A stretch of DNA of 64,000 bases from Methylobacterium sp. Leaf99 (GTDB lineage Bacteria; Pseudomonadota; Alphaproteobacteria; Rhizobiales; Beijerinckiaceae), in assembly GCF_001422375.1 (NCBI RefSeq), contig NZ_LMMU01000014.1:5464-69463 (forward strand), given 5' to 3'. Positions within the stretch are counted from its first letter, which is position 1, and each line of letters begins with the position of its first letter. Of this stretch, positions 1 to 64,000 are shown piece after piece. The position numbers and the translations under genes were made by a program. Under the pieces are notes generated by a model. That model was given only the letters and a program-made list of their open reading frames with translations, made no database searches and was not told where the DNA came from.

Positions 1-50
1 TCGCCGGCGCGGCCCGGGGCGATGGCGACCGGGCCATCGACGCGGGGCAC
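1..50 (-). CDS. possible 5' end of a gene leaving the window
   Basis: On the minus strand a GTG codon at 50 is preceded by a strong purine-rich ribosome-binding sequence (GGGAGGAGAC), and the frame stays open to the window edge. Only about 16 codons are visible (beginning MPRVDGPVAI), too few to recognise a family. The call rests on the ribosome-binding site and open frame only. Confidence 0.3.
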   Translation of the reverse strand, partial: MPRVDGPVAIAPGRAG

Positions 51-184
51 CGTCTCCTCCCCCCGAGCCCCCCGACCCGGTCCGCCGGGGGGCCTCCCAT
101 GTGGGCGGCGAGTGACCGGAGACAACCACGGAATAGGAATATTGTCAAGACATTTCGGTGTCTGGGCGCGGGCACCGCAGCGAA

Positions 185-375
185 AAATCCTTCTCCCCCC
201 TGCGGGAGAAGGTGGCCCGCGAAGCGGGTCGGATGAGGGGGAGCACTGCCTTATCCTGGAAAGTCGCGCTGCCCCTCTCCGCCTGCTCCGCAGGCATCCT
301 CTCCCGCAGAGGATACGGCATTCACACATCTCGCGGGATGCTCGGGCCCCCTCTCCTTCCGGGAGAGGGGGCCTG
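185..375. repeat. cluster of GC-rich intergenic hairpins (REP-like)
   Basis: The roughly 400 bp between the left-edge gene start and the AI-2E gene holds no credible ORF but several perfect short inverted repeats. Arms at 189-197 and 204-212 read CCTTCTCCC/GGGAGAAGG. A CCCGC-gaa-GCGGG hairpin sits at 216-228. A 12-bp stem at 345-356/362-373 is built on GGCCCCCTCTCC. Such pyrimidine/purine hairpins resemble the dispersed intergenic repeats of rhizobia-related genomes. They may also stop transcription of the genes on either side. Whether they recur elsewhere in the genome cannot be seen here. Confidence 0.5.
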
Positions 376-507
376 TCGTGCTCGATGCCGGCTCATTGTG
401 GCTCTCGATATGAGCCACCGGGCGGATGCGTGATTCCGGTAGCCCGCAGAGGGGAGAGGGTTACGCGCTCACGCGCGCAGCCGCGAGAACGCGCCCCCTC
501 GCGCGGC

Positions 508-2478
508 TCAGGCCGGCACGGCGGGGCCAGCGAGGCGCGGAATCGCCGGGGCAGGCGCCTCCACGGCGTCGGGGCGACGCTCGGAGAAGCGCAGGGCCGC
601 GTCCAGCGCCCCGTTCAGGGACGTCACCAGCACGTCGGCCGAGATCGTCCGGCGCAGCCGTTCGAGGGTGGCCGGATCGCGCTCGCGCCAGAACCCGACC
701 AGGACCCGCACGCCCGGAATCGCCTGGCGCGCCTGGCGGACGTTGAGGCGGATCTGGGACAGGCTGACCGGTTCGAGGTAGGAGAAGCACACCATGGCGA
801 TGCCCTCCACCACCTCGGGCCGCTCGCCCTGGCGGAGCGCGGCCATGGACATGACCTGGGCCGCGAGCCCGTGCTGGCCGAGGATCTGGCTCAGCATCAG
901 GGTGGCCGCCTCGTCGAACGGTCCGCGGCTCGACACGCACAGGACCGGGCGCGGGCCGCGCCAGCCCGGGGCAAGGTCAGCTTGGGTGCGGACGATGGCG
1001 GCGACCTGCCGGTCGGGACCGACGGCGGCCACCGCCGCCGAGGTCTCGCTGTTGCCGGTCTTCGCCCGTCCGCTTTTCGCCCGGCGCACGGGCCGGGTGC
1101 CGAGACGGGTGACGACGGTGCGCAGGGACGTGCCGACCTCGCCCTGGCGCGCGCGATCGAGGGCGCCGCGCGCCAAGTCCTCCTGCGCCATCAGCAGGCC
1201 GGCGAGGACCACCTCGTCGTAGTAGGTCACCAGGGCCCGGGCCTTGAGGAACAGCTCGCCCTGGTCGATGGCCTCGGCCGGATCGCCCGCCAGCATGCGC
1301 TGGTAGAAGATCTCCGGCGGCGACAGGGCCGGCTGGTCGCCCAGGATCACGTCAAGGAACCACAGGCGCTCGATGTGCCGCCCGAGCACCACGAGGCAGA
1401 CGGTGATGGGGGTGGCCAGCACGAGGCCGATGGGGCCCCACAGGAACGCCCAGAGGGTGGCGGCCAGGATCACCGCGATGGGCGAGAGCCCGGTGGAATG
1501 GCCGTAGAGCAGGGGCTCGATGACGTGGCCGGCGATGGGCTCGACCACGAGGAACAGGGCCGCCGTAGCGATGACCATGGTCCAGCCCGGGTCCACCGCC
1601 GCCGCCACCACGAGGGGCAGCAGGGCGCTGATGGCGGCCCCCACGTAGGGCACGAAGCGCATGATGGCGGCGAGCACGCCGAACAGGATCGGGTTCGGCA
1701 CCCCGATCCACCACAGGCCGAGGCCGATGACGAATCCGAACGCGATGTTGAGGCAGAGCTGCGCCAGGAAGAACCGGCTGAGGCGGCTCACCGCGTCGTC
1801 GATGGCCGCCGTGGTCCGGCGCAGGTCGCCAGAGCCGGCGAGCCGGATGGCGCGGTTGCGCAGGTCCTCGCGCTGCAGGAGGATGAAGATCGTGAAGATC
1901 AGGATCAGGCCGGTGGTGGCGAGCGGATGGAGGATGGGGGCCGCGAAGGCGCCCAGGGTCCCGAGCAATCCGACCTTGGCCGCCGCGATCTGCACGTGGA
2001 GCGGACGGTCGAGGCTGCCGGCTTTCGCCGCCTCCGCGACGGCGTCCTTCGCCTCCGGCTGAAGCTGCGCCCCGATATCCTGCGCCATGTCGATCACCCG
2101 CGTGAGGGTGCCGCTCCCGGCGGTCGCCTCCTTCAGGGAGGCGATCTTGTCGCGCATGGTGAGCTGATAGCGCGGAAGGTCGGCGGCGAGCTGCGCCGCC
2201 TCGTTGGCGATGAGCAGGGCGATGCCGAGCAGCGCCCCGAAGGCGGCGATCACCACGAGCATCACCGCCAGGGCGCGGGGCACGCGGATGCGCCTCAGGA
2301 GGCGCACGGCCGGAACCAGGACGAAGCTGAGCAGGATGGCGAGGGTCACCGGCACGAAGATGTCGCGCCCGAGATAGAGCGCCGCCGCGATGGTGATGAC
2401 GAGGAGGCAGGACGCCAGGGTCGTGAAGACCGGCATCGCCTGCCGGAGCAGGCGGGCGGTGATGGGATCGTCGCTCAT
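508..2478 (-). CDS. AI-2E family (PerM/UPF0118) permease with C-terminal extra domain
   Basis: A 656-residue inner-membrane protein. Residues 1 to about 360 form the AI-2E/PerM module: two N-terminal helices, a soluble segment with few hydrophobic residues (about 90-200), then several helices including the conserved run around RFVPYVGAAISALLPL. Family members export autoinducer-2 or act as antiporters, and the substrate cannot be told from sequence. Residues about 380-650 extend beyond the usual 350-residue family length. They contain a Rossmann-like alternation starting near GPRPVLCVSSRGPF, which resembles cobalamin-binding-like folds but lacks a clear DxHxxG motif. It lies 104 bp downstream of a response-regulator gene on the same strand and may be co-transcribed with it. 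Confidence 0.85.
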   Translation of the reverse strand: MSDDPITARLLRQAMPVFTTLASCLLVITIAAALYLGRDIFVPVTLAILLSFVLVPAVRLLRRIRVPRALAVMLVVIAAFGALLGIALLIANEAAQLAADLPRYQLTMRDKIASLKEATAGSGTLTRVIDMAQDIGAQLQPEAKDAVAEAAKAGSLDRPLHVQIAAAKVGLLGTLGAFAAPILHPLATTGLILIFTIFILLQREDLRNRAIRLAGSGDLRRTTAAIDDAVSRLSRFFLAQLCLNIAFGFVIGLGLWWIGVPNPILFGVLAAIMRFVPYVGAAISALLPLVVAAAVDPGWTMVIATAALFLVVEPIAGHVIEPLLYGHSTGLSPIAVILAATLWAFLWGPIGLVLATPITVCLVVLGRHIERLWFLDVILGDQPALSPPEIFYQRMLAGDPAEAIDQGELFLKARALVTYYDEVVLAGLLMAQEDLARGALDRARQGEVGTSLRTVVTRLGTRPVRRAKSGRAKTGNSETSAAVAAVGPDRQVAAIVRTQADLAPGWRGPRPVLCVSSRGPFDEAATLMLSQILGQHGLAAQVMSMAALRQGERPEVVEGIAMVCFSYLEPVSLSQIRLNVRQARQAIPGVRVLVGFWRERDPATLERLRRTISADVLVTSLNGALDAALRFSERRPDAVEAPAPAIPRLAGPAVPA

Positions 2479-2561
2479 GGGTACGCTACGGTCTCGTCAG
2501 GGGGAGAGCAACGGAAGTGTCGGGAAGGCGCGCCGGTGGATGGAGTCGCGGGCGAAGGCTT

Positions 2562-2597
2562 TCAGGCCGCGGGCGCTTGCCCTTAAGCCGCGGGCGC
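2562..2597. repeat. 21-bp tandem duplication across the response-regulator stop codon
   Basis: On the minus strand the last codons and stop of the response regulator (GCGCCCGCGGCTTAA) recur exactly 21 bp later as GCGCCCGCGGCCTGA. The period is seven codons, so the second stop is in frame with the first. This is one of several stop-spanning duplications in this window. Confidence 0.75.
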
Positions 2598-2966
2598 CGG
2601 CGAACCGACGGCGGCGTTGATCTGGGTCAGCAGCTTCGAGAAATCGACGGGCTTGGGGTGGTAGTCGTTACACCCCGCCTGGATCGCCTTGTCGCGGTCG
2701 CCCGACATGGCATGCGCGGTCAGCGCGATGATCGGGATGCCCTGGGTGTCGCTGCCCGATTTCAGCACGCGGGCGGCCGACCAGCCGTCGAGGATCGGCA
2801 GGTTCATGTCGAGGAGGATCACGTCGGGACGGGCGGTGCGGGCCTGCTGCACGCCGGCCTCGCCGTCATGGGCGAGGATGACCTCGTAGCCGCGCCGCTT
2901 CAGCCGGCGGGACAGGAAGTCCCAGATTTCCTCGTGGTCTTCCACCAGCAAGATCTTCACCATCAT
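2583..2966 (-). CDS. single-domain response regulator (CheY/DivK-like receiver)
   Basis: A 127-residue stand-alone receiver domain with all expected residues: acidic pair E9/D10, phosphoacceptor D53 (ILLDMNLP), T83 (IALTAHAM) and K105 (HPKPV). It has no output domain, so it should signal by protein contact, like DivK or CheY. The start is the first of two ATGs, with AGGGGA about 4 nt upstream. Longer upstream readings in this frame are low-complexity and unlikely. No histidine kinase is adjacent. The following gene on the same strand is the AI-2E-family permease, 104 bp away. Confidence 0.9.
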   Translation of the reverse strand: MMVKILLVEDHEEIWDFLSRRLKRRGYEVILAHDGEAGVQQARTARPDVILLDMNLPILDGWSAARVLKSGSDTQGIPIIALTAHAMSGDRDKAIQAGCNDYHPKPVDFSKLLTQINAAVGSPAPAA

Positions 2967-3277
2967 ACGCTCCCCTGAATGCCGTCGCGCGGGATCGACC
3001 GCGCGGGCCGATCCGCGCCCGTCGCCCCGCATGTCCCGTGCCCGTCGAGGCCCGGGGGTCCGTACCCGCGTTCCGGGCCGGCGCGCGGGGAGGAGCCCCG
3101 GCCCGATGCCGGCGCCCCGCACGCCTGTGCCGCCCTGAACGCAAATCCTCCGCCGGGTCCCGGCCACACCCGGCCGACGCCCCCGACCCTTCACCGTGCT
3201 GTGAACGCACGAGTCGTGCGAACGGTCCCAACCGATCGGCCCGATCGCGCGGGGGCCGCCGTGGCGGGGCGGAGACG

Positions 3278-3460
3278 TCAGCGCCGGGTGAACGGGGCCG
3301 AGGCGGGCCCCGGCAGGAGACCGCTATCCTGCATCACGATGAGGCCGAGCATCGCCGCCAGCAGGGTCGCTAGGGAGGCGAGGCGGCCGAGATGGCGCCG
3401 CCGCACGATCATGACGACGAGGACGACCAGGAACGCGAGGAGGAGCAGGACGGTGAGCAT
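3278..3460 (-). CDS. possible small two-helix membrane protein
   Basis: A 60-residue ORF beginning MLTVLLLLAFLVVLVVMIV, then a basic loop (RRRHLGR), then a second hydrophobic stretch. The hydrophobic-basic-hydrophobic pattern is what a small membrane protein would show. No convincing ribosome-binding site precedes the ATG, and no family is recognised. The rest of the 3.0-3.7 kb gap shows no other gene. Confidence 0.4.
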   Translation of the reverse strand: MLTVLLLLAFLVVLVVMIVRRRHLGRLASLATLLAAMLGLIVMQDSGLLPGPASAPFTRR

Positions 3461-3689
3461 GGCGAGCCGTTCGGGTGGGGACGCGTGGGACGGTCATGGC
3501 GCGGTTCCGCCACGGGGGGCATCGGTCGGGGAGCGCCGCCCGGGCTCCGGGCGCGCCGGGAGCTGGACCGCGGCCCCGCGGCGGCCGGAAACGGGGGCGC
3601 GGCCACCGGCTTCACCGCCCTACCAAATGCCAAAACCTTCCGGTAGCCTCGGGTGCGGCGCGAAGGCGGGGCACGAAGGCGAGGGACGC

Positions 3690-4586
3690 ATGAACGGGAC
3701 GCGGCTCCATCCCGGCACCCCGGCACCGGCGGCGGTGCTGGAGCTGCTCAAGCCGGTGACGTGGTTTCCCCCCATGTGGGCCTTCGGCTGCGGCGTCGTC
3801 GCCTCGGGCGTGCCGCTCGCGGGGCATTGGGGTGTCGCCCTCACGGGCATCCTGCTCGCCGGCCCCCTGGTCTGCGCCACGAGCCAGGCGGTCAACGACT
3901 GGTTCGACCGGGAGGTCGACGCCATCAACGAGCCGCACCGGCCGATTCCCTCGGGCCGCATCCCCGGCCGATGGGGCCTCGCCATCGCCGTGGCCTGGAC
4001 CGGCCTGTCGCTGGCCGTGGCCGCGAGCCTCGGACTCTGGGTCTTCCTCGCGGCCGTCCTCGGCCTCGCCCTGGCCTGGGCCTACAGCGCGCCGCCCCTG
4101 CGGCTGAAGCGGAACGGCTGGTGGGGCAACGCCGCCTGCGGGCTGTGCTACGAGGGCCTGGCCTGGGTGACGGGGGCGGCGGCGATGCTGGACGGCGCCC
4201 TGCCGCCGGCGACATCCCTGATCCTGGCCGCCCTCTACAGCGCCGGCGCCCACGGCATCATGACCCTCAACGACTTCAAGTCCGTGGCGGGCGACCGCCA
4301 GATGGGCATCCGCTCCCTGCCGGCGAGCCTCGGGCCGGCGCGCGCCGCGCGGGTGGCGTGCTGGGTCATGGCCGTGCCGCAGGGGGCGGTGATCGGCCTC
4401 CTCCTGGCCTGGGGCCGCCCGCTCGAGGCCGGCATCGTCGCGGCGCTCCTCATCGGGCAGGCCGCGATGATGCGCCGCTTCCTGGCCAGCCCGACGGAGC
4501 GGGCGCTGTGGTACAGCGGCTTCGGCGTGCCCCTCTACGTGTCCGGCATGCTGGCGAGCGCCTTCGCGGCGCGCGCGCTGGCCTGA
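3690..4586 (+). CDS. bchG: bacteriochlorophyll/chlorophyll synthase
   Basis: A 298-residue membrane prenyltransferase of the UbiA superfamily that esterifies (bacterio)chlorophyllide with phytyl or geranylgeranyl diphosphate, the last step of bacteriochlorophyll synthesis. The first Asp-rich motif is NDWFDREVDAINEPHRPIPSG (about residues 69-89), the form typical of BchG/ChlG rather than of UbiA. A second motif lies at LNDFKSVAGDRQMGIRSLP (about residues 192-210). Seven to nine hydrophobic helices are visible and the length is normal. The ATG start has GAGGGA six bases upstream. No other photosynthesis gene is in the window, so it is detached from any photosynthesis cluster here. Confidence 0.9.
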   Translation: MNGTRLHPGTPAPAAVLELLKPVTWFPPMWAFGCGVVASGVPLAGHWGVALTGILLAGPLVCATSQAVNDWFDREVDAINEPHRPIPSGRIPGRWGLAIAVAWTGLSLAVAASLGLWVFLAAVLGLALAWAYSAPPLRLKRNGWWGNAACGLCYEGLAWVTGAAAMLDGALPPATSLILAALYSAGAHGIMTLNDFKSVAGDRQMGIRSLPASLGPARAARVACWVMAVPQGAVIGLLLAWGRPLEAGIVAALLIGQAAMMRRFLASPTERALWYSGFGVPLYVSGMLASAFAARALA

Positions 4587-4612
4587 CGGGCACAAGCCCG
4601 GTGGGCCGTCAG
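4583..4612. terminator. shared hairpin between convergent genes
   Basis: An inverted repeat (CTGAC...GTCAG enclosing CGGGC-acaa-GCCCG) overlaps the stop codon of bchG and that of the convergent gene at 4609. It could end transcription from both sides. There is no long T-run. Confidence 0.5.
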
Positions 4613-4977
4613 ATGGGCCGGGACCCGCGGGCCGCGTCGTCGTCGGCCGCCAGGAATCCGGCGAGAACCCGCGCAGGCGTCGTGTAGACGATCCGGAGCA
4701 GCTTCGGCATCGGTCCGCAGCCGATGCAGACGGCGTAGTCCCACCGTTTCCAGATCCGGGTGTTGCGGGCGTCCACCGCCTGCTGCCGGGCCTGCCCCAA
4801 CCGGATCAGGCGCCGGGTCTCGGCCGCCGTCTCGTCGCTCGTCGGATCGACCGGTCGGGAGGCGGGTGCGGGACGCGTCCGGGCGCCGTCCTGCGCGGCA
4901 ACGGAAACCGGGTCCAGGACGGCGAGGGACGAAACGGCGAGGGACAGCAGAGCGAGGGGCGAGGCAGCGGGGCGCAT
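4609..4977 (-). CDS. exported hypothetical protein
   Basis: A 122-residue protein with an apparent signal peptide (MRPAASPLALLSLAVSSLAV, likely cleaved after VSVAAQ near residue 29). A basic, arginine-rich mature part follows, with two cysteines in YAVCIGCGPMPK. The start is well supported by AAGGAGAAGGA seven or so bases upstream. It is convergent with bchG. No function is recognised. It is probably periplasmic. Confidence 0.7.
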   Translation of the reverse strand: MRPAASPLALLSLAVSSLAVLDPVSVAAQDGARTRPAPASRPVDPTSDETAAETRRLIRLGQARQQAVDARNTRIWKRWDYAVCIGCGPMPKLLRIVYTTPARVLAGFLAADDDAARGSRPI

Positions 4978-5628
4978 TGGACGATCCTTCTCCTTCGGTG
5001 AGTCTTCGACACTTCTTTCGACTACGATCCGGGGTTTATTCAGGTTTCATCGGCGCGTAATTTTTTCTCCGCTTCAGCGAAAACTGTCTTTTGCAATTCT
5101 TGTCCGCCGAATGCTTGGGACGCCCAGGTGCCGGCCACCGTCGGGCCCCGGCCGACTCACCCCGGGCCGAGGATCGTCCGCCGCCCGCGTCGCGAAGCGA
5201 CATCGGGCCGCCGTCCACAACCGGCAGGCCCTCACGCGTCGCACGAACCCTTGTCGCCCCCGCGGAAGTCAGCGAGGTTGCACCAGGGGCAACGCAGCCA
5301 TGCGGCACCCGACGGGGATCGACGCGGACGGAATGCGGGACAGCAGCCAAGCAAGCGCCGGGTGCGCGAGCCAAGCGGGCGCCGGGGGCGGCCACGCTTT
5401 GGTCCGTTTGATGCTAGGCGGGTCCGTCCGGGCATGCCCGGGCCGCGCCGAGCCGTCTCCCACCGCCATCCCCGTCCCTCCGGACTGGCCTGCCCGCGTC
5501 CTGCGCGTCCCCCGCACGACGCCCGGCGTCCCGCGCCACCGGGCGACCGGGCGGGCGGGGCCACCCGGCATCCCAATCGACGCGACCGAGGGGGCCGACG
5601 CCGCCCCGCCCACAAGGAAGACGATGCG
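4978..5628. other. long leader/intergenic region before gltJ
   Basis: About 650 bp without a credible gene. ORFs across it are proline/arginine/glycine-rich shadows. A comparatively A/T-rich stretch at about 5020-5110 could hold the divergent promoters. A substrate-binding-protein gene, usual at this position in glutamate/aspartate operons, is absent. Confidence 0.5.
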
Positions 5629-6351
5629 ATGAACTACAACTGGAACTGGGGCATCTTCTTCGAGGCGTCGCCGGAGGGGACCGGCACCTACGCGGACATG
5701 CTGCTGTCGGGGCTGGCCTGGACGATCGTCACGGCCCTGTGCTCCTGGGTCATCGCGTTCCTCCTCGGCTCCCTCATCGGCGTGATGCGGACCCTGCCGA
5801 GCCGGACCGCCAACGCCGTGGGCACGGCCTACGTCGAGCTGTTCCGCAACATCCCGCTCCTGGTGCAGATGTTCCTCTGGTACTTCGTCCTGCCCGAGGT
5901 GCTGCCGGAAGAGTGGGGGTCCTGGCTCAAGCAGCTGCCCAACGCGCCGTTCTACACCGCCGTCCTGTGCCTCGGCTTCTTCACGGCCTCCCGCGTGGCC
6001 GAGCAGGTCCGCGCCGGAATCCAGTCCCTGCCCCGGGGCCAGAAGATGGCCGGCACGGCTCTGGGCCTCACCGTGGGGCAGACCTACCGCCACGTGCTCC
6101 TGCCCAACGCCTACCGCATCATCCTGCCGCCCCTGACCTCCGAGTTCCTGAACAACCTCAAGAACACCTCCGTGGCCCTGACCATCGGCCTGCTCGAACT
6201 CACGGCCCGCGCCCGTGCCATGCAGGAATTCTCGTTCCAGGTGTTCGAGGCCTTCACCGCCGCCACGATCCTCTACGTCCTCATCAACGTCGGCGTGATC
6301 TTCATCTCGTCCTGGATCGAGCGCCGGGTCGCCATCCCGGGCAGCCGCTGA
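5629..6351 (+). CDS. gltJ: glutamate/aspartate-type amino-acid ABC transporter permease (GltJ-like)
   Basis: A 240-residue inner-membrane permease of the polar amino-acid (HAAT) ABC family. It has five to six hydrophobic segments, the [17 protein letters not shown] signature of the HisM/GltJ group, and the cytoplasmic EAA loop ([20 protein letters not shown], near residues 123-142) that docks the ATPase. AAGGAAG lies eight bases before the ATG. A two-codon ATG-CGA-TGA overlaps the start but is too close to the ribosome-binding site to be preferred. It is the first gene of a three-gene operon with gltK and gltL. The substrate class is inferred from the family. Confidence 0.88.
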
Positions 6352-6392
6352 GGGTGCCATCCTCGCCTTCGCCCCATCAGAGGTAGCCTCCC

Positions 6393-7085
6393 ATGCTCGC
6401 CAATTTCGATTTCTCCGTCATCACCAGTTCCCTGCCGTACCTGTTCTTCGAGGGCATGCGCTTCACCCTGACCCTGACGGCCCTCGCGGCCGTCGGCGGC
6501 ATCGTGCTCGGCACCTTCATCGCGATGATGCGGCTCTCGGGGCTCCCGGTGATCCCCCTGGTGGCCAAGGGCTACGTCAACCTGTTCCGGTCCCTGCCCC
6601 TCGTGCTGGTGATCTTCTGGTTCTACTTCCTGGTGCCGTATCTCGGCCAATGGGTGACGGGCGCCGACCGCCCGATGACGGTGGGCGCCTTCACCTCGTC
6701 GCTCGTGACCTTCACCCTGTTCGAGGCGGCCTACTTCTCCGAGATCATGCGCGCGGGCATCCAGTCGATCCCCAAGGGGCAGGCGGCGGCCGCCTCGGCC
6801 CTCGGCATGACCTACTGGACCTCCATGCGGACGGTGATCCTGCCGCAGGTCTTCCGCAACATGACCCCGATCCTGCTCACCCAGACCATCGTCCTGTTCC
6901 AGGATACGTCGCTCGTCTACGTGCTCTCGATCACCGACTTCCTGGGCGCGGCCTCGAAGATCGCCCAGCGCGATGGACGTCTCGTGGAAATGTATTTCTT
7001 CGCGGCGGTCGTCTACTTCGCGGTGTGCTTCGCGGCCTCGCTGGCGGTGCGTCAGTTGCAGAAGAAGATCGCCATCATCCGCTGA
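6393..7085 (+). CDS. gltK: glutamate/aspartate-type amino-acid ABC transporter permease (GltK-like)
   Basis: A 230-residue second permease of the same transporter. It has the family motif [18 protein letters not shown] and an EAA loop ([20 protein letters not shown], about residues 119-138). Length and topology match HisQ/GltK. It starts 41 bp after gltJ, with AGAGGTAG before the ATG, and is followed 38 bp later by the ATPase gene. GltJ and GltK should form the heterodimeric pore. Confidence 0.88.
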
Positions 7086-7123
7086 CCGCCCGTCCCTTCA
7101 CGTCTTCCATCGAGGATCGCCCC

Positions 7124-7903
7124 ATGCGCGCCCCCCTGAACACCGCGTCGGCCCCGTCCGTGACCAACGGCCCGATGATCACCATGACCAACGTCAGCAA
7201 ATGGTACGGCGACTTCAAAGTGCTGACCGATTGCACCACCGCCGTGAACAAGGGCGAGGTCGTCGTCGTCTGCGGGCCGTCGGGCTCGGGCAAGTCGACC
7301 CTCATCAAGTGCGTCAACGCCCTGGAGCCGTTCCAGGAGGGTCAGGTGGTGGTGGACGGCACGCCCGTGCGCGACAAGCGCACCAACCTGCCGAAACTCC
7401 GCGCCCGGGTCGGGATGGTGTTCCAGCATTTCGAGCTGTTCCCGCACCTCTCCATCGCCGAGAACCTCACCCTGGCCCAGGTCATGGTGCTGGGGCGCGA
7501 CCGCGGGGCCGCCCTCGACAGCGGCATGACCCTGCTGGACCGCGTCGGCCTGTCCGCCCATGCCAAGAAGTTCCCCGGCCAGCTCTCCGGCGGCCAGCAG
7601 CAGCGCGTCGCCATCGCCCGGGCGCTGGCCATGAACCCCATCGTGATGCTGTTCGACGAACCGACCTCGGCCCTCGATCCCGAGATGGTCGGCGAAGTCC
7701 TCGACGTCATGGTCCAGCTCGCCCGCGAGGGCATGACCATGATGTGCGTGACCCACGAGATGGGATTTGCCCGGAAAGTCGCCAACCGGGTGATCTTCAT
7801 GGACAAGGGCGAGATCGTCGAGGACGCCACCAAGGACGATTTCTTCGGCAACGCCCGTTCGGAGCGCGCCCAGAACTTCCTCTCGAAGATCCTGCAGCAC
7901 TGA
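7124..7903 (+). CDS. gltL: amino-acid ABC transporter ATP-binding protein (GltL-like)
   Basis: A 259-residue cytoplasmic ATPase that drives the GltJK pore. Motifs are intact: Walker [10 protein letters not shown] at 51-59, Q-loop near Q101, ABC signature LSGGQ at 154-158, Walker B VMLFDEP ending near 180 and switch His at 211 (CVTHEMGF). A roughly 20-residue N-terminal extension precedes the usual start at [12 protein letters not shown], so an internal start is possible. It ends the operon. No periplasmic binding protein gene is adjacent, so one must be encoded elsewhere. Confidence 0.9.
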
Positions 7904-8078
7904 GAAGAGTCCGCAGCGAAAATCCCGCAACGCCGAGCGCGGGGCCGGGCGGGCGGATTCCCGTGCCCCCCCGCGCCGCGGGACATCGCGGCTCCCGAAA
8001 CCCTTGACCGGAGCGGCGTTCCGGGGCCGGCTCGACGGACGCGTCGGCGCCGGGCCGGCCGCGGATCGGGGGGAGGGC

Positions 8079-9212
8079 ATGGGACGACGGCTTCTCGCCT
8101 GGGGCGGCCTCGCCCTGTCGGCCCTGCTCCTGGCGGGCACCGGCGGGGCGCTCCTGCCGCGGGCGCACCTGGCGTGGCGGCTCCTGCGCGCGGCCGACGA
8201 TCCGCCCGCCCTGGCGCGCCTGCGCCTCGACCCCGTGGCGACGCCCGAACGGGTGGCCGACGAGATCGACGCGGCGGTGGCGGCGCAGGACGACACCCTG
8301 GCCCGGAGCTTCCTCGACCTCGCGGACGGGCGCGGCATCCCCGTGGAGGCCGCCCGGCGCGACCGGGTCGCCGCCCTGGGGGAGGGTGCCCCCTTGCGCA
8401 CGGCGCGGGCCTTCGCCGACGGCGCCCTCACGGGCCGGGCCGACAGCGGCGTCGGCCTCGCCGGCGCCTTCGCGGCGGACCTGACCGGCCTCGGCGACCT
8501 GCGCGACCTCGCGCGGGAGGGCGGGCATCTCCTGCGCGACGAGCCCGCCGACACCGTCCTTCTCGGACTGGCGGGCGTCGGGCTGGCGGCGACGGCGGCG
8601 ACCTACGCGGGCGGCCTCGGCGCCGTGGCGCGGGGCGGCGCGACCCTGCTCAAGACGGCCCACCGATCGGGGCGCCTGTCGCGTCCCCTCGCCGCCCATC
8701 TCGCCCGGCTGGCGCGGGAAAGCGTCGATCCGGGCGCCGTGCGCGCCATGGCGCTGGCCGCCGGCCGCCTCGACCTCGCCGGGGCCCGCACCGCCGCGCG
8801 GGCGGGCTTGCGCACGGGCGCCGTCGCCGAGCTGACGGCGCTGGGCGGCCGGGCCTACGCCCTGCAGGGGCGGATGGGGACGCGGGGCGTCCTGCAGGTC
8901 CTGTCCCTGGCGCGGTCCCCGGCCGAGATCGGCCGCGTGGTCCGCCTGGCGGAGGGCATGGGGCCGGCGACGCGGGCGGTCCTCAAGCTCCTCGACCGCG
9001 CCGCCCTGGTGATCGGCGCCGTGCTGACGGAGCTGGTGCGAACGGTCGGGCTGGCCCTGGGCTGGTGCTGGGGCGTCACCCTGTTCTGCCGCCGCCTGGG
9101 GCTCGCCATCGGGCGCCTGATCTGGGCGGAGCCGGGCCGGGCCCGAACGCCGCGTGGGGCCGGGACCGGGAGCCGGGCGCCGTCCACCATCGCCGCGGCG
9201 ACGGGCGCCTGA
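8079..9212 (+). CDS. membrane-anchored hypothetical protein
   Basis: A 377-residue alanine/arginine/leucine-rich protein of no recognised family. An N-terminal hydrophobic helix (residues about 5-25) could be a signal anchor. Further hydrophobic stretches lie near residues 165-190 and 310-345. The ATG at 8079 is chosen because GGGGGGAGGG lies just upstream; a TTG 25 codons earlier is in frame but has no such site. It stands alone between the glt operon and the iron operon. Confidence 0.65.
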   Translation: MGRRLLAWGGLALSALLLAGTGGALLPRAHLAWRLLRAADDPPALARLRLDPVATPERVADEIDAAVAAQDDTLARSFLDLADGRGIPVEAARRDRVAALGEGAPLRTARAFADGALTGRADSGVGLAGAFAADLTGLGDLRDLAREGGHLLRDEPADTVLLGLAGVGLAATAATYAGGLGAVARGGATLLKTAHRSGRLSRPLAAHLARLARESVDPGAVRAMALAAGRLDLAGARTAARAGLRTGAVAELTALGGRAYALQGRMGTRGVLQVLSLARSPAEIGRVVRLAEGMGPATRAVLKLLDRAALVIGAVLTELVRTVGLALGWCWGVTLFCRRLGLAIGRLIWAEPGRARTPRGAGTGSRAPSTIAAATGA

Positions 9213-9267
9213 TCGGACCGAGCCGAACCCGGCCTGCGAAAACCACCGGCCCGCGCCGGGCCGCGCG

Positions 9268-9287
9268 GGCCGTCACAGGCCGTCACG
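9268..9287. repeat. 10-bp duplication across the PepSY gene stop codon
   Basis: GGCCGTCAC followed by A or G occurs twice in tandem, with the PepSY stop codon (TCA on this strand, 9283-9285) inside one copy. A third copy lies inside the gene at 9322-9331. Confidence 0.6.
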
Positions 9288-10860
9288 GGCCGCGGATTCG
9301 GACGGGCGTCGGACCGGCGGAGGCCGTCACGGGCCGCGCGCCGCGCGCCAGCGCCTCGTAGCGCCCGACCTTGCGGGCGGCGACGGCGAACAGGGCGGCG
9401 AAGATCAGCATCGCCCCGTCGAACCATGCGAACAGCATGTCGCCCCCGGTTCCACGCACGGGGTGCCGCGGCAGGGTGAGGATATCGGCCGCGACGACGA
9501 GAACGCAGAGGATCGCCACCGCCGCCAGCCCCTCGCACCACGCGCGGCGCGGCGGACGGACGAGGGGCAGCAACGCGGTGAGGATCCAGGCGCCGAAGAA
9601 GGCGCGGATCTCCCACTCCGCGCGCCCGGCGAGGTCCACGGCCAGGAGCCGGTTGGCGAGGAAGTAGGCGGCCACCGCCGCCGGCAGGCCCGCGACGGTG
9701 CCGACGTTCAGGGCCTGGACCAGCCGCAGGCCGGGGAAGGCGCGGTCACCGGGCTTCGGCAGGCGCGCCACCGACCACAGCACGAGGCCCGTCGCCACCA
9801 TGGCGCAGCCCATCAGCCCGGACAGGAAGAACAGCAAGCGCAGGGCCGGACCGGCGAAATGCGCCTCGTGCAGGCCGACCAGGGTGGCGAAGGTCCGGGT
9901 CGCGGGCTTCAGGGCATCCGCGCTCCCTTCCAGGAACGCGCCCGAGGGGCCGTCGAAGGCGATCTGCGGATGCGCGTGCGCGAGCCCGTGCGGCGCCTCG
10001 AACAGGGCGATCACCGTGGCGTGCGCGTCCTTCGGATTGCGGATCGCGATCCGCTCCAGGGTCTCCGGGCGCGCGGCGACGGCCCGCAGCACCAGGGGAC
10101 CGAGGGGCGCCAGGGTGCCGGGCCGCCCGGCGGGCGGGCGCAGGCGCGGGACCTGGCCGCTCTCGGCGAACAGCGCCTGCGTGTCGCCGTTATAGGCGGC
10201 CGTGACGCCCCAGGGCATGTACATCAGGGCGAGGATGGCGAGGCCCGTATAGGTGATCATCAGGTGGAACGGCAGGGCCAGCACGCCCGTGACGTTGTGC
10301 GCGTCGAGCCATCCGCGCCGGGCCGCCTTGTCCCGCCGGAAGGTGAACACGTCCGCGAAGATGCGCCGGTGGGTGACGATCCCGGAGATCAGCGCCACCA
10401 GCATGATCATCGCGCAGAAGCCGACGATCCAGCGGCCCCAGAGCGGGGCCAGGTGCAGCTCGAAATGGAACTGGTAGAGAAAGTCGCCGCCCCTGGTGTC
10501 GCGCACCGGCGCGGGTGTGCCGGTCTCCGGGTCGAGGAGGACGTGCCCCGGCGGCACGCCGGGCGCGTTGCGCCAGAACAGCTCCACCACCGGCTTGTCG
10601 GGGCGCGGCGGCGTGATGAACCACCCCCGCGCCGCGCCCGCGTGGGTTTGCAGGTAGGCGACGCCGCGCTCCACCGACGCGGCCACCGCCGCCGGCGGGA
10701 GGGCCGTCCGGGTGCCGAGTTCGGGCTGCATCCAGCGGGTGATCTCGGGCCGGTAGTAGCTCGCCGTGCCGGTGACGAAGACCGCGAACAGCACCCAGCC
10801 GACCACGAGGCCGGACCAGGTGTGCAGCCACGCCATGGACTGGCGGAGGGTTGCCCTCAT
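9283..10860 (-). CDS. PepSY-associated transmembrane protein (siderophore-iron reductase type)
   Basis: A 525-residue inner-membrane protein of the PepSY/PiuB-like family. Family members sit next to TonB-dependent siderophore receptors and are thought to reduce ferric siderophores in the periplasm. The first helix (HTWSGLVVGWVLFAVFVTGT) carries the usual early His. Other helices lie around 190-215, 240-265 and 340-490. A central soluble PepSY region (about 270-330) includes DGPSGAFLEGS. Histidines near helix ends could bind haem. It begins 19 bp after the receptor stop on the same strand, so it closes the fecI-fecR-receptor operon. Iron is inferred from family and neighbours. Confidence 0.82.
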   Translation of the reverse strand: MRATLRQSMAWLHTWSGLVVGWVLFAVFVTGTASYYRPEITRWMQPELGTRTALPPAAVAASVERGVAYLQTHAGAARGWFITPPRPDKPVVELFWRNAPGVPPGHVLLDPETGTPAPVRDTRGGDFLYQFHFELHLAPLWGRWIVGFCAMIMLVALISGIVTHRRIFADVFTFRRDKAARRGWLDAHNVTGVLALPFHLMITYTGLAILALMYMPWGVTAAYNGDTQALFAESGQVPRLRPPAGRPGTLAPLGPLVLRAVAARPETLERIAIRNPKDAHATVIALFEAPHGLAHAHPQIAFDGPSGAFLEGSADALKPATRTFATLVGLHEAHFAGPALRLLFFLSGLMGCAMVATGLVLWSVARLPKPGDRAFPGLRLVQALNVGTVAGLPAAVAAYFLANRLLAVDLAGRAEWEIRAFFGAWILTALLPLVRPPRRAWCEGLAAVAILCVLVVAADILTLPRHPVRGTGGDMLFAWFDGAMLIFAALFAVAARKVGRYEALARGARPVTASAGPTPVRIRGP

Positions 10861-10879
10861 GGCCCGCGCTCCGGGCCGA

Positions 10880-13498
10880 TCAGAAATCGACGGTGGCGGA
10901 CAGGATGAAGGTCCGGGGCGCCCCGACCGCCAGGAAGCCGCGCGCGGCGGAGGCCCAATACGAATCGTCGAACAGGTTCTGCACCGTGGCCCGCATCACC
11001 ACGGGCTTGCCGTTCACGCCCTCGAAGGCGTAGCGCAGGCCGGCATCGAACCGCGTCCAGTCGGGGACCGACTGGGTGTTGGCCTGATCGTAGAACATGC
11101 GGCTGGTGTAGATCGCCCGCCCGGTCAGGGTCAGGCCCGGCGCCAGCCACGGCGGCAGGTCGACCTCGCCGTAGAGGTTGAACGCCGCATCGGGCACGCC
11201 GGGCGCGGCCTTGCCGTCGAACTGGCGGCCCACGGTGTTGACGAGCTTCGCGTCGATGAGGGTGAGGCCGCCGAGCAGCCGCACGCCCGGGACGAGCTCG
11301 CCGAACACGTTGAACTCGATGCCGCGGTTGCGCTGCAGGCCGCTGACGGAGAACAGCCGGGTGGCCGGGTCGGTGAACGCGCTCGGCTGCTCGATCTCGA
11401 ACAGGGAGGTCGTGACCGAGACGGTGCCGAGGTCGACCTTCGCGCCGACCTCCTTCTGCCGGCTGACCACGGGGGCGAAGACCGCGTTCGCGTTGACCGC
11501 GACCGCCGGTGCGGATGGCCCCGCGTCGAGGGATTCGATGTAGTTTCCGTAGAACGAGAGGTTCTCGAACGGCCGGACCACCAGGGCGATGGCGGGGCTG
11601 AACCGGCCCTCGCGATAGCCCGTCGCCGGCGTCCCCTGGGTCGGTCCCGGCCGGGTGACGTAGCTGCGCAGGTCGATCTCCTGGAAGCGCCCGCCGAGGG
11701 TCAGCAGGAAGCGGTCGTCGCCGAGGGACAGGGTGTCGGCGACGGCGACGCTGCGGGCGTAGAGTTCGGTGAAGAGGGGCTGCCGATCGGAGCGGGGGAA
11801 CGCGACCGTGGGCACGGAGCCGAACGGCAGATCGACGGGGTTGTCGATGTTGATCGGGTAGGTCGGCAGGGCGAACGGGACGAAGCCCCGCGAAAAGTTC
11901 TTGTTGACCGCCTCGACGGCCGCGACGGTGAATTGATGCCCGATGAAGCCGGTCTGGAAGGCCGTGCGCAGCCCCACCTCGCCGGTGAAGCCCTGCAGCT
12001 CCAGGGGCTGGATCGCGAGGGAATTCGTCGCCAGCCCCGTGGGGCTCGTGACGCGGTAGTTCGAGGTCAGGAAGTCCTCGTTGTAGCGGCTGAGGCCGCC
12101 GGCCGCGTAGATCGTCGTCTCGGGCAGCACGTCGAACTCGACCCGGCCGGCGGCCATGTTGTAGCGGCTGTCGTTGTACTCGAACGCGTTCGCGGTGTTG
12201 CGGCGGGCGTTGGGCGCCCGCGGCACGGGGATATTCGGCGCCACCGCGTTGAACAGCGAGGTCGGCGCGGTGACGTTCTGCGTCGAATGGTTGAAGTCGA
12301 ACGACGCGCGGAAGCGGTCGTTGCGGTAGTCGATCCCGAGGGCCGCGACGCCGACCTCGATGGCGTTCTTGTCGAGCGGCGTGTCGCCGTTGCGATAGGC
12401 GCCGTTGAAGCGCACGCCCCATTCCTTGAAGGTGCCGAAGCGGCGCCCGAGGTCGAGATGGGTCCCGAACTGAGAGTCGCTGAAGTAGCTCGTGGTCACC
12501 CGCGTGAGCGGCGCGTCATAGGCGCGCTTCGGCACGAGGTTGATGGTGCCGCCGACCCGTCCGGTGCCGCCACTGAGGAGGGCGGTGGGCCCGAGCAGGA
12601 CTTCGACCCGCTCCAGACCCTCGGTGAAGCTGCGGCGCGGATTGGCGATGTAGAACAGGCCGTCGAAGGCGGTGTCGAGGTTGGTGACCGAGAAGCCGCG
12701 GATGAAGTACGAATCGCGCTCGCTGTAGGGCGGGGCGTCGCTGCGCACGGACGGGTTGTTCAGCACCACGTCGCCGACGGAGCGCGCCTCCTGGTCGTTG
12801 ATGAGTTTTTCCGTATAGCCGGTGACGTTGAACGGGGTCTTCAGGACCGAGCGGTTGCCCAGCAGGCCGACCCGGGTTCCCGTGCCGACCTGGCCGCCCG
12901 CGTAGGGCACCGGCGGCTGGCCCACGGTTCCGGAGCGCGGCGGCAGACCCGTGGGCGCCCCGCGGCCCTGGGGCTGCCCGGCGACGTGCAGTTCCTCGAG
13001 GGCCACGGACCCCGCCGCCCCCCCGAGCTGGACGTAGCGCGGGTTCACCAGGGTGATGGTGGAGGGGCCCACGGCGCGGAACGTCAGGTCGGTGCCCTCC
13101 AGAATCCTGCCGAGGCCGTCGAGGGGTTCGAACGCGCCCTCGGCGCCGTTCGTCGTCAGGCGGGCGGTGAGCTCCGTCGCGTAGACCAGCTTCACCCGCG
13201 CCTGTTCGGTGAAGGCGACAAGGGCGGATTCGAGGGGGCCCTTCGGGATCGTCAGGACGACGCTGCCCGCCGCCCGCGGCGGGGCCGAAGGCTCCGGCGC
13301 CAGGGCGAGGATAGTCGCCGCCCGGCCCTTGCCCGGCGGCGTGCGGCGGGTTTCCTCGCCCTGGACGGCCGCCGGAACCAGCAGGAGCATCGACGCGCCG
13401 GCCATCGACAACCCGGACATCGACGCGCGGGCGAGGGTCGTTCCCGCCCGTCGCCCACATCCAAACCCACGCCCTCGCACCGCCATTGCACGCCCCAT
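10880..13498 (-). CDS. TonB-dependent siderophore receptor with STN signalling domain
   Basis: An 872-residue outer-membrane receptor. An N-terminal signal peptide is followed by a secretin/TonB short N-terminal (STN) domain (about residues 70-150, FTEQARVKLVYATELTARL), as in FecA/FpvA-type transducers. A plug with the RSVGDVVLNNPSVR element (about 230-330) comes next, then a beta-barrel ending in the terminal aromatic FILSATVDF. The STN domain should contact FecR in the periplasm and relay ligand binding. The start was placed at ATG 13498; a second ATG four codons later is possible. Much longer upstream reading belongs to the fecR antisense. The siderophore is unknown. Confidence 0.88.
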   Translation of the reverse strand: MGRAMAVRGRGFGCGRRAGTTLARASMSGLSMAGASMLLLVPAAVQGEETRRTPPGKGRAATILALAPEPSAPPRAAGSVVLTIPKGPLESALVAFTEQARVKLVYATELTARLTTNGAEGAFEPLDGLGRILEGTDLTFRAVGPSTITLVNPRYVQLGGAAGSVALEELHVAGQPQGRGAPTGLPPRSGTVGQPPVPYAGGQVGTGTRVGLLGNRSVLKTPFNVTGYTEKLINDQEARSVGDVVLNNPSVRSDAPPYSERDSYFIRGFSVTNLDTAFDGLFYIANPRRSFTEGLERVEVLLGPTALLSGGTGRVGGTINLVPKRAYDAPLTRVTTSYFSDSQFGTHLDLGRRFGTFKEWGVRFNGAYRNGDTPLDKNAIEVGVAALGIDYRNDRFRASFDFNHSTQNVTAPTSLFNAVAPNIPVPRAPNARRNTANAFEYNDSRYNMAAGRVEFDVLPETTIYAAGGLSRYNEDFLTSNYRVTSPTGLATNSLAIQPLELQGFTGEVGLRTAFQTGFIGHQFTVAAVEAVNKNFSRGFVPFALPTYPINIDNPVDLPFGSVPTVAFPRSDRQPLFTELYARSVAVADTLSLGDDRFLLTLGGRFQEIDLRSYVTRPGPTQGTPATGYREGRFSPAIALVVRPFENLSFYGNYIESLDAGPSAPAVAVNANAVFAPVVSRQKEVGAKVDLGTVSVTTSLFEIEQPSAFTDPATRLFSVSGLQRNRGIEFNVFGELVPGVRLLGGLTLIDAKLVNTVGRQFDGKAAPGVPDAAFNLYGEVDLPPWLAPGLTLTGRAIYTSRMFYDQANTQSVPDWTRFDAGLRYAFEGVNGKPVVMRATVQNLFDDSYWASAARGFLAVGAPRTFILSATVDF

Positions 13499-13596
13499 CC
13501 TCTGCCCGGAGGGGCGGCCCGCTTGGCGTTCGCTCGTCCCCTGCCGAGAGAGATCAACGGAGCGCCGATCTCCTGACGTCCGAGGGCGAATTTTTT

Positions 13597-14616
13597 TCAG
13601 AGCGGGGATCCGACCAGGACGAGGAGCGGGGTCAGGCGGGTGAGGCGCACCCCCATGGTCGCCCCGATCGCCGCCAGGGCGTCGTCGGTGTTCTGTGGGT
13701 CGAACGCCCCGGTGACGCGCCGTTCGCCGGCCCTGGCGTCGAGCAGGACGATGCGCCCGTGGCGATAGCGCTCGAGCTCCGCCAGGACGACGGAGAGCCG
13801 TTCGCCGGAGAAGATCAGGCGGCCGTCCCGCCAGGCCAGGGTCCGATCCACGTCCGCCCCGACGACGGCAAGGGACGCATCGTCCTCGCGGCGGACCACT
13901 TCGCCCGCCGAGATCAGCCGATGCCGGCCGGAGGCCGCGACGTCGACGCGCCCTTCGGCGACCCCCACGGGCCTGTCCGTGCCGTCGGCGCGGACGAAGA
14001 AGCGGGTGCCGACGGCGCGGACACTCAACCCGTCGCCGCGGACGACGAAGGGGCGCCGTGGGTCGGAGACGACGTCGAAGAAGGCCTCGCCGCGCAGGAG
14101 TTCGACCCCGCGTTCGGTCGCGCTGAAGCGCAGGGCGACGGCCGTGTCGGTGTTGAGGGCGATGCGGCTGCCATCGGCGAGGGTCGCATGCGCGATCTCG
14201 CCGACGCCGCTCCACAGATCGGACCGCAGGCGATCGAGGAGGCCGAGCCCATGGGCGAAGGCGGCGCTCAGGACGGCCACGACGGCGAGGCCGGCCAGTT
14301 TCTTCGGGACTCCGCGCCGCCGCCGGGGATCGGGGACGTGCCCCAGCCTGTGCCACAACGCCTCCATCTCGGCGTACGCGGCCCCATGGGCCGGATCGGC
14401 CGCGCGCCAGAGGTCGAAGGCGTCATGGTCCGTCTGCGTCGCATCGGGCGAGGAGAGCCGCGCGACCCAGCCGGCGGCGGCCGCGTGGATCGGGTCTTCC
14501 CCGGCCGGGTTTTCCCCGGACGGATCTTGGGAGGCCGGATCTTGGGAGGCCGGATCTCCGGAGCCCCGATCCCGGCCGCCTGCCGCCCGTGCAGCGGTCT
14601 TGTCGCCGTTCGCCAC
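13597..14616 (-). CDS. fecR: FecR-family anti-sigma/sigma regulator
   Basis: A 339-residue single-pass inner-membrane regulator. The cytoplasmic N-terminal part contains the DUF4880-like helical region (about 45-95: AAGWVARLSSPDATQTDHDAFDLW split over that span). One transmembrane helix follows (about 106-126). The periplasmic FecR domain is at about 135-240 (IAHATLADGSRIALNTDT) and a C-terminal STN-like end at 260-339 contacts the receptor. It starts with GTG and has GGGGAG seven bases upstream. The first 40 residues contain five pentapeptide repeats ending in D/N-P, encoded by 15-bp repeats. It controls the FecI sigma factor upstream. Confidence 0.88.
   Translation of the reverse strand: MANGDKTAARAAGGRDRGSGDPASQDPASQDPSGENPAGEDPIHAAAAGWVARLSSPDATQTDHDAFDLWRAADPAHGAAYAEMEALWHRLGHVPDPRRRRGVPKKLAGLAVVAVLSAAFAHGLGLLDRLRSDLWSGVGEIAHATLADGSRIALNTDTAVALRFSATERGVELLRGEAFFDVVSDPRRPFVVRGDGLSVRAVGTRFFVRADGTDRPVGVAEGRVDVAASGRHRLISAGEVVRREDDASLAVVGADVDRTLAWRDGRLIFSGERLSVVLAELERYRHGRIVLLDARAGERRVTGAFDPQNTDDALAAIGATMGVRLTRLTPLLVLVGSPL
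14491..14565 (-). repeat. five 15-bp repeats encoding DP-ending pentapeptides in FecR
   Basis: Five consecutive in-frame 15-bp units encode GSGDP, ASQDP, ASQDP, SGENP and AGEDP. Two units are identical at the DNA level (14521-14535 and 14536-14550). The repeat lies before the conserved FecR domain, so copy-number change would leave the frame intact. Confidence 0.8.
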
Positions 14617-14732
14617 GGTTCTGCTCCCCGCCGGGTCAGACCGGGGCCGGGTCGCCCCCCGGGCCCGGACCGCCCGGGCCCGTCTTCCTACACGCTCGGA
14701 TCAATGACACGCCGAGGGCCTGACGTCCCGCG

Positions 14733-14819
14733 TCAGGCCAAATCGCCACCCTCGCGGCGACTCAGAAAAGATCGTCGCCTTGGCGGCGACTTAGAAAGAA
14801 TCGCCGCCTTGGCGGCGGC
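14733..14819. repeat. three 29-bp tandem repeats spanning the end of fecI
   Basis: Units at 14791-14819, 14762-14790 and 14733-14761 have identical length. The first includes the last codons and TAA of fecI. The second ends in TGA and differs at few positions; the third is more diverged. Each unit folds into a GC-rich hairpin (GCCGCC...GGCGGC) followed on the minus strand by a T-rich tract. The array could therefore act as a repeated terminator or attenuator between fecI and fecR. Confidence 0.8.
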
Positions 14820-15300
14820 ACTGCAGCAGCGCCCGGATGAGGTGCTTCTCGACCATGTTCCTGCTGATGCCCAGGCGTGCGGCGATCTCGCCGTTGGGCA
14901 GGTTCTCGAAGCGGGCGAGCAGGAACACCTCGCGACACCGGGGCGGCAGGGCGTCGATGGCGATGGCGAGCCGCCTGAGTTCCTGCCGGGCGATGACCTG
15001 GCGTTCCGGCAGGGCATAGCCATCGGCGATTTCGGCGAGATCCGCGTCGGTCGTGGCCCGGAACAGCGTCCCTTCGAGCCGCCGCCGGTTCCGCATCCGC
15101 AGGGCGACGTTGCGGGCCACCTGGAACAGGAAGGCGGAGGGCTGCTCCACCCGCGTGCGCGAGAGCGCCGCGAGCATCCGCAGGTAGGTCTCCTGGTGCG
15201 CGTCGGCGGCATCGGTGGAATTGTCCAGGAGACGCAGCAGGAAGCGCCGCAGCCTTACGCCCTCGCTCCGATGCAGCGCCTCGATCGATACCGGCTGCAT
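14791..15300 (-). CDS. fecI: FecI-like ECF sigma factor
   Basis: A 169-residue extracytoplasmic-function sigma factor. Region 2 runs from about residue 15 to 80 (DAHQETYLRML, PSAFLFQVARNVAL) and region 4 from about 110 to 160 (LPPRCREVFLLARFENLPNG then helix-turn-helix AARLGISRNMVEKH). The MVEKH signature of the recognition helix is typical of the FecI group. ATG 15300 is preferred because GGAG lies eight bases upstream. An ATG 32 codons earlier is in frame but falls close to a predicted iron box. It should direct transcription of the fecR-receptor genes when the receptor binds its ligand. Confidence 0.88.
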   Translation of the reverse strand: MQPVSIEALHRSEGVRLRRFLLRLLDNSTDAADAHQETYLRMLAALSRTRVEQPSAFLFQVARNVALRMRNRRRLEGTLFRATTDADLAEIADGYALPERQVIARQELRRLAIAIDALPPRCREVFLLARFENLPNGEIAARLGISRNMVEKHLIRALLQCRRQGGDSF

Positions 15301-15399
15301 GCCATCCGCTCCAACGACCCCCGGATCATCGCACCATTGCTCAATCACGTCGGGTCCGAGCAGACAGGCCGTCGCGAAATTATGCAAGCATCTCAACAG

Positions 15400-15416
15400 T
15401 TTATACGATTTCTAAA
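15400..15416. promoter_or_regulatory. candidate Irr (ICE-type) iron-response box upstream of fecI
   Basis: On the fecI strand the site reads TTTAGAAATCGTATAAA. It matches 12 of 14 defined positions of the rhizobial Irr iron-control-element consensus TTTAGAA-N3-TTCTAAA and sits 100 nt upstream of the chosen fecI start. This would couple the sigma factor to iron/haem status. The match is by eye only. Confidence 0.5.
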
Positions 15417-15696
15417 CAGGCCGCGCAGCGGTGTCGCAAGCCTTTGTGTTTCTACCGGAAAGCGTTGGTTTCCGGATGGGAAGGCCGAGGCGGCTCGGTT
15501 CGCATCGGGCCGCAAAGACTCCGCTGCGTTGCACCATGGACACACTCCCGTAACCTTGCGCATGTTCGGCGCGTACCGTCCGCGCGTATCGGACCGTGTC
15601 ACGGCGCGGGGCGACATCTTCCGCACCCGGGTCGGAATGGGACCGATCGATGGACGGAGTCTTGCTTGAAGACCGGACCATCCTGGAGGCCGGGCT

Positions 15697-16512
15697 ATGG
15701 ATCTCAACGGCGTCACCTCCGTCATCACCCCGGGGACAGCCGACGCCTTGCCCGCCTGGCGGACCGGCGATGCGTGGCTGGCCGGCGGCACCTGGCTGTT
15801 CTCGGAGCCGCAGCCGCACCTGCGCCGGCTGATCGACATCGCCGCCCTGGGCTGGCCGCCGCACGCGGTCTCGGCGAACGGCCTGACGCTGGCCGCCACC
15901 TGCACCCTCGCGGACCTCGACCGCCTCGACCTGCCGGGGGCGTGGATCGCCGCGCCCCTCGTCGGCCGGTGCTGCCGGGCGCTGCTGGGCTCGTTCAAGA
16001 TCTGGAACCGGGCGACGGTCGGCGGCAACCTCTGCATGGCCCTGCCGGCCGGGCCGATGATCGCCCTGACGGCCGCCCTCGACGGGAGGTGTACGATCCG
16101 CGCGCCGGACGGGTCCGAGCGGCACCTCACCGTCCTCGACTTCGTGCTGGGGCCGCAGCGGACGGCCCTGCGGCCGGGCGAGATCCTGCGCAGCATCGCC
16201 CTGCCGGCGGCGGCGGTCACCCGGCGGACCGCGTTCCGCCGCATCTCCCTCAGCCCGAACGGCCGCTCGGGCGCCCTGCTGATCGGGACCCTCGACCGAT
16301 CCGGCGCCCTCGCGCTGACGGTCACGGCCTCGACCCCGCGCCCGGTGCGGATCGCCTTCGACGGGCCGCCCACCCCGGAGGCCCTGCGGGCGGGGATCGC
16401 CGCGGCGATCCCCGAGGCCGACTGGTACGACGACGTCCACGGCGCCCCGGACTGGCGCCGCCACGTCACGGGCCTCCTCGCGGAGGAGATCCGGCGGGAG
16501 CTCGCCCCATGA
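15697..16512 (+). CDS. molybdopterin dehydrogenase FAD-binding subunit (CoxM/YgfM-like)
   Basis: A 271-residue FAD subunit of a xanthine-dehydrogenase-family enzyme. It carries the FAD-binding motifs AGGTWLF (about 29-35) and TVGGNLCMALPAGP (about 108-121). The usual C-terminal CO-dehydrogenase flavoprotein domain follows from about residue 170. It passes electrons from the iron-sulphur clusters to NAD or another acceptor. The ribosome-binding sequence GGAGG is nine bases before the ATG. Its stop overlaps the start of the next gene (ATGA), which indicates translational coupling and a two-subunit complex. Confidence 0.87.
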   Translation: MDLNGVTSVITPGTADALPAWRTGDAWLAGGTWLFSEPQPHLRRLIDIAALGWPPHAVSANGLTLAATCTLADLDRLDLPGAWIAAPLVGRCCRALLGSFKIWNRATVGGNLCMALPAGPMIALTAALDGRCTIRAPDGSERHLTVLDFVLGPQRTALRPGEILRSIALPAAAVTRRTAFRRISLSPNGRSGALLIGTLDRSGALALTVTASTPRPVRIAFDGPPTPEALRAGIAAAIPEADWYDDVHGAPDWRRHVTGLLAEEIRRELAP

Positions 16513-19268
16513 GGCTCACCGTCAACGGGCAGGCGCAGGAGGCCACGGCCCGGCCCGGCCAGTGCCTGCGCACCTTCCTGCGGGAGCTCGGCTGGTTCGG
16601 CGTCAAGAAGGGCTGCGACGCCGGCGATTGCGGCGCCTGCACCGTGCACCTCGACGGCGAGGCGGTGCATGCCTGCCTGCTGCCCGCCTTCCGGGCCGAG
16701 GGGCGGGCCGTGACCACCATCGAGGGCCTGGCCGGCCCGTGCCGGCCCGGCGGCGGGCCGCCCGAGCTTTTCCACCCCATGCAGGACGCCTTCCTCGACG
16801 CGCAGGGCTTCCAGTGCGGGTTCTGCACCCCCGGCCTGATCATGACGGCCGCCGCCCTCGACCAGGGCCAGCGCCGGGACCTCGGCACGGCCCTGAAGGG
16901 CAACCTCTGCCGCTGCACCGGCTACCGCGCCATCCGCGACGCCGTGGCGGGCACGGGCCATGCCGAGGCGCCCCAGGCCTGCCGCGCGCCCGTCGGGCGC
17001 GACGTGCGGGCGCCGGCGGGCGCGGCGGTGGTTTCGGGCACGGCGCCCTACACCCTCGACGTGGCGATGCCGGGCCTGCTGCACCTGAAGGTGCTGCGCG
17101 CGCCCCATGCCCACGCCCGCATCGTGGCCATCGACCGGGCGGCGGCGCTGGCCGTTCCGGGCGTGGTGGCCGTGTACACCCACGCGGACGTGCCGCAGCG
17201 GCGCTTCTCCACCGGGCGCCACGAGAACCCCGCCGACGACGCCCCCGACACCCTGATCCTCGATTCCATCGTCCGGTTCGTCGGCCAGCGCGTCGCCGCC
17301 GTCCTGGCGGAGAGCGAGGCGGCGGCGGAGGCCGGCGTCGCGGCCCTCGTGGTGACCTACGAGATCCGGCCGGCCCTGCTCGATCCGGACGCGGCGCTGC
17401 GGCCCGACGCCCCCCTGGTGCACGATCCCGCCGACCGCGCATCGCCGCCCCCCGGCGCCGACGCGCCGCCGCTCTCGGCCCACCCGAACCTCGCGGCGGA
17501 GGCCCACGGCGCCATCGGCGACGTCGCGGTCGGGTTCGCGCAAGCCGACCTCATCCACGAGGCGGACTACGTCTCCCAGCGCGTCCAGCACGCCGCCCTC
17601 GAGACCCACGGCGCCCTCGGCTGGCGCGACGCCGAGGGCCGCCTCGTGGTGCGGTCCTCGACCCAGGTGCCGTTCCTGACCCGCGACGCCCTCTGCGCCC
17701 TGTTCGACCTCGACCGGACCGCGGTCCGCGTCCTGTGCGGCCGCGTCGGCGGCGGGTTCGGCGGCAAGCAGGAGATGCTCACCGAGGACCTCGTCGCCCT
17801 CGCCGTGCTGCGGACCGGACGGCCGGTGCGGTGGGACCTGACCCGCCAGGAGCAGTTCACGGCCACGACCACGCGCCATCCCATGCGGGTGCGGGTGAAG
17901 ATGGGGGCGCGGGCCGACGGCACCCTCACGGCGATCCAGCTGACCGTCCTGTCCGACACCGGCGCCTACGCCAACCACGCCGGCGGCGTGCTGCACCACG
18001 GCTGCAACGAGTGCATCGCCGCCTATACCTGCCCGAACAAGCGGGTGGACGGGGTCAGCGTCTACACCAACACACTGCCGGCGGGCGCCTTCCGCGGCTA
18101 CGGCCTCAGCCAGACGATCTTCGCCGTGGAATCGGCCCTGGACGAGCTGGCGCGCGGGCTGGGCCTCGATCCGTTCGCCATGCGCCGCCGCAACGCCGTG
18201 CGGCCGGGCGACCCCCTGGTCGCCACCAGCCTGGAGCCCCACGACGTCCAGTACGGCTCCTACGGCCTCGACCAGTGCCTCGACCTCGCACAGGCGGCCC
18301 TCGCAGAAGACTCGGGCGCGCCGCCGCCGGGGCCGGACTGGCTGATCGGCGAGGGCATGGCCATGGCGATGATCGACACGATCCCGCCGCGCGGCCACTT
18401 CGCCCACGCGCACCTGCGCCGCGAGCCCGACGGCTACGCCCTCGCCATCGGCACGGCCGAATTCGGCAACGGCACCAGCACCGTGCATACCCAGATCGCC
18501 GCGCAGGCGCTCTCGACCACGCCCGACCGCATCCGCCTGATCCAGGCCGACACCGATGCCGTCGCGCACGACACCGGCGCCTACGGCAGCACCGGCACCG
18601 TCGTTGCCGGCCAGGCCAATTTTCGCGCGGCGACGGCGCTGGCCGGGGCCCTGACGAGGGCGGCGGCGGAGCGGATGGGGGTCGACCCAGATGCCTGCCG
18701 CCTGTCGGGCGAGGTTGTGGAAACCCCGGCCGGTCCCGTCCCGCTCTCGTCCCTCGCGCCCATGGAGGCCCGGGCCGAGGCCGACGGCTCGCCGCGCTCC
18801 GTCGCCTTCAACGTCCAGGCGTTCCGGGTCGCCGTGCACCCGGGGACCGGCGAGGTCCGCATCCTGGCGAGCATCCAGGCCGTGGACGCCGGCGTGGTCA
18901 TCAACCCGATGCAGTGCCGGGGTCAGGTCGAGGGCGGGGTGGCCCAGGCCCTCGGCGCCGCCCTCTACGAGGATTACCGCTTCGATGCGGCGGGCGGCGT
19001 GCTCACGCAGACGTTCCGCAACTACCACATCCCGGCCTGCGCCGACGTGCCCGACACGCGGGTGCTGTTCGCCGACACCCACGACCGCATCGGGCCGCTG
19101 GGCGCCAAATCCATGAGCGAATCGCCCTACAACCCCGTCGCCCCGGCCCTGGCCAACGCGATCCGCGATGCCACCGGCGCGCGCCTCACCGCGACGCCGT
19201 TCGCGCCCGACCGGATCTTTCGGGCTGTGATGGCGGCGGTGGCGGAGCGCGAGGGCTCCGCCACCTGA
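16509..19268 (+). CDS. fused [2Fe-2S]/molybdopterin subunit of a xanthine-dehydrogenase-family enzyme (XdhD-like)
   Basis: A 919-residue fusion. Residues 1-75 are a plant-type [2Fe-2S] domain with C36, C41, C44 and C56. Residues 76-160 are the second [2Fe-2S] domain with C103, C106, C134 and C136. From about 165 the molybdopterin-binding domains follow (hammerhead near 175-275, then GRVGGGFGGKQE, AFRGYG and the likely catalytic Glu in GAKSMSESPYNP). In most relatives the FeS and Mo parts are separate proteins. The fused layout with a small FAD partner recalls E. coli XdhD/YgfM. The substrate is unproven; the urate-pathway neighbours suggest a purine such as hypoxanthine or xanthine. Cofactor insertion factor XdhC is not seen here. 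Confidence 0.85.
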   Translation: MRLTVNGQAQEATARPGQCLRTFLRELGWFGVKKGCDAGDCGACTVHLDGEAVHACLLPAFRAEGRAVTTIEGLAGPCRPGGGPPELFHPMQDAFLDAQGFQCGFCTPGLIMTAAALDQGQRRDLGTALKGNLCRCTGYRAIRDAVAGTGHAEAPQACRAPVGRDVRAPAGAAVVSGTAPYTLDVAMPGLLHLKVLRAPHAHARIVAIDRAAALAVPGVVAVYTHADVPQRRFSTGRHENPADDAPDTLILDSIVRFVGQRVAAVLAESEAAAEAGVAALVVTYEIRPALLDPDAALRPDAPLVHDPADRASPPPGADAPPLSAHPNLAAEAHGAIGDVAVGFAQADLIHEADYVSQRVQHAALETHGALGWRDAEGRLVVRSSTQVPFLTRDALCALFDLDRTAVRVLCGRVGGGFGGKQEMLTEDLVALAVLRTGRPVRWDLTRQEQFTATTTRHPMRVRVKMGARADGTLTAIQLTVLSDTGAYANHAGGVLHHGCNECIAAYTCPNKRVDGVSVYTNTLPAGAFRGYGLSQTIFAVESALDELARGLGLDPFAMRRRNAVRPGDPLVATSLEPHDVQYGSYGLDQCLDLAQAALAEDSGAPPPGPDWLIGEGMAMAMIDTIPPRGHFAHAHLRREPDGYALAIGTAEFGNGTSTVHTQIAAQALSTTPDRIRLIQADTDAVAHDTGAYGSTGTVVAGQANFRAATALAGALTRAAAERMGVDPDACRLSGEVVETPAGPVPLSSLAPMEARAEADGSPRSVAFNVQAFRVAVHPGTGEVRILASIQAVDAGVVINPMQCRGQVEGGVAQALGAALYEDYRFDAAGGVLTQTFRNYHIPACADVPDTRVLFADTHDRIGPLGAKSMSESPYNPVAPALANAIRDATGARLTATPFAPDRIFRAVMAAVAEREGSAT

Positions 19269-19274
19269 AATCCG

Positions 19275-20711
19275 TCAGGCCGTCCTTTCCGAAAAAATCG
19301 CCTTCTTGACGATGGCGTGGACGCCCCAGTTGCCGTCCACCACCTGGGTGATTCCGAAATCGACGGCGATGGACATGAGCGAGATCGCCTCGTCCTCGGT
19401 CAGCCCCTTCGCGTGCATGAGGAAGGACCGCATCTTGTGGAAGGCGTCGCGCATGGCGAGGTCGAGGGAGGATTTCTGGAAGATCGCGTTCTGCGCGTCG
19501 GGGCCGAGGTCCCGCAGGTAGTTCGGATAGCTGAAGCCCGAGAGCACCCAGTCCTCGGCGGTCTCGATCATCGGGAAATCGAGGGCTTCCAGGGACGTGC
19601 CGGCGAGATCGGTCTTCTTGTGCAGGATGAACTGGAAGGTCCCGGTGAGCGAGCACTCGATGGCCGTGCCGCAGAGTTCGGAATCGCCCTGGCTCGCATG
19701 GGGATCGCCCACGGAGAACAGGGCGCCCGGCACGGCGACGGGATAGTACATCGTCGCGCCCTTGCCGATGCGCCAGTTGTCGATGTTGCCGCCGGTGTAG
19801 CTCGGCGGGATCGAGTTCACCATCTCGGCCTCGGCGGGCGCGAGGCCCATGGTCCCAAAATGCGGGCGGATCGGCACGCGAATGCCCTTGAGCACGTCGT
19901 AGGTGCGCGTCGTCTTGGTATGGTCGACGGGGATGCCCGGATAGTCGATGGTCGGGTGCAGCACCCCGTTGGGGTCGGTGACGCCGGGCCAGGGGAAGCT
20001 GTAGACGGCTTTCGCCCAATCGCGCCCGCCCGTGGCATCGACCTCGTAGATGGTGATGACCTCGCGCTTCTTCCCCTCCAGCATGTCGCCGTAATGGTAG
20101 CCCCACCAGGCGGCGGCGTTGCTGCCAAAGGTCGAGCCCTTGAACTTCGGGTTGGCGGAGGGGCGCGGCGCCACGTCGAGGATGCGCACTTCGAGGACGT
20201 CGCCGGGCTCGGCGCCCCGGATCGCCACCGGGCCGGTGCAGATATGCACGCCGAGGCCGCCGCCCGGCCCGAGCTTGGCATCCTCCGGGCCGGCGCCGCG
20301 CCGGGTGACGCCCTTCCGCTCCTTCGTCCAGAGGAAGACGCTCTCGGCCCCGGGATCGCCCGTCACCATACGCTCGGAATCGTCGTTGGCGTGGTGGGTG
20401 AGCGTCTCGATGGTGACGTAGTCGCCCGACGCGATCTCGACCTGCGGTTTCAGGGTCTTGCTGAAGTAGCCCCAGTGCACGGTCTCGGCGGTGGCGGGGA
20501 GGTGGTAATGCGCGGATTGCCTCACGCCCCTGCTGGCCTCGGCCAGGGCCGGGCTCACCAGGGACAAGCCGCCGGCGGCGAGGGCGGCGGCGCCCCCGGA
20601 CGCCACGAACCCGCTCTTGAGGAAGGCGCGCCGCTCGGGCTCCATGTCACGCCGGTAGCGCAGGCGGTGCTCCGCGAAGGCCGCGCAGGTCGGATCGTCG
20701 CCGAGGCACAT
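19275..20711 (-). CDS. Tat-exported acetamidase/formamidase-family protein
   Basis: A 478-residue protein with a twin-arginine leader (ERRAFLKSGF near residues 27-36, followed by a hydrophobic segment ending ALAEA). The mature part belongs to the FmdA/AmdA family of Zn/Ca-dependent amidases. Family features are LTHHANDD, the GDVLEVRILDVAP core and a GDPHASQGDSELCGTAIE segment. Classical formamidases are cytoplasmic, so export is notable. The start at ATG 20711 has GGAGAGACG upstream. It is convergent with the molybdenum enzyme, 6 bp apart. A role in releasing ammonia from an amide outside the cytoplasm is inference. Confidence 0.82.
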   Translation of the reverse strand: MCLGDDPTCAAFAEHRLRYRRDMEPERRAFLKSGFVASGGAAALAAGGLSLVSPALAEASRGVRQSAHYHLPATAETVHWGYFSKTLKPQVEIASGDYVTIETLTHHANDDSERMVTGDPGAESVFLWTKERKGVTRRGAGPEDAKLGPGGGLGVHICTGPVAIRGAEPGDVLEVRILDVAPRPSANPKFKGSTFGSNAAAWWGYHYGDMLEGKKREVITIYEVDATGGRDWAKAVYSFPWPGVTDPNGVLHPTIDYPGIPVDHTKTTRTYDVLKGIRVPIRPHFGTMGLAPAEAEMVNSIPPSYTGGNIDNWRIGKGATMYYPVAVPGALFSVGDPHASQGDSELCGTAIECSLTGTFQFILHKKTDLAGTSLEALDFPMIETAEDWVLSGFSYPNYLRDLGPDAQNAIFQKSSLDLAMRDAFHKMRSFLMHAKGLTEDEAISLMSIAVDFGITQVVDGNWGVHAIVKKAIFSERTA

Positions 20712-20854
20712 CTCGTCTCTCCGGTGGGAAGCGTCCGGAGCCGTGTACGCAAGCCGGCGGCCAGGCCGACCCGAGATCCGTTCGGCCCGAAGCGATCGAG
20801 CGTCAGCGGCATCGCCGCCCCGGCGTTGCGCGCGGCGGCGATGCGGTTGCGGAT

Positions 20855-21065
20855 TTCGGACAAGGCCAAAGCCGAAGCATGGATCGACCACGATCGGGAG
20901 ATCGACGGAATCGGTGAGTTCGCGCGGCGGCGTGGATCGCCGGTCTCCCTCGCGGGTGGGGATGACGGGGAAGCCCTTTTCCCGTGCCGCCGCGAGCCGC
21001 CGGAAGATCGGGCCGATCGGCGCGCGGGTGAAGGCGAGGGCGTAGCCCAGTCCGGAGCCGTGGCC
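20855..21065 (-). pseudogene. remnant of an isochorismatase-family cysteine hydrolase
   Basis: Between the formamidase start and urate oxidase, the minus strand encodes GYALAFTRAPIGPIFRRL followed by AAAREKGFPVIPTREG. This closely resembles the conserved segment of BiuH-type cysteine hydrolases (compare GYDLALTRAPI...VIHTREGHRPDL, recalled from the family). The N-terminal DMQ motif and the C-terminal catalytic Cys region are missing, so only about 70 residues survive. Such enzymes hydrolyse ureido compounds or biuret, which fits the neighbourhood. The identification is from memory of the family. Confidence 0.45.
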
Positions 21066-21287
21066 AGAAAGAGGGCAGGGCGGCGATCGGGGCTCCTGAA
21101 ATTTGTGCAGGGGCGCACTCAATAGAGAAACACCTTGCGCAAAGGACATGCATCATCCTGATGCAGCGCGCAGGCGGCGTACGGCCCTTTCGCAAAAAAC
21201 CGACGAAGACAGCAGCGAGGTCGGTCCCTTATCGTAGAGGGCCGGTTTTTCGGCCATGCCTCACCGAGCATGGCGCGGATTCGCGCC

Positions 21288-22127
21288 TCAGTCCCGGCCG
21301 ATGGTCGCCTCGATCTGCCCGTGGGGCTCGTCCGTCGGCAGGAACACCACGCCCGGGTTCTCGAGGCCGAACGGGGTCAGGTCGATGGGGATGTAGTGCT
21401 TGTTCGGCATGGCGAAGCCGATCTCGGCGATCTCCGGGATGGCGTCGAGGACCGCCTCGCCCATGCGGTACATGCTGTCCTGGACCCCGGCGCTGTAGGT
21501 CGTGCCGAACACCGCCATCAGGACTTCGAGGACCCTGGCGTTGGTGACCGCGGTGTCGGCCGGCATGCGCGCCCAGGTCCAGGTCGCGTCCATGGCGGTG
21601 GCGGCGATGCGGTCGGTGGTGTCCGCCAGGGTGCGGTAGCGGTCCTGGACGAAGTCCGCCCAGCCCGACCGGGTGGTCTTCATGAAGGTGAAGTTCCGCA
21701 GGCCCGATTGCAGCACGGCCCCGTCGCGGCGCGCCACCAGCCGGACATGGGCCGTTCCGTTGCCGTCGAGGGTGAAGACGTGGCCGTGCGGCGCCCCCGC
21801 GATGGTCTGGCGCAGCCAGCGCGTCTCCCGGCCTTCGACCTGCAGTTCCGCGACCTGCGGATAGGTGTCGAGGAGGGTCCGGGCGACGGCCTCGACGAAG
21901 GCTTCCTTGTCCAGGGAGAGGTTTTGGGCCGCCACCACGTTGACGATGTTCTTCACGCTGTCGGTGGCGATGCAGGCCCGGTTGTCGCCCCCGGTCCAGG
22001 CGGCGTCGAAGGCCCCCGTCATCAGCACCGTGAGGGACAGCTCGCGCGGGGTGTGGTGGTCGCCGTCGCGGGTGAGCCGCATCACCCGAACCTGGGCCTT
22101 GCCGTACCGGGAAGCGGTCAGGGGCAT
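21288..22127 (-). CDS. urate oxidase (factor-independent urate hydroxylase)
   Basis: A 279-residue uricase that oxidises urate to 5-hydroxyisourate with release of H2O2, without cofactor. Two tandem T-fold (tunnelling) halves are visible. Characteristic segments are GDNRACIATDSVKNIVN (about 46-62, with the catalytic Thr), LRNFTFMKTTRSGW (about 142-155) and NKHYIPIDL (about 242-250). The length is within the usual 280-310. GGAGAG lies upstream of the ATG. It is divergent from the fused OHCU decarboxylase/HIU hydrolase gene 244 bp away, so the two likely share a regulatory region. Confidence 0.92.
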   Translation of the reverse strand: MPLTASRYGKAQVRVMRLTRDGDHHTPRELSLTVLMTGAFDAAWTGGDNRACIATDSVKNIVNVVAAQNLSLDKEAFVEAVARTLLDTYPQVAELQVEGRETRWLRQTIAGAPHGHVFTLDGNGTAHVRLVARRDGAVLQSGLRNFTFMKTTRSGWADFVQDRYRTLADTTDRIAATAMDATWTWARMPADTAVTNARVLEVLMAVFGTTYSAGVQDSMYRMGEAVLDAIPEIAEIGFAMPNKHYIPIDLTPFGLENPGVVFLPTDEPHGQIEATIGRD

Positions 22128-22371
22128 GGTTCTCTCCAGGGACGACGGGGCCGGACGGACGCGCGATGGTCGGCGAAAGCCGCCCGAGGCTCAAGGCCCG
22201 GCGGAGGCCGCCGAAGGAGGCTCGACACCGCCGCCGCGCGGCCCCCGCCCGGGGATGCCGTTGCGACGGGGCAAAGCGTGTGCCAGGCCGGAGCCGGGAT
22301 GGCCCGTCGCCGGCACCGTTCGGCCCTGCGATGCGTCGCCATCGCCCGCTTCCACCGGGGACCCGGCCGTC

Positions 22372-23226
22372 ATGGCGACCACACGCGGGGCAACGACACT
22401 TGCGGCCCTGAACGATGCGCCGGTCCCGGACGTCGTGGCGGCGCTCGGCGCCGTCTTCGGGCACGCGCCCTGGGTGGCCGAGGGAGCCGCGGCGCGGCGG
22501 CCCTTTCCCACCGTCGAGGCCCTGGTCCGCGCCCTGCGCGACGTGGTCCACGGGGCCCCGGACGCCCGGCGGCTCGCCCTGCTCGCGGAACACCCCGAAC
22601 CCGCCGGCCCGCCCGATCCCCTGTCGGAGACCGAATCCGCCCGCTTCGCGGCGCTCGGTGCGGCCTACCGCGAACGGTTCGGGTTTCCCGTCATCCTCTG
22701 CGCCGGGCGGCACGGCCGCGCCTCCCTGCTCGCCACCGTCGAGCGACGGCTGGCCGCGTCCCCCGACGCGGAGCGGCGGGAGGCCGAGGCCGAGGCGATG
22801 CGGATCGCGGCGATCCGCCTGAATGCCGTGGTGACCGGCGCCGGGCCGCCGACCACCACGGGACGGATCTCGACCCATGTCCTCGACACCGTCCGGGGCC
22901 GGCCGGCGGCCGGCGTGGCCGTCGAGCTCGTGGAATTCGTCTCGGCGACGGAGACCGCGGTCGTCGCCCGGGCGGTGACCAACGCGGACGGCCGCACCGA
23001 CGCGCCCCTGATCCACGGACGCCCCGTGCCGAGGGCGACCTACGAGCTGCGCTTCGGCCTCGGAGACTACTTTCGCCGGGTCGGACCCACCCTCGGCCTC
23101 GACCTGCCCGAACCGCCCTTCCTCGACATCGTGCCCCTGCGCTTCGGCGTCGGCGACCCGGAGGGCCACTATCACGTGCCCCTGGTGGCGACCCCGTGGA
23201 GCTACCAGACCTATCGCGGCAGCTGA
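22372..23226 (+). CDS. bifunctional OHCU decarboxylase / 5-hydroxyisourate hydrolase fusion
   Basis: A 284-residue fusion that takes the uricase product to S-allantoin. Residues about 10-155 form the OHCU decarboxylase domain (HAPWVAEGAAARRPF, the His of AEHPEPAG at 74 as likely catalytic residue, and YRERFGFPVILC). The [ST]xxEQ helix is shortened. Residues 163-284 form the transthyretin-like HIU hydrolase, with ISTHVLDTVRGRPAAGV (His169), HYHVPL (His268) and the diagnostic C-terminal YRGS. The domain order equals that of plant allantoin synthase. The ATG at 22372 lies just before the first conserved helix. In bacteria these activities are more often separate genes. Confidence 0.9.
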   Translation: MATTRGATTLAALNDAPVPDVVAALGAVFGHAPWVAEGAAARRPFPTVEALVRALRDVVHGAPDARRLALLAEHPEPAGPPDPLSETESARFAALGAAYRERFGFPVILCAGRHGRASLLATVERRLAASPDAERREAEAEAMRIAAIRLNAVVTGAGPPTTTGRISTHVLDTVRGRPAAGVAVELVEFVSATETAVVARAVTNADGRTDAPLIHGRPVPRATYELRFGLGDYFRRVGPTLGLDLPEPPFLDIVPLRFGVGDPEGHYHVPLVATPWSYQTYRGS

Positions 23227-23244
23227 CCCCGCCGCGGCCCCGTC

Positions 23245-24609
23245 TCAGACGGCGCCGAACAGGTGTCGGGCCAGCTGCGTGTGCTCCTCGCGAAGCCGGC
23301 GCGTGTCGAGGCCGACGGGGTGCCCGTCGATCACCCGCCATTGTCCGGCGACCATCACCCGGTCGGCCCGGTGCGCCCCGCACAGGACCAGGGCCGCCAG
23401 GGGATCGTGCGCGCCGGAGAAGCGCAGCTCGTCGAGGGTGAACAGGGCCAGATCCGCCTCGCGGCCCGCTTCGATCCGGCCGATGTCCGAGCGCCCGAGG
23501 CAGGCGGCCGAGCCCTCCGTCGCCCAGCGCAGGGCGTCGAGGTGGGTGACCCGCTCCGCCCCGTAGGTGAGGCGGTTCAGCATCAGGGCGTGGCGCACGC
23601 CCTCCATGAGGTTCGAACTGTCGTTGGAGGCCGAGCCGTCGACGCCGAGGCCCACGGGGGAGCCGGCGGCCTCGAGCTCGCAGGTCCGGCACTGACCCGA
23701 CGCCAGGGTCATGTTCGAGGTCGGGCAGTGGCACACGCCGACGCCCGCACGCCCAAGGCGGGCGACCTCGTCGTCGGTGAAGTGGATGCCGTGGGCGAGC
23801 CAGGTCCGCGCCTTCATCCAGCCGACCTCCTCGAGGTAGTCGACGGGGCGCTGGCCGAACGTGGCGAGGCAGTAGGCGTCCTCGTCGAGGGTCTCGCCCA
23901 GATGCGTGTGCAGGCGGCAATCGTGGCGCTCGGCGAGCGCCGCGCTCTCGCGCATCAGCCGCTTCGTCACGTTGAAGGGCGAGCACGGGGCGAGCCCGAT
24001 CTGCACCATCGCGCCGGGCGCGGGGTCGTGGAACAGGGACAGCACCCGCTCGCTGTCGGCGAGGATCGTGTCGTCGTCCTGCACGAGGGCGTCCGGCGGC
24101 AGGCCGCCGTCGCGCACGGACAGGCTCATGGAGCCGCGGGTGACGAAGGCGCGGATGCCGAGCGCCCGCGCCTCCTCGACCTGGATGTCGACGGCGGCCT
24201 CGAGCCCCTTCGGGAACAGGTAGTGGTGGTCCCCCGCCGTGGTGCAGCCCGACAGCAGCAGTTCGGTGTAGGCGAGGCGCGTGGCGAGGCGGAACGCCTC
24301 CGGGGTCAGCCTGTCCCAGACCGTGTAGAGCGCCTGGAGCCAGGGAAACAGCGGCTTGTTGATCGCCAGGGGATGGGCGCGGGTCAGGGTCTGGAAGAAG
24401 TGGTGATGGGTGTTGACGAGGCCGGGAATCACCACGTGGCGCGCGGCGTCGAAGGTCTCGTGCACCGGCGCCGCCGGCCGTCCGCCCGCGGGCACGCACT
24501 CCACGAGGCGCGTCCCCTCGACGACGACGCCGCCGGCGGCCTCCGCCGCGAGGATCGCCATCGGGTTCCTGATCCAGAGGCGGCGGGCCCCGCCCGTATG
24601 CTCGTTCAT
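23245..24609 (-). CDS. 8-oxoguanine deaminase-like amidohydrolase
   Basis: A 454-residue amidohydrolase of the TrzN/AtzA/SsnA group. Metal-binding motifs are NTHHHFFQT near residue 68, HTHLGET near 235, AHGIHF near 275 and the Asp of GVDGSASND near 325. The VGLGVDGSASND and SGCTTAGDHHYLFP stretches match 8-oxoguanine deaminases, which make urate from 8-oxoguanine and so feed uricase. The start at ATG 24609 has GGGAGTGGGG upstream; an earlier in-frame start 18 codons up is less likely. It is convergent with the URAD-HIUase fusion and divergent from hpxX. Other purine or triazine substrates remain possible. Confidence 0.82.
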   Translation of the reverse strand: MNEHTGGARRLWIRNPMAILAAEAAGGVVVEGTRLVECVPAGGRPAAPVHETFDAARHVVIPGLVNTHHHFFQTLTRAHPLAINKPLFPWLQALYTVWDRLTPEAFRLATRLAYTELLLSGCTTAGDHHYLFPKGLEAAVDIQVEEARALGIRAFVTRGSMSLSVRDGGLPPDALVQDDDTILADSERVLSLFHDPAPGAMVQIGLAPCSPFNVTKRLMRESAALAERHDCRLHTHLGETLDEDAYCLATFGQRPVDYLEEVGWMKARTWLAHGIHFTDDEVARLGRAGVGVCHCPTSNMTLASGQCRTCELEAAGSPVGLGVDGSASNDSSNLMEGVRHALMLNRLTYGAERVTHLDALRWATEGSAACLGRSDIGRIEAGREADLALFTLDELRFSGAHDPLAALVLCGAHRADRVMVAGQWRVIDGHPVGLDTRRLREEHTQLARHLFGAV

Positions 24610-24788
24610 CCCCACTCCCGATTCCGCGTGCCGCCGGCTCCCCGTGCTGCCGGGATAGAGCACGTTTCACGCCGTTCGGCCCAGCCTCGGACGCGGGCGG
24701 CCGCGGGGCCGGGCCGGAACGGGACTTGCCTCAAGGCCGGCGCCGCGCCGTCCCGAAAGGCTCACCGGCGCTCGCAAGGAGGAGACGC

Positions 24789-24989
24789 ATGACGGACGCA
24801 CCACACGACCCGGCCTTCGATCCGGACGCCTACGCCCGGGCCGCGGCCGGCCTGCTCGCCCTGCCGCTCGACCCCGCCTGGATGCCGGCGATCGCGGCCA
24901 ACCTGCGCGTCCTCCACGCCGCCGCCGATCTCGTCGGCGCCTTCCCCCTGCCGGACGCCGCCGAGGCCGCCCCGGTCTTCGCGGCATGA
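24789..24989 (+). CDS. hpxX: AtzG/HpxX-like small subunit (DUF4089)
   Basis: A 66-residue helical protein (FDPDAYARAAAGLLALPLDP, then ANLRVLHAAADLVGAFPLPD). It matches the AtzG/HpxX family, a GatC-like partner that stabilises the adjacent amidase. AAGGAGGAG precedes the ATG. Its stop overlaps the amidase start (ATGA), so the two are translationally coupled and likely form a heteromer, as AtzE and AtzG do. Confidence 0.82.
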   Translation: MTDAPHDPAFDPDAYARAAAGLLALPLDPAWMPAIAANLRVLHAAADLVGAFPLPDAAEAAPVFAA

Positions 24990-26410
24990 GGCGCGAACCC
25001 GTGAGCGAGCCGGATTCGAGTCAGGATTGGAGCATCGCCCCGGCCGCGTCCATCGCGGCCGCCGTGGCGGACGGTTCGGTGAGCGCCCGGACGGTCGTCG
25101 CGGCCGCCCTCGATCGGATCGGCCGGATCGATCCCGCCGTGAACGCCTTCACGGATGTCCTGGCGGAGCGCGCACTCGCCGGCGCCGACCGCATCGACGC
25201 GGCCCGCGCCCGGGGCGCGCCGCTCGGGCCCCTGGCGGGCGTGCCCTTCGCGGCCAAGAATCTCTACGATATCGCCGGATTGCCGACGCGGGCCGGGTCG
25301 CGGATCAACCGGGAGCGGGCGCCGGCGGAGCGGGACGCGACGCTGATCGCCCGGATGGAAGCCGCGGGCGCGATCCTCGTCGGCGCCCTCAACATGGGCG
25401 AGTACGCCTACGACTTCACCGGCGAGAACATCCACGACGGCAACACCCGCAACCCGCACGACCTCGGCCGCATGTCCGGGGGCTCGTCGGGCGGGTCCGG
25501 CGGGGCGGTGGCGGCGGGTCTCGTGCCCCTGGCGCTCGCCTCCGACACCAACGGCTCGATCCGGGTGCCGTCGGCCTTCTGCGGCTGCTTCGGCCTCAAG
25601 CCGACCTACGGGCGCCTCAGCCGTGCCGGCAGCTTCCCCTTCGTCGGCAGCCTCGACCATCTCGGGCCGATGGCCCGCTCGGCCGGCGACCTCGCCCTCG
25701 CCTACGACGCCCTGCAGGGACCCGACCCGGCGGACCCCGTCGCCACCGACCGGGCGCCCGAGCCCGCCCGCCCCGGCCTCGACGCGGGGGTGGCGGACCT
25801 GCGGATCGCCGTGGCGGGCGGCTATTTCGCCCGCGGCGGGGACGCCGACGCCGCCGTCGCAGCGGTGGCCGCCGCCCTGTCCTGCACCCGCACGGTGGAG
25901 ATCCCGGAGGCGGCGCGGGCCCGGGCCGCGGCCTACCTCATCACCGCCGCCGAGGGCGCGGCCCTGCACCTCGACCGCCTGCGCGAACGGGCGGCCGAGT
26001 TCGATCCGGCCGTCCGGGACCGCCTCATCGCCGGCGCCATGCTGCCTGCGCCCTTCGTCGAACGGGCCCAGCGCTTCCGGCGCTGGTACCGCGCGGCCGT
26101 CCTCGACCTGTTCCGCGAGGTCGACATCATCCTGGCGCCCTGCACGCCCTGCCGCGCCCCGGCCTCGGGTCAGGCGACCTTCGTGCTCGACGGCGTCGCG
26201 CTGCCGGTGCGCGCGAATGTCGGCCTATTCACGCAGCCGATCTCGTTCATCGGGCTGCCGGTCGTCGCCGCGCCGGTCCGGCCCGATGCGGGCCTGCCCC
26301 TTGGCGTGCAGATCATCGCCGCCCCCTGGCGCGAGGACCTCGCCCTCCGGGTCGCCCGCCACCTCGAACGCGCGGGCGTCGCCCGCGCGCCCGTCGCGAC
26401 CCTCGCGTGA
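24986..26410 (+). CDS. hpxY: AtzE/HpxY-family amidase
   Basis: A 474-residue amidase-signature enzyme. The Ser-cisSer-Lys triad is visible: Lys91 (PFAAKNLYDIAG), cis-Ser at 167/168 (GGSSGGSGGA) and nucleophile Ser191 in SDTNGSIRVPS. The TNG variant in place of TGG is typical of the AtzE/HpxY branch. AtzE hydrolyses 1-carboxybiuret, while HpxY belongs to the oxalurate branch of purine catabolism. The purine neighbours favour the latter here. It overlaps hpxX by four bases, and hpxZ starts within six bases of its stop, so the trio is an operon. hpxW, usually first in such operons, is absent. Confidence 0.88.
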   Translation: MRREPVSEPDSSQDWSIAPAASIAAAVADGSVSARTVVAAALDRIGRIDPAVNAFTDVLAERALAGADRIDAARARGAPLGPLAGVPFAAKNLYDIAGLPTRAGSRINRERAPAERDATLIARMEAAGAILVGALNMGEYAYDFTGENIHDGNTRNPHDLGRMSGGSSGGSGGAVAAGLVPLALASDTNGSIRVPSAFCGCFGLKPTYGRLSRAGSFPFVGSLDHLGPMARSAGDLALAYDALQGPDPADPVATDRAPEPARPGLDAGVADLRIAVAGGYFARGGDADAAVAAVAAALSCTRTVEIPEAARARAAAYLITAAEGAALHLDRLRERAAEFDPAVRDRLIAGAMLPAPFVERAQRFRRWYRAAVLDLFREVDIILAPCTPCRAPASGQATFVLDGVALPVRANVGLFTQPISFIGLPVVAAPVRPDAGLPLGVQIIAAPWREDLALRVARHLERAGVARAPVATLA

Positions 26411-26415
26411 CCCCG

Positions 26416-26796
26416 ATGCTGATCGACGATCCCCTGGTGAAGGCCGAGGTCGAGGCCGCGTTCGCCCGCTACGAGGCGGCGCTGGTCGGCAACGACGTCG
26501 CGACCTTGGAAGCGCTGTTCCACGACGACTCCCGCACCATCCGGTACGGCGCGGGCGAAAACCTCTACGGCATGGACGCGATCCGCGCCTTCCGCCGGGC
26601 CCGCCCGGCCCAGGGCCTCGCCCGCGACCTCCGCGACACGGTCATCACCACCTACGGACGCGATTGCGCCGTGGCGATGACCCTGTTCACGCGCGCGGGC
26701 GCCCCGGATCGGATCGGGCGCCAGAGCCAGACCTGGCTGCGGTTTCCCGAGGGCTGGAAGGTCGTCGCGGCCCATGTCAGCGTCATCGACGCGTGA
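26416..26796 (+). CDS. hpxZ: AtzH/HpxZ-like NTF2-fold protein (DUF3225)
   Basis: A 126-residue NTF2-like protein with the family segments VEAAFARYEAALVGNDV (about 12-28), IRYGAGENLYG and RQSQTWLRFPEGWKVVAAH. AtzH is a 1,3-dicarboxyurea deamidase, and HpxZ belongs to the oxalurate-catabolism operon. ATG 26416 aligns with the family start. A GTG at 26407 overlapping the hpxY stop is an alternative. It is the last ordinary chromosomal gene before the tRNA-bounded islet. Confidence 0.85.
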   Translation: MLIDDPLVKAEVEAAFARYEAALVGNDVATLEALFHDDSRTIRYGAGENLYGMDAIRAFRRARPAQGLARDLRDTVITTYGRDCAVAMTLFTRAGAPDRIGRQSQTWLRFPEGWKVVAAHVSVIDA

Positions 26797-26871
26797 CCCC
26801 GCGAGCCGAGCCTCCCGCCCGGCGGTTTCGGATCGCCTCGAACCGGCCGGGCGGAGCCTCCGGCGGAGCGC

Positions 26872-26885
26872 TGGCGGAAGGGGTG
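26872..26885. repeat. distal att-like copy of the tRNA-Ser 3' end
   Basis: TGGCGGAAGGGGTG is identical, in the same orientation, to 29378-29391, which is the 3' end (including CCA) of tRNA-Ser. The copy lies 75 bp after hpxZ and directly at the truncated end of an IS3 transposase remnant. This is the expected geometry for an element inserted at a tRNA 3' end. Confidence 0.65.
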
Positions 26886-27330
26886 TCTGGTGGGTAGCCA
26901 TCCTCAGGGCGGCCGACGTCAACTCGGTCCGCGTGTGATCGCGCATGGACCAGCCGACGATCTTGCGGGTGGCGAGATCGAGGACGGCGGCCAGGTAGAG
27001 CCAGCCCTCGCCGGTGGGCAGGGAGGTGATATCGGCCAGCCGGACCGTGCTGGGCATCGCTGCCGAGATCGGCGCCCTGCCGGAGCCCGGATGTCTTGAC
27101 GGCGCATGAGACGCTCCACGCGTCCGCGGCTGGCCGTTCAGCCCGCCGCGCGCCAGGCCGCGTGCACCGAGGTGAGCCGTAGCGCCTGTGATGCTCGGCA
27201 TGGATCCGCCGGACGTCGTCGGGGAGTTGACGGTTCGACACCGACCGGACGCTTTCGGGGCGTGACCGCCAGCCGTAATCGCCGCCGGGGGAGACTTCGA
27301 GCGAAGCGCCTGAGAGCGAACGCGCCCTGA
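26886..27330 (-). pseudogene. IS3-family transposase (OrfB) remnant
   Basis: Fragments in different minus-strand frames spell an IS3-type OrfB. RRIHAEHHRRYGSPR is in one frame near 27190, VERLMRRQDIRAPAGRR in another near 27090, and ADITSLPTGEGWLYLAAVLD with IVGWSMRDHTRTEL near 26930-27030. These are the region before and around the first catalytic Asp of the DDE domain. Frameshifts separate the pieces, and the second half of the catalytic domain is missing. It ends at the att-like repeat. It is non-functional. Confidence 0.8.
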
Positions 27331-27488
27331 ACTGATTTCAGCACGGCACCTTCGCTGGCGGTCGGGCTCATTTGTCTCAAGCCACAAGCCCCAAGCTGCT
27401 TCAACTCGATTCGCTCTGCGCACGTAAACACGCCATTAACCCAAGCATTGCATTTTAACGATGAGGCTCGATACACCGAGACAAGCAG

Positions 27489-27962
27489 ATGCGATTCCCG
27501 ACCCGAATAGGTTTCGCCGTCGGCCTTATGAGCTTGATTATTGCCGATCATGCCATTTCCAAGTCGAGAGCAGCGCCGCGCTTCACCGATCCCGACCTGA
27601 TAGCACTGGAAAAATTTGGCGCGCGCGCCAAAAGAGCAATGGATGCTTTTGTGCTGCGCCCTCGGTTGCCAGACGCATACAATTTGGTTTGTTCCGGCTG
27701 CGCACCCGACGACAGCACGGCGTCTCCGATTCGAGTCGCCAGGGCCTCTCGCAAAATACAGGCAGAGGAACATGTTGCTGCAGGGTTGGACGTTCCCACA
27801 ACCCTCAAACCGAAATATGTCTCCATGCAGCCCGCGAAGGTTAGGCGAGCAGCTGCGCTGAAACGACGGGCTGCGCTCCGGCGTAGACATCTCAAGCGAA
27901 GCGTTCAGTTCCGCCAGATTTTACAGGCAGAAAACTCGTGGGATGCTGAACTGCGTCGGTGA
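27489..27962 (+). CDS. hypothetical small exported protein in the islet
   Basis: A 157-residue ORF with a plausible signal peptide (MRFPTRIGFAVGLMSLIIAD, cleavage possible after SKSRAA). The mature part is basic, with two cysteines (LVCSGCAPDD) and a C-terminal Arg/Ala-rich region. Base composition is poorer in G+C than in the surrounding core genes. No family is recognised. Overlapping minus-strand ORFs exist but look less protein-like. Confidence 0.45.
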   Translation: MRFPTRIGFAVGLMSLIIADHAISKSRAAPRFTDPDLIALEKFGARAKRAMDAFVLRPRLPDAYNLVCSGCAPDDSTASPIRVARASRKIQAEEHVAAGLDVPTTLKPKYVSMQPAKVRRAAALKRRAALRRRHLKRSVQFRQILQAENSWDAELRR

Positions 27963-28102
27963 TCCTGCGATGGCGATGGGGCTGCGTTTTTCTGCGGCCG
28001 CCATCCCTGCCCCCCAAGCCGCCTGCCCCCCAAGCCGCCTGACATCCGATCCGCGGCTTCCCGTCCGGTTGGCTCATGACCGAAAGGGCGCAATCGAGAT
28101 GC

Positions 28103-28678
28103 TCACGCGATCAATCGCTCGGCATTGCCACCCTCGAACCCATCAATGATCGTTATCGATAGCTGGGTAAGCCATTCTTCCGCGACGCGAGCTCGCTCTT
28201 CCGCGGCCTTCACGCGATCATCCGCAACCCTCAGCAAGGCATCGGCACGAGCTTGAATATCACGAGCATGCGCCTCGGCTGCGCGAACTCTTTCATTCGC
28301 CGACTTGATGTCTTCTTGAACGTTCTTAAGAATTTCGCGGACCCGCATCTCTTGTTCGTGGGCATCCGCTTCGACTTCTCTTACCCGAAGAGCCGCAGAG
28401 CGAACACGGTCTATTAATTTAGACCAGTCTTGGGGCGAAGAATTTCTATTCGGCGGAGTATTATATGAGCTTTCGCCGGATGATCCGAAAACACGCAGAA
28501 CATTGGTGAGCTTTTTATCGCTATTACTATCGAGCACATCGCCATGCGGAGGTGCTTCCGGATGAGTACCTGACAGATCCCGCATCAGCTTGTCCGTTTC
28601 GTTCACCGATCGCCCCCGCTTCCGTGCATTCACGAAACCCTTCTCCCGCCACCGTGCGGAATTCGGATCAATCGTCAA
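28103..28678 (-). CDS. hypothetical coiled-coil protein in the islet
   Basis: A 191-residue ORF. Residues about 85-175 show continuous heptad-like charge patterning (ERVRAAEAHARDIQARAD, DDRVKAAEERARVAEEW), so a long coiled coil is predicted. The N-terminal part (SARWREKGFVNARKRGRSVN) is basic. The only start for full length is TTG without a clear ribosome-binding site, and an internal ATG lies at codon 32. The open frame continues about 50 bp upstream to a stop, so the gene may be 5'-truncated. Low G+C suggests transfer. Function is unknown. Confidence 0.5.
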   Translation of the reverse strand: MTIDPNSARWREKGFVNARKRGRSVNETDKLMRDLSGTHPEAPPHGDVLDSNSDKKLTNVLRVFGSSGESSYNTPPNRNSSPQDWSKLIDRVRSAALRVREVEADAHEQEMRVREILKNVQEDIKSANERVRAAEAHARDIQARADALLRVADDRVKAAEERARVAEEWLTQLSITIIDGFEGGNAERLIA

Positions 28679-28840
28679 TAACGGATGCTGGATGACAGCG
28701 GCGGAGACCCAAAATTTGAATGGTGTCGCTTTTTATGGACACCTCAGACAGGGGGCGTGAAAGCAGGGAACCCCCACCGCGTTAAGCCCCCCAGCCGCAT
28801 GTTCGCTTCTCCCCTTCTTGCCAGGAAGAAAGCGAAAGCC

Positions 28841-29190
28841 TCATTCCTTCCCTCCCTTGAATGGCGCAACAGCCGCCAAACGAACCTCCGAAGGCAGGCT
28901 CGAGGGATCTCTCCGCGCGCCCCGCGCCACGATCCGCATCTGGGCGTCTGGCAGCGGCCGTTGAAGCTCGGGGGCGATCTCCGTGGGGGCTGCGAGCCAC
29001 GGGCTCCATTCCTCAGGCGTGCTCAGCAGCACAGGCATGGCCTTCGCGTGGATGGGGCCGACCACGCCGTTGGCCCCGCAGGTGAGGAACGAGAACAACC
29101 GATGCTCTTCCTTCGAGCCGGTCGGGTTTCTCGGCCTTCGTGCCGCGCATGCCGGTCCGCGAGCGCCGGATGCCCGCGAGGGGCGGGCAG
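28841..29190 (-). pseudogene. SOS-response-associated peptidase (YedK/HMCES-like) remnant
   Basis: The minus strand encodes the C-terminal part of a YedK-type protein: GVVGPIHAKAMPVLLSTPEE, then LQRPLPDAQMRIVARG to a stop at 28841. Upstream residues (TGMRGTKAEKPDR) continue in another frame, so a frameshift lies near 29110. The N-terminal catalytic Cys2 half is missing. Intact relatives bind abasic DNA covalently. This copy is broken. Confidence 0.65.
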
Positions 29191-29377
29191 AGGCAACCTG
29201 ATCACAGCTGCCGTGCTGGCCGGCCTCTATCTCCGGGCTTTGTCATGCAGCCGGGCGTGACACGGCCTATGGTCGCGACCAGCCGCAGCAATTCGCTGGC
29301 CTTCGCGCAAACTGTTGGGGTGCGCCAACCTAAGAGGATCAAAAGTTCATCTAAGATAATGACTTACAGGAACAATT

Positions 29378-29467
29378 TGGCGGAAGGGGTGGGATTCGAA
29401 CCCACGGTGGAGTCGCCCCCACGGCGGTTTTCAAGACCGCTGCCTTAAACCACTCGGCCACCCTTCC
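29378..29467 (-). tRNA. tRNA-Ser (anticodon UGA)
   Basis: A 90-nt class II tRNA. The acceptor stem GGAAGGG/CCCTTCC is followed by G-CCA encoded in the DNA (29378-29381). The anticodon loop is CTTGAAA, with TGA as the reverse complement of 29431-29433. A long variable arm, typical of serine tRNAs, and a T loop GTTCGAATC are present. Its 3' end is repeated at 26872-26885. Confidence 0.95.
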
Positions 29468-29539
29468 GTCCGCGCCGGCGCGGGGCCGGCGGGGACGGAA
29501 GGGTTCTAGCGGAGAACGGGACGGGCGGAAATCGAAAAC

Positions 29540-31708
29540 TCAGGCGGCCCCGGCCTCGAGACGGCCCAGACGGTCGAGCAGGGCGCGGTCGTGCAGGAGG
29601 GCCATGCGTTCCTTCGGGGCGAGCCAGGCGGCGGCCTCGTCGAGGGTGTGGGCCTCCACCACCTTGGCCTGGGCCAGGGCCCGGTCGGTGTCGATGACGC
29701 CGCGCGGGCGGGGCGCGGCCTGGGGCAGCATGGCGGCATGGGCCCGCGCGAAGTCGGGCTCGGCGTGGAGGGCCCGCAGGGCGTCGGCCTCGTCGAGGCC
29801 CCGCGCGGCGTTGCGGGTGGCGAGGCGGCCGGCATCCGTGGCGATGGCGGGCGGGGCGCGCTCCTCCGGGGTCATGAGCAGACCGAGCCGCTTGAGGGCG
29901 AGGCCCCAGCTCAGCTGGCCGCTCGCCCACGAGATCGGGATCGCCAGCACGAGGCCGAGGATGGTCGGCGACATCCAGAGGAACAGGGAGGTGGCGATGG
30001 CGAAGGCCGCGATGCCCGTCACCAGGCCCAGGGCCATGTGCCAGCGGTGGCGGCGCACGATGTCGCCCCACGGGATCGAGCCGTCGTCGCGCCGCTGGGG
30101 GTTCCAGCCGGTGTCGCGCCCGACGAGGATCTGGAACACCGAGCCCGACTGGATCACCATGGCGATGGGCGCGATGAGCGCCGAGAGCAGGATCTCGATG
30201 AGGCTCGACAGGACGAGGCGGACGCCCCCCCCGCAGGCCCGGCGCACCGGCCCGTCGATCAGCGCGAGGATGAGTCCCAAAAACTTTGGGGCGAGCAGGA
30301 TGCCCATGGTGATCCCGAACAGCTGGAGCGCGCGCACGGGATCGAAGCGCGGCCAGACCGGGTAGAGCCCGAACTCGCTGGTGAAGTATTCCGGCCGCAC
30401 GTAGGCGGTCTGCAGCACCAGGGCGATACCGACCACGAGCTGGGCGAGCCAGAGCGGGGAGGCGACGTAGCCGGCGATGCCCGTGGCGAAGTGCTGGCGC
30501 GAGGCCGGTTTCAGGCCGGCGGCCCCGATGATGCGGCTGTGCTGGAGGTTGCCCTGCGCCCAGCGCCGGTCGCGCACGGCGACGTCGATGAGGGAGGGCG
30601 GACTCTCCTCGTAGGAGCCGGGCAGCGCCGGCAGCATGGTCACGCTCCAGCCGGCCCGCCGGATCAGGGCGGCCTCGACGAAATCGTGGGACAGGACGTG
30701 GCCGCCGAAGGGCGGCTTGCCGGGCAGGTCCGGCAGGCCGCAGGCGGCGGCGAAGGCCTTCGTCCGGATGATGGCGTTGTGGCCCCAGTAATTGCCGTCG
30801 CGGCCCGACCAGACGGATAGGCCCGTGGCGATGACCGGCCCGTAGATCCGCGCGGCGAATTGCTGGACCCGGGCGAACAGGGTGTTGCGGTTGATGATGA
30901 GCGGCAGGGACTGGATGATGCCCGAATCCGGGTCCGCCTCCATGGCGGCGGCCAGGTGCACGACGCACGCCCCCGTCATCAGGCTGTCGGCGTCGAGGAC
31001 CAGCATGTGGTCGTAGGTGGCGCCCCAGCGCGAGACGAAATCGCCGATGTTGCCGGCCTTGCGGTGATGGTTCTTCGGCCGGTGCCGGTAGTACAGGCGG
31101 GCGTCGTCGCCCCAGCGGGCGCGCAGATCCAGGAAGGCGCGCTCCTCGGCGATCCAGGCGTCCCCTTGCGTCGAATCCGACAGGACGAAGTAGTCGAAGG
31201 CCTTGCCCAGGCCCGTGGCGTCGATCTCGGCGCGCATGGCCTCGATGGCCGCGAAGGTGCGGGCCGTGGCCTCGTTGTAGACCGGCATCACCACGGCCGT
31301 GCGGGTGGTGAGCGCGACCGGCAGGGCGGGGGGTCTGCCCCGGCGCAGGAGGACGAAAAAGCCCAGGATCGCGCCGGTGAAGGCGAGGGCGATCCAGGAG
31401 AAGTTCAGGGTGAACAGGGCGAGCAGGACGTACTGCAGGGCCGTGGTGCCGCCCGAGACCGCCACCACCTCGTACATCTGCATGGCGCCGTAGGCGGTGA
31501 GCAGCGCCGCCGCGCCGAAGACGAAGAGGCGGGCGAGCCACGGTTTGGCGTGGGCAACCGACGGCACGTGCCCGTCGGTGCCGTCCCAGGCGTCGAGGCG
31601 CTGCACCGGCATGGCCAGGGGCGCCTCGGGCGGCATCGCCGGGCGGAACGGGGCGGGAGCCGGGGCGACGTCACCGGCTGGGGCGACTTGAGGCGCGGGT
31701 GCGTTCAC
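29540..31708 (-). CDS. mdoH: glucans biosynthesis glucosyltransferase MdoH/OpgH
   Basis: A 722-residue inner-membrane processive glucosyltransferase that uses UDP-glucose to make the beta-glucan backbone of osmoregulated periplasmic glucans. Two N-terminal helices (about 50-110) precede the GT2 domain, with [12 protein letters not shown], the DADSLMTG metal motif, [16 protein letters not shown] and the [12 protein letters not shown] acceptor-site motif. Further helices follow. It starts with GTG overlapping the mdoG stop (GTGA), which shows translational coupling. Length is shorter than the 840 residues of E. coli, as usual in alphaproteobacteria. Terminus and size are otherwise normal. Confidence 0.9.
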
Positions 31709-33249
31709 GGTGTCCAACGGTACAGCCAGGTTTCGGTGAGGGGGGTGTCGCCCCGTTGCAGGGCGAGGCGCAGCTCGCACGCCTTCTCGCCGCGCGGGTC
31801 GAGCTCGAAGGCGACGCGCACGGTCTTGCGGTCGGGATAGCGGTAGAGGGTGCTCGCCGTGATGGCGCCGGGGCCGACGGAGAGCTGGGTCCGCAGGTCG
31901 CCGGCTTCGGCCAGTCCGTCTCCGGTGAAGTCCACGAGGAACAGGCGCCGGGCGTCGCTCGTCCCGCGCCCGGCGCGGGTGCCGGAGACGGTGGCGACGG
32001 GCACCGGTTCGGGCGGCTGCCAGCACCAGTGCTGGCGGTAGCTGAACGCCAGTTCGGCCCCCGCCGCGAGGCCGGCCTTGGGCCGCCAATAGGCCAGGAT
32101 GTTCTCGTTGAACTCGGAGTCGCTCGGGATCTCCAGCAGGGTCACCGAACCCGGTCCCCAGGCGGAGAGGGGTTCGAGCCACAGGGACGGGCGCCATTCC
32201 CAGTGCTGGATGTCGTCCTGGAAGCTGCGGTAGTCGCGGGCCCGCTGCATGAGCCCGAAGCCCTTCGGACCGTCGTCGACGAAGGACGAGACCTGCAGGG
32301 TCTCGGGGTTGCGCGCTGGGCGCCAGATCAATTCCCCGGAGCCCGTGCGGATCTGGAGGCCGCCGGAGGAATGGACGGCGGCCCGCGCATCGTCGGCCCC
32401 GCGCCGGTCGTAGGGGCCAAACAGGTAGCTCGTGGTCATGCCGCCGAGGCCGAGATGGTCGATGGCCGTGCGGGCGAACACCGTGCCCTCGACGTCGCAG
32501 AGCGAGACGGCGCCCGGGCGCAGGCTCATGCGCAGGGCCGCCGTGGCCGAGGGCGAATCGACCAGGGCGTGCAGGACGAGGGGGCCGCCGGGGCCGGGCC
32601 TCTCGATCCAGAGGGCGCGGAACTCCGGGAATTCCTCGCCGCGGGCATCGGCCGGCCGCAGGGTGAGGGCGCGGGCGGTGACGCCGAAGCCCTGGCCGGC
32701 GGCGACGAGGCGGAAGAACGAGGCGCCCTGGAAATAGGCGAAGTCGGTCAGCTCGCCCCCCTCGAAGCGGGCGCGGAGCTTGACGCCGGAATAGCCCGGA
32801 TCGTCCTTCATCGCCGGGATCGGGGTGGTCTCGGCCGCGAACCGGGCGCGGTCGTAGGGGACGGGGCGCACCACCCCGTCCTCGATGAGCGCCAGGGCGA
32901 CGCGGCCCTTGAACACCGAGCCGCGATGGAGGGGCTCGACGGTGAAGCCGAGGCCGGCCTCGGCCCAGATCGCGCTGCCCGGCACGGTGCGGATGCCGGC
33001 GTACTGCTCGCGGTTGAGGCCCGCCAGGGCCTCGGGCAGATCGTCCGTGCGCGGGGCGACGTAGGCGCGCGCGGCGAGCGCCCGGGCGAGGTCGGCCACC
33101 AGCCCTGGCCGGAACGGCGTGCCGGCGGCGGGCAGGGCCGGGGCCTCGTCGGCGAAGGCCGCGACGGGCACGGCGGTCAGGCCGCCGGACAGGGCGACGG
33201 CGCCGGCCCCGCGCAGGAGGGCGCGCCGGGTGTGATTCCGAGACGCCAT
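31705..33249 (-). CDS. mdoG: glucans biosynthesis protein G (MdoG/OpgG)
   Basis: A 514-residue periplasmic protein needed for osmoregulated periplasmic glucan assembly. A Tat-like leader ([20 protein letters not shown]) is followed by the family core: FLVDFTG near the end and [19 protein letters not shown] at about 38-56. The start is ATG 33249, with GGGGACG upstream. An in-frame ATG 20 codons earlier (33309) is possible. It is the first gene of the mdoGH operon. About 380 bp separate it from divergent glmU, with no gene in between. Confidence 0.88.
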
Positions 33250-33627
33250 CGTCCCCGGGTCATCGGCCGCGGGGACGGCGTGAAGAGAATCCTGGAACGG
33301 CGTCGTCATGGAACCTGTCGTCTCGGCGCGAAAGCGCAGGAAAGCGGGTGTGGCGTCGGCGACGGCTTTACCATGCGCCGGCCTGAACTGAAGGTTAAGT
33401 GTCACGGAACGCGCGATGCGCCGATCCCGTTCAACCGGCCGGCCGAGGCCGGGCATCTGGTCGAGGCGCGGCGCTTATGGCACATCGGAAGCGTCGACGG
33501 TCCTGGGTCGACGTCGCAACGGAGGCGTCCATTTCGTGTGCGTCGCCGCCGTGCCGATCACCCTGATCCTGTCGGGACGCCGCAGCGGCGCACCGGCTCC
33601 ACACTGACGACGAGGACGGATCGACCC

Positions 33628-35010
33628 ATGGGTGCAGCGACGACGACCACGACCGGGCGCAGTCTCACCGCCGTGGTGCTGGCCGCCGGCAAGGGCACGC
33701 GGATGCGCTCCGACCTGCCCAAGGTCCTCCACGCCGTGGCCGGGCGGACCATGCTCGGCCACGTGCTGGCCGCCGCCCGCGAGGCGGGGGCGACCCGCAT
33801 CGCCGTGGTGGTCGAGCCGGGGCAGGCGGCCGTGGCCCGGGAGATCGAACGGGCGGCGCCGGGCGCCGCGGTGTTTCCGCAGGCCGAGCGCCTCGGCACG
33901 GCCCATGCGGTCCTGGCCGCCCGCGAGGCCCTGGAGGCGGGCGCCGACGACGTGATCGTGGCCTTCGGCGACACCCCCCTCGTCACCGGCGCCACCCTCG
34001 CCCGCCTGCGCGCCCCCCTGGCCGACGGCGCCGCCGTGGCGGTGCTTGCCTTCGACTCCCCGAACCCCACGGGCTACGGCCGCGTGCTGACGCAGGGCGG
34101 ACGCGTCGTCGCCATCCGCGAGGAGAAGGACGCCAGCGGCCCCGAGCGGGCCGTCACCCTGTGCAATGCCGGCCTCATGGCCCTGTCGGGCCGGCACGCC
34201 CTCGATCTCCTCGGCCGCATCGGCAACGCCAACGCGGCGGGCGAATACTACCTGCCCGACGCCGTGGCCCTGGCCGTCGCGGACGGGCTCACGGTGGCCG
34301 TGGTGGCCGTGGACGAGGCCGAGGCCCAAGGGGTCAACGACCGGGTCCAGCTCGCCGTGGCCGAGGCTGAGATCCAGGGCCGCCTGCGCCGCGTGGCCCA
34401 GATCGGCGGCGCCACCCTCGTCGCGCCTGAGACGGTTTTCCTGAGCTTCGACACGGTGTTGGGCCGGGACGTTCTGGTGGAACCTCATGTGGTGTTCGGA
34501 CCCGGCGTCAGCATCGGCGACGGCTGCACGGTCCACGCCTTCTCGCACCTCGAAGGCGCGGCGCTGGCGCCGGGCGTAGAGATCGGCCCCTATGCCCGCC
34601 TGCGCCCCGGCGCGGTGCTGGAGGCGGGGGCCAAGGTCGGGAACTTCGTCGAGGTCAAGAACGCGCGCCTCGGCGCCGGCGCCAAGGCCAACCACCTGAG
34701 CTACCTCGGCGACGCCGAGATCGGGGCCGGCGCCAATGTCGGGGCCGGCACCATCACCTGCAACTACGACGGGGTGAACAAGCACCGCACCATCATCGGG
34801 GCGGGCGCCTTCATCGGCTCGAACACGGCCCTCGTCGCCCCCGTGAGCGTCGGGGCCGGGGCCATCGTCGGGGCCGGCTCGGTGATTGCGTCCGATGTCG
34901 CGGACGATGCGCTCGCCGTGGCGCGGGCGCGCCAGCGCAACCTCGCCGGCTGGGCGCCGGGCAAGCGCGCGGCTCTGGCCGCCGAGAAGGCCGCGCGCCA
35001 AAAGCCGTAA
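33628..35010 (+). CDS. glmU: bifunctional GlcNAc-1-P uridyltransferase / GlcN-1-P acetyltransferase
   Basis: A 460-residue cytoplasmic enzyme that makes UDP-GlcNAc. The N-terminal nucleotidyltransferase contains [18 protein letters not shown] (about 19-36), GDTPLV and YGRV. The C-terminal left-handed beta-helix (about 250-440) shows hexapeptide repeats, with [20 protein letters not shown] and the acetyltransferase motif [19 protein letters not shown]. All expected elements are intact. It is followed 151 bp later by glmS, the preceding pathway step. Confidence 0.95.
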
Positions 35011-35161
35011 CCATCCGGGACGGCGGGTTCCTCGCCGCAAGCTTGCGTTGAGGGTTTGCCGGCCAACCCTCCGGTGGGAAGCGGGTGGCGCGCCTGTCCC
35101 GATCCGATACAAGCCGGGGCTTGGCCGAGGTTCGGCGGCCCGTTTGTGAGAGACACGACCC

Positions 35162-36826
35162 ATGTGCGGAATCGTTGGCATCGTCGGACGGGACGCCGTG
35201 GCCGGGCAGCTCGTGGAAGCCCTGCGGCGGCTCGAGTATCGCGGCTACGATTCGGCCGGCATCGCCACCCTGACGCACGGGCGCCTCGAGCGGAGGCGGG
35301 CGGAGGGCAAGCTCGCCAACCTCGAGGCGCGCCTGCGCGACGAGCCCCTGGGCGGCGCCATCGGCATCGGCCACACCCGCTGGGCGACGCATGGGCGCCC
35401 CAACGAGACCAACGCCCACCCGCACGCCACGGCGCGGCTGGCCGTGGTCCACAACGGCATCATCGAGAATTTTCGCGAGTTGAAGGCCGAGCTGCAGGGC
35501 CTCGGCGTGCGCTTCGAGAGCGAGACCGACACCGAGGTCGTGGCCCAGCTCGTCAGCCACGCCATGGACGGGGGCCTCGGGCCCGTCGAGGCCGTGGCCG
35601 CCTGCCTGCCGCGCCTGCACGGCGCCTTCGCGCTGGGCATGGTCTTCGCCGGTTACGACGACCTGCTCATCGGCGCCCGCCACGGCGCGCCGCTGGCCAT
35701 CGGCTTCGGCCAGATGGAGGCAGGGATCGGTGAGACCTACCTCGGCTCCGACGCCCTGGCCCTGGCGCCGTTCACGGAGGAGATCACCTACCTCGAAGAG
35801 GGCGACTGGGCGGTCCTCAGCCGCGCCGGCGCCGAGATCCGCGACATCGACGGGCATCCGGTCACCCGCCAGCGCCAGCGCATCGTGGCGCAGGCCTACC
35901 GGGTCGAGAAGGGCAACCACCGCCACTTCATGGGCAAGGAGATCCACGAGCAGCCGGAGGTCGTCGGCCGCACGCTGGCCCATTACGTCGACCTCGCCAA
36001 CGGCCGCGTCGCCCTGCCGGCGGACCTGCCGTTCGACTTCGCCACGCTCTCGCGCCTCTCCATCACCGCCTGCGGCACCGCCTACTACGCCGGCCTCGTC
36101 GCCAAGTACTGGTTCGAGACCCTGGCGCGCCTGCCCGTGGAGATCGACGTCGCCTCCGAGGCCCGCTACCGCGAACCGCCCCTCGACCGCGACGGCCTCA
36201 CCCTGGTGATCTCGCAATCGGGCGAGACCGCCGACACCCTGGCGTCCCTGCGCTACGCCAAGGCCCAGGGCCAGCACACCCTGGCGGTGGTCAACGTGCC
36301 GACCTCCACCATCGCCCGCGAGGCCTCCGCCGTGGTCCCGACCCTGGCCGGCGCAGCACCGGCTCCACGGACTGGGGTGTCGAAGGCCCGCGACGTGCTC
36401 TATTTGGGGCGCGGCACCAGCTACCCGATGGCCCTGGAAGGCGCCCTGAAACTCAAGGAAATCAGCTACATCCACGCCGAAGGCTATGCGGCGGGCGAAC
36501 TCAAGCACGGCCCCATCGCGCTGATCGACGAGAGCGTCCCGGTCATCGTCATCGCGCCCCACGACGCGATTTTCGAGAAGACCGTGTCGAACATGCAGGA
36601 GGTGGCCGCCCGCGGCGGGCGCATCATCCTCATCGGCGACGCCAAGGGTGCCGCGGCGGCGGGCCTCGAGACCCTGGCGACGGTGACCATGCCCGACTGC
36701 GACCCGGTGGTGGCCCCCATCGTCTACGCCGTGCCGATCCAGCTCATCGCCTACCACACCGCCGTGTTCATGGGGAAAGACGTGGACCAGCCCCGGAACC
36801 TGGCGAAATCCGTCACGGTGGAATAG
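35162..36826 (+). CDS. glmS: glucosamine-6-phosphate synthase with internal deletion
   Basis: A 554-residue GlmS; the family is about 608. The glutaminase domain is intact (MCGIVGIVG with nucleophile Cys2, HTRWATHG, HNGIIENF). SIS1 begins normally (TACGTAYYAGL, ISQSGETADTLASLRYAK). After VVPTLAG (residue 397), the segment that normally reads EIGVASTKAFT and the helices that follow, about 60 residues, are absent. An AAPAPRTG junction (398-405) leads straight into SKARDVLYLGRGTSYP of SIS2, which is complete to the C-terminal NLAKSVTVE. The missing segment includes residues equivalent to E. coli Val399 and Ser401 at the sugar-phosphate site. Isomerase activity is therefore doubtful. The frame is preserved. 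An assembly artefact is possible. Confidence 0.9.
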   Translation: MCGIVGIVGRDAVAGQLVEALRRLEYRGYDSAGIATLTHGRLERRRAEGKLANLEARLRDEPLGGAIGIGHTRWATHGRPNETNAHPHATARLAVVHNGIIENFRELKAELQGLGVRFESETDTEVVAQLVSHAMDGGLGPVEAVAACLPRLHGAFALGMVFAGYDDLLIGARHGAPLAIGFGQMEAGIGETYLGSDALALAPFTEEITYLEEGDWAVLSRAGAEIRDIDGHPVTRQRQRIVAQAYRVEKGNHRHFMGKEIHEQPEVVGRTLAHYVDLANGRVALPADLPFDFATLSRLSITACGTAYYAGLVAKYWFETLARLPVEIDVASEARYREPPLDRDGLTLVISQSGETADTLASLRYAKAQGQHTLAVVNVPTSTIAREASAVVPTLAGAAPAPRTGVSKARDVLYLGRGTSYPMALEGALKLKEISYIHAEGYAAGELKHGPIALIDESVPVIVIAPHDAIFEKTVSNMQEVAARGGRIILIGDAKGAAAAGLETLATVTMPDCDPVVAPIVYAVPIQLIAYHTAVFMGKDVDQPRNLAKSVTVE

Positions 36827-36830
36827 CCGC

Positions 36831-36846
36831 GCGGGACTCGTCCCGC
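36831..36846 (+). terminator. hairpin after glmS
   Basis: GCGGGAC-TC-GTCCCGC, a perfect 7-bp stem 5 bp after the glmS stop. It has no T-run. It could be a weak terminator separating glmS from the next operon. Confidence 0.4.
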
Positions 36847-36933
36847 TCCATCACCAGCCAGTCCTGAAACGCGGTCCCGCCCACGGCGACCGAACGCCGG
36901 CTCTTGCGCTTTTCCATCCCAACGCCATCTCTG

Positions 36934-36953
36934 GACCATCCAACCGGATGGTC
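36934..36953. promoter_or_regulatory. palindrome upstream of the RHH regulator (candidate operator)
   Basis: GACCATCC-AACC-GGATGGTC, with perfect 8-bp arms, lies 16 bp before the start of a ribbon-helix-helix gene. Such regulators bind short palindromes and commonly repress their own promoter. Confidence 0.5.
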
Positions 36954-36969
36954 TGAGGGGGTTTGAGAG

Positions 36970-37389
36970 ATGGAAGACAACGTTCACGCCCTGCGGCCGA
37001 AGCTGCCCGACAGCGAAAAGGTCACGGTCAATCTCGGGTTCGTCGATCTCGGACACATCGACCTGATGGTCCGCGACGGCTTCTTCGCCAACCGGGCCGA
37101 CTTCATCCGCACCGCCGTGCGCAACCAGCTCGAACGCCAGGGCGAGGCCGTGCGCCAGTCCGTGGCGCGCAAGGGCCTCGAACTCGGCCTCTCGCATTAC
37201 AGCCGTGCCGCCCTGGAGGCGGCCCGCGACGCCGGGACGCCGCTCCACATCCAGGTGCTCGGCCTCGCCAGCATCGCCGCCGACGTCAGCCCCGACCTCG
37301 CCCGCGCGGCCATCGCCTCCGTGCAGGTGCTCGGCGCCTTCCAGGCGAGCCCCGCCGTGAAGGCGGCGCTCGCCGACCGCATCGCTTGA
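36970..37389 (+). CDS. CopG-type ribbon-helix-helix transcriptional regulator
   Basis: A 139-residue protein. Residues about 15-60 fit a ribbon-helix-helix DNA-binding fold: strand KVTVNLGFVDLGHID, then helices FANRADFIRTAVRNQLERQ. The C-terminal half (about 75-139) is an Ala-rich helical region of unknown role. GAGGGGG lies upstream of the ATG, directly after a 20-bp palindrome. The next gene, a PHA-depolymerase-like esterase, starts 29 bp after its stop. It may therefore regulate both itself and that enzyme. No toxin partner is evident. Confidence 0.72.
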   Translation: MEDNVHALRPKLPDSEKVTVNLGFVDLGHIDLMVRDGFFANRADFIRTAVRNQLERQGEAVRQSVARKGLELGLSHYSRAALEAARDAGTPLHIQVLGLASIAADVSPDLARAAIASVQVLGAFQASPAVKAALADRIA

Positions 37390-37418
37390 ACTCCCTCACC
37401 GACAAGGATTTTCGATCC

Positions 37419-38711
37419 ATGGCCTCGTTCAACGCAACCCACTTCCCGTCCATCGACATGGCCGCCGTCACCCGCCTCACCCAGGCCGGGCGGCTGTCCG
37501 AGGCGATGGCCCTGCTCCAGGGCAGGCCGGTGCCCGAGGCGGATGCGCCGAAGGGCGCGCCGCGCCCCATCCTCGACATGGTGGCCCCGGCGGACGCCAC
37601 CGGGGCCTGGACGGCGCCGGGGGCTCGGGCCTCCGGGGAGGCCGCTTCGGAAGCCCCCGCGCAGACGGCGATGCCCGACGTCGCGCAGGCCCTGCGCGCC
37701 ATGTCCGAGCGCTTCGCCAAGGCCGGCGGCCTGACCGGTGGCCTGGCGGCGGCGATGCCGAGCCTCGAAGGGCTCGGCGGGGGACTTGGCCAGGGACTTG
37801 GTCAGGGTCTCGGCCGGACACCGGCGGCGACGCCGGTTCCGGTGCCCAAGGGCGCCCGCTTCGAGACGCGCCGCTTCACCGGTGCCCATGGCGCCCGCGA
37901 CTACAAGGTCTACGTCCCGAGCGGCCGGGCGGGCGAGACCCTGCCGGTGATCGTGATGCTGCACGGCTGCACCCAGTCGCCCGACGATTTCGCCGCCGGC
38001 ACCCGGATGAACGCGCTGGCCGAGGCGCAGGGCTTCCTCGTGGCCTATCCGGCGCAGCCGCCCTCGGCCAACGCGCAGAAATGCTGGAACTGGTTCAACG
38101 CCGGCGACCAGCGGCGCGAGGGCGGCGAGCCGGCCCTCATCGCCGGCATCGCCCGGGCGGTCCTGGCCGAGTTCGGCGGCGACGGCAGCCGCGTCTACGT
38201 CGCCGGCCTGTCGGCGGGGGGCGCGGCCGCCGCCATCATGGCGGCGACCTATCCCGACCTGTTCGCGGCGGTGGGGGTGCATTCGGGCCTCGCCTGCGGG
38301 GCGGCGCGCGACATGCCGTCCGCCTTCGCGGCCATGAACGGCGGCGGGGCGGTCCAGGCCCGCGGGAACGGCCCGGCGGTCCCCACCATCGTCTTCCACG
38401 GCGACGGCGACCGCACGGTCCATCCCGTCAACGGCGAGCGGGTGATCGCCCAGGCGACGCCGGCCGAGGGTCTGGGCACGACGGTGACGAAGGGAACGGC
38501 GCCGGGCGGCACCCGCTACACCCGCACGGTCCGGACCGACGAGGCGGGCCGCGCCGTGCTGGAGCACTGGCTCCTGCACGGCACCGGCCACGCCTGGTCC
38601 GGCGGCAGCCCGGACGGGTCCTACACCGACCCGCGCGGACCCGATGCCAGCGCCGAGATGGTGCGGTTCTTCCTGGCGCATGCCCTGGCGGAAAACCCGA
38701 CCCGGCACTGA
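37419..38711 (+). CDS. PHB depolymerase family esterase
   Basis: A 430-residue alpha/beta hydrolase of the esterase-depolymerase (LpqC) family. An N-terminal linker (1-140) is rich in Ala, Pro and Gly and contains a short GLGQGLGQGLG repeat. No signal peptide is evident. The catalytic domain follows: oxyanion-type VIVMLHGCTQSPDDFA (about 178-193), lipase box GLSAGG (about 267-272), a likely Asp in FHGDGDRTVHPVN and a His in GTGHAWSGG. It probably hydrolyses short-chain polyhydroxyalkanoate oligomers or other esters. It is co-oriented and close to the RHH regulator gene. Confidence 0.82.
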   Translation: MASFNATHFPSIDMAAVTRLTQAGRLSEAMALLQGRPVPEADAPKGAPRPILDMVAPADATGAWTAPGARASGEAASEAPAQTAMPDVAQALRAMSERFAKAGGLTGGLAAAMPSLEGLGGGLGQGLGQGLGRTPAATPVPVPKGARFETRRFTGAHGARDYKVYVPSGRAGETLPVIVMLHGCTQSPDDFAAGTRMNALAEAQGFLVAYPAQPPSANAQKCWNWFNAGDQRREGGEPALIAGIARAVLAEFGGDGSRVYVAGLSAGGAAAAIMAATYPDLFAAVGVHSGLACGAARDMPSAFAAMNGGGAVQARGNGPAVPTIVFHGDGDRTVHPVNGERVIAQATPAEGLGTTVTKGTAPGGTRYTRTVRTDEAGRAVLEHWLLHGTGHAWSGGSPDGSYTDPRGPDASAEMVRFFLAHALAENPTRH

Positions 38712-38737
38712 ACGGACGGGCCGGGCTCGAGCCGCGG

Positions 38738-38804
38738 CCTTGAGCCCGGCTGGGGGGCCGGCCTTGAGCCCGGCCGGGAGGCCGGCCTTGAGCCCGGCCC
38801 CCGC
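38738..38804. repeat. 24-bp tandem repeat downstream of the esterase gene
   Basis: GCCTTGAGCCCGGC occurs at 38738, 38762 and 38786, so the period is 24 bp. The spacers are inverted GGCCGG blocks, so each junction can form a hairpin. It lies 27 bp past the stop codon in the 173-bp gap before the DUF502 gene. Confidence 0.75.
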
Positions 38805-38884
38805 AGGGGCTACCTCTACGGGAAGGGGGGCCGGGGCCGGCCGACGATCCTCGGGCGCCGTTCCCCACGGCCGAAAGAGCATCC

Positions 38885-39655
38885 GTGGCGACACTCATCC
38901 CACCGGTCCCCGAACCCGACACCGGCGCCCGCCCCCGGGTGAGCGCGCGCGGGCGCCTGCGGACCTACTTCCTCACCGGCATCATCGTCTCGGGGCCGCT
39001 CGCCATCACCATCTACATCACGTGGTGGTTCATCAGCCTCATCGACGGCTGGGTGAAGCCCCTGGTGCCGGCGAGCTACCTGCCCGACCATTACCTGCCG
39101 TTCTCGATCCCCGGCCTCGGCCTCGTCATCGCCTTCGTGGCGGTGACCCTGCTCGGCTTCCTCACGGCCAACCTCGTCGGCCGCAGCGTCGTCGAGTTCG
39201 GCGAGGTGCTGCTCGCCCGGACCCCGGTGATCTCGGGGCTGTACAAGGGCCTGCGCCAGATCTTCGAGACGCTGTTCTCCGCCAACGGCACCTCGTTCCG
39301 CACGGTGGGCCTCGTCGAGTTCCCGGTGAAGGGCACGTGGTCGGTGGTGTTCCTGTCGGCGCCGGCAGCACCGGACGTGCAGAACGCCCTGGCACCCGGC
39401 GGCGACCATGTCGGCGTGTTCCTGCCCTGCGCCCCCAACCCGACCACGGGGTTCTTCTTCTACCTGCCACGCGCCGACATCGTGGAGATCGCCATGAGCG
39501 TCGACGACGCGGCCAAACTCGTCATGTCGGCCGGCGTGATCCAGCCCGACGATCCCCACGCGCGGATCCAGGCCATGGCCGCGACCCTGCGCGCGGCGCG
39601 CGACGCGGATGCGGCGCCCCTGATGCCTTCCGCCCCCCAGCGGACGGAGGCCTGA
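38885..39655 (+). CDS. DUF502 family membrane protein
   Basis: A 256-residue protein. Two transmembrane helices lie at about 25-50 (YFLTGIIVSGPLAITIYITW) and 80-103 (GLGLVIAFVAVTLLGFLTAN). The conserved DUF502 region follows (ARTPVISGLYKGLRQIFETL, then VFLPCAPNPTTGFFFYLPR). The protein starts with GTG. The molecular function of the family is not established. It has no obvious operon partner. Confidence 0.8.
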   Translation: MATLIPPVPEPDTGARPRVSARGRLRTYFLTGIIVSGPLAITIYITWWFISLIDGWVKPLVPASYLPDHYLPFSIPGLGLVIAFVAVTLLGFLTANLVGRSVVEFGEVLLARTPVISGLYKGLRQIFETLFSANGTSFRTVGLVEFPVKGTWSVVFLSAPAAPDVQNALAPGGDHVGVFLPCAPNPTTGFFFYLPRADIVEIAMSVDDAAKLVMSAGVIQPDDPHARIQAMAATLRAARDADAAPLMPSAPQRTEA

Positions 39656-39710
39656 GGATCATCGAACTCCGCCTGGCGGAGCGATCGAACGGCGTTCGTC
39701 CGTCCTCCCC

Positions 39711-42188
39711 TCAGCCCGCGCGCCGCAGGGACATCCCGGGCGCGTCGTCCCGCATCATGTCGCGGGCCTCGCCGGCCGGCATCGGCCGACCGAACAGGAA
39801 GCCCTGGACCTCGTCGCAACCGGCCGCCCGCAGGCGCTGGAACTGGCCATCCGTCTCGATGCCCTCGGCGGTCGTGAGAATCCCGAGGCTGGCGCCGAGG
39901 TCGACGATGGCCCGGACGATGGCGGCGGCCTCGGAATGGGTCTCCATCTCGCTCACGAACGACCGATCGATCTTGATGCGGTCGAAGGGAAACGACCGCA
40001 GGTAGCCCAGCGACGAGTACCCCGTGCCGAAATCGTCCATGGCGATGCGCACGCCGAGGGCCCTGAGCTGGTGCAGAACCGCGAGGTTGGACGCGTTCTC
40101 GGCGAGCAGCACGGTCTCGGTGATCTCGAGTTCGAGGCGGTCCGGCGCGAGTCCGGCCTCCGCCAGCGCCCGCCCCACCACGCCGGGAAGACCACGATCC
40201 CGGAACTGGATCGGCGAGAGGTTCACGGCGACCCGAAGGGAGGTGGGCCAGGACGCCGCCTCGGCGCAGGCCGTGCGCAGGATCCATTCCCCGATGGGGA
40301 CGATGAGGCCCGTCTCCTCGGCCATGGGGATGAACTCCGCGGGGGCAATGAAGCCGCGCTCGGGGTGGCGCCAGCGCAGGAGGGCCTCGAAACCCATCAG
40401 CCGCCCGGAGGCGGCCAGCAGCACCGGCTGATAGTGGAGTTCGAGGCCGCCGCCGGCGAAGGCCGCGCGCAGATCCTGCTCCAGGTCCCGGCGGGCCCGG
40501 ATCGCGGCCTCCATCGCGACGGTGAAGCAATGGTGCGTGTTCCGGCCGGCCCCCTTGGCTCCGTAGAGGGCGAGGTCGGCGTTGCGCAGCAGCCGATCGG
40601 GGTCGGTGCCGTCGTGCGGCAGGCGCGCCACGCCGATGCTGACGCCGACCCGAACCTCCTGACCCTGGATCGTGAAGGGTCGGCTCACGGCCTCGATGAG
40701 GCACGCGGCCAGGGTTTTGACCGGGACGTCGCGCTCGACGAGGATCGCGAACTCGTCGCCCCCCATGCGGGCGACCAGGTCGACGCCCTCCAGGCAGCCG
40801 GTCAACCGCCCGGCCACACCGCGCAGGAGCTCATCGCCCGCGGAATGGCCCAGGGTGTCGTTGACGGTCTTGAAGTGATCGAGGTCGAGGAAGAGCACCA
40901 GGGCTCCGGTGCCGGATTGCCGAGAACGGATGATGGCCTCGCTCAACCGGGCCCGGAACAGGACACGGTTGGGCAGATCGGTCAGGGCGTCGTAGTGTGC
41001 CATGTAGGCGATGCGGGCCTCTGCCCGGCGCCGCTCCGTGACGTCGATCACCGCCGTCAGGACGGCGGAGCGGCCGTGAAAATCGAGGACGCGTTCGAAC
41101 AGGGTCACCTCGATACGCGACCCGTCCGCCCGCAGATGCGTCCGTGGTGCGGCCGGCCCGTAGAGCTCGGTGGTGGCGGGCAGGGCACCCGTGACCACGG
41201 GTTCGAGATCGGCCAGGGTCATGGCGCAGAAGCGCTCGAGGCTGTGCCCGTAATGGGTCAGCGCCGCGTCGTTCACCGCCAGGAATCGGTGCGTGCCCCG
41301 ATCGGTCAGCCACATGGGCAGGGGGTTGTTCTCGAACAGGAGGCGGGCCGAAGCCTCGCGGGCCTTCAGGTCTCCGACATCCACGAAGGTCAGGGCCAGG
41401 AGATCGCCGATGCAGCCCGCCTCGATCTTGAGGTGCAGGTCGCACCCGTCCGCACCGGACAGGCTGACCTCGAAGACATCGCGGCGTTCCGACGTGATCA
41501 CGCCGACCAGGCGGCACAGGACGTCGCCCTGGGTCAACCGCGCGGAAACCCGGGTCAGGCGCTGCCATTGCAGGTCCGAGATGGTGCCGCCGAGGAGGCG
41601 GGCCGCCCCCTCGTTGGCCGCGACGATCTTGAAATCGCTCACCCGTCCGTCGCCGGTTCGGATGGTGCTGAGGGCGAGCATGCCCTGGTCCGTGGCGCCG
41701 AACATCGCCTTGACGAGATCGTAGCGGGACTGCACGCCGATGAGGCTCAGGAGCACCAGGGGCGCGTCGTCCCGGCGCGCCAGGGGTATGCCGAGAAACT
41801 CGATGCTGGTGACGATGCCGTCATGGACGCGGTCGCAGCGCGTGCGGGCCGGGCCGCGGAGGATCAGGGCCCGCTCCACCACCTCGTGCAGGGGCTGTCG
41901 CACGTCCTCGCTGAGGCCGGCCACGTCGAGGCGCTCCGCCGCGGACGTCGCGCCATCGCGGACCGAACCGGAATCCCGATGGAGCCAGGCCAGGAAACGC
42001 GCTCCGCTCCAGAGGATGGCGTGCGGCTGACCCGCCCGCGTGGCGATGAGGGCGGCGTGATCGGCGTAACGCCCGAGATTGCCGAGGACGACGGCCTCGT
42101 AGGACGGAATGCCCCCATCCGAGCGCCGCGCCGCTTGCCAGCGCTCGATCAGGGGGGTGGCACTCAGGCCCACACTCTCACTCGGCAT
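39711..42188 (-). CDS. PAS-GGDEF-EAL cyclic-di-GMP signalling protein
   Basis: An 825-residue protein. Several PAS-like regions occupy about 1-390, one of them canonical (LLFENNPLPMWLTDRGTHRF). A GGDEF domain follows (about 395-560) with an intact active-site motif ARMGGDEFAIL, and an EAL domain (about 575-825) with EALLRWRHP, DDFGTGYSSLGYL, DRIKIDRSF and TAEGIET. Both catalytic centres look intact, so it may make or degrade c-di-GMP, or one domain may regulate the other. No transmembrane helix is evident. Start ATG 42188 is preferred; an ATG at 42260 would lie inside a 20-bp palindrome. Confidence 0.88.
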   Translation of the reverse strand: MPSESVGLSATPLIERWQAARRSDGGIPSYEAVVLGNLGRYADHAALIATRAGQPHAILWSGARFLAWLHRDSGSVRDGATSAAERLDVAGLSEDVRQPLHEVVERALILRGPARTRCDRVHDGIVTSIEFLGIPLARRDDAPLVLLSLIGVQSRYDLVKAMFGATDQGMLALSTIRTGDGRVSDFKIVAANEGAARLLGGTISDLQWQRLTRVSARLTQGDVLCRLVGVITSERRDVFEVSLSGADGCDLHLKIEAGCIGDLLALTFVDVGDLKAREASARLLFENNPLPMWLTDRGTHRFLAVNDAALTHYGHSLERFCAMTLADLEPVVTGALPATTELYGPAAPRTHLRADGSRIEVTLFERVLDFHGRSAVLTAVIDVTERRRAEARIAYMAHYDALTDLPNRVLFRARLSEAIIRSRQSGTGALVLFLDLDHFKTVNDTLGHSAGDELLRGVAGRLTGCLEGVDLVARMGGDEFAILVERDVPVKTLAACLIEAVSRPFTIQGQEVRVGVSIGVARLPHDGTDPDRLLRNADLALYGAKGAGRNTHHCFTVAMEAAIRARRDLEQDLRAAFAGGGLELHYQPVLLAASGRLMGFEALLRWRHPERGFIAPAEFIPMAEETGLIVPIGEWILRTACAEAASWPTSLRVAVNLSPIQFRDRGLPGVVGRALAEAGLAPDRLELEITETVLLAENASNLAVLHQLRALGVRIAMDDFGTGYSSLGYLRSFPFDRIKIDRSFVSEMETHSEAAAIVRAIVDLGASLGILTTAEGIETDGQFQRLRAAGCDEVQGFLFGRPMPAGEARDMMRDDAPGMSLRRAG

Positions 42189-42243
42189 GGTCCCGCAATC
42201 CCCGCTCCGGGCGGGCCTTACACCCCGAGATATTGACGCTAAG

Positions 42244-42263
42244 TTCATGAGCCAGCTCATGAA
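42244..42263. promoter_or_regulatory. 20-bp palindrome upstream of the GGDEF-EAL gene
   Basis: TTCATGAGC-CA-GCTCATGAA is a perfect inverted repeat with 9-bp arms, in the short gap between recG and the GGDEF-EAL gene, 56 bp before the preferred start. It could be a transcription-factor operator. If the upstream ATG is used, it would instead encode residues 1-5. Confidence 0.4.
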
Positions 42264-42280
42264 TATCGTTTAGAGGGGTC

Positions 42281-44425
42281 TTATCCGGCCCCGAGCAACC
42301 GGATCGCCGCGTCGCGTTCGAACAGGTAGAGCAGCACCCGCAGGGCTTGGCCACGCGGGCTCTTCAGGCCGGGATCGCGCTGGACCATGAGCTGCGCGTC
42401 GTCGCGGGCGACCTGCAGCAGCTCGGCGTCGCTCTCCAGGCTCGCGAGGCGGAAGGCGGCCATGCCGGACTGGCGCGTGCCCAGCACCTCGCCCTCGCCG
42501 CGCAGGCGCAGGTCCTCCTCGGCGATGCGAAACCCGTCCTCGGTCTCGCGCATCATCTCCAGGCGCGCCCGCGAGACCTGGCCCAGGGGGCCGCGATAGA
42601 GCAGCAGGCAGGTGGAGGCCTTGGCGCCCCGCCCGACGCGGCCGCGCAGCTGATGGAGCTGGGCCAATCCGAAGCGCTCGGCATGCTCGATGACCATGAT
42701 GGTGGCCTCCGGCACGTCGACGCCGACCTCGACCACCGTGGTGGAGACGAGGATCTTCGTCGTGCCGGCGGAGAACCGCTCCATGGCGGCGTCCTTGTCC
42801 GGCCCCGGCATCTTGCCGTGGATGAGGCCGACCGCGTCGCCGAAGCTGTGGCGCAGATCGGCGAAACGCTCTTCCGCCGCCGCGAGGTCGACGAACTCGG
42901 ATTCGGCGACGAGGGGACAGATCCAGTAGACCCGGTCGCCGGCGGCGAGCGCCCTCCCCAACCCCGCCACCACCTCGTCGAGGCGGTCCGTGGAGACGAG
43001 GCGGGTGACGATGGCCCGGCGCCCGGCCGGCTTCTCGTCGAGGACCGAGACGTCCATATCGCCAAAGCAGGTGAGCGCCAGGGTGCGGGGGATCGGCGTC
43101 GCGGTCATCACCAGGATGTCCACGGCCTGGCCCTTGGCGCCGAGCGCCAGGCGCTGATGGACGCCGAAGCGGTGCTGCTCGTCCACCACCGCCACGCCGA
43201 GGTCGCGGAACACGACGCTGTCCTGGAACAGGGCGTGGGTGCCGACCACGATGTCGATGCTGCCCGCCGCGAGGTCGGCCAGGGTCGCGCGCCGCTCGGC
43301 GGCCCGGTCGCGGCCGGTGAGCAAACGCAGGCGCAGGCCCCCGGCCATGGGTCCGAGGCGCTCGAAATGCTGGCGGGCGAGGATTTCGGTGGGGGCCATC
43401 AGGGCCGCCTGCCGGCCGACCTCGATGGCGGACGCCATGGCCAGCAGCGCCACCGCGGTCTTGCCCGAGCCGACATCGCCCTGGAGCAGGCGCAGCATGC
43501 GCCGGTCGGAGGCGAGGTCGGCGCGGATCTCGGCGACGGCCCGTGTCTGCGCACCCGTGAGCCCGAAGGGCAGGGCGGCCTCGATCCGGTCCTTGAGCCG
43601 GCCGTCGCCCGCATTGGCCCGGCCCGGGGCCCGGCGGTTGCGGGCGCGGAGAAGCGCGAGCGCCAGCTGGGACGCCAGGAGTTCGTCGTAGGCGAGGCGC
43701 CGCCGGGCGGGGGTCCGGGGGGCGCTCGTCGCCCCGTCCGGCACGGGGGGCGGGGCGTTCTCCGGGCGGTGCTCGGCGCGCAGGGCGTCGGCGAAGGCCG
43801 GCAGGTTTTCGCGCGCGAGCCAGGCCGGGTCCTGCCACTCGGGCAGCACGGGCAGGCGCTCCAGGGCCGCGTGGGCGAGCTTCGAGATCGCCCGCGAGGT
43901 CAGCCCCTCCGTGGCGCCGTAGACGGGCTCGACGGCGGGGAGGGCGGCCAGCCCCGCCTCGTCGATGATGCGGGCCGGGTGCACCATCTGGCGGTGGCCG
44001 TCGTAGAGGTCGATGCGGCCGGTGATGTAGCGATGCGCCCCGAGCGGCAGCATCTTCTCCACCCGGGGGCCCGGCATGCCGAAGAACACCAGGGTGATGT
44101 CGCCCGTGGCATCCTCCACCAGCACCCGGTAGGGACGTTTGCCGGCGCCGGCCTGGGGCGGGCGGTACTCCGTGACGGTGACGCCGAGCGTCACCGGCTC
44201 CCCCGGCGGCGCCTCGGCGATGGAGCCCAGAAGTTTCCGCACCACGCCGCCCTGGGGCAGGTGGAACAGGAGATCGACGATCCGCGCCGGCTGCTCCGGC
44301 GTCCCGAGCAGCCGCTCGATCATCGGCGCCATCTTCGGGCCGATCCCCGGCAGGCCCCGGGCCGGCGCGAACAGCGGATCGAGGATGGTCGGGCGGAGCG
44401 GGGCGGGGCGGGCGTCGTCGGTCAT
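42281..44425 (-). CDS. recG: ATP-dependent DNA helicase RecG
   Basis: A 714-residue branch-migration helicase that rescues stalled replication forks and processes Holliday junctions. The N-terminal wedge/OB region (about 50-170) contains LPQGGVVRKLLGS and YITGRIDLYDGH. The helicase core has Walker A GDVGSGKTAVAL (about 312-323), DEQH box (VVDEQHRFG), motif III TATPIPRTLALT and motif VI QLHQLRGRVGRG. The C-terminal region ends near DPGLKSPRGQALRVLLYLF. Length and motifs are normal. It is divergent from a small DUF1640-like gene. Confidence 0.95.
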   Translation of the reverse strand: MTDDARPAPLRPTILDPLFAPARGLPGIGPKMAPMIERLLGTPEQPARIVDLLFHLPQGGVVRKLLGSIAEAPPGEPVTLGVTVTEYRPPQAGAGKRPYRVLVEDATGDITLVFFGMPGPRVEKMLPLGAHRYITGRIDLYDGHRQMVHPARIIDEAGLAALPAVEPVYGATEGLTSRAISKLAHAALERLPVLPEWQDPAWLARENLPAFADALRAEHRPENAPPPVPDGATSAPRTPARRRLAYDELLASQLALALLRARNRRAPGRANAGDGRLKDRIEAALPFGLTGAQTRAVAEIRADLASDRRMLRLLQGDVGSGKTAVALLAMASAIEVGRQAALMAPTEILARQHFERLGPMAGGLRLRLLTGRDRAAERRATLADLAAGSIDIVVGTHALFQDSVVFRDLGVAVVDEQHRFGVHQRLALGAKGQAVDILVMTATPIPRTLALTCFGDMDVSVLDEKPAGRRAIVTRLVSTDRLDEVVAGLGRALAAGDRVYWICPLVAESEFVDLAAAEERFADLRHSFGDAVGLIHGKMPGPDKDAAMERFSAGTTKILVSTTVVEVGVDVPEATIMVIEHAERFGLAQLHQLRGRVGRGAKASTCLLLYRGPLGQVSRARLEMMRETEDGFRIAEEDLRLRGEGEVLGTRQSGMAAFRLASLESDAELLQVARDDAQLMVQRDPGLKSPRGQALRVLLYLFERDAAIRLLGAG

Positions 44426-44645
44426 GCGCGCGGCTCGGCCCAGCCGCTCGCCCGGGCTGGGGGAGAGCCGCGCCTACTGGGTCTATGAGCCGTGACGGAA
44501 TGCATACCCCCGCCATAGAATGCCGAGCGCGGCCGGGGCAACGCCCGCGTTGCCGCTTCCGTTCTCGGAGCCGTTGCGATGGCTCCGGCACGGGCCATAT
44601 GCGATGGTAGCTCGCCTCGATGGGACGGGAGACGCGACGCGCACC

Positions 44646-44909
44646 ATGACCACAACCACCCTGGACACGCTCGCCATCGCCCGCAAGCTGAAGGCCGCCG
44701 GCTTCTCGGACGATCAGGCCGAAGCCGTGACGGGGGTCATCCGCGAGGTCCGCGAGAGTGACCTGTCCGCCCTGGTCACGAATTCCACGCTCAAGGCGGA
44801 ACTCTCCGATGCGAAGTACGACATCCTGAAGTGGGTTCTGTCGGCCATCGGCTTCCAGACCATCGTGGTGATGGGTGCGATCATCACGCTGACGAAGGGC
44901 CTTCGCTGA
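44646..44909 (+). CDS. small DUF1640/CCDC90-like protein
   Basis: An 87-residue protein of pattern LDTLAIARKLKAAGFSDDQAEAVTGVIRE, typical of the bacterial DUF1640 (CCDC90-like) family. A short coiled region and a C-terminal hydrophobic helix (VLSAIGFQTIVVMGAIITLT) follow, which probably anchors it in the membrane. ATG 44646 is chosen because it begins the conserved part; a longer frame upstream is low-complexity. Its function in bacteria is not known. Confidence 0.7.
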   Translation: MTTTTLDTLAIARKLKAAGFSDDQAEAVTGVIREVRESDLSALVTNSTLKAELSDAKYDILKWVLSAIGFQTIVVMGAIITLTKGLR

Positions 44910-44965
44910 GGGCAGAGGCCCCTGCTGGAAGCTGCAGCCTTCGATCTTGCAATCCTCTGATCCGA

Positions 44966-44994
44966 GGATCACAGCATCCCCGGATCACAGCATC
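44966..44994. repeat. 16-bp direct duplication before sdhE
   Basis: GGATCACAGCATC occurs at 44966 and again at 44982, in the 97-bp gap between the DUF1640-like gene and sdhE. It may affect the sdhE leader. No function is evident. Confidence 0.6.
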
Positions 44995-45006
44995 ACAGGC
45001 CGCCCC

Positions 45007-45300
45007 ATGTCCGGAACCACCCGCACCAGCGCGGACCTCGATCCGCGCCGCCGCCGCACCCTCTTCCGCGCCTGGCACCGCGGCATCCGCGAGATGGACC
45101 TGATCATGGGCCGCTTCGCCGATGCCGAGATCGGCACCCTGACGGAGGAGGAGCTGACCCTGTTCGAGGCCCTCATCGAGGTGCCGGACCGGGACCTGTT
45201 CCGCTGGCTCACGGGTGAGGACGAGACGCCGCAGAACTACGATACCCCCGTGTACCGCCGCCTCAAGGCGTTCCATAAGCACGACGCGCCGATTCACTAG
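45007..45300 (+). CDS. sdhE: succinate dehydrogenase assembly factor SdhE (FAD assembly factor)
   Basis: A 97-residue protein of the SdhE/SdhAF2 (DUF339) family that promotes covalent flavinylation of the succinate dehydrogenase flavoprotein. The diagnostic RGxxE motif is HRGIREMDLIMGRF (about 25-38), followed by ELTLFEALIEVPDRDLFRWL. Length is normal. The ATG at 45007 is 20 codons into a longer frame whose N-terminus has no family match. It is followed by mfd on the same strand after 107 bp, an arrangement often seen in alphaproteobacteria. Confidence 0.92.
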   Translation: MSGTTRTSADLDPRRRRTLFRAWHRGIREMDLIMGRFADAEIGTLTEEELTLFEALIEVPDRDLFRWLTGEDETPQNYDTPVYRRLKAFHKHDAPIH

Positions 45301-45407
45301 ACGGCGCGCCACCGCACGGGACCGTCCGACGCCCTGGATCCCGCCCCATACGGGGGGGGACTCTGCGTCGCGCCTCGCCCACCGAACGAGTTCGAACACC
45401 CGACCCG

Positions 45408-48400
45408 ATGGCAAAACCCCAGCCCAAAGCCCCCGCGCCCGCCCCGAAGCCGCAGACGGCGCGCTTCGCCCTGCCGAAATCCGGGCCCCTCGCCCGGGCG
45501 CTGGAGGCGCTCAAGCGCGGCGACAGCCCGACGCTGGCCAACGTGCCGGAGGGGTTCGACGCCGTCGTGGTGGCCGACCTCGCCAGGGCGCTCAGCCGCG
45601 ACGTCGAGGGTCCGGCGGTCCTCGTCCACGTGGCGCGCGATTCCGGGCGCGCGGCCGCCTTCGTCAACGCCCTGAAGTTCGTCGCCCCCGAGATCGAGGC
45701 CATGAGCGTGCCGGCCTGGGATTGCCAGCCCTACGACCGGGTCTCGCCGAACGCCGCCATCGCGGCCCAGCGCATGACCGCCCTGTCGCGGCTGTCCCGC
45801 TCGCGCTCGTCGGAAGAGCAGCCGCGCATCCTCTGCACCACCGTCAACGCTCTGATTCAGAGGGTGCCTCCCCGAGAGAAGATCGCCGTCGAGACGTTCT
45901 CGGCCGCCATCGGCAACGTCGTGCCCATGGATCGGGTCACCGCCTGGGTCGAGGCCAACGGATTTCTGCGCACGGGGACGGTGCGGGACACGGGCGAATA
46001 CGCCGTGCGCGGCGGCATCCTCGACCTGTCGCCGCCGGGCCTGCCCAACCCCATCCGCCTCGACTTCTTCGGCGACACCCTCGAATCGATCCGCGCCTTC
46101 GATCCCGAGACCCAGCGCACCATCGGGCAACTCCGCTCGCTGGACCTCGTGCCCATGAGCGAGGTCCAGCTCACCACCGAGACCATCCGGCGCTTCCGCC
46201 AGGGCTATATCGGGAGCTTCGGCGCGGCGACCCGCGACGACCGTCTCTACGAGACCATCAGCGAGGGCCGGCGCTATGCCGGCCTCGAACACTGGATGCC
46301 CCTGTTCTACGACCACCTCGACACCCTGTTCGATTACGTCGCCGGCGTGCCGATGGTGTTCGACGCGCAGGTCGAGGAGGCGGCGGCCGAGCGCCTCACC
46401 CTGATCCGCGATTATTACGACGCCCGCGCCGAGGCGGTGAAGACGCCGTCCCCCGGGGTCGCCCCCTACAAGCCCCTCAAGCCCTCCGCCCTCTACCTGA
46501 CTCAGAACGAGTGGCGCGACCGGGTGGCGGCGGCCGCCGTCGCCCGGCTCTCGCCGTTCTCCGTGCCCGAGAGCCCCGAGCGCCTGACCATCGATTGCGA
46601 GGGCCGGGCCGGGCGCACCTTCGCGGCCGAGCGCGCCGACGAATCGGCCAGCGTGTTCGACGCCGCCGTGGCCCACGTGAAGGAGCTCCAGGGATCCGGT
46701 CATCACGTGATCCTGGGGTCCTGGTCCGACGGCTCGCGCGACCGCCTGTGCTCCGTGCTCGGCGACCACGGCCTGAAGAAGCCCATCGCCATCAACACCC
46801 TGACGGCGGTGAACGCGCTCAAGCGCGGCACCGACGTGGCGGTGGCGGTCTGGGGCCTGGAATCCGGCTTCATCGTCGACAAGCTCGCGGTGATCTCCGA
46901 GGGCGACATCCTCGGCGACCGCCTCGTGCGCCAGAAGCGCAAGGCCAAGCGCCCGCAGGACATCATCCTGGAGGTCCAGGCGCTTCAGCCCGGCGACCTC
47001 GTGGTCCATGCCGATCACGGCATCGGCCGGTTCGTCGGCCTGAAGACCGTGACGGCGGCGGGCGCCCCGCACGACTGCCTGGAGATCCAGTATGCCGGCG
47101 GCCTGCTGCTCCTGCCCGTGGAGAACATCGAGCTCCTGACGCGCTACGGCTCGGAGGACGCGGAGGTCGCCCTCGACCGCCTCGGCGGCGGGGCCTGGCA
47201 GGCCCGCAAGGCCAAGATGAAGAAGCGCATCCTCGAGATGGCCGGCCAGCTCATCAAGGTCGCGGCCGAGCGCTTCGTGCGGCAGGCTCCGCGCCTGCAC
47301 GCGCCCGAGGGGCTCACCGACGAGTTCGCGGCGCGCTTCGCCTTCAACGAGACCGAGGATCAGGCCGCGGCCATCGATGCCGTACTCACCGACCTCAATG
47401 CCGGCCGGCCCATGGACCGCCTCGTCTGCGGCGATGTCGGCTTCGGCAAGACCGAGGTGGCGTTGCGCGCCGCCTTCGCCGGCGCCATGGGGGGCAAGCA
47501 GGTGGCGGTGGTGGTGCCCACCACCCTCCTGGCCCGCCAGCATTTCCGGACCTTCGCCGAGCGCTTCAAGGGATTGCCCGTCCAGGTGGCGCAGCTCTCG
47601 CGCTTCGTCTCCGCCGCCGAGATGAAGCAGAACCGCGCGGGCATCGCCGCCGGCACCGTCGACATCGTCGTCGGCACCCACGCGCTGCTGGCCAAAGCCA
47701 TCACCTTCAAGGATCTCGGCCTCATCATCGTCGACGAGGAGCAGCATTTCGGCGTGGCCCACAAGGAACGCCTCAAGGCGCTCCAGGCCGATGTCCACGT
47801 GCTGACCCTGTCGGCGACCCCGATCCCCCGCACCCTGCAGCTCGCCATGACGGGGGTGCGCGAACTCTCCATCATCGCGACGCCGCCGGTGGACCGCCTG
47901 GCGGTCCGCACCTCCGTGACGCCGTTCGATCCGCTCCTGGTCCGCGAGGCGCTCCTGCGCGAGCGTTATCGCGGCGGCCAGTCGTTCTACGTCGTGCCCA
48001 GGATCGAGGATCTGGCGGAGGTCAAGAAGTTCCTCGACACCGAGATGCCCGAGACCACCGTGGCGGTGGCCCACGGCCAGATGGCGGCCGGCCAGCTCGA
48101 GGACGTGATGACCGCGTTCTACGAGGGCAAGTACGACGTGCTGCTCTCCACCACCATCGTCGAATCCGGCCTCGACATCCCGACCGCCAACACGCTGATC
48201 GTGCACCGGGCCGACATGTTCGGTCTGGCCCAGCTCTACCAGCTGCGCGGCCGCGTCGGGCGTGCCAAGGCCCGGGCCTACGCCCTGTTCACCACGCCGG
48301 CCAACCGCACCCTGACGGTGCAGGCGGACAAGCGCCTCAAGGTGCTCCAGACCCTCGACACCCTCGGGGCCGGCTTCCAGCTCGCCTCCCACGACCTCGA

Positions 48401-49007
48401 CATCCGCGGCGCGGGCAACCTGCTCGGCGACGCCCAGTCCGGCCACATCAAGGAGGTCGGCTACGAACTCTACCAGCAGATGCTGGAGGATGCGGTCACC
48501 GCCCTGAAGGCCGGCATCGAGGAGCCCGCGGAGGAGGCGTGGTCGCCGACCATCGCCCTCGGGGCGCCGGTCACGATCCCGGAGGACTACGTCGAGGACC
48601 TCACCGTGCGCCTCGGCCTCTACCGCCGGCTCTCGACCCTGGAGAACGACGCCGAGATGGAGAGCTTCGGCGCCGAGCTCATCGACCGGTTCGGGCCATT
48701 GCCGCCGGAGGTGGAGCAGCTCCTCAGAATCGTCACCATCAAGATCCTGTGCCGCGACTGCAACGTCGAGAAGGTCGAGGCCGGACCGAAGGGCGCCGTG
48801 GTGCATTTCCGCGACAAGTCGTTCGCCAACCCGCAAGGGCTGGTAGCCTACGTCGCGGGGCAGGCGTCCTTCGCCAAGGTGCGCCCGGACATGAGCATCG
48901 TCTTCATCCGCGACCTCGACTCGATCCCCGAACGCCTCAAGATCACCACCACGATCCTGCGCGAGCTGTCGAAGATCGCCCATGCCAGGAAGGCCAAGGC
49001 CGCCTGA
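45408..49007 (+). CDS. mfd: transcription-repair coupling factor Mfd
   Basis: A 1199-residue ATP-dependent translocase that removes RNA polymerase stalled at lesions and recruits UvrA. The UvrB-homology region is at about 50-400 (RGGILDLSPPGLPNPIRLDF). The RNA-polymerase-interaction domain is near 520-590 (LVVHADHGIGRFVGLK). The translocase motifs follow: Walker A GDVGFGKTEVALRAA, DEEQHFG, SATPIPRTLQLA and QLYQLRGRVGRAKARAYA. A C-terminal TRCF domain completes it. Size and motifs are standard. The stop codon lies in a short tandem repeat. Confidence 0.95.
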   Translation: MAKPQPKAPAPAPKPQTARFALPKSGPLARALEALKRGDSPTLANVPEGFDAVVVADLARALSRDVEGPAVLVHVARDSGRAAAFVNALKFVAPEIEAMSVPAWDCQPYDRVSPNAAIAAQRMTALSRLSRSRSSEEQPRILCTTVNALIQRVPPREKIAVETFSAAIGNVVPMDRVTAWVEANGFLRTGTVRDTGEYAVRGGILDLSPPGLPNPIRLDFFGDTLESIRAFDPETQRTIGQLRSLDLVPMSEVQLTTETIRRFRQGYIGSFGAATRDDRLYETISEGRRYAGLEHWMPLFYDHLDTLFDYVAGVPMVFDAQVEEAAAERLTLIRDYYDARAEAVKTPSPGVAPYKPLKPSALYLTQNEWRDRVAAAAVARLSPFSVPESPERLTIDCEGRAGRTFAAERADESASVFDAAVAHVKELQGSGHHVILGSWSDGSRDRLCSVLGDHGLKKPIAINTLTAVNALKRGTDVAVAVWGLESGFIVDKLAVISEGDILGDRLVRQKRKAKRPQDIILEVQALQPGDLVVHADHGIGRFVGLKTVTAAGAPHDCLEIQYAGGLLLLPVENIELLTRYGSEDAEVALDRLGGGAWQARKAKMKKRILEMAGQLIKVAAERFVRQAPRLHAPEGLTDEFAARFAFNETEDQAAAIDAVLTDLNAGRPMDRLVCGDVGFGKTEVALRAAFAGAMGGKQVAVVVPTTLLARQHFRTFAERFKGLPVQVAQLSRFVSAAEMKQNRAGIAAGTVDIVVGTHALLAKAITFKDLGLIIVDEEQHFGVAHKERLKALQADVHVLTLSATPIPRTLQLAMTGVRELSIIATPPVDRLAVRTSVTPFDPLLVREALLRERYRGGQSFYVVPRIEDLAEVKKFLDTEMPETTVAVAHGQMAAGQLEDVMTAFYEGKYDVLLSTTIVESGLDIPTANTLIVHRADMFGLAQLYQLRGRVGRAKARAYALFTTPANRTLTVQADKRLKVLQTLDTLGAGFQLASHDLDIRGAGNLLGDAQSGHIKEVGYELYQQMLEDAVTALKAGIEEPAEEAWSPTIALGAPVTIPEDYVEDLTVRLGLYRRLSTLENDAEMESFGAELIDRFGPLPPEVEQLLRIVTIKILCRDCNVEKVEAGPKGAVVHFRDKSFANPQGLVAYVAGQASFAKVRPDMSIVFIRDLDSIPERLKITTTILRELSKIAHARKAKAA

Positions 49008-49037
49008 CAAAGACCGCCTGACGAAGGCCGCCCGAAC
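48996..49037. repeat. 14-bp tandem repeat across the mfd stop codon
   Basis: AAGGCCGCCTGAC (including the mfd TGA) is followed by a near-copy AAGACCGCCTGAC 14 bp later and a third, more diverged GAAGGCCGCCCGAAC. Because the period is 14, the extra stop is in another frame. Confidence 0.65.
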
Positions 49038-49042
49038 GCGAA

Positions 49043-49068
49043 ACGGGCGCGCCTTCCAGCGCGCCCGT
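49043..49068 (+). terminator. hairpin terminator after mfd
   Basis: ACGGGCGCGC-cttcca-GCGCGCCCGT, a perfect 10-bp GC-rich stem, starts 36 bp after the mfd stop. It is flanked by AAA on the left, so it could also serve the convergent gene at 49157. Confidence 0.6.
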
Positions 49069-49156
49069 CGAGGCGAAATCCCGTTGTATGGTCAGGGGTT
49101 AAGTGCGGACGCTCAAGCATTTTCGCAACGTGTCGAGCGCGGGCGGACAGCGATGA

Positions 49157-49522
49157 TCAGAGATCGGGCTCGTTGAGGACGTAGGGGCCGATCTCGCTCT
49201 GGAGGTCGATGCGCGTGCCAGCCTGGCCGGCCATGACCTCGTCCACGACGATGACCGGAATCCCGGCCTGGCGCATCTGCTCCCGCAGGCGCTCGGACAG
49301 CAGCGCGTAGGCGGGATCGCGCGACGATGTCTGGAGCAGGATGGCGGCCGGGCGCGCGATGACCGCGAGCACGTCCTGCGCCGCTTCCAGGGACGCGGTG
49401 ACGCTGGCATAGCCGAGCTCCGCGAGCTCTGCGGCCAGCGAGCGGTCGATGGCCCGATGGCCATCATCGACAACGAGAACCTGTTGCAGCGCACCCATGA
49501 GCGTCAGCGGTAGTCCATCCAT
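49157..49522 (-). CDS. pseudo-receiver domain protein
   Basis: A 121-residue protein with the outline of a response-regulator receiver (QQVLVVDDGHRAIDRSLAAE, LAELGYASVTASLEAAQDVL). The conserved phosphoacceptor Asp is replaced: AAILLQTSSRDP has Gln where D is expected. The switch Thr and Lys are not evident either (VIVVDEVMAG). It is therefore likely phosphorylation-independent or a decaying copy. The start ATG 49522 has AAGGGA just upstream; a second ATG eight codons on is possible. It stands alone, convergent with mfd. Confidence 0.65.
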   Translation of the reverse strand: MDGLPLTLMGALQQVLVVDDGHRAIDRSLAAELAELGYASVTASLEAAQDVLAVIARPAAILLQTSSRDPAYALLSERLREQMRQAGIPVIVVDEVMAGQAGTRIDLQSEIGPYVLNEPDL

Positions 49523-49787
49523 CGTCCCTTGGGAAGGGACCCGTGTGACAACACACACGGCGACGATTGGTTCGCTGGCGCAAAATCGGGGTTTTGGTGA
49601 CGGTAGCGTGGTGGATGGACTCGCAGTCCGGCGCCCGGACCTCATCCATCACATCCGGACGCCCTTCTAAACTACTGATGGTAATTCATCTTCTGCAAAA
49701 GAATTCTGATTCGCTTCCGGGACGAAGATCGGGTTTCGAATTTATGACGCCCGTCGTGCGTTTTCGGGGCCGTGGGCGTGTCTGGCG

Positions 49788-51182
49788 TCAATCACGGGTG
49801 ATCCCCGTGGCCTGGCCGGCGTCGACGGGGGCCCGGAACGGCGAGGACAGCCAGGCATCGACGAAGTCCGGCTGGGGGATGCCGCGTTGCAGCGGTCCCG
49901 CGTGGCAGGCGCGGCCGCGGAAGGCGAGGGTGCCGTCGGCGTCGCGGCGCAGGCTCATCAGGGTCGAGACGGGGTTGGCCCGCTCGGGCGCCGCCAGGGT
50001 GAGGGCGACGTCGCTGCCGGCCCGCGCGCCGGTGAGGAGGACGATCTCCTCGAAGGCGACCACGTCCATCACCTTCGGCGCGTCCGGCCCGGAGGGCAGA
50101 CGGCGCGGCGGGAAGCGGGCCGGCACGCGGTGGACCAGGAGGATGCCGGCGAGCGTCGGGGGCAGGCGGCAGGCGGCGAGGTTGGCCTCGAGGGCGGCCG
50201 GCACCACGAGGTGGGTCGGCACCGGCCGCTCCAGGGCCTCCGTGAAGGCGGCCGCCTCGAACACCGGCATCGGCTCGAAGGCGGCGCCGGCGACCAGGGC
50301 GGCGCCGAGGCCGGTGACGAGGCCGCGCAGGTCGCTGCCCGGCAGGAGGGTGAGGAGGCGCACGCCGGGCGCCATCCGGGCGGTGACGCGGTGTGCGGCG
50401 ATGGCCGCCAGGAGGGCGTCGCCGCTGCGATGGATCGGCCGGGTGGGGTCGCCGCCGGCGAAGCTGACGAACCCGCCCGGACCCGGGGCGAACGGCCCGC
50501 CGGACTGATCGAGCACCATGGCGTCGAGGTTGATCACCCCGTCCGGCACGTCCGGTCCGAAGGCGGCGAGGTAGCGCAGGCCGAAGTATCGCGCCGCCAC
50601 CCGGCACAGGCGCTCGGCCGGACGGCTCGCGCCGAAGCGGGCCTGGGTCAGGACGGCGTTGATGCCGGCGGCCTGGACGGCGGCGACGAGGCCGTCCTCG
50701 TCGAGGGCCGGGGGCAGGAGGCAGGGAACGTGGCCGGCCGCCTCCACCGCGAGGAGGGCGAGTGCGCCCTCGACGCCGCCCGGCAGGGCGATTCCGATCC
50801 GGCTCGCGGCCGGCAATCGCCAGCCGCGCAGGCCGTTGGCGAGGCGCGCCACGATCTCGGCGGCGGCGCCGTAGGTCCAGGTGATGGCGGGCCGCCCGCT
50901 CCAGAGGGGCTTGCCCGCCGGATCGACGAGGGCGACCCGTTGCGGATGGGCGTAGGCGGTGGCGGCCAGCAGGGTGCACAGGCGCTGGGTGCGTGACGGG
51001 GCGTCGCGCCCCTCCGGCCGGCCGGCCGGGGGCGTCTGCGGCCCGGCCGGGGGCGGTGGGATTCCCGCGCCCAGGGCCGTCAGGTCCACGAGGGCGGGGC
51101 GGCGGGGCGCAGCGGCGGAACCGGTGGCGGGACCCGGGGGGAGGGATGGGAAGAGGGATGAGATGACTGGTTGCGCCGACAC
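49788..51182 (-). CDS. degenerate AMP-dependent synthetase/ligase-like protein
   Basis: A 464-residue protein that follows the ANL (acyl/aryl-CoA ligase) layout: ITWTYGAAAEIVARLANGLR (about 95-115), RIGIALPGGVEGALALLAVEAAG, and LLPGSDLRGLVTGLGAALVAG. The usual P-loop TSGTTGxPK is replaced by FVSFAGGDPTRPIH. The C-terminal lid with its catalytic Lys appears missing or unrecognisable. Adenylation is therefore doubtful. A regulatory or scaffold role is possible, or decay. The start is uncertain: GTG 51182 is the best in-frame codon. A CtrA-type motif lies 45 bp upstream. Confidence 0.6.
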   Translation of the reverse strand: MSAQPVISSLFPSLPPGPATGSAAAPRRPALVDLTALGAGIPPPPAGPQTPPAGRPEGRDAPSRTQRLCTLLAATAYAHPQRVALVDPAGKPLWSGRPAITWTYGAAAEIVARLANGLRGWRLPAASRIGIALPGGVEGALALLAVEAAGHVPCLLPPALDEDGLVAAVQAAGINAVLTQARFGASRPAERLCRVAARYFGLRYLAAFGPDVPDGVINLDAMVLDQSGGPFAPGPGGFVSFAGGDPTRPIHRSGDALLAAIAAHRVTARMAPGVRLLTLLPGSDLRGLVTGLGAALVAGAAFEPMPVFEAAAFTEALERPVPTHLVVPAALEANLAACRLPPTLAGILLVHRVPARFPPRRLPSGPDAPKVMDVVAFEEIVLLTGARAGSDVALTLAAPERANPVSTLMSLRRDADGTLAFRGRACHAGPLQRGIPQPDFVDAWLSSPFRAPVDAGQATGITRD

Positions 51183-51226
51183 GTGCGCTTGAACTCCCGC
51201 TGCCCTGCGTTCATGAACCCTTAGGG

Positions 51227-51242
51227 TTAAGCCAACCTTAAC
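51227..51242. promoter_or_regulatory. candidate CtrA binding site
   Basis: TTAA-GCCAACC-TTAAC is an exact match to the CtrA consensus TTAA-N7-TTAA(C), embedded in an 8-bp-arm inverted repeat (GGGTTAAG...CTTAACCC, 51224-51244). It lies between the divergent ANL-like and IalB-family genes. Confidence 0.5.
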
Positions 51243-51534
51243 CCGGCCTTCGCGCACGGTCCGAACGGGGCTGGTGTCATGTCTTCGCCGCATTCCGAGG
51301 GAAAGCAGGCCGCGCAATCGTTCAGGCGGGGTCGGGACGCGTCCGGTCTCCCGGCGCGGGGCCTCGGACCGGCGCCGAAATCGGATCCGTCGTCACCGTG
51401 TCGCGTCAGTTCAAGCGGCCGCCGGGACTCAAGCGTCCCGTTCGCGCGCCCTCCACGAAGTCTGCGGACTTGCCAAATCCGCTGAAGTCCCGAGTCCATT
51501 CCCAAGTCCGTCGAATTCCAAGGGGTCAGACCTG

Positions 51535-52317
51535 ATGTCCTTCGCCAACCGTCCCGCGCGCCCGCTGCGCATCGCCGCGTTCCTCGCCCTGGCGGGTCTT
51601 GCAGGATCGGGTCTTGCCGGGTCCGCCCTGGCGCAGGCCGCCAAGCCCAAGCCGGCCGCCCCGGCGCCGACGGCCCCCGCCCCGACGGCTCCGGCCGCGC
51701 CCGCGGCCGGCGGCATGGCCCAGCAGCAGACCGGACCCCAGACCGTCAACGTGAAGTCCGAGCCGTCCCAGACCGAGTGGACCAAGGTCTGCGGCAAGGA
51801 TCAGGCGAGCGCCACGGACGTCTGCTACACCACCCGCGACTTCGTCTCCGACCAGGGCCAGCCGGTGCTGGCCGTCGCCGTCTACGACATGAAGAACGCC
51901 CAGCAGAACGTGCGCGTGGTGCGCTACCTGCTGCCCCTGGGCCTGCTGCTGCAGCCCGGCATCCGCTTCACCGTCGACGGCCAGCAGGGCACGCCGGGCA
52001 AGTTCGCCGTCTGCTTCCCCAACGGCTGCTTCGCCGAAGCCGGCGGCGTGAGCAACGACGTCGTCAACGCCATGAAGAAGGGCACCACCCTCAACGTCAG
52101 CGTCCAGAACCAGACCCAGCGCGAGGTCACCTTCGCGGTGCCGCTGGCCGGCTTCGGCAAGGCCTTCGACGGCCCGGCCATCGACCCGAAGGTCCTGGAA
52201 GAGCAGCAGAAGAAGCTCCAGGCCGAGATGGAGAAGCGCGCCGACGAGACGCGCAAGAAGCTCGAGCAGCAGAACGCGCCCGCTGCCGGCGCCCCGGCCC
52301 CTGCGCCCAAGCCCTGA
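51535..52317 (+). CDS. invasion-associated locus B (IalB) family protein
   Basis: A 260-residue exported protein. A signal peptide (LRIAAFLALAGLAGSGLAGSALAQ within residues 11-34) is followed by an Ala/Pro linker. The IalB domain spans about 70-215, with cysteine pairs (KVCGKDQASATDVCYT, AVCFPNGCFAEA) and VYDMKNAQQNVRVVRYLLP. The C-terminal tail is a charged helix (EEQQKKLQAEMEKRADET) and a Pro/Ala end. ATG 51535 has AGGGG upstream; longer frames are low-complexity. The family is common in alphaproteobacteria and was first linked to erythrocyte invasion in Bartonella. Its role here is unknown, probably envelope-related. Confidence 0.85.
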   Translation: MSFANRPARPLRIAAFLALAGLAGSGLAGSALAQAAKPKPAAPAPTAPAPTAPAAPAAGGMAQQQTGPQTVNVKSEPSQTEWTKVCGKDQASATDVCYTTRDFVSDQGQPVLAVAVYDMKNAQQNVRVVRYLLPLGLLLQPGIRFTVDGQQGTPGKFAVCFPNGCFAEAGGVSNDVVNAMKKGTTLNVSVQNQTQREVTFAVPLAGFGKAFDGPAIDPKVLEEQQKKLQAEMEKRADETRKKLEQQNAPAAGAPAPAPKP

Positions 52318-52339
52318 TCCCCGATCCCCGATCCCCGGG
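52315..52339. repeat. 7-bp tandem repeat starting at the IalB stop codon
   Basis: The TGA stop is the beginning of three GATCCCC units (TGATCCCC-GATCCCC-GATCCCC). It is one of the stop-anchored duplications in this window. Confidence 0.6.
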
Positions 52340-52371
52340 ATTGCGGCCCGGCCGCGATCCCGGGGATCTCC

Positions 52372-52417
52372 GACATGAGAAAGGCCGGGCGAGAAATCGC
52401 CCGGCCTTTCTCATGTC
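52372..52417. terminator. perfect 21-bp stem-loop with GAAA tetraloop, bidirectional terminator
   Basis: Arms 52372-52392 and 52397-52417 are perfectly complementary (core AAAGGCCGGGCGA), with a GAAA loop. It lies between the convergent IalB and hspQ genes. A/T-rich outer parts (GAGAAAGG...CCTTTCTC) would serve as a terminator in both directions. Confidence 0.85.
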
Positions 52418-52440
52418 CGGAACCGGACCCGTCGGCCCGG

Positions 52441-52515
52441 GATCAGTTGGCCCGGGATCAGTTGGCCCGGGATCAGTTGGCCCGAGATCAGTTGGCCCGA
52501 GATCAGTTGGCTTGG
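52441..52515. repeat. five 15-bp tandem repeats spanning the hspQ stop codon
   Basis: GATCAGTTGGCCCGG, with one or two changes per unit, starts at 52441, 52456, 52471, 52486 and 52501. On the hspQ strand each unit contains AAC-TGA, so hspQ ends in one and in-frame stops follow every 15 bp. Confidence 0.9.
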
Positions 52516-52856
52516 GAGCTGCGCATCCGGTAGGTGCCTTCCGCGTCGCGCTCGAACACCTCGGCGATGCCGGTGTGGCGCAGGGCCTCGCCGGAGGTAT
52601 CGGGGACGAGGTTCTGCTCGGAAACGTAGGCCACGTACTCGCTCTCGGCGTTCTCGGCGAGCAGGTGGTAGAACGGCTGGTCCTTGCGCGGCCGGACCTC
52701 CTCGGGAATCGCCAGCCACCATTCCTCGGTGTTGTCGAACACCGGGTCGACGTCGAACACGATGCCGCGGAACGGGTAGATGCGGTGGCGGACCACGGCG
52801 CCGAGGCCGAACTTGGCGGTTCTCATCTTGGGCGTGGCGGAGATCGTATCGGTCAT
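52503..52856 (-). CDS. hspQ: heat shock protein HspQ (YccV-like)
   Basis: A 117-residue protein of the HspQ/hemimethylated-DNA-binding YccV family. Conserved segments are KFGLGAVVRHRIYPFRGIVFDVDP (split near residue 15-38), PFYHLLAENAESEYVAYVSEQNL and the GIAEVFERDAEG end. In E. coli, HspQ binds hemimethylated DNA and is a Lon specificity factor. Length is slightly above the 105-residue norm. The gene start lies 67 bp from the end of a CoA-ester lyase gene on the same strand. Confidence 0.9.
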   Translation of the reverse strand: MTDTISATPKMRTAKFGLGAVVRHRIYPFRGIVFDVDPVFDNTEEWWLAIPEEVRPRKDQPFYHLLAENAESEYVAYVSEQNLVPDTSGEALRHTGIAEVFERDAEGTYRMRSSQAN

Positions 52857-52923
52857 CCCTGCCAGATAAGCCGGCGCGATGCGGTTGTCATCGGCGCAGA
52901 GGCCGCCGACGACAACCGGGACC

Positions 52924-53976
52924 TCAGGTCAGGCCATACGTCTTGGCGAGCTCCGGGTCCTTGTCGGCGACGAGCCTGGCGAGATCGACGATGACCTTGG
53001 CCTGCTTCCAGGTGGCGTCGTCCTGCATCTTGCCGTCGAGCATCACCGCGCCGGTGCCGTCGGGCATCGCCTCGACGATGCGCACCGCGAAGGCGACCTC
53101 CGCCGGATCGGGCGCGAAGACCCGCTTGGCGATGGCGACCTGATTCGGGTGGAGCGTCCAGGCGCCGGCGCAGCCCATGAGGAAGGCGTTGCGGAACTGG
53201 GCCTCGCAGGCCTCGCCGTCGGAGAAGTCGCCGAACGGGCCGTAGAACGCCTTGAGGCCGTTGGCCATGCAGGCATCGACCATTTTCGCGATGGTGTAGT
53301 GCCAGAGGTCCTGCTGGGCGCTGGCCCGGGCGGCGCCGTCCGACGTCGGATCGGCGATGACGCGGTAATCCGGGTGGCCGCCGCCGACGCGGGTGGTCTT
53401 CATGCCGCGCGACGCCGCGAGATCGGCGGGGCCGAGGCTCATGCCGTGCATGCGCGGGGAGGCCGACGCGATGGCATCGACGTTGGCGACCCCCTCGGCC
53501 GTCTCCAGGATGGCGTGGACGAGGATGGGCTTTCCGACCCCGTGCTTCGCCTCGAGCTGGGCGAGGAGCTGATCGACGTAGTGGATGTCCCACGGCCCCT
53601 CGACCTTGGGCACCATCACCACGTCGAGCTTGTCGCCGACCTGGGACACGATCTCGAACAGGTCGTCGAGAATCCAAGGGGAGTTCAGGGCGTTGATGCG
53701 GGTCCACAGGCCGGTGCCGGAGGCGGCGAAGTCGGTCGCCTGCGCCATGGCGACGAAGCCCTTGCGCGCGGCCTCCTTCTGATCGACGGGCACGGCGTCC
53801 TCGAGGTTGCCCAGCACCACGTCGACGGTGGCGGCGAGCTCGGGCACGCGGGCGCGGACCTTGTCGTTGTGCGGCGGCACGAAGTGGATCATCCGCTCGA
53901 GCTTCACCGGAAGCTCGCGGAACGGGGCCGGCGCGCCGGTGGCGAGGGGCTGGAAGAAGCGGCGGGGCAGTTTCAT
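52924..53976 (-). CDS. HpcH/HpaI-citrate lyase family CoA-ester lyase (malyl-CoA lyase-like)
   Basis: A 350-residue TIM-barrel enzyme of the CitE/malyl-CoA lyase family. Motifs are [20 protein letters not shown] (Asp/Glu Mg ligand), RINALNSPW (CoA-binding Arg), [14 protein letters not shown]-like ([20 protein letters not shown]), [14 protein letters not shown] and [16 protein letters not shown]. In methylotrophs such enzymes cleave malyl-CoA to glyoxylate and acetyl-CoA (serine or ethylmalonyl-CoA cycle) or hydrolyse it. Which reaction applies here is not certain. The N-terminal extension [14 protein letters not shown] is unusual for mclA. ATG 53976 is the start. Confidence 0.85.
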
Positions 53977-54193
53977 CGGCGTCTCAGGCTCCAATGTTCT
54001 TGTGGGGCGGGTATTCTTGTGCGGCGGGCTCCCGTCCAGCGGTTAGTTCAAGCCTGCCCCCGCCGTAAAGGTGCGCGGACACACCAAACCGTTTGCCATG
54101 GGGTCGGGATGGGAGGACCATCCGGAACAGGACCCGCGGCCTCACGTTCTGACGACGAGGCGGGCACCTCGACCACGAACGAAGGACGGACCC

Positions 54194-55465
54194 ATGTCCG
54201 GATCATCGATCAGGCGCACCAGCCTCCGGTCCACGGCACTCGTGTGCGTCATCGGCCTCGGCCTCGGCCTCCCGCAACCGGGTTTCGCGGCCGAGCGAAC
54301 CAGGACTTCTGAGCGCGCCGCCTTCACCGCCGCGGAGGCCGCCGCGGCCAGACCCGACGGATTTCCCGCGGGCGTGCGCATCCCCGGCGACGATCCCGCC
54401 GCCTTCGCCCGCCTCCTCGCGGGCGCGCGGGCCGCCTCCGATCCCTGGCTCGTCCTTTCGGGCGGCGGCGAGAACGGCGCCTTCGCGGCGGGCCTCCTGA
54501 AGGGCTGGAGCGAGGCCGGGACCCGGCCCGCCTTCGGCGTGATCACCGGCGTCAGCACGGGCGCGATGATCGCCCCCTTCGCCTTCGTCGGCTCCGGCGG
54601 GGACGAGGCCCTGCGCCAGGGCTACACCGAGATCTCGGCGGCCGACGTGTTCGAGTTCGGGGCGACGGCCGAGGCCCTGACCGACACCTGGCCGCTGAAG
54701 CGGCGCATCGACAGGTCGGTGACCCCGAAGCTGCTCCAGGCCATCGCGGCCGAGCACGCCAAGGGCCGGCGCCTCCTCGTCGCCACCACGGCGGTGGATT
54801 CCGAGCGCCCGGTCCTGTGGGACATGGGCGCCATCGCCGGCACCGACGGCCCGAAGGCCCTCGCCCTGTTCCGGGACATCATCCTCGCCTCCTCGGCGGT
54901 GCCGGGGGTGTTTCCGCCGGTGATGGTCGAGGCCGTGGCGGGCTCCCGGCACATCCAGGAGATGCACGACGACGGCGGCACCACGGCGCCGTACTACCTC
55001 GCGCCCGAGGCGACCCTGCTGGCCGCACACCCGACCCCCCTGCCGACGCACCGGGTCTACCTCGTGGTCAACAATTCCCTCGCGCCCCAATTCCAGATGG
55101 CCTCGCGCACCACCCTGAGCGTGCTCGGCCGCTCCATGTCGGCGGCGATCAAGGCGCAGACCCGCGCCGCCCTGGCCCTCGGCCGGAGCTTCGCCGAGCG
55201 GACGGGCCTCGACCTCCGGGTGGCCGAGATCGACGGACGGTTCACCCGGACGACCACGGCGCCCTTCGACCAGGGCTACATGAAGGCGCTGTTTTTCCAT
55301 GGCGAAGCCTTGGGCCGCGCCGGCACCGCCTTCCGCGGAGACGCCAGGGACCGCGAGGCCGACGTCGAGACCAGAACGCCGCGCGGGAAGGACGGCGATC
55401 TGCCGGCCGTCTCCCTCACGGGAACGACCGCACCGAAGGAAGCCGTCGAGCTGGTCCGGCGCTGA
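54194..55465 (+). CDS. exported patatin-like phospholipase
   Basis: A 423-residue lipolytic enzyme. A signal peptide (about 1-32, ending GFAAE) precedes the patatin domain: oxyanion loop SGGGENGAF (about 96-104), nucleophile elbow GVSTGAM (about 122-128) and the dyad Asp in DDGGTT (about 260). All catalytic residues are present. It is expected to be a periplasmic or surface acyl hydrolase. It is convergent with the following flavin hydroxylase gene, 3 bp apart, and divergent from the CoA-ester lyase. Confidence 0.85.
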   Translation: MSGSSIRRTSLRSTALVCVIGLGLGLPQPGFAAERTRTSERAAFTAAEAAAARPDGFPAGVRIPGDDPAAFARLLAGARAASDPWLVLSGGGENGAFAAGLLKGWSEAGTRPAFGVITGVSTGAMIAPFAFVGSGGDEALRQGYTEISAADVFEFGATAEALTDTWPLKRRIDRSVTPKLLQAIAAEHAKGRRLLVATTAVDSERPVLWDMGAIAGTDGPKALALFRDIILASSAVPGVFPPVMVEAVAGSRHIQEMHDDGGTTAPYYLAPEATLLAAHPTPLPTHRVYLVVNNSLAPQFQMASRTTLSVLGRSMSAAIKAQTRAALALGRSFAERTGLDLRVAEIDGRFTRTTTAPFDQGYMKALFFHGEALGRAGTAFRGDARDREADVETRTPRGKDGDLPAVSLTGTTAPKEAVELVRR

Positions 55466-55468
55466 GTC

Positions 55469-56692
55469 TCAGCGCATGAGGCTGGGCGCGCCGAGGCGCG
55501 GCACCACGCCTTCGCGCATGACGAAGCGGCGCAGGGGCGTGATCGTCGTCATGGCGAGGAGCCCGAGGCCGCGCAGGGCATCCACGGGCAGGAAGCCGGT
55601 GAGCAGGCTGCGGTTGAGGGCATCGACCGCCAGGGTGCGCAGGCGCGCATCGCGACCGCGCCCCCGGGCGAACCCCGCAAGGGCCGCCCGGGACCCCGGA
55701 TCGCGCCCGTCCGCCACCGCGTCGGCGACGGCGTCCCGCAGGGCCGCCGCATCGCGCAGGCCAAGATTGAGCCCCTGCGCGCCGATGGGCGGGAAGACAT
55801 GGGCGGCTTCGCCCACGAGGGCGAGGCGCGCCGCCACCGGGCTCGTCAGGGCGAGGCCGCGCATGGGCACGAGGCCGCGCGGCCCGTCGATCCGCATGTG
55901 TCCCAGCATCGCCTGCGCCTGCGCCTCGACGGCCCGGGCCAGCCCGGATTCCTCGAGGGCCGCCATGCCTTGCGCCCGCGCCGCGTCCATCACCCAGACG
56001 AGGCTGGAGCGGTGGCCGCCCGGCAGGGGCACCAGGGTGAACGGCCCCTGCCGGGTGTGGAATTCCGTCGAGACATCCCGGTGCGGGCGGGTATGGGCCA
56101 GGATCGTGGTGATGGCGGCTTGCGGATAGGACCATTCGCGGGGCACGAGGCCGGCGGCGGCGCGCAGCTTCGAGCGGGCGCCGTCGGCGCCGGCCACGAG
56201 GCGGGCGGACAGGCGCGTGCCGTCCCCGAGCGTCAGGGCCGCCTCCGTTTCTCCGGCGCTGAACGCCTCCGCGTCGCTCTCGAACAGAGTCAGGTTCGGC
56301 GTGGCACGGGCCTGAACCCGCAAACTCTCCACGAGGCGGGCGCTCTCGACGTTCCAGCCGAAGGCATCGAGGCCGATCTCCGTGGCGACGAAGCGGGCCG
56401 GGGGCGGCCGGAACAGGCTGCCGGTGTCGTCGACGATGTGGAGTTCGGCGAGCGGACTGGCGTGGGGTGCGATGCCGTCCCAGGCGCCGAGCGCCCTGAG
56501 GAAGCGCACGGACCCGTCGAGGAGCGCCACCGTGCGCCCGTCGGCCACGGGCGCGTGCCGGCCGACGAGGGCGGTGGAAACCCCGTCGCGGGCGAGCGCC
56601 AGGGCGGCGGCGAGCCCGGCGGCCCCGGCGCCGACCACCGCGACCGCGAAGGGAGCCGGCGCGCGCGAATCACTCTCGGGCGATGGGGCCAC
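55469..56692 (-). CDS. UbiH/UbiF/VisC-family FAD-dependent hydroxylase
   Basis: A 407-residue flavoprotein monooxygenase likely acting in ubiquinone ring hydroxylation. FAD motifs are VAVVGAGAAGLAAALALARD (about 17-36), the GADGARS motif (about 160) and GEAAHVFPPIGAQGLNLGLR (about 290-310), which is the UbiH-group signature. The start codon is GTG. It could be UbiL-type (C1/C5 hydroxylation), as alphaproteobacteria often have one broad enzyme. The specific position cannot be told from sequence alone. Confidence 0.85.
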   Translation of the reverse strand: MAPSPESDSRAPAPFAVAVVGAGAAGLAAALALARDGVSTALVGRHAPVADGRTVALLDGSVRFLRALGAWDGIAPHASPLAELHIVDDTGSLFRPPPARFVATEIGLDAFGWNVESARLVESLRVQARATPNLTLFESDAEAFSAGETEAALTLGDGTRLSARLVAGADGARSKLRAAAGLVPREWSYPQAAITTILAHTRPHRDVSTEFHTRQGPFTLVPLPGGHRSSLVWVMDAARAQGMAALEESGLARAVEAQAQAMLGHMRIDGPRGLVPMRGLALTSPVAARLALVGEAAHVFPPIGAQGLNLGLRDAAALRDAVADAVADGRDPGSRAALAGFARGRGRDARLRTLAVDALNRSLLTGFLPVDALRGLGLLAMTTITPLRRFVMREGVVPRLGAPSLMR

Positions 56693-56893
56693 GGGGCTGT
56701 TCTCCTGGGTACGCCCGTCCGACGCGGGTGTCGGAGGGCGGCGTCGAAAATGGGACAGACCGGCCGATCCGTCATCCCTTACAGAGGGAGCCGGCCGGAT
56801 CGGTCAAGGGACGCGATGGTGCGGGAAAACAGCGCCGGGTAGCATCCTGGAACGGAGGCCGTGCGGGCCCGGGCCCGGAGGAAGGACACCCCC

Positions 56894-58285
56894 ATGAACC
56901 TCGCCATCGCGCTCCTCGCGCTCGGCTTTCTCATGCTGGTGGCCTATCGCGGCTTCAGCGTCATCCTGTTCGCCCCCGTGGCGGCGCTGGCGGCCGTGCT
57001 GCTCACCGACCCCTCCGCCGTGCTGCCGGTGTTCTCCGGCCTGTTCATGGAGAAGATGGTCGGCTTCGTGAAGCTGTACTTCCCGGTGTTCCTGCTCGGC
57101 GCCGTGTTCGGCAAGGTCATCGAGCTGTCGGGGTTTTCGCGCTCCATCGTCACGGCGGTGATCGAACTCGTCGGCGCCAAGCGGGCCGTGCTCTCCATTG
57201 TGCTCGTGTGCAACCTGCTCACCTATGGCGGCGTCTCGCTGTTCGTCGTGGTGTTCGCCGTCTATCCGTTCGCGGCCGAAGCGTTCCGCCTCTCCGACAT
57301 CCCCAAGCGCCTGATCCCCGGCACCATCGCCCTCGGCGCCTTCTCCTACACCATGGACGCCCTGCCGGGCACGCCGCAGATCCAGAACATCATCCCCACC
57401 ACCTTCTTCAACACCAACACCTGGGCCGCGCCCTGGCTCGGCCTCATCGGCGCGGCCTTCATCCTCGTCGCCGGCGTCGCCTATCTCGATGCCCGCATCG
57501 CCGCGGCCAGGCGCCGGGGCGAGGGCTACGGCAGCGGCCACGGCAACGAGCCGGCGGTGATGGATGCGGCCGCCCGGGCGCACCCGGCCGTCGCCCTCCT
57601 GCCCCTCGTGGTGGTGGGGCTCTCGAACCTCGCCTTCACGGCGGCGATCCCGCGCCTCTACGGGCCCAGGGCCGAGACGGCGCTCGCCGGCCTCGACAAG
57701 CCCATCGTGACGACGATCTCGTCCGTCACCGCCATCTGGGCGGTGGAGCTCGCGCTCGTCGCCGGCATCCTCACGGTGCTGGCCTTCGCCTGGAAGCCCG
57801 TCGCCCAGGGCTTCGCCGAGGGCAGCCGGGCGGCGGTGGCGGGCGCCCTCCTGGCGGCCATGAACACCGCGTCCGAGTACGGCTTCGGCGCGGTCATCGC
57901 TGCGCTGCCGGGCTTCCTCGTGATCCGCGACGCCCTCTCGGCGATCCCGAACCCCCTGGTGAACGAGGCGGTGACGGTGACGGCGCTCGCCGGCATCACC
58001 GGCTCGGCCTCCGGGGGGCTCAGCATCGCGCTCGCGGCCATGTCCGGCCCCTTCATCGCGGCGGCCGAGGCGGCGAACATCCCCCTGGAGGTGCTGCACC
58101 GGGTGGCCAGCATGGCGAGCGGCGGCATGGACACCCTGCCTCACAACGGCGCCGTGATCACGCTCCTCTCCGTGACCGGCCTCACCCACCGGCAGGCCTA
58201 TGCCGACATCTTCGCCATCACCGTGCTGAAGACGAGCGCCGTGTTCCTGGTGATCGGGGTCTACTACCTCACGGGAATCGTGTGA
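56894..58285 (+). CDS. GntP-family permease
   Basis: A 463-residue inner-membrane transporter of the GntP/CitMHS-like group, with twelve or so hydrophobic helices. Typical motifs are YFPVFLLGAVFGKVIELSG, LTYGGVSLFVVVFAVYPFA, GTPQIQNIIPTTFFNT and ASGGMDTLPHNGAVITLL. Substrates in the family are gluconate and related organic acids; the substrate here is not known. GGAGGAAGGA precedes ATG 56894. It ends overlapping by 17 bp with a small gene on the opposite strand. Confidence 0.88.
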   Translation: MNLAIALLALGFLMLVAYRGFSVILFAPVAALAAVLLTDPSAVLPVFSGLFMEKMVGFVKLYFPVFLLGAVFGKVIELSGFSRSIVTAVIELVGAKRAVLSIVLVCNLLTYGGVSLFVVVFAVYPFAAEAFRLSDIPKRLIPGTIALGAFSYTMDALPGTPQIQNIIPTTFFNTNTWAAPWLGLIGAAFILVAGVAYLDARIAAARRRGEGYGSGHGNEPAVMDAAARAHPAVALLPLVVVGLSNLAFTAAIPRLYGPRAETALAGLDKPIVTTISSVTAIWAVELALVAGILTVLAFAWKPVAQGFAEGSRAAVAGALLAAMNTASEYGFGAVIAALPGFLVIRDALSAIPNPLVNEAVTVTALAGITGSASGGLSIALAAMSGPFIAAAEAANIPLEVLHRVASMASGGMDTLPHNGAVITLLSVTGLTHRQAYADIFAITVLKTSAVFLVIGVYYLTGIV

Positions 58286-58487
58286 CGGGCGCCACCGGTT
58301 CGACGATCCGCAGGGTGAGCTGGGTGAACGGCTTGATCTCCCAGGTGCGCCCCGGATTGAACATCATCACCACGAGACGGCGCTCCAGCACCTGGAAGGC
58401 CGGCAGGGTCGCCTCCGGCCGCAGGATCGTGCCGGGCTGAACGGCCGGATCATAGGCCGCCGGGCGTATCCATACGATCTCGTCCAT
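58269..58487 (-). CDS. small hypothetical protein overlapping the GntP gene end
   Basis: A 72-residue soluble ORF (MDEIVWIRPAAYDPAVQPGT...) with a plausible composition and GGACGATGGG upstream of the ATG. The 3' end overlaps the convergent GntP gene by 17 bp. No family is recognised. Confidence 0.5.
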   Translation of the reverse strand: MDEIVWIRPAAYDPAVQPGTILRPEATLPAFQVLERRLVVMMFNPGRTWEIKPFTQLTLRIVEPVAPVTRFP

Positions 58488-58738
58488 CCCATCGTCCGGT
58501 TGGTCTTCACGTTATTGGTGCAGGCAAGATCAACCGCCCGTTGTGGTCCGAACCATGACGGCGGCACCTTGTAAACCAGGGATTTGTGTGCCGCGCAATC
58601 GCCTGCTCCGCGGCGTGCGACGGACGCGCGCGCGGGTGCGGCGGCGCACGTGGAGGGCCGCGAGACCGCCCCCACCATTGCTCGCGCGCGTGGACCGTCT
58701 ATCTCGCTGAGACCGAGACCCATCGAGGAGCGAGCCCC

Positions 58739-59713
58739 ATGGCGAAGGCGATCCGAGTCCACGAATACGGCGGCCCCGAGGTGATGCGCTACGAGGACGT
58801 CACGGTGCCCGAGCCCGGGCCCGGACAGATCCGCGTCCGCCAGAGCGCCATCGGCGTCAACTTCATCGACATCTACTTCCGCTCGGGCGCCTACAAGGTG
58901 CCGCAGCTGCCGTTCACCCCCGGCAACGAGGGCGCCGGCACCGTGGTCTCGGTGGGCGAGGGCGTCACCGCGTTCCGCGCCGGCGAGCGCGTGGCCTACG
59001 GCTCGGCCGCCGGCACCTATGCGGAGGAGGTGGTGATCAACGCCAGCGCCGCCGTGCACCTCGCCGAGGGCGTGGAGGACACCACCGCCGCCGCGATGAT
59101 GCTCAAAGGTCTCACCGCTGAGTACCTCCTGCACCGGACCTACCGGGTGAAGGCCGGCGACACGATCCTGTTCCACGCCGCCGCCGGTGGCGTCGGCCTC
59201 ATCGCCTGCCAGTGGGCGAAGCATCTGGGCGCCACGGTCATCGGCACCGTCGGCTCCGAGGAGAAAGCGGAGCTGGCGCGGGCCAACGGCTGCGATCACG
59301 TCATCCTCTACCGCGACGAGGACTTTGCCGCCCGGGTGAAGGAGATCACGGGGGGCAAGGGCGTACCGGTGGTCTATGACGGCGTCGGCCGCGACACCTT
59401 CCCGGCCTCCCTCGACTGCATCAGCCCGCTGGGCCTCTTCGTCAGCTTCGGCTCGGCCTCGGGCCCCGTGGACGATTTCAGCCTGGCGCTGCTCGGCCAG
59501 AAGGGCTCGCTCTACGCCACCCGTCCCTCGCTCTTCGCCCATGCGGGCCAGCGCGAGACCCTGGACGCCATGGCGAAGAACCTGTTCTCCGTGGTGGCGA
59601 GCGGCGCCGTCAAGATTCCCGTCCACGCGAAGGCCAAACTGTCGGAGGCCCCGCAGGTCCACACGGATCTGGCCAGCCGCAAGACCACGGGCGCCACGGT
59701 GATGATCCCGTGA
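58739..59713 (+). CDS. qor: quinone oxidoreductase (NADPH:quinone reductase, QOR)
   Basis: A 324-residue zinc-independent medium-chain dehydrogenase. The N-terminal GroES-like domain includes VNFIDIYFRSGAYKVPQLPF and GNEGAGTVVSVGEGVTAFRAG. The nucleotide-binding motif is HAAAGGVGLIACQWAKHLGA (about 159-178), with the AAGGVG signature of QOR. It reduces quinones or related electrophiles with NADPH. Length is normal. It is followed 28 bp later by pncA on the same strand. Confidence 0.9.
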   Translation: MAKAIRVHEYGGPEVMRYEDVTVPEPGPGQIRVRQSAIGVNFIDIYFRSGAYKVPQLPFTPGNEGAGTVVSVGEGVTAFRAGERVAYGSAAGTYAEEVVINASAAVHLAEGVEDTTAAAMMLKGLTAEYLLHRTYRVKAGDTILFHAAAGGVGLIACQWAKHLGATVIGTVGSEEKAELARANGCDHVILYRDEDFAARVKEITGGKGVPVVYDGVGRDTFPASLDCISPLGLFVSFGSASGPVDDFSLALLGQKGSLYATRPSLFAHAGQRETLDAMAKNLFSVVASGAVKIPVHAKAKLSEAPQVHTDLASRKTTGATVMIP

Positions 59714-59741
59714 TACCGTTCTCCCGGGATCGGAGGACGCC

Positions 59742-60377
59742 GTGATCCCCGGATCATCGGACGTCCTCCTCGTGGTGGACGTGCAGGTCGACTTCCTGCC
59801 CGGCGGCGCCCTGGCCGTGTCGGACGGCGACGGGGTGATCGCCCCGATCAACCGCCTCGTCGACCGGTTCGCCCACGTGGTGGTGACCCAGGACTGGCAC
59901 CCGCCGGGCCACGTCTCCTTCGCCGCCAGCCATCCCGGCCGGTCGGCGTTCGAGACGGTGGCGCTGCCCCATGGCGATCAGGTGCTGTGGCCGGAGCACT
60001 GCATCCAGGGAACGGCCGGCGCCGCCCTCGCCCCCGGCCTGCGGGCCGAGCGCGCCGAACTGGTGATCCGCAAGGGGCACCATCCCGGCGTCGACAGCTA
60101 CTCGGCGTTCCTGGAGGCCGACCGCGCGACCCCCACGGGGCTCGCCGGCTACCTGCGCGAGCGCGGGTTCACCCGCGTGGTCGTGTGCGGCCTCGCCACG
60201 GATTACTGCGTCGGCTGGAGCGCCCTCGATGCCCGCGCGGCGGGGTTCGACGTGGTAGTTGTGGAGGACGCCGTGCGTGGCATCGACCATAACGGCTCGG
60301 TTGCATGGGCCTGGGCCGAGATGACAGCAGCCGGAGTCCGTAGAAGCATCACCTCGGAACTCGCAGATCGGCGATAG
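59742..60377 (+). CDS. pncA: nicotinamidase/pyrazinamidase PncA
   Basis: A 211-residue isochorismatase-fold amidase that converts nicotinamide to nicotinate for NAD salvage. The catalytic Asp is in LLVVDVQVDFLPGGALAV (D13 region). Metal ligands are in TQDWHPPGHVSFA (Asp and His), the Lys in VIRKGHHPGVDSYSAF, and the nucleophile Cys in GLATDYCVGWSALDA. The start codon is GTG, with GGAGG upstream. All active-site elements are intact. Confidence 0.92.
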   Translation: MIPGSSDVLLVVDVQVDFLPGGALAVSDGDGVIAPINRLVDRFAHVVVTQDWHPPGHVSFAASHPGRSAFETVALPHGDQVLWPEHCIQGTAGAALAPGLRAERAELVIRKGHHPGVDSYSAFLEADRATPTGLAGYLRERGFTRVVVCGLATDYCVGWSALDARAAGFDVVVVEDAVRGIDHNGSVAWAWAEMTAAGVRRSITSELADRR

Positions 60378-60413
60378 CCTCATCCGAGGTGCAACAAAGC
60401 CCTTGAAATATCG

Positions 60414-60448
60414 CTCAGGTTACTAAGATCAGATATCGTCAACCTGAG
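60414..60448 (+). promoter_or_regulatory. inverted repeat that would pair the DUF3606 ribosome-binding site
   Basis: CTCAGGTT at 60414-60421 pairs with AACCTGAG at 60441-60448. The second arm overlaps the Shine-Dalgarno GAGGT about 10 bases before the ATG at 60460. In the mRNA this stem could mask the ribosome-binding site. Confidence 0.4.
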
Positions 60449-60459
60449 GTATCTTTTTA

Positions 60460-60645
60460 ATGAATGATGATCTGGACAAGCGCGGACCGCCGGACCGCGA
60501 GCGCATCAACGTCAACGAGACGTGGGAAGTCGCGTGGTGGTGCCGGAAATTCGGTGTCACCGAGGCTCAGCTGCGCGCCGCGGTCAAGGCCGCGGGCGTG
60601 ATGGCACGCGACGTAGCGCGCCACCTCGGCAAGCCCTTTCCGTAA
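60460..60645 (+). CDS. DUF3606 domain protein
   Basis: A 61-residue protein with the family pattern DRERINVNETWEVAWWCRKFGVTEAQLRAAVKAAG (split around residues 12-46), a short helix-turn-helix-like region. DUF3606 proteins are small and widespread in Hyphomicrobiales, with unknown function. A GAGGT ribosome-binding site is present but lies in a possible stem. Confidence 0.75.
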   Translation: MNDDLDKRGPPDRERINVNETWEVAWWCRKFGVTEAQLRAAVKAAGVMARDVARHLGKPFP

Positions 60646-60681
60646 GTCTTGCCGTAAAGCCCTGGCCCAACGGGCGGCAGT

Positions 60682-60724
60682 GCCGTTCCCGATCGCCATC
60701 CGCCGAGGAGCGATCGGGAACGGC
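60682..60724. terminator. 14-bp inverted repeat between the DUF3606 gene and rimO
   Basis: GCCGTTCCCGATCG (60682-60695) and CGATCGGGAACGGC (60711-60724) are perfect complements with a 15-base loop, lying between convergent genes. It is probably a bidirectional terminator. Confidence 0.6.
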
Positions 60725-60735
60725 CTGCGATCCCC

Positions 60736-62082
<1,347 letters not shown>

Positions 62083-62328
62083 GGGCACCCGTCGGGCGCG
62101 GTCGAAGTGGCGCCGACCGGCCGTGGATTCGAGGAAATCAAGCTGAGTTGACAACTCTATAGCCGCATCCGAGGCGGCTTGCGAGCCTCACGGCCCCAAG
62201 GGGCGTCATGCGCCGTTGCCGCTTCTCCGGCGGCCGCGCCCGTGCCACCTCCTGAGAAAACCCGGAATCCTTGCCGCAGGGCAGGGCGGGTATCCGTTTC
62301 CCGCGCGAGTCTCTAAGCCCCGATCATC

Positions 62329-63723
62329 ATGTGGACCGCAGACATCCCGTTCGTCGATCCCGTCGCGGCGGCGGAAGCCCTGGCGCACCTGCCGGGGCTC
62401 GCCTTTCTCGACAGCGCCATGCATCACCCGACCCTCGGCCGGACCTCGACCGTAGCGGCGGACCCGTTCGCCCGCTTCAGGTATCGCGACGGTCAGGCCA
62501 CCCTGGACGGGCACCCCGTGCCCGGCACCGGCCTCGAGGCCCTGCGCGCCTGCCTCGCGCCCTACCGGATCGACCCGGAGCCGGACGCCGCCGGCTTCAC
62601 CGGCGGGGCCATCGGCTACTTCGCCTACGATCTCGGCGCACGCCTGGAGCGGGTGGCGGCGCCGTCCCAGCGCGCGGGCCTGTGCGACGACATCGCCTTC
62701 AACCTCTACGACACGGTGCTCAGCATCGACCACGAGACCGGCACCTGCCGGCTCATGGCCACGGGCTTTCCCGCGCGTGAGCCGGAAGCCCGGCAGGCCC
62801 GGGCCCAGGCGCGCCTCGCCCTGTTCGCGCAAGGCCTGTCCGCCGCCCGCCCGACGCCCGAGCCGGCGGCGCAGGGGCCCCTCGCCTGGCGCTCCAATTT
62901 TTCGCGCGCCGCCTACGAGGCGGCGGTGGAGCGGGTGCGCGACTACATCCGCGCCGGCGACATCTACCAGGCCAACATCGCCCAGCGCTTCGAAGCCGGC
63001 CTGCCGGCGGGCTTCGACGCCCTGGCCCTCTACCGGCGCCTGCGCGCCACCAACCCGGCGACCTTCGGCGCCTACCTCGCCTTCGAAGACCTGCGCGTCG
63101 CCTCGAGCAGTCCCGAGCGCTTCCTCAAGCTGTCGGGCCGCGACATCGAGACCCGGCCGATCAAGGGCACCGTGCGCCGCGTCGCCGACCCGGACGAGGA
63201 TGCGCGTCTCGGGGAAGCCCTCCAGGCGGATGCCAAGGAGCGGGCCGAGAACATCATGATCGTCGATCTCCTGCGCAACGACCTCTCGCGCATCTGCGCG
63301 CCGCACAGCGTGCGGGTCCCGGTCCTGTGCGGGCTCGAATCCTACGCCTCCGTCCACCATCTCGTCTCCGTGGTCACCGGAGCCCTGAAGGACGGGATGG
63401 ACGCCATCGACCTCATCGCGGCGACCTTCCCCGGCGGCTCCATCACCGGGGCGCCGAAGCTGCGCGCCATGGACATCATCACCGAGATCGAGGGCGACGC
63501 CCGCGAGCTCTATTGCGGCGCCATCGGGGCGCTGGGCTTCGACGGCGGCCTCGACACCGCCATCGCCATCCGCACGGTGGTGATGGACCGCCACACGGCC
63601 GTGCTCCAGGCCGGCGGCGGCGTCACCCTGCTGTCCGACCCGGGCCGCGAATACGAGGAGACCCTGACCAAGGCCGCGCGGGTGTTCCAGGCGTTCGCGC
63701 CGGACGGGGAGGGCGCCCCGTGA
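62329..63723 (+). CDS. pabB: aminodeoxychorismate synthase component I (PabB)
   Basis: A 464-residue chorismate-utilising enzyme that aminates chorismate to 4-amino-4-deoxychorismate on the way to folate. The catalytic domain shows the PabB/TrpE family run: [19 protein letters not shown], the PIKGTVRR motif with the active-site Lys that marks PabB rather than Trp[12 protein letters not shown], and [15 protein letters not shown]. The stop overlaps the GTG of the next gene. That next gene encodes the glutamine amidotransferase partner. Confidence 0.9.
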
Positions 63724-64000
63724 TCCTCGTCATCGACAATTACGATTCCTTCGTCTTCAACGTGGTGCGGTACTTCGAGGAACTCGGGCAGACCGTGCGG
63801 GTGGTGCGCAACGACGCCGTGGATGTCGCCGGCATCCGGGCCCTGGCGCCCGACGCCGTGGTGATCTCGCCCGGCCCCTGCACCCCGGCCGAGGCCGGCA
63901 TCTCGCTTCCCGCCATCCGCGACCTGTCCGGCGAGATCCCCCTGCTCGGCGTCTGCCTCGGCCACCAGGCCATCGGCGCGGCCTTCGGCGGCCGGGTCGC
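63720..64000 (+). CDS. pabA: glutamine amidotransferase component II (PabA/TrpG), partial
   Basis: The first about 94 residues of a class I glutamine amidotransferase, cut by the window end. [20 protein letters not shown] starts the fold, [13 protein letters not shown] is the oxyanion region, and the nucleophile Cys is in [12 protein letters not shown]. It starts with GTG overlapping the pabB stop (GTGA). It supplies ammonia to PabB and could be shared with anthranilate synthase. Confidence 0.9.

Follow-up and report, generated by a model that had tools for sequence, protein, structure and literature searches.

The glmS gene of Methylobacterium sp. Leaf99, as assembled, encodes a glucosamine-6-phosphate synthase from which the EIGVASTKAF segment of the isomerase half is missing. 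Judging from the sequence, this short glmS is almost certainly an artefact of assembly at a duplicated gene and not a real shortened enzyme, and the real situation is likely to be two ordinary full-length GlmS paralogues. The segment is probably missing from the assembly alone and not from the real gene, which is most likely a full-length glmS with a predicted role in making glucosamine-6-phosphate from fructose-6-phosphate and glutamine. We infer both that the real DNA contains the segment and which software step left it out. The window, which is the whole stretch of 64,000 nucleotides that was analysed, is part of contig C14 of a draft genome of 4.65 Mb in 14 contigs. The features discussed here are listed in Table 1.

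Table 1 Features of the window around the glmS junction.
Feature	Position in window	Strand	Remarks
glmU, upstream neighbour of glmS	33628..35010	+	tblastn place of the GlmU frame; start codon chosen by us
glmS reading frame, as assembled	35162..36826	+	554 aa; net loss of 59 codons; TIGR01135 match in two stretches
Tract nearly identical to the C1 glmS	36185..36519	+	flanks the false junction on both sides
Foreign patch, 25 nt = G000:C10 89164-89188	36351..36375	+	fills the place of the expected 201 bp of glmS

The predicted protein begins with MCGIVG and finishes with AKSVTVE, so that both ends are GlmS-like. Between them, the sequence runs from VVPTLAG, which ends at residue 397, through AAPAPRTG into VSKARDVLYLGRG. 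The original prediction described this junction and a loss of about 60 residues, and the 554-residue frame agrees with it. Compared with the second glmS copy of the same genome, on contig C1, 24 bp at window positions 36352-36375 stand in place of 201 bp (C1:1485481-1485681), which makes the window gene 177 bp, or 59 codons, shorter in net terms and keeps the frame. Against the NCBI glmS model TIGR01135, the protein reaches 681.4 bits (cut-off 418.05), with the match split into two stretches, of which the higher-scoring one extends to residue 398; the intact GlmS of a relative, G040, scores 780.7 bits in the same profile comparison. A glutaminase domain with an N-terminal Cys is present, as seen from the MCGIVG start and a GATase_6 score of 72.3 bits (cut-off 27), whereas the isomerase half is incomplete as assembled, the EIGVASTKAF segment being absent. 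The G040 protein, of 608 residues, can be aligned with E. coli GlmS over their full lengths. Its segment containing PEIGVASTKAF aligns to E. coli residues that include Val399 and Ser401 (Cys1 numbering, chain 2j6h, counted on the alignment), and the proposal that these positions and the motif fall in the lost part is thereby confirmed. According to the original prediction, these two residues would contact the sugar phosphate. In one article (PMC9272926), Val399 or Ser401 are given among docking contacts, and two of its passages describe them as non-crucial.

The glutaminase half also shows a small variation in length. Around window positions 35711-35728 it is five residues longer than that of G040 (GFGQMEAGIGETYLG versus GFGEGETYLG). 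An equally long loop is found in the C1 copy (GFGQDELGTRETYLG), and the 613-residue GlmS of another relative, G035, matches window residues 1-398 without a change in length.

The letters at the junction come from elsewhere in the genome. The patch is an exact copy of a site on contig C10 that lies antisense inside a frame of 636 codons, which, on our reading of its translation, would be aspS, the gene of aspartyl-tRNA synthetase. The glmS letters stop at 36351 and restart at 36376, and zero bases are left unexplained; base 36351 is compatible with both glmS and the C10 source. About 5e-7 matches of 25 nt would be expected in the genome by chance, a figure that considers base composition alone, without codon structure. 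For scale, when the window is compared with 6-kb pieces from around the C10 and C7 sites, the next longest exact match has 18 nt, and in a comparison with an 18-kb piece of C1 it has 19 nt. There are no Ns within the window.

The second glmS is located at C1:1484291-1486741, which bears out the suggestion that another GlmS exists in the genome, and over its first 397 residues it shares 90% identity with the window copy. As assembled, it contains a 439-bp unit twice, a 145-bp unit twice and eight Ns, and its reading frame is broken by in-frame stop codons. One of its joins consists of 26 nt identical to C7:305649-305674; at the third join, near 1486292, a patch was looked for and none was seen. 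The scrambled stretch of the C1 gene is the same stretch that is broken in the window gene. To call the loss in the window a "clean" one was thus misleading, since the junction is apparently aspS sequence and the partner glmS is scrambled, with Ns and a second patch. As assembled, the genome has no intact gene at either of the two glmS places that were found (0/2), which is odd because GlmS is a normally needed enzyme.

The two copies lie in different gene orders, glmU-glmS on C14 in the window and glmS-glmM on C1. The latter is an extra pair, at C1:1484291-1488176 (L008 4292-8177), with a large gene carrying cadherin-like domains just upstream. Its GlmM scores 621.1 bits against TIGR01455 (cut-off 447.55), and a further glmM, at C1:6534-7871, is 84% identical to the glmM of the pair. 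As read from a flawed assembly, the real biology that is left over is this putative second glmS adjoining a second glmM on C1.

The identity between the window and C1 copies is unevenly distributed. In the first 900 alignment columns it is 77-87% in seven bins of 100 columns and 92-95% in two, while the next three bins reach 96-99%. Because the bins of 96-99% follow ones that mostly lie at 77-87%, the profile suggests gene conversion between the two paralogues, although the C1 sequence itself comes from a flawed assembly. Base by base, only two differences between the copies are found in 36185-36351 and one in 36376-36519.

The positions of the Ns in the C1 copy are informative. In the extra unit, the Ns at 1485840, 1485846 and 1486177 fall on the only three differences between window and C1 in 281 compared columns; the chance of three out of three comparable Ns doing so is 2.7e-7. 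An N thus appears to denote a disagreement between the two glmS copies, as judged from three comparable cases. Four more Ns are situated in the 201-bp segment that is absent from the window, at 1485481, 1485484 and 1485529 in the left unit and at 1486098 in the extra unit. All four are at fourfold-degenerate third codon positions, which make up 46 of the 201 positions (chance 0.0025). The Ns differ between the C1 units, the three in the left unit standing opposite plain bases of the extra unit and vice versa, and the eighth N, at 1485781, lies at a join and has no bearing either way. If the Ns mark conflicting reads, the read data would hold two versions of the "missing" segment. A genome with a single version would give no cause for disagreement, so that the four segment Ns hint at two versions and are indirect evidence that the window glmS may really have the 201-bp segment.

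In relatives the segment is consistently present. All 109 related loci, 29 from the genus and 80 named, cover at least 55 of its 58 columns; six of them spell the motif otherwise than EIGVASTKAF and still have 58 of 58 columns. The idea that close relatives might share the short form was not borne out at these loci. The nearest named loci are from Methylobacterium, e.g. Methylobacterium sp. Leaf91, with a best segment identity of 87%. The glmS genes extracted from seven relatives (G035, G040, G008, G019, G024, G036 and G010) encode 608 or 613 residues in 13 cases out of 13. The order glmU-glmS is found in G035, G040 and G008, and also at one glmS locus each of G019, G024, G036 and G010. G035, the best-scoring relative among the matches listed, has its 613-residue glmS behind glmU. 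Among the matches listed, no single match over residues 1-554 was found in the 40 other genomes of the genus or in the 297 other genomes of the family. These searches covered 41 and 298 genomes, respectively, including the own genome, and the two sets overlap. In the family search at most four candidates were scored per genome, and five of the 298 genomes were without a match. In the genus search, G022 (best E only 1.5e-13) and G030 (glmS fragments only, among the matches listed) say little, and in G001, G006, G015 and G028 glmS is partial or in fragments. A short GlmS form typical of the lineage was rejected, there being no relative with it among the matches listed.

Duplication of glmS is also seen elsewhere in the genus. 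G010, G019, G024 and G036 have two to four full-length copies each. In the first three the copies are nearly identical over most bins of 100 columns, as if by recent copying or homogenisation by gene conversion, with G036 (80-98%) as the exception. Besides two intact copies, G019 has two adjoining glmS fragments in opposite orientation (G019:C1:1303027-1303808), a possible pseudogene remnant. At least nine glmS fragments in four drafts of the genus (G001, G006, G028 and G030) start no more than 40 bp from a contig start. Therefore, glmS copies would seem to be a recurrent assembly problem in the genus, one that breaks other drafts too.

The proposed and most likely course of the error is as follows. 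Reads from both copies would have been merged by the assembler into a single repeat contig covering the shared tract, after which scaffolding and gap closing would have joined the flanks wrongly at both places. On C14, the middle of the repeat would have been skipped and the flanks bridged by 25 nt from aspS. On C1, the repeat would have been inserted again beside overlapping flanks, with one join made from 26 nt from elsewhere, and an N would have been placed where the two copies disagree. Such a course requires at least two near-identical copies at the break, and the tract on both sides of the junction has three differences in all; it also requires signs of error at the partner copy, which shows doubled units, Ns, in-frame stops and the C7 patch. 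Repeats are described as a cause of gaps, and some gap-closing methods as having high mis-assembly rates at gap-closing sites, in passages of one article (PMC9575681). We infer that exact foreign pieces of 25-26 nt at both loci are hard to obtain from biology and easy to obtain from faulty gap closing. What speaks against an artefact is that the junction keeps the frame, which is a coincidence expected in one case out of three, that the window is free of Ns, that the Ns of the two C1 units do not coincide and that no patch was seen at the third C1 join.

Two biological explanations were considered. One is a real deletion in one of the two glmS paralogues, in which the break was end-joined with a 25-nt insert templated by aspS, the glutaminase domain being kept, the sugar-phosphate site being partly lost and the C1 copy being the active one. 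Repair of a break can leave a templated insert, as is known in general, a second glmS is present in the genome and the window frame is open throughout, all of which fit. However, the C1 copy is broken too, by in-frame stops and Ns, and an intact GlmS would require an assembly error there. In addition, the four Ns found within the missing segment speak for two versions of it in the reads, there is a second patch of like kind at C1, and the short form occurs in no relative among the matches listed. A real deletion is thus very unlikely. It is just as improbable that a short paralogue, deprived of its sugar-phosphate-binding segment and patched by aspS, would serve as a regulatory GlmS or as one that is a glutaminase only; the aspS patch, together with the Ns and the scrambling of the partner copy, led to the rejection of a real glutaminase-only GlmS. 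The other explanation is real recombination between the paralogues, by unequal exchange or conversion, which would have left one of them short and the other with duplicated parts. It would account for one copy short of a segment and another with extra units, and both paralogues do have the nearly identical tract in common. Yet the 25 nt from C10 and the 26 nt from C7 at the joins, and the Ns at paralogue differences, are left unexplained, and the gain at C1 (units of 439 and 145 bp) far exceeds the loss in the window. Recombination is extremely unlikely, and unequal exchange was rejected with two foreign patches left over.

Among the three options that accompanied the original prediction, assembly error is favoured over a glutaminase-only or inactivated copy and over a naturally altered enzyme. 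We are highly confident from these sequence comparisons that the short GlmS of the window would not be a real feature. The case is a warning that an open, in-frame and well-conserved "variant enzyme" can, in a draft genome, turn out to be a bridge that links repeat copies. As a general check, the junction letters can be searched elsewhere in the own genome, and the paralogue can be inspected for doubled units and Ns. A genuine short form would offer a natural experiment on what the GlmS glutaminase half does by itself.

The window gene can be compared with two known systems. With GlmS of the TIGR01135 family (E. coli structures 4amv, 2j6h and 1jxa), it shares the glutaminase domain with N-terminal Cys, both flanks of the isomerase half and the SIS2 end, but it differs, as assembled, by being without the EIGVASTKAF segment. 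With collapsed-repeat misassembly followed by faulty gap closing, from which no differing feature was seen in the assembled sequence, the locus shares a near-identical tract, false joins at both copies, foreign patches of 25-26 nt and Ns at the positions where the paralogues differ.
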